In this document: positions 1-11,114 of the stretch, in pieces | How the letters are laid out: the number at the start of each line of letters is the position of its first letter | How positions within the stretch are numbered: position 1 is the stretch's first letter | From: JADFSZ01 sp022560555 [NCBI: PVC group bacterium] | Lineage (GTDB): Bacteria > GCA-001730085 > JADFSZ01 | Length of the DNA stretch: 11,114 bases | Direction of reading: 5' to 3' | NCBI GenBank assembly: GCA_022560555.1 | Contig: JADFSZ010000043.1 | Location: 1 to 11,114, forward strand | The notes under the pieces: model-generated | The model's input: only the letters and a program-made list of their open reading frames with translations | Told to the model about the DNA's origin: nothing | Databases searched by the model: none | Position numbers and translations under genes: made by a program

Positions 1-689
1 ACTTTATTTAAGATATCCTCGCTGATTTCGGGTGAATTATGAAAGAAAAGATTCCTGTTTACGCAAGCGACGCATGTGACGTAGTGCGAAACAACGCTCA
101 CATCATGACTCACGATAATGATCGTGATCCTTTGATTGAGCTTCTTTAAAAGTTCATAGAGGCGCGTTTGCCCTTCGGTATCAATGCTGGTCGTCGGTTC
201 ATCGAGAATAAGAATTCTGGGTTCTGTCGCGAGAGCACGGGCGATAAACACGCGCTGGCGTTGTCCCATAGATAAATTTCCCATACGCTTTTGCGCTAGA
301 TGCCGGACCTCCATCGCTTCGAGCGCTTTTTGGACGACCGTTTGATCTTTTTTGGATGAACGACCGAAAAACATTTTGTGCCCCAGGCGTCCCATTTTGA
401 CAACATCTTGGACAGAGATGGGAAAATCAAGATTGATATTCGGGTTTTGTCCGACATATCCGCACGAGCGTTTCGCTCGATTTGGCGCGGATCCAAAAAT
501 CCTAACGAGCCCCTGTGTGGGTGAAAGGAGGCCCAAAAGGATTTTAAGCAATGTAGTTTTTCCACCGCCGTTCGGTCCAATGATGGCTAAAAAATCTTTT
601 TCTCGAATCGAAAATGAAATATTCTCAAGGATCACGTTCGCGTCATAAGCAAACGAAAGATTTTTGACTTCTATCGCGCTATTCGGCAT
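1..689 (-). CDS. znuC: Zinc ABC transporter ATP-binding protein ZnuC (partial, runs off the left edge)
   Basis: This is the ATPase that powers high-affinity Zn(2+) (possibly Mn/Fe) import, acting on the cytoplasmic face of a ZnuB-type permease. About 229 residues are visible, and the 3' end lies outside the window. Landmarks in order are Walker A GPNGGGKTT at residues 38-46, the Q-loop Gln at 81, an ABC signature LSMGQ at 139-143 (Met in place of the usual first Gly), Walker B ILILDEP at 159-165 and the H-loop His in SHD at 194-196. The visible tail, with VACVNR followed by an EIS segment, resembles the ZnuC end rather than a generic ABC ATPase. The ATG was chosen because GGAGG lies six bases upstream of it. 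The gene overlaps the end of znuA by 11 bases, which suggests translational coupling. The metal is inferred from the neighbouring znuA and zur; a manganese or iron system cannot be excluded. Confidence 0.93.
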   Translation of the reverse strand, partial: MPNSAIEVKNLSFAYDANVILENISFSIREKDFLAIIGPNGGGKTTLLKILLGLLSPTQGLVRIFGSAPNRAKRSCGYVGQNPNINLDFPISVQDVVKMGRLGHKMFFGRSSKKDQTVVQKALEAMEVRHLAQKRMGNLSMGQRQRVFIARALATEPRILILDEPTTSIDTEGQTRLYELLKKLNQRITIIIVSHDVSVVSHYVTCVACVNRNLFFHNSPEISEDILNK

Positions 690-1569
690 CAGTTGCCTCC
701 ATAGCGGACAAAAGGATTTGGGCGGCAACTTCGCGGATATTTTCATACCAATCGACTGCGAGGGGATCGATCAAAACGACTTTCCCTCCAATGGATTTAG
801 CGATGATATCCGCCGATTTTGTGGAAACGTGCGGACTTGCGAAAACAGTTTTGATGCTATATTTTTTGGCGATTTTTATGAGCCCGGCAAGTTCTTGCGC
901 TTTGGGATTCTTTCCGTTTTTTTCTATCGAAAGCTGGATGAGGTTATAGCTATCCGCGAAATATCCCCATGAGGGGTGGTGAACAAGAAAAGTAAATGGT
1001 GTTTTGACAAACGCGTAGGATTTCCGGATTTCGATATCTAAATCGATAAGGTCATTTGATAATTTCCCAAAATTTTTTTTATAAATATTTTTATTTTCCG
1101 GATCGAATTTTATGAAAGCGTTCGCGATATTTTTTACTTGAATGAGAACACGGCCAGGATCGAGCCATATGTGCGGATCAAAATCTTGAGGATGTCTCTT
1201 TCGAGAACGGAGTATATGATGAAGGGGAATTTTGTCTACGTCTTCATCCGTATGGATGATTTTAAGATCCGGATTAAGATTTGCGAATCGCTCAAGCCAC
1301 ATGGCTTCGAAGGGGACTCCGATCGCAAAGTATAAATGAGCGCGAGAAACTTGAACCATTTGCTGCGGTGTGGGCTCATATGTTTCGGGTGATTTTCCGG
1401 GCCGGACGAGGGATTGAACGGTCCATGTGTCACCGGCAATTTTTTGAATAAAATATTCTTGAGGTGGGATGCTCGCAAGAACGGTCATATCCTCGCCTTC
1501 GCCGTGCGCACTAAAACAGGGGGTGAAGAGCGTGAGCCATAGGAAGATTCGTGTGAACAGGGTTTTCAT
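679..1569 (-). CDS. znuA: Periplasmic zinc-binding protein of the ABC transporter (ZnuA/TroA family)
   Basis: This is a 296-residue cluster A-I (TroA-like) metal-binding protein that captures zinc outside the membrane and delivers it to the ZnuBC transporter. Residues 1-21 look like a Sec signal peptide cleaved after FSA. No lipobox is visible. Three expected metal ligands are seen: His133 in DPHIWLDP, His198 in HHPSWGYFA and Asp268 in IDPL. The first ligand position, in SPETYEPTP, is Glu62 where most relatives have His. No long His-rich loop is present. The ATG at 1569 is preferred over an upstream in-frame TTG at 1680 because the signal peptide begins there, AAGG lies about seven bases upstream, and it forms an ATGA overlap with the zur reading frame that carries the conserved C-terminus. 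The gene sits between zur and znuC in one operon and is probably zinc-repressed. The family is certain; zinc over manganese is inferred from context. Confidence 0.92.
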   Translation of the reverse strand: MKTLFTRIFLWLTLFTPCFSAHGEGEDMTVLASIPPQEYFIQKIAGDTWTVQSLVRPGKSPETYEPTPQQMVQVSRAHLYFAIGVPFEAMWLERFANLNPDLKIIHTDEDVDKIPLHHILRSRKRHPQDFDPHIWLDPGRVLIQVKNIANAFIKFDPENKNIYKKNFGKLSNDLIDLDIEIRKSYAFVKTPFTFLVHHPSWGYFADSYNLIQLSIEKNGKNPKAQELAGLIKIAKKYSIKTVFASPHVSTKSADIIAKSIGGKVVLIDPLAVDWYENIREVAAQILLSAMEATDAE

Positions 1570-2005
1570 AAAGAGACCTTTGAATGTTTTTGGCATTGTT
1601 CGCAAATTCCCGAAAGACGGATGGAAATATCTCGAACAGAAAATTGGTTGCGACACGCATGATCTGAACGGATTCATCAAATCCGATATGATCTAAGCAA
1701 AAAATCTTTTGGCATTGATCGCACTTAAAATGCGGATGGACGGGTTTATGAACACAAGCGGCTTCGAAATGCTGGGTGCCGTTATGATCAAACACTTCTC
1801 GCAGGAGGCGGTTTTTTACCAGTGCGTGGCAGATACGATACACGGTGACCAGATCAAGGGGGATTTTTCTCTTAACCTTTGAATGTAAAGAATTTGCATT
1901 AACAGGTCTTGGATGCCTCAAAATTTCTTCAAGGACAGCCAGGCGTGTGGGTGTTATTTTCAGTTTTTTCGACTGAAGAAGGTGTTTTGCATTGCATTTG
2001 TCCAT
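1566..2005 (-). CDS. zur: Fur-family metalloregulator, probably Zur, with an apparent frameshift
   Basis: This is a Fur-superfamily repressor. Next to znuA and znuC it is most likely the zinc sensor Zur. Residues 1-121 read normally: an N-terminal winged helix with ITPTRLAVLEEI near 17-28, the recognition segment DLVTVYR at 51-57, a His-rich metal-site stretch (VHKPVHPHF, 85-93) and the first structural zinc pair CDQC at 95-98. At a run of four T (plus-strand AAAA at 1640-1643) the frame is lost. The original frame continues as an unrelated tail to 1511. In the -1 frame the expected Fur ending appears, with FSVRDISIRLSGICEQCQ and the second CxxC, and it stops at TGA 1568-1566, overlapping the znuA ATG as ATGA. 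One extra T would give a 146-residue protein, normal for the family. The cause may be a sequencing or assembly indel, a real mutation, or less likely slippage. The ATG at 2005 has no Shine-Dalgarno but gives the usual Fur N-terminus. Confidence 0.86.
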
Positions 2006-2013
2006 AGGGGGCC

Positions 2014-2041
2014 ATTATATGTAAACGCAAATGATTTGCAA
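2014..2041 (-). promoter_or_regulatory. Promoter of zur-znuA-znuC
   Basis: Read on the minus strand, the sequence has TTGCAA (2041-2036) as -35, a 16-base spacer and a perfect TATAAT (2019-2014) as -10. Transcription should start about 2006-2008, only a few bases before the zur ATG at 2005. The transcript would therefore be nearly leaderless, and no Shine-Dalgarno is present. The operator palindrome lies within the spacer and touches the -35 box. Confidence 0.72.
2027..2039. promoter_or_regulatory. Candidate Zur operator (6-1-6 palindrome)
   Basis: GCAAATGATTTGC is a perfect 6-1-6 inverted repeat with the AATnATT core common to Fur/Zur/PerR boxes. It overlaps the -35 box and spacer of the zur promoter, so metal-loaded Zur bound here would block RNA polymerase. 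The palindrome is seen directly; its use by this regulator is inferred from position and family knowledge. Confidence 0.62.
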
Positions 2042-2093
2042 GTAAAATTTATGTGAATCAAAGTCAAAAAGATGAAATGAGGAGAGTTGCTTG

Positions 2094-2164
2094 CTGGGGA
2101 ACTAGGATTTGAACCTAGACTGGAAGGTCCAGAACCTTCTGTGCTACCGTTACACAATTCCCCA
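2094..2164 (-). tRNA. tRNA-Gln, anticodon CUG
   Basis: The minus strand folds into a complete 71-base cloverleaf. The acceptor stem pairs TGGGGAA with TTCCCCA. The D arm is GTG-TAACGGTAG-CAC. The anticodon stem is GAAGG/CCTTC around the loop TTCTGGA, giving anticodon CTG, which reads CAG glutamine codons. The T arm is CTAGG-TTCAAAT-CCTAG. The first pair U1-A72 and discriminator G73 are typical glutamine identity elements. The 3' CCA is not encoded, since CAA follows G73, so it must be added by a nucleotidyltransferase. The gene has its own promoter and lies 89 bases upstream of zur on the same strand. Confidence 0.95.
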
Positions 2165-2225
2165 GCAAACAACTTACATGATTTGAAATAATTGCTAAAA
2201 CAGGATTTGGCGCCTTCTTCCCAAA

Positions 2226-2254
2226 ACTATACCCAGAGATTTTCAAAAAGTCAA
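2226..2254 (-). promoter_or_regulatory. Promoter of the tRNA-Gln gene
   Basis: On the minus strand TTGACT (2254-2249), an ideal 17-base spacer and TATAGT (2231-2226) make a good sigma-70 promoter. It leaves roughly 55 bases of 5' leader to be trimmed before the mature tRNA end at 2164. Confidence 0.7.
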
Positions 2255-2286
2255 TCATCTGGTTTTCTTGACTGGCGAGAGAAATA

Positions 2287-3282
2287 TTATTGGGGCTTTT
2301 GGGCTTTGCTTAATTTGAGCGTTTGAATACGCTGAGCTATGCCTGTTTCGATAGCTTGAAAGGCGTTCATATTTAGTTCCCAAGATTTGAGGGAAAGAAT
2401 GTTTTCAGCTTGTTCCTTAGATCTCATCCCGACAATCGTGCTTGTAAGCACTTTATTTCGTAAAACCCAAGCAATAGCTAGTTGAGCGGGTGTCAGATTT
2501 TCTTCCTCAGCAATTCCTTTGAGCGATTCGACTAGTTGAAGATTGGCCCCAAGTTCCGGCTCCTGAAAGGAAGGATTTTTGGTTTTACGCCAGTCCGTGT
2601 CTGGAAGTTGGTGGATTCGTTTGTGTGTCCAGGTTCCTGTTAACAAGCCGCATTGCATCGGACTGTAGGCGACCACGCCGATGTGATGTTCTTGGCAATG
2701 AGGAAGAATGTCACGCTCAATTTCGGGACGCAAAATATTGTAAGGAGGTTGAAGGGATGTGATCGGGGCTATAGATGCTATGCGAGTCATCTGTTTGACG
2801 GAAAAGTTTGACACACCGATAGCGCGCACTTTGCCTTCTTCTACGAATTTGGATAGGGTGCTCCATGCATCTTCTATTTCACCAGCGGGATCCGGCCAAT
2901 GAATCTGATAAAGATCGATACAATCTCTCTTGAGCCTTTTGAGGCTGGCTTCGAGCTCTTTTCGGAGATTCTTCGGCCTCAGGCATCCGAAAACGGATTT
3001 TTGAGAATCCCAATTGAGCCCGCATTTGGTTGCGACAATCACATCCGGCCGACCCTGAAGAGCCTTTCCGACAATCTCCTCTGCGTGCCCCAAGCCATAA
3101 ACTGGGGCTGTATCGATCCAATTGATACCAAGGTCCAGTGCGCTATGGATGGCTTGGATCGAGTCAGAGTCGTTCTGAGCCCCCCAGCCATAAGCCCAGC
3201 CGGAACCTCCGATGGCCCATGTTCCAATGCCGAGGACAGTAAGAGATAGATCTGAGCTCCCTAATGGGCGTTTTTCGAGCAT
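2287..3282 (-). CDS. Aldo/keto reductase
   Basis: This is a 331-residue cytosolic NADPH-dependent aldo/keto reductase, the usual length for the (beta/alpha)8-barrel family. The catalytic tetrad is complete: Asp57 in the WIDTAP segment, Tyr62 in VYG, Lys86 in ATKCG and His128 in QIHWPDP. GVSNFS near residue 156 and SLQPPYN are typical barrel-strand motifs, and IVGMRSKEQAEN near the C-terminus fits the cofactor phosphate-binding region of IolS/YajO-like members. The substrate cannot be read from sequence; members of this branch reduce sugars, aldehydes or ketones with broad specificity. No clear Shine-Dalgarno precedes the ATG at 3282, but the N-terminus aligns well with the family start. It is divergent from the response regulator across a 143-base gap, and its 3' end faces the tRNA promoter. 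No functional link to its neighbours is evident. Confidence 0.92.
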   Translation of the reverse strand: MLEKRPLGSSDLSLTVLGIGTWAIGGSGWAYGWGAQNDSDSIQAIHSALDLGINWIDTAPVYGLGHAEEIVGKALQGRPDVIVATKCGLNWDSQKSVFGCLRPKNLRKELEASLKRLKRDCIDLYQIHWPDPAGEIEDAWSTLSKFVEEGKVRAIGVSNFSVKQMTRIASIAPITSLQPPYNILRPEIERDILPHCQEHHIGVVAYSPMQCGLLTGTWTHKRIHQLPDTDWRKTKNPSFQEPELGANLQLVESLKGIAEEENLTPAQLAIAWVLRNKVLTSTIVGMRSKEQAENILSLKSWELNMNAFQAIETGIAQRIQTLKLSKAQKPQ

Positions 3283-3425
3283 ATGATTGTTAGAAGGCTG
3301 GCATTATGATTAAGAATGTAAAAATCGATTGTTCCTCTTTGCAGAATATGATATCGTAAATAACGTGTGGTGCAAATAAAGATTTTTCATGAAATGAGGG
3401 TTCCTAGAGTATAAGACGTAAGTTT
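3283..3425. other. Divergent intergenic region between the reductase and the response regulator
   Basis: This 143-base AT-rich stretch must hold promoters for both directions. On the plus strand TATAAG (3410-3415) is a possible -10 only about ten bases before the response-regulator ATG, without a good -35. On the minus strand CATAAT (3308-3303) is a weak -10 candidate for the reductase. No other structure was recognised. Confidence 0.4.
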
Positions 3426-3806
3426 ATGGTCGAACAAAAGAAAAAAATTCTGATTGTGGATGATGAGCCTGAATTTGCGAAACTGATTAAAACTCGACTT
3501 ACATCTGAAGGGTATCTTGTTGATACGGCCAAGGATGGACAACAGGGATTAGATAAGGTTAAGGCATGTCCCGATTTGGTTATTCTCGATGTAATGATGC
3601 CCAATTTGGGCGGTATTGAATTTGCCAAAATCATCAAGGAATCACCCCAAACAGCCAAAATTCCTATTATATTTCTTACCGCAAAGGAAGATGAACAGAC
3701 ACGGATTGACGGGATTCGGTCCGGCGCGGATTATTTTCTCACAAAGCCCTTTGATTCGGCGGAACTGCTTGAAATCATTAAAAAACTGGTGCATAGAAAC
3801 GCTTAG
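3426..3806 (+). CDS. Single-domain response regulator (CheY-like receiver)
   Basis: This is a stand-alone receiver domain of 126 residues with no output domain, which takes a phosphoryl group from a histidine kinase or phosphorelay and acts through protein contacts. All active-site residues are present: the acidic pair Asp12-Asp13 in ILIVDDEP, the phospho-acceptor Asp55 in VILDVMMP, Thr85 in FLTAKED and Lys107 in LTKPFD. The ending LLEIIKKLVH is the normal last receiver helix. No kinase gene is visible nearby, so its partner is encoded elsewhere. The ATG at 3426 lacks a Shine-Dalgarno, but the protein start aligns with the family. It is followed by 216 bases containing the gap promoter, so it probably forms its own transcription unit. 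It could act in chemotaxis, motility or a relay; the sequence alone does not decide. Confidence 0.93.
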   Translation: MVEQKKKILIVDDEPEFAKLIKTRLTSEGYLVDTAKDGQQGLDKVKACPDLVILDVMMPNLGGIEFAKIIKESPQTAKIPIIFLTAKEDEQTRIDGIRSGADYFLTKPFDSAELLEIIKKLVHRNA

Positions 3807-3872
3807 ATTGATATCATAAAATATTTATAAGATTAATGGTGCAATTTTTTTGGAAATCCATCCCGAAATCCA

Positions 3873-3900
3873 TTGACACCCCTAGGCTAAACCGTATAAT
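3873..3900 (+). promoter_or_regulatory. Strong promoter of the gap-pgk-tpiA-secG operon
   Basis: A perfect TTGACA (3873-3878), a 16-base spacer and a perfect TATAAT (3895-3900) form a consensus sigma-70 promoter, as expected for highly expressed glycolytic genes. Transcription should start near 3907, leaving a leader of about 115 bases before gap. Confidence 0.82.
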
Positions 3901-3930
3901 ACACATTCCAAATTTTACAGTATTTATATA

Positions 3931-3970
3931 GAGTCACATTTTCATGAGGATTTGGATGTGTTGGGGACTC
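3931..3970 (+). promoter_or_regulatory. Hairpin in the gap leader, overlapping a tiny ORF
   Basis: GAGTC (3931-3935) can pair with GACTC (3966-3970), and the adjacent ACAT (3936-3939) with ATGT (3956-3959), leaving an asymmetric bulge. A 12-codon ORF (3944-3982, peptide MRIWMCWGLLSI) overlaps it. Its inner ATG at 3955 has GAGG seven bases upstream. The structure is modest, no known leader class was recognised, and function is unproven. Confidence 0.25.
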
Positions 3971-4001
3971 TTATCAATTTAGAGAAAAATTCGAAAATTA
4001 G

Positions 4002-5027
<1,026 letters not shown>

Positions 5028-5049
5028 TTTATGCGGCCGGAGTTGAACG

Positions 5050-6342
5050 ATGAGCGCACAAAATATGGTCATGGGAAAAACAATATCTAAAAAAACCATC
5101 GAGGACATTGATGTATCCGGAAAACGGGTGCTTATTCGTGTGGATTTCAATGTGCCTCAGGATGCCGATGGACGGATCACGGATGATCGCCGCATTAAGG
5201 GGGCGCTTCCGACGATTGAGTATCTTCTCTCAAAAAATTGCGCCGTAATTTTGATGAGTCATATGGGGCGTCCTAAGGGGCAGGTTCATGACAAGTACAG
5301 ACTTGATCAAGTCCGCGTACGTTTAAGTGAGTTGCTCGGACGGGATGTTTTTAAAACAGCTGATTGTATCGGGGACATTGTTTGGGAAAAGGCCAATGCG
5401 CTGCAATCCGGACAAATTCTCCTTTTAGAAAACTTACGTTTTCATTCTGAGGAAGAAGAGAATGATCCGGAGTTTGCGAAAAAATTGGCCGGACTTGCCG
5501 ATGTGTATGTGAATGACGCGTTTGGCACGGCACATCGCGCACATGCGTCCACGGAGGGGATCACGAAGTATCTACCGAGTGTGGCCGGTTTTTTGATGGA
5601 AAAAGAGATACAATTTTTGTCCGGAATTTTAGAAAACCCCGGTCGTCCCTTTGTAGCTATTATAGGGGGCGCAAAAGTATCGGACAAAATAAAAGTTATT
5701 GATAGTCTTTTGGATAAGGTGGATGTTCTGCTCATTGGCGGGGCTATGGCCTACACATTTTTAAAAGAGCAGGGTGTAGCTGTCGGAGCGTCTCTTGTCG
5801 AAGGTGTCATTGAAGACAAAAAAGGACAAAAGGTGGATTGTCCGGCTTTGGCCCGTCAGGCTATTGAGAAAGCCAAAACGAACAATAGTAGGCTTTTGCT
5901 TCCCGTTGACCATATTCAGGCAAAACCCGTAAAAGAGATGGATGCCGGCGGTCATGAAAAGCTAGTTTGGAAAGAAGCTTCTTTGAACGGGGTGAAGGAT
6001 ATCCAGGAAGGATTTGCCGGTGTGGATATAGGGCCTGAGACGTCCCGGATTTACGCCGAAGAAATTCAAAAAGCGAAAACAGTAATTTGGAACGGTCCGA
6101 TGGGTATTTTTGAAGAGAAACCATTTAGCAAGGGGACACTCGAAGTGGCCCGCGCGTGCGCGGCCACAAGCGAACAAGGAGGCATAACGGTGGTTGGCGG
6201 CGGGGATAGTGTGGCAGCCGTTGAATCCTTGGGTTACTCTCAAAAGATTACGCATATCTCTACGGGAGGAGGAGCCGCTCTGGAATTACTTGAAGGAAAA
6301 ACACTCCCCGGGTTGGCAGTATTAGAGGATAAAGATGCATAA
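5050..6342 (+). CDS. pgk: Phosphoglycerate kinase
   Basis: This enzyme transfers the acyl phosphate of 1,3-bisphosphoglycerate to ADP, giving ATP and 3-phosphoglycerate directly after the GAPDH step. The N-domain substrate-binding motifs are clear: RVDFNVP at residues 30-36 and SHMGRPKG at 70-77. The C-domain nucleotide-binding segments include IGGAKVSDKI, WNGPMGIFE and GGGDSVAAVESLG, ending with HISTGGGAALELLEG. At 430 residues it is slightly longer than the usual 390-415. Part of this is the N-terminal addition before KKTIEDIDV. The ATG at 5050 is favoured by GGAG eight bases upstream, although ATGs at 5065 or 5071 would give a more usual N-terminus. It lies 22 bases behind gap, and its stop codon is followed at once by the nonamer inverted repeat that separates it from tpiA. 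Confidence 0.97.
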   Translation: MSAQNMVMGKTISKKTIEDIDVSGKRVLIRVDFNVPQDADGRITDDRRIKGALPTIEYLLSKNCAVILMSHMGRPKGQVHDKYRLDQVRVRLSELLGRDVFKTADCIGDIVWEKANALQSGQILLLENLRFHSEEEENDPEFAKKLAGLADVYVNDAFGTAHRAHASTEGITKYLPSVAGFLMEKEIQFLSGILENPGRPFVAIIGGAKVSDKIKVIDSLLDKVDVLLIGGAMAYTFLKEQGVAVGASLVEGVIEDKKGQKVDCPALARQAIEKAKTNNSRLLLPVDHIQAKPVKEMDAGGHEKLVWKEASLNGVKDIQEGFAGVDIGPETSRIYAEEIQKAKTVIWNGPMGIFEEKPFSKGTLEVARACAATSEQGGITVVGGGDSVAAVESLGYSQKITHISTGGGAALELLEGKTLPGLAVLEDKDA

Positions 6343-6438
6343 ACCACAAAGGACACAAAGATCACAGAGAAAACATTTTTATATTTAAGAACTGAGATTA
6401 AAATCTTTTATCTCTGAGCCCTCTGTGAACTCTGTGGT
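6343..6438. repeat. Inverted repeat of CACAGAG-type nonamers filling the pgk-tpiA gap
   Basis: The left arm is three tandem nonamers: ACCACAAAG (6343-6351), GACACAAAG (6352-6360) and ATCACAGAG (6361-6369). The right arm is their imperfect reverse complement: CTCTGAGCC (6412-6420), CTCTGTGAA (6421-6429) and CTCTGTGGT (6430-6438). About 20 of 27 positions pair exactly, and several mismatches become G-U pairs in RNA, giving a long hairpin around an AT-rich loop of 42 bases. It begins immediately after the pgk stop and ends 23 bases before tpiA. From memory it resembles CACAGAG-rich intergenic repeats that are common in metagenomic bacterial genomes. Whether it is mobile, or affects mRNA stability or tpiA expression, is unknown. 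Confidence 0.8.
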
Positions 6439-6461
6439 GAAAGAAAGATGGAGAACCATTA

Positions 6462-7217
6462 ATGCGAACACCCGTTATAGCCGGCAACTGGAAGATGTAT
6501 AAAAATATCGACGAAGCCAAGTCGCTTGCAATCGAGCTGAAGAATCTTGTTTCAGAGGTGAGGGATCGTCAAGTATTTATCTGTCCGAGTTTTGTGTGTC
6601 TGGCAGCCGTCAGGGATATTGTGAAAGACACCCGTATCGCTCTTGGAGCGCAAAACGTGAATTATGAAGAAGAAGGCGCTTACACGGGAGAAGTATCTGC
6701 CGATATGCTCAAAAGTATCGGTGTGTCTTTTGTGATACTCGGACATTCTGAGAGACGGGCTTACTTTCATGAAACTGACGAGTCTATTAATAAAAAACTT
6801 AAAAAAGTTTTATCAAAATCGATGACACCCATCGTTTGTGTCGGGGAGCTTTTAGAAGATCGGGAACGAGGGAGTACGGCGGATGTAATCAAAAAGCAGA
6901 TCCATGGATGCTTAGAAAATATATCACCTGAGGATTTGATCAAAATTGTGATTGCGTATGAGCCCGTGTGGGCCATTGGGACGGGCAAGACTGCCAGCCC
7001 GGAACAGGCCGAAGAGGTCCACGCTCTCATCAGAGGCGAATTAAAAAGTAAATATAATAATTCGGTTTCCGAACAAGTTCGTATACAATACGGAGGGTCA
7101 GTTAAACCGGGCAATATTGATGAATTGATGAAGAAACCCAATATTGATGGTGCCCTTGTCGGAGGAGCGAGTTTGAAGGCCGAAGATTTCGCGCGTATTG
7201 TTAAATTTGAAGGATAG
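6462..7217 (+). CDS. tpiA: Triosephosphate isomerase
   Basis: This enzyme interconverts dihydroxyacetone phosphate and glyceraldehyde 3-phosphate, feeding the GAPDH step encoded upstream. The 251-residue length is normal for the (beta/alpha)8 enzyme. Catalytic residues are all visible: Lys11 in AGNWKMYK, His95 in VILGHSERR and Glu167 in AYEPVWAIGTGKTA, which also contains the mobile loop 6. YGGSVKPGNI and DGALVGGASL are the phosphate-binding strands near the C-terminus. The ATG at 6462 has GGAG nine bases upstream and gives the standard N-terminus. secG follows after eight bases, so the two are co-transcribed. The repeat in front of it may separate its expression level from pgk. Confidence 0.97.
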   Translation: MRTPVIAGNWKMYKNIDEAKSLAIELKNLVSEVRDRQVFICPSFVCLAAVRDIVKDTRIALGAQNVNYEEEGAYTGEVSADMLKSIGVSFVILGHSERRAYFHETDESINKKLKKVLSKSMTPIVCVGELLEDRERGSTADVIKKQIHGCLENISPEDLIKIVIAYEPVWAIGTGKTASPEQAEEVHALIRGELKSKYNNSVSEQVRIQYGGSVKPGNIDELMKKPNIDGALVGGASLKAEDFARIVKFEG

Positions 7218-7225
7218 GTGAAAAA

Positions 7226-7681
7226 ATGTATTTTGCTCTCATTGTTTTACATGTGACCGTGTGTATTCTGTTGATTGTCATCGTTTTGCTTCAAGCCGGA
7301 CGCGGGGGTGGTCTGTCCGGGGCTTTTGGTGTTGGTGATGGACAGAATGTGTTCGGAACACAAGCCACAACTTTTCTTTCAAAGGCCACTACGGCTTTTG
7401 CCGTTATTTTTATGGTTGGATCCCTGCTTTTGACGATCTCTTCAGGCCGCCGTTCGGAATCGGTGATGGAGAATGCGGAATTACCGAGTGTGACACAAGC
7501 TATTCCTCAAGAAAGTTTTGACGATGATCTGAGCAGGATCAAGGTCCCGCTTGGGGGAATCGATTCATCCGGGGATATCTTGGAAGATAATCGCTCCAGC
7601 GATATGTCGATGGATACGATAAGCTCCGAAGAGATAAACGAGGAGAGTGTTCCTGAACTTGACCAGGATGAAGATTTATAG
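7226..7681 (+). CDS. secG: Protein translocase subunit SecG with a long acidic C-terminal tail
   Basis: SecG is the small accessory subunit of the SecYEG channel in the inner membrane. The first 75 or so residues are typical: a transmembrane helix at about 3-23, the conserved QAGRGGGLSGAFG loop, NVFGTQATTFLSKAT, and a second helix at about 55-72. The tpiA-secG adjacency is common in bacteria and supports the call. Unusually, another 75 residues follow, rich in Asp, Glu and Ser and without hydrophobic segments, so the protein reaches 151 residues where many SecG are 75-110. By the known topology this tail would lie outside the cytoplasm. AGG-containing sequence before the ATG serves as ribosome binding site. 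The next gene probably starts within the last 14 bases of this one. Confidence 0.93.
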   Translation: MYFALIVLHVTVCILLIVIVLLQAGRGGGLSGAFGVGDGQNVFGTQATTFLSKATTAFAVIFMVGSLLLTISSGRRSESVMENAELPSVTQAIPQESFDDDLSRIKVPLGGIDSSGDILEDNRSSDMSMDTISSEEINEESVPELDQDEDL

Positions 7682-8315
7682 AAAAAATATTAAGTTGTGG
7701 TTGTTGCCACCGATGTATCCATCACAAGGGATTAAATGCGGTGGTTTTTTTATGTTGGTTTTAGTGTTCATGCTATTCTCCGGGGCCGCCGTTTTTGCGG
7801 ATGTGATCACCACAATCGATGGGAACCAAATACACGGCAAGGTTCTAGAAGAGCATGAGAAAGAGTATCTTATTCAGGTAGATTCGGGACGGATTACGAT
7901 CTCAAAAAACCAGATAGCCTCGATTGATAATGCTCCTTGGTCTCCTGCCTCAAACGTGCAAGCCCCTGAGGCTATAAAAACAGCCCGAGGACCTTCCCTC
8001 AAAGAAAAAATCATTATTGATGTATTGTTTTGGTTTTTAGGCTTTTTCCTATATGCCGCTCTTGTGTATCTCGTGTTTCGTATTGTAGACATCCAAAAAA
8101 AGATTTTTACGGCGCTGATATTTTCTCTAACTTCACTAATGTTTTTTTATGTCTCATCTTTTTTTGTTTTTTCCCAAATCTATTTTTCGTTTGCGAATAT
8201 TATGCTCATATACTTTTTTTATGACTTTGGGCCTGTTCGTTCGTTTTTATTCGGAATTTTTTTTACATGGGTTATCATGGTCTCATCTGTTATCTTTTTT
8301 ACGATACGATTGTAG
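7668..8315 (+). CDS. Uncharacterised membrane protein with a signal peptide and a small beta domain
   Basis: I do not recognise a named family for the whole protein. From the chosen start it has 215 residues. A basic N-terminal stretch is followed by a hydrophobic segment (about 28-44) ending in VFA, which looks like a Sec signal peptide. Residues 45-87 (DVITTIDGNQIHGKVLEEH onward) resemble small SH3/Sm-like beta domains of the type that begins with a short strand, a DG turn and a GxV strand. After a proline-rich linker come four Phe-rich transmembrane helices, near 115-138, 146-168, 170-186 and 191-213. The start is uncertain: ATG 7668 overlaps secG and supplies positive charges, while ATG 7752 has a GGTGG eight bases upstream and gives a shorter signal. 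It lies between secG and a substrate-binding lipoprotein, with a nine-base gap to the latter. A role in the cell envelope is only a guess. Confidence 0.8.
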   Translation: MKIYRKNIKLWLLPPMYPSQGIKCGGFFMLVLVFMLFSGAAVFADVITTIDGNQIHGKVLEEHEKEYLIQVDSGRITISKNQIASIDNAPWSPASNVQAPEAIKTARGPSLKEKIIIDVLFWFLGFFLYAALVYLVFRIVDIQKKIFTALIFSLTSLMFFYVSSFFVFSQIYFSFANIMLIYFFYDFGPVRSFLFGIFFTWVIMVSSVIFFTIRL

Positions 8316-8324
8316 GATTTTCAT

Positions 8325-10124
8325 ATGACAGAATTTGCCTTTGGCTCAAAAATGAGAAAATGGATCTTTTTTTTGTTTGTCCTTATCGTTTGCTCTGGAT
8401 GCGCCAAAAAAACTATAACAGAGGAGAAAAGGGTTCGTCCAAGTTCGAAACATGGCGGAATAGTTGTTTTTTCCACAAGCTCCGATCCAAGATCTTTTAA
8501 CGCGATCGTCTCCAATGAAAGCTCAACAAGCGAAGCCATCTCATATATCTTTGATGGAATGACGAGAACCAACGGGGTTACCGGGGATGTCGAGCCTTCT
8601 TTGGCCGAACGTTGGGAGTATTCCGAGGACGGGCTCGTGTGGACGTTTTATTTAAGAAACGATGTGGTCTGGTTTGACGGTGTCCCCTTTACGGCAGATG
8701 ATGTTGTGTTCACGTTCAATGACCTCATATATAACCCATCCATTCCGTCTAGCATGCGGGATCTTTTAACGATTGACGGACAAAAGTTCGAGATTCGAAA
8801 AATGGATATGTACACGGTTGAAGTCCGCACTCCCGTTCCCTACGCTCCCTTGTTGAGACATATTGGGGTAGGGATCTTGCCCCGACACCGGCTGATCGAA
8901 AGTGTGGAAGGCGGAACATTTCCCGTCACATGGGGTGTTGACACGCCCCCGGAAGAGATTATCGGCACGGGTCCCTATCGTTTGGCGGAGTATGTTCCGG
9001 CCCAAAAATTGGTTTACAAGAGAAACGAGAATTATTGGAGAAAAGATAGAGACGGATTTCGCCTTCCGTATATCGACCAAATTGTCACGATTATCGTTCC
9101 GGATGACAATGTGCAGATCGCAAAGTTTCAGGCGCGAGAAGTGGATTCTTTACGTGTTCGCCCCAAGGACTACGCGTATGTTAAATCAATCCAACAGAAG
9201 GGTAATTTTACCATTTATGATCTTGGCCCGGCTTTTGGATCCACGTTTATTATGTTTAATCAGGATCAAACCGTCATTGATCCTGTGATGCTTGCATGGT
9301 TTCGCGATAGAAATTTTCGGAAAGCCGTCGCCTACGCAATTGATAGAGAAACGATTATTAATAATGTGTATTCTGGATTGGGTGTGGCTCAGGTTTCTCC
9401 CGTCAGCAAAGCAGATCCGATTTTTCATAATGCCGATGTTCGATCATACGCATATGATCCCGAAAAGGCGAAGAACCTATTGAAAGAAAGCGGATATGTG
9501 GATTCGAATCAGGACGGTTTTTTGGAAAAACCCGAGGGACATCCCGTTAAATTTATGCTCATTACAAATTCGAATAATAGTGAACGGAAGGATATGGCTC
9601 TTATCGTAACGGAAAATTTGAGAGCGATAGGGATGGATGTGACCTATCGCACGTTGGACTTTAATAATCTTGTTCAAAAACTCGATGGAACCGGAGAATG
9701 GGAATCCATGATTTTGGGTTTGGGTGGGGGGAATCTTGAACCCCATGGAGGGAAAAACGTGTGGGATCCGTCGGGACGCCTTCACATGTGGAATCGTAAA
9801 CTGAGCAAGGATCAATATTCAAAAAAGGAACGAGAACAATCGTATGACGCGTATGTCCAATCATGGGAAGATCATTTGCCGGATTGGGAATGGCGTATTT
9901 TAGAGCTATTTAATCAAGGTGTCCAGGAACTGGTCGAAGAAAAGAGAAAAGTTTATTATTACGAATGGCAGGACATTGTAGCCGAAGAACTTCCTCTCAT
10001 CTATCTTGTAACTCCAAAAAACTATATGGCGGTCCGGAATAAATTCATTGGCTTAAAACCTTCAAGTTTCGCGGGAGTTTTTCATAACTTTGACGAGCTT
10101 TATCTCAAAGACGAGTATCGCTGA
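8325..10124 (+). CDS. Oligopeptide-type ABC transporter substrate-binding lipoprotein (SBP_bac_5 family)
   Basis: This 599-residue extracytoplasmic solute-binding protein is of the OppA/DppA class, which binds peptides or, in some members, nickel or sugars. A lipoprotein signal peptide (WIFFLFVLIVCSGC) places the lipidated Cys at 26. The -3 position is Cys rather than Leu, a slightly unusual lipobox. The family core is clear: DPRSFNAI near 54, PSLAERWEYSEDGLVWTFYL at 91-110, DGVPFTADDVVFTF at 118-131, GTGPYRL, and FRKAVAYAIDRETIINNVY. DSNQDGFLE at 393-401 looks like a calcium-loop motif, as found in many relatives. ATG 8325 is chosen because AGGA lies eight bases upstream; ATG 8352 would also keep the signal. 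No permease or ATPase genes are adjacent, so it is an orphan here and its ligand cannot be assigned. Confidence 0.93.
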   Translation: MTEFAFGSKMRKWIFFLFVLIVCSGCAKKTITEEKRVRPSSKHGGIVVFSTSSDPRSFNAIVSNESSTSEAISYIFDGMTRTNGVTGDVEPSLAERWEYSEDGLVWTFYLRNDVVWFDGVPFTADDVVFTFNDLIYNPSIPSSMRDLLTIDGQKFEIRKMDMYTVEVRTPVPYAPLLRHIGVGILPRHRLIESVEGGTFPVTWGVDTPPEEIIGTGPYRLAEYVPAQKLVYKRNENYWRKDRDGFRLPYIDQIVTIIVPDDNVQIAKFQAREVDSLRVRPKDYAYVKSIQQKGNFTIYDLGPAFGSTFIMFNQDQTVIDPVMLAWFRDRNFRKAVAYAIDRETIINNVYSGLGVAQVSPVSKADPIFHNADVRSYAYDPEKAKNLLKESGYVDSNQDGFLEKPEGHPVKFMLITNSNNSERKDMALIVTENLRAIGMDVTYRTLDFNNLVQKLDGTGEWESMILGLGGGNLEPHGGKNVWDPSGRLHMWNRKLSKDQYSKKEREQSYDAYVQSWEDHLPDWEWRILELFNQGVQELVEEKRKVYYYEWQDIVAEELPLIYLVTPKNYMAVRNKFIGLKPSSFAGVFHNFDELYLKDEYR

Positions 10125-10143
10125 ACCCGAAATAGAATCTATT

Positions 10144-10353
10144 ATGAATCAGTCGTTTGGATTTCAAAAACCTGATCCCAGGCAGCATCAACCTCAAGCT
10201 CAATTCCGAAAATTTTCGGCAACAGAATTGTTTTGTCCTCAATGCCGCCGGGCTATGCCTGTTAGGGAAAAACTTTTATTGGTGCTTCCGTCGGGGGATG
10301 TGCATCACTATGTGTGTTCCGGGTGCGGAGCTACTTTAGGTAAAAAAACGTAA
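10144..10353 (+). CDS. Small zinc-ribbon protein of unknown function
   Basis: This is a 69-residue protein with two CxxC pairs, Cys31/Cys34 (CPQC) and Cys58/Cys61 (CSGC), separated by 23 residues. That spacing is the classic zinc-ribbon arrangement. The N-terminal 25 residues are Gln- and Pro-rich and probably disordered. The ATG at 10144 lies 20 bases after the upstream stop; an in-frame TTG at 10090 would overlap the substrate-binding protein and add a non-conserved stretch. No Shine-Dalgarno is evident, so translation may depend on reinitiation. I do not recognise a named family. Zinc ribbons of this size can bind nucleic acid or protein; nothing in the sequence chooses between these. It is probably the last gene of the long transcription unit. 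Confidence 0.72.
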   Translation: MNQSFGFQKPDPRQHQPQAQFRKFSATELFCPQCRRAMPVREKLLLVLPSGDVHHYVCSGCGATLGKKT

Positions 10354-10384
10354 CCTGTCAAGAAATCGAATTCCAAATCCCTTT

Positions 10385-10413
10385 TTGATCTTCCGGAACA
10401 ATTCATGTATACT
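10385..10413 (+). promoter_or_regulatory. Promoter of the Lrp-family regulator gene
   Basis: TTGATC (10385-10390), an ideal 17-base spacer and TATACT (10408-10413) form a good sigma-70 promoter, with transcription expected near 10420. The spacer begins with the palindrome TTCCGGAA (10391-10398), which could belong to an autoregulatory operator; that part is speculation. Confidence 0.68.
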
Positions 10414-10463
10414 CTAAAGATTCACAAACTTATCCTAAAGGAAATTCAATAAAGAGGTGTGTT

Positions 10464-10949
10464 ATGGACGAAATTTTAGAACTATTAGAACGGGACGCGC
10501 GTATAACACCGGAGGAGATTGCTTCAACTCTTAAGCTGAACGTGAAGGACGTTAAAAAAGCCATTCATAAATTCGAAAAAGACGGTGTCATCCTAAAATA
10601 CCGGGCTGTTCTCAATCAGGAATTAATGAGCCAAGGCACGTCAAGCGTTAAAGCGATTATTGAGGTGAAAATCGTTCCCGAACGAACGCAGGGGTTTGAC
10701 CGTATTGCGGAAAGAATTTATCAATTTGATGAAGTCAAAAGCTGCTATCTATTAAGCGGAACATATGATTTGCTTTTGGTCGTGGAAGGACCCAATATTC
10801 AAGTTGTGGCCAAATTTGTTTCGGAGAAACTCTCAACGATGAATAACGTAAAAGGTACCTTGACGCATTTTTTGCTAAAAAAGTATAAAGAAGACGGTGA
10901 TATTCTCCGAACGCCTAGAGCTGACAGGCGCCTGGCCGTGACACAGTAA
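10464..10949 (+). CDS. Lrp/AsnC-family transcriptional regulator
   Basis: This is a 161-residue feast/famine regulator that binds DNA as an octamer or similar assembly and senses amino acids or related metabolites. The N-terminal helix-turn-helix spans about residues 3-45, with ITPEEIASTLKLNVKDVKKA as its core, and leads through the VILKYRAVLNQE linker. The C-terminal RAM/AsnC_trans_reg domain runs about 62-145 and includes the effector-site segment LSGTYDLLLVVEG at 97-109. A short basic tail follows. GAGGTG lies a few bases before the ATG at 10464, and a clear promoter is located 50 bases further upstream, so it forms a separate unit. From memory, relatives (for example Bacillus YugG) often sit next to an aminotransferase gene; none is seen in the remaining 165 bases. 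The target genes are unknown; autoregulation is usual in the family. Confidence 0.92.
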   Translation: MDEILELLERDARITPEEIASTLKLNVKDVKKAIHKFEKDGVILKYRAVLNQELMSQGTSSVKAIIEVKIVPERTQGFDRIAERIYQFDEVKSCYLLSGTYDLLLVVEGPNIQVVAKFVSEKLSTMNNVKGTLTHFLLKKYKEDGDILRTPRADRRLAVTQ

Positions 10950-10975
10950 TATGTCGCTCGCCTGGATTTCCGATG

Positions 10976-11016
10976 GTCAGGAGTTTCCGTATCTCTACGA
11001 TCTACGAAAACCTGAC
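10976..11016. repeat. Imperfect 41-bp hairpin after the Lrp gene
   Basis: GTCAGG (10976-10981) pairs with CCTGAC (11011-11016). Inside it, TTTC-C-GTA (10984-10991) pairs with TACGAAA (11003-11009) with small bulges, around an 11-base loop. No T-run follows, so it is not a standard intrinsic terminator. Confidence 0.6.
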
Positions 11017-11073
11017 ACGAGCTGCTTGGGTAGCCGATTCAGGATGAAGGCTTTGCCCCTCGAACGCCTAATG

Positions 11074-11098
11074 TTTAGAAGAGCCGAGCTCTTCTAAA
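11074..11098. repeat. Perfect 11-bp inverted repeat with a 3-base loop
   Basis: TTTAGAAGAGC (11074-11084) and GCTCTTCTAAA (11088-11098) pair without mismatch around the loop CGA. Neither strand has a downstream T-tract, so a terminator role for the Lrp transcript is possible but not typical. A REP-like element or the subterminal hairpin of a mobile element are alternatives. Confidence 0.7.
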
Positions 11099-11114
11099 AT
11101 TATGCACGAGCTTA

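What the first reader, a model, noticed from the sequence alone, without database searches (positions are those of the whole stretch)
1566..1650. zur is frameshifted at a four-T run; the real C-terminus is in another frame
The first 121 residues are a normal Fur-family protein. The annotated frame then runs into a 43-residue tail unlike Fur that overlaps znuA by 59 bases. In the -1 frame from the T4 run at 1640-1643 the canonical ending appears, with ISIRLSGICEQCQ and the second structural CxxC, and it stops in an ATGA overlap with znuA. One missing T explains everything. Either the assembly has a homopolymer error, or the strain has a broken zinc regulator, or the ribosome slips at U-UUU.
Basis: partly seen in the sequence, partly recalled or inferred. 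Interest (0 to 1): 0.6.

Follow-up and report, generated by a model that had tools for sequence, protein, structure and literature searches.

The report
Zinc-regulator gene with one-base frame break
The gene for a probable zinc-sensing repressor in a bacterial genome assembly loses its reading frame near the end; other genes of the same assembly are broken in the same way, so a sequence error or a one-base mutation is the likely and ordinary cause.

Summary
The zur-like ORF (2005-1511, minus) is a normal Fur-family protein for about 120 residues, then runs into 43 unrelated residues overlapping znuA by 59 bases. The lost ending, with the second CxxC, lies in the -1 frame and stops in an ATGA overlap with znuA. 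Ten of ten distinct relatives carry that ending in one frame. Adding the -1 tail raises the profile score from 147.0 to 176.5 bits; 0 of 2000 shuffles and 0 of 6869 genomic peptides reach it. The break lies at about 1637-1652; the T4 run is inside but not singled out. Programmed slippage is unlikely. The break is not alone: in sampled contigs of the same assembly mutS (the only copy found) is split once and a BaxI-like gene twice, at or near short homopolymers. So I favour indel errors in the sequence. A real mutation, perhaps in a mutS-deficient mutator, is the main rival. Raw reads would decide; none were at hand. By-product: an intact, conserved operator (TTGCAAATCATTTGC) in front of zur, with a predicted leaderless transcript.

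The parts
1646..2005 (-). zur-like gene, intact N-terminal part (120 residues: DNA-binding domain, first CxxC CDQC)
   Evidence: PF01475 43.7 bits, cut-off 23.1; 41-47% identity to four relatives
1637..1652 (-). stretch in which the reading frame changes by -1 (holds TTTT at 1640-1643)
   Evidence: profile scan of change positions, 175.3-177.1 bits here; only run of 3 or more
1566..1640 (-). displaced C-terminal coding stretch in the -1 frame, with second CxxC (CEQC) and TGA stop at 1568-1566
1511..1642 (-). 43-residue tail read in the zur frame with its stop; no relative found
679..1569 (-). znuA-like gene (metal ABC transporter binding protein), intact, start overlaps the -1-frame stop as ATGA
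   Evidence: PF01297 203.3 bits; open to its stop
3..689 (-). znuC-like ATPase gene, cut by the contig end
   Evidence: PF00005 111.7 bits; open
2027..2041 (-). probable Zur operator TTGCAAATCATTTGC overlapping the -35 hexamer
   Evidence: conserved in front of relatives' zur; only exact match to the longer pattern in the genome
2014..2041 (-). sigma-70-like promoter TTGCAA-16-TATAAT, 8 bases before the zur start
   Evidence: the scan finds 1, shuffles 1.7 on average, so the match alone is not significant

Best explanation
The sequence of this contig carries a one-base indel (net -1 frame) in zur at about 1637-1652, and most likely the living gene does not: it is an indel error of the reads or the consensus at a short homopolymer, one of several in this assembly. 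The real gene would then be an ordinary Fur-family repressor of about 146 residues, with two CxxC pairs, coupled by an ATGA overlap to znuA and repressing its own zur-znu operon through the TTGCAAATCATTTGC box. Shown: the frame change, the homology of both halves, the further broken genes, the conserved box. Inferred: that the cause is technical, and that the metal is zinc.
For: Both halves are well conserved and nothing else in the gene is damaged: no stop on either side of the change, promoter, operator and znuA overlap intact. 10 of 10 distinct relatives are in one frame. Other genes of the assembly are frame-broken too: mutS split inside MutS domain II (profile 1-49 in one frame, 40-132 in another) and a BaxI_1 gene in three pieces (profile 3-91, 90-146, 143-232) on contig C1, the BaxI breaks next to a T7 and a G7 run. 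That makes 4 breaks in 3 genes seen in 174,524 bases (window included). The frame-transition survey PMC3711429 (passages) expects homology-validated single cases to be sequencing errors rather than genuine indels.
Against: No reads or coverage could be seen and the sequencing method is unknown. A four-T run is short for a homopolymer error. Three of the four breaks are on one contig. In 8 flagged sites or pairs elsewhere where both neighbours match a Pfam family, the families differ or the pair is a known gene pair, so the assembly is not broken everywhere. A broken mutS could be real and would itself produce such indels.
Confidence: 0.62

Rival explanations
1. The indel is real and recent: this strain makes a Zur that lacks the second structural CxxC and ends in a 43-residue foreign tail, so it should dimerise poorly and leave zinc uptake derepressed. 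If the mutS break is real too, the strain is a mismatch-repair-deficient mutator and short-run indels are its footprint.
For: Only one Fur-family match was found in this genome and only one MutS domain III match, the broken mutS; the MutL C-terminal-type match lies on the same contig and is open. The breaks sit at or near short homopolymers. For S. coelicolor Zur, changes in the four-Cys site cost dimerisation (PMC8000910, passages).
Against: The -1 tail shows no decay at all, so the event would have to be very recent. Errors explain the same set of breaks without a special strain. Genome completeness is 91.5%, so a second fur or mutS may be missing.
Confidence: 0.3
2. Programmed or tolerated -1 ribosomal slippage at U_UUU gives some full-length Zur.
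For: AAU_UUU contains the U_UUU tetramer, one of the six most shift-prone in E. coli when a strong pseudoknot is added; a hairpin can form 1-2 bases downstream.
Against: 10 of 10 relatives need no shift. No X_XXZ_ZZN heptamer: CAAUUUU. The hairpin is not better than shuffles (z -0.71, 0.26, -1.29). Without a stimulator tetramers give 0.147% against 0.112% background (PMC4066793, passages), too little to supply a repressor. Zero-frame product lacks a needed domain.
Confidence: 0.03
3. The 164-residue ORF is the true, functional protein with a new C-terminus.
For: The ORF is open to 1513 and some Fur-family proteins lack the second CxxC (for example L079, which has none).
Against: The tail finds nothing in relatives (best E 0.13) and adds 1.6 bits to the profile score; the conserved ending is present in full in the other frame.
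Confidence: 0.03

Closest known systems
zur-znuA-znuC loci of Deferribacterales Deferri_01 (L068/L077) and of held genome G145 (L070)
   Same: Fur-family gene 42-46% identical in the N part, same ending GICxQC-like, znuA start overlapping the zur end, same operator
   Different: Their zur is in one frame; their ZnuA have a His-rich stretch in L068, which the window's ZnuA lacks
PerR of Bacillus subtilis, PDB 2fe3 (closest solved chain to the relative L070)
   Same: Fold and two CxxC pairs by sequence alignment
   Different: 45.5 bits only; different context and sensing
Desulfovibrio Zur boxes ATGCAACnnnGTTGCAT (PMC545781, passages)
   Same: Palindrome with TGCAA half-sites by a znu operon
   Different: Spacing and centre differ from TTGCAAATCATTTGC

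Membership tests
Fur family (PF01475) | profile match above the curated cut-off | tested here: met
   43.7 bits, cut-off 23.1, profile 2-94 of 121
Fur family with structural Cys4 site | two CxxC pairs in one protein | tested here: not met
   first pair in the zur frame, second only in the -1 frame; 10 of 10 relatives have both in one frame
Zur (zinc uptake regulator) | NCBIfam Zur model above cut-off | tested here: not met
   NF008646 17.1 bits, cut-off 167; no NCBIfam model passes; the intact relative L070 also fails with 26.6, so the model is too narrow here
Zur (zinc uptake regulator) | gene next to a znuABC-like transporter with a shared operator | tested here: met
   znuA-like and ATPase genes follow; operator conserved
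Zur (zinc uptake regulator) | zinc-dependent repression | not testable with these tools
   needs protein work
programmed -1 frameshift gene | slippery heptamer plus stimulator | tested here: not met
   CAAUUUU is no heptamer; folding not better than shuffles
programmed -1 frameshift gene | frame change conserved among relatives | tested here: not met
   0 of 10
frame-broken gene (error or pseudogene) | both halves homologous to one protein in consecutive order | tested here: met

The most novel reading that the evidence does not exclude
The indels are real: a member of a little-sampled phylum has lost its only mutS, has become a mutator, and zur and a BaxI-like gene show its short-run indels, so the assembly has caught a regulator being lost within a mutator lineage.
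Probability: 0.1. Interest if true: 0.4.

Novelty: new member of a known kind. Interest (0 to 1): 0.2.

Why it matters
Little by itself: a frame-broken gene in a fragmented assembly. It warns that gene calls of this genome need checking (zur, mutS, a BaxI-like gene) before anyone reads biology into their loss. The useful by-product is a conserved operator with fixed spacing, which makes the zur regulon of several little-studied phyla testable.

Tried and rejected
That was wrong. A strict scan gave 0 direct frame changes; a looser one gave 64 changes, 9 not ordinary, finding 74 of 150 planted one-base losses. I had let two of the nine pass on layout. On recheck they are mutS and a BaxI_1 gene, and a further BaxI break had been classed as ordinary. 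Of the nine: 2 are breaks, 5 separate different families (L080 704, L083, L093, L094; L090), L099 follows a complete tRNA synthetase with no match on the other side, L091 499 has no match on either side and stays open. Twenty more open stretches, part of 62 neighbouring pairs, showed no family split between neighbours; 6 of 20 had no match. L098 10447-10725 matches only the first part of LemA and stays open. The scan does not flag zur itself, whose tail is too short. Control: the same scan on 175,711 bases of G001 gave 3 not ordinary of 27 changes, not followed up.

Codon usage: one search was trained on one gene out of frame and is discarded; one search gives no signal over the tail. One search carried two swapped tail labels; replace it. 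Zur scans: the single-protein scan of genome contigs found nothing; L077 was dropped as the same contig as L068, L079 as a distant Fur without CxxC. Other copies of the junction: 0 exact matches in viral contigs, not informative. Literature: zur with frameshift (listing, 12 papers hold all terms) showed no title on a frameshift within zur; TTGCAAAT with zur (listing of 10 of 98) showed no title on this operator; neither proves absence. One search (listing) gave one paper on long-read assembly.

Full report
The observation. The window is a whole contig (G000:C216, 11,114 bases) of a 1.66-Mb assembly in 222 contigs, 91.5% complete, from a phylum of which only two genomes are held. On the minus strand the ORF 2005-1511 has 164 codons. 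Its first 120 or so match the Fur family. It then runs on for 43 residues over the start of znuA.

The lost ending. Among 386 genomes searched with the N part, 20 had a match at E 1e-8 or better, the own genome among them; the four best others share 41-47% identity. In all four the protein ends, in a single frame, with a stretch like the window's -1 frame, for example GFDVQEISVTLSGICKQCNRREP in L070, and znuA follows with an overlapping start. A scan of genome contigs added six more distinct relatives from records titled Spirochaetes, Synergistota, Deferribacteraceae, Syntrophus, Synergistales and Deltaproteobacteria. All ten distinct relatives have both CxxC pairs in one frame. A znuA-like protein overlaps or directly follows in seven of the ten by eye (L068, L069, L070, L071, L074, L072, L078); L073, L075 and L076 were not settled.

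Is it chance? A profile of the ten relatives gives 147.0 bits to the N part, 148.6 with the zur-frame tail and 176.5 with the -1 tail. None of 2000 shuffled tails (best 157.7) and none of 6869 peptides from six frames of sampled contigs (best 157.2) comes near. The zur-frame tail has no relative in 1909 open stretches (best E 0.13); the -1 tail finds L070 at 3.8e-05.

Where is the break? Moving the change of frame codon by codon gives a plateau of 175.3-177.1 bits for a change at 1652-1637. The T4 run 1640-1643 is the only run of three or more there, so it is the likeliest place, but homology alone cannot choose within the plateau.

Slippage. The site reads ACC AAU UUU CUG: a U_UUU tetramer without a heptamer. 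Folding of three stretches gives z-scores of -0.71, 0.26 and -1.29. In E. coli such tetramers without a stimulator average 0.147% against 0.112% without a motif; with the IS3 pseudoknot six tetramers, U_UUU among them, reach 0.26-5.6% (PMC4066793, passages). No relative needs a shift. I consider programmed slippage very unlikely.

Error or mutation. I sampled 20 further contigs; 18 could be read, 163,410 bases, with the window 174,524. A frame-change scan and Pfam checks show two more broken genes, both on contig C1: mutS, split within MutS domain II, and a BaxI_1 gene in three pieces. The BaxI breaks lie by a T7 and a G7 run; the mutS break lies in 6594-6624 by the profile overlap, a stretch with runs of three and four. 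The broken mutS is the only MutS domain III match found in the genome. The scan found about half of planted losses (74 of 150), so 4 breaks in 174,524 bases is a lower bound. This pattern fits indel errors of the sequence. It also fits a strain that has lost mismatch repair; I give errors about two to one over real mutation. My earlier view that the zur break stands alone was wrong and is withdrawn.

If the break is real. The product would lack the second CxxC. For S. coelicolor Zur, changes in that four-Cys site alter the structure and cost dimerisation (PMC8000910, passages), so zinc uptake would be expected to be derepressed. That is inference. Only one Fur-family match was found in this genome.

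The regulatory region. The palindrome TTGCAAATCATTTGC lies at 2041-2027. TTGCAA occurs 28-30 bases before the zur start in the window and in 8 of 10 relatives (L068, L069, L070, L071, L073, L074, L076, L078; not L072 and L075); TTGCAAATNATTTGC is exact in four of the ten and one base off in L071. The longer pattern has one exact match in the genome; its 40 three-mismatch matches are near the reversed-pattern control (41 in all against 28). With a start codon at fixed distance it occurs in 3 of 192 genomes: the window, G145 zur, and one place not examined. In most of these loci the -10 hexamer ends 5-8 bases before the start codon, so the transcript should be leaderless. Whether the regulator senses zinc is inferred from znuA and from relatives; no NCBIfam model passes its cut-off, also not for an intact relative.

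Verdict. The finding is ordinary: a frame-broken zur, probably a sequence error, possibly a real recent mutation, hardly a programmed shift.

Noticed in passing
window 2014-2041 (-), and upstream of zur in L068-L071, L073, L074, L076, L078: Conserved palindrome TTGCAAATCATTTGC overlapping the -35 hexamer at fixed distance from the zur start; a candidate Zur box shared across several phyla.
   Followed up: partly
window 2005-2019 (-): The -10 hexamer TATAAT ends 8 bases before the zur ATG, and 5-8 bases in most relatives with the box: predicted leaderless zur-znu mRNA.
   Followed up: partly
L080 (G000:C1) 6106-8759: mutS is split into two frames at about 6594-6624; it is the only MutS domain III match in the genome, and a mutL-like gene follows.
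   Followed up: partly
L080 4258-5004: A BaxI_1 gene lies in three frames, with breaks near a T7 run (4555) and a G7 run (4719).
   Followed up: yes
window 679-1569 (-): The window's ZnuA-like protein lacks the His-rich stretch seen in the ZnuA of L068 and L069.
   Followed up: no
L098 10260-10725 (-): A 93-codon stretch matches only the first part of LemA and is followed by an overlapping open stretch without a match; possibly another frame break.
   Followed up: no
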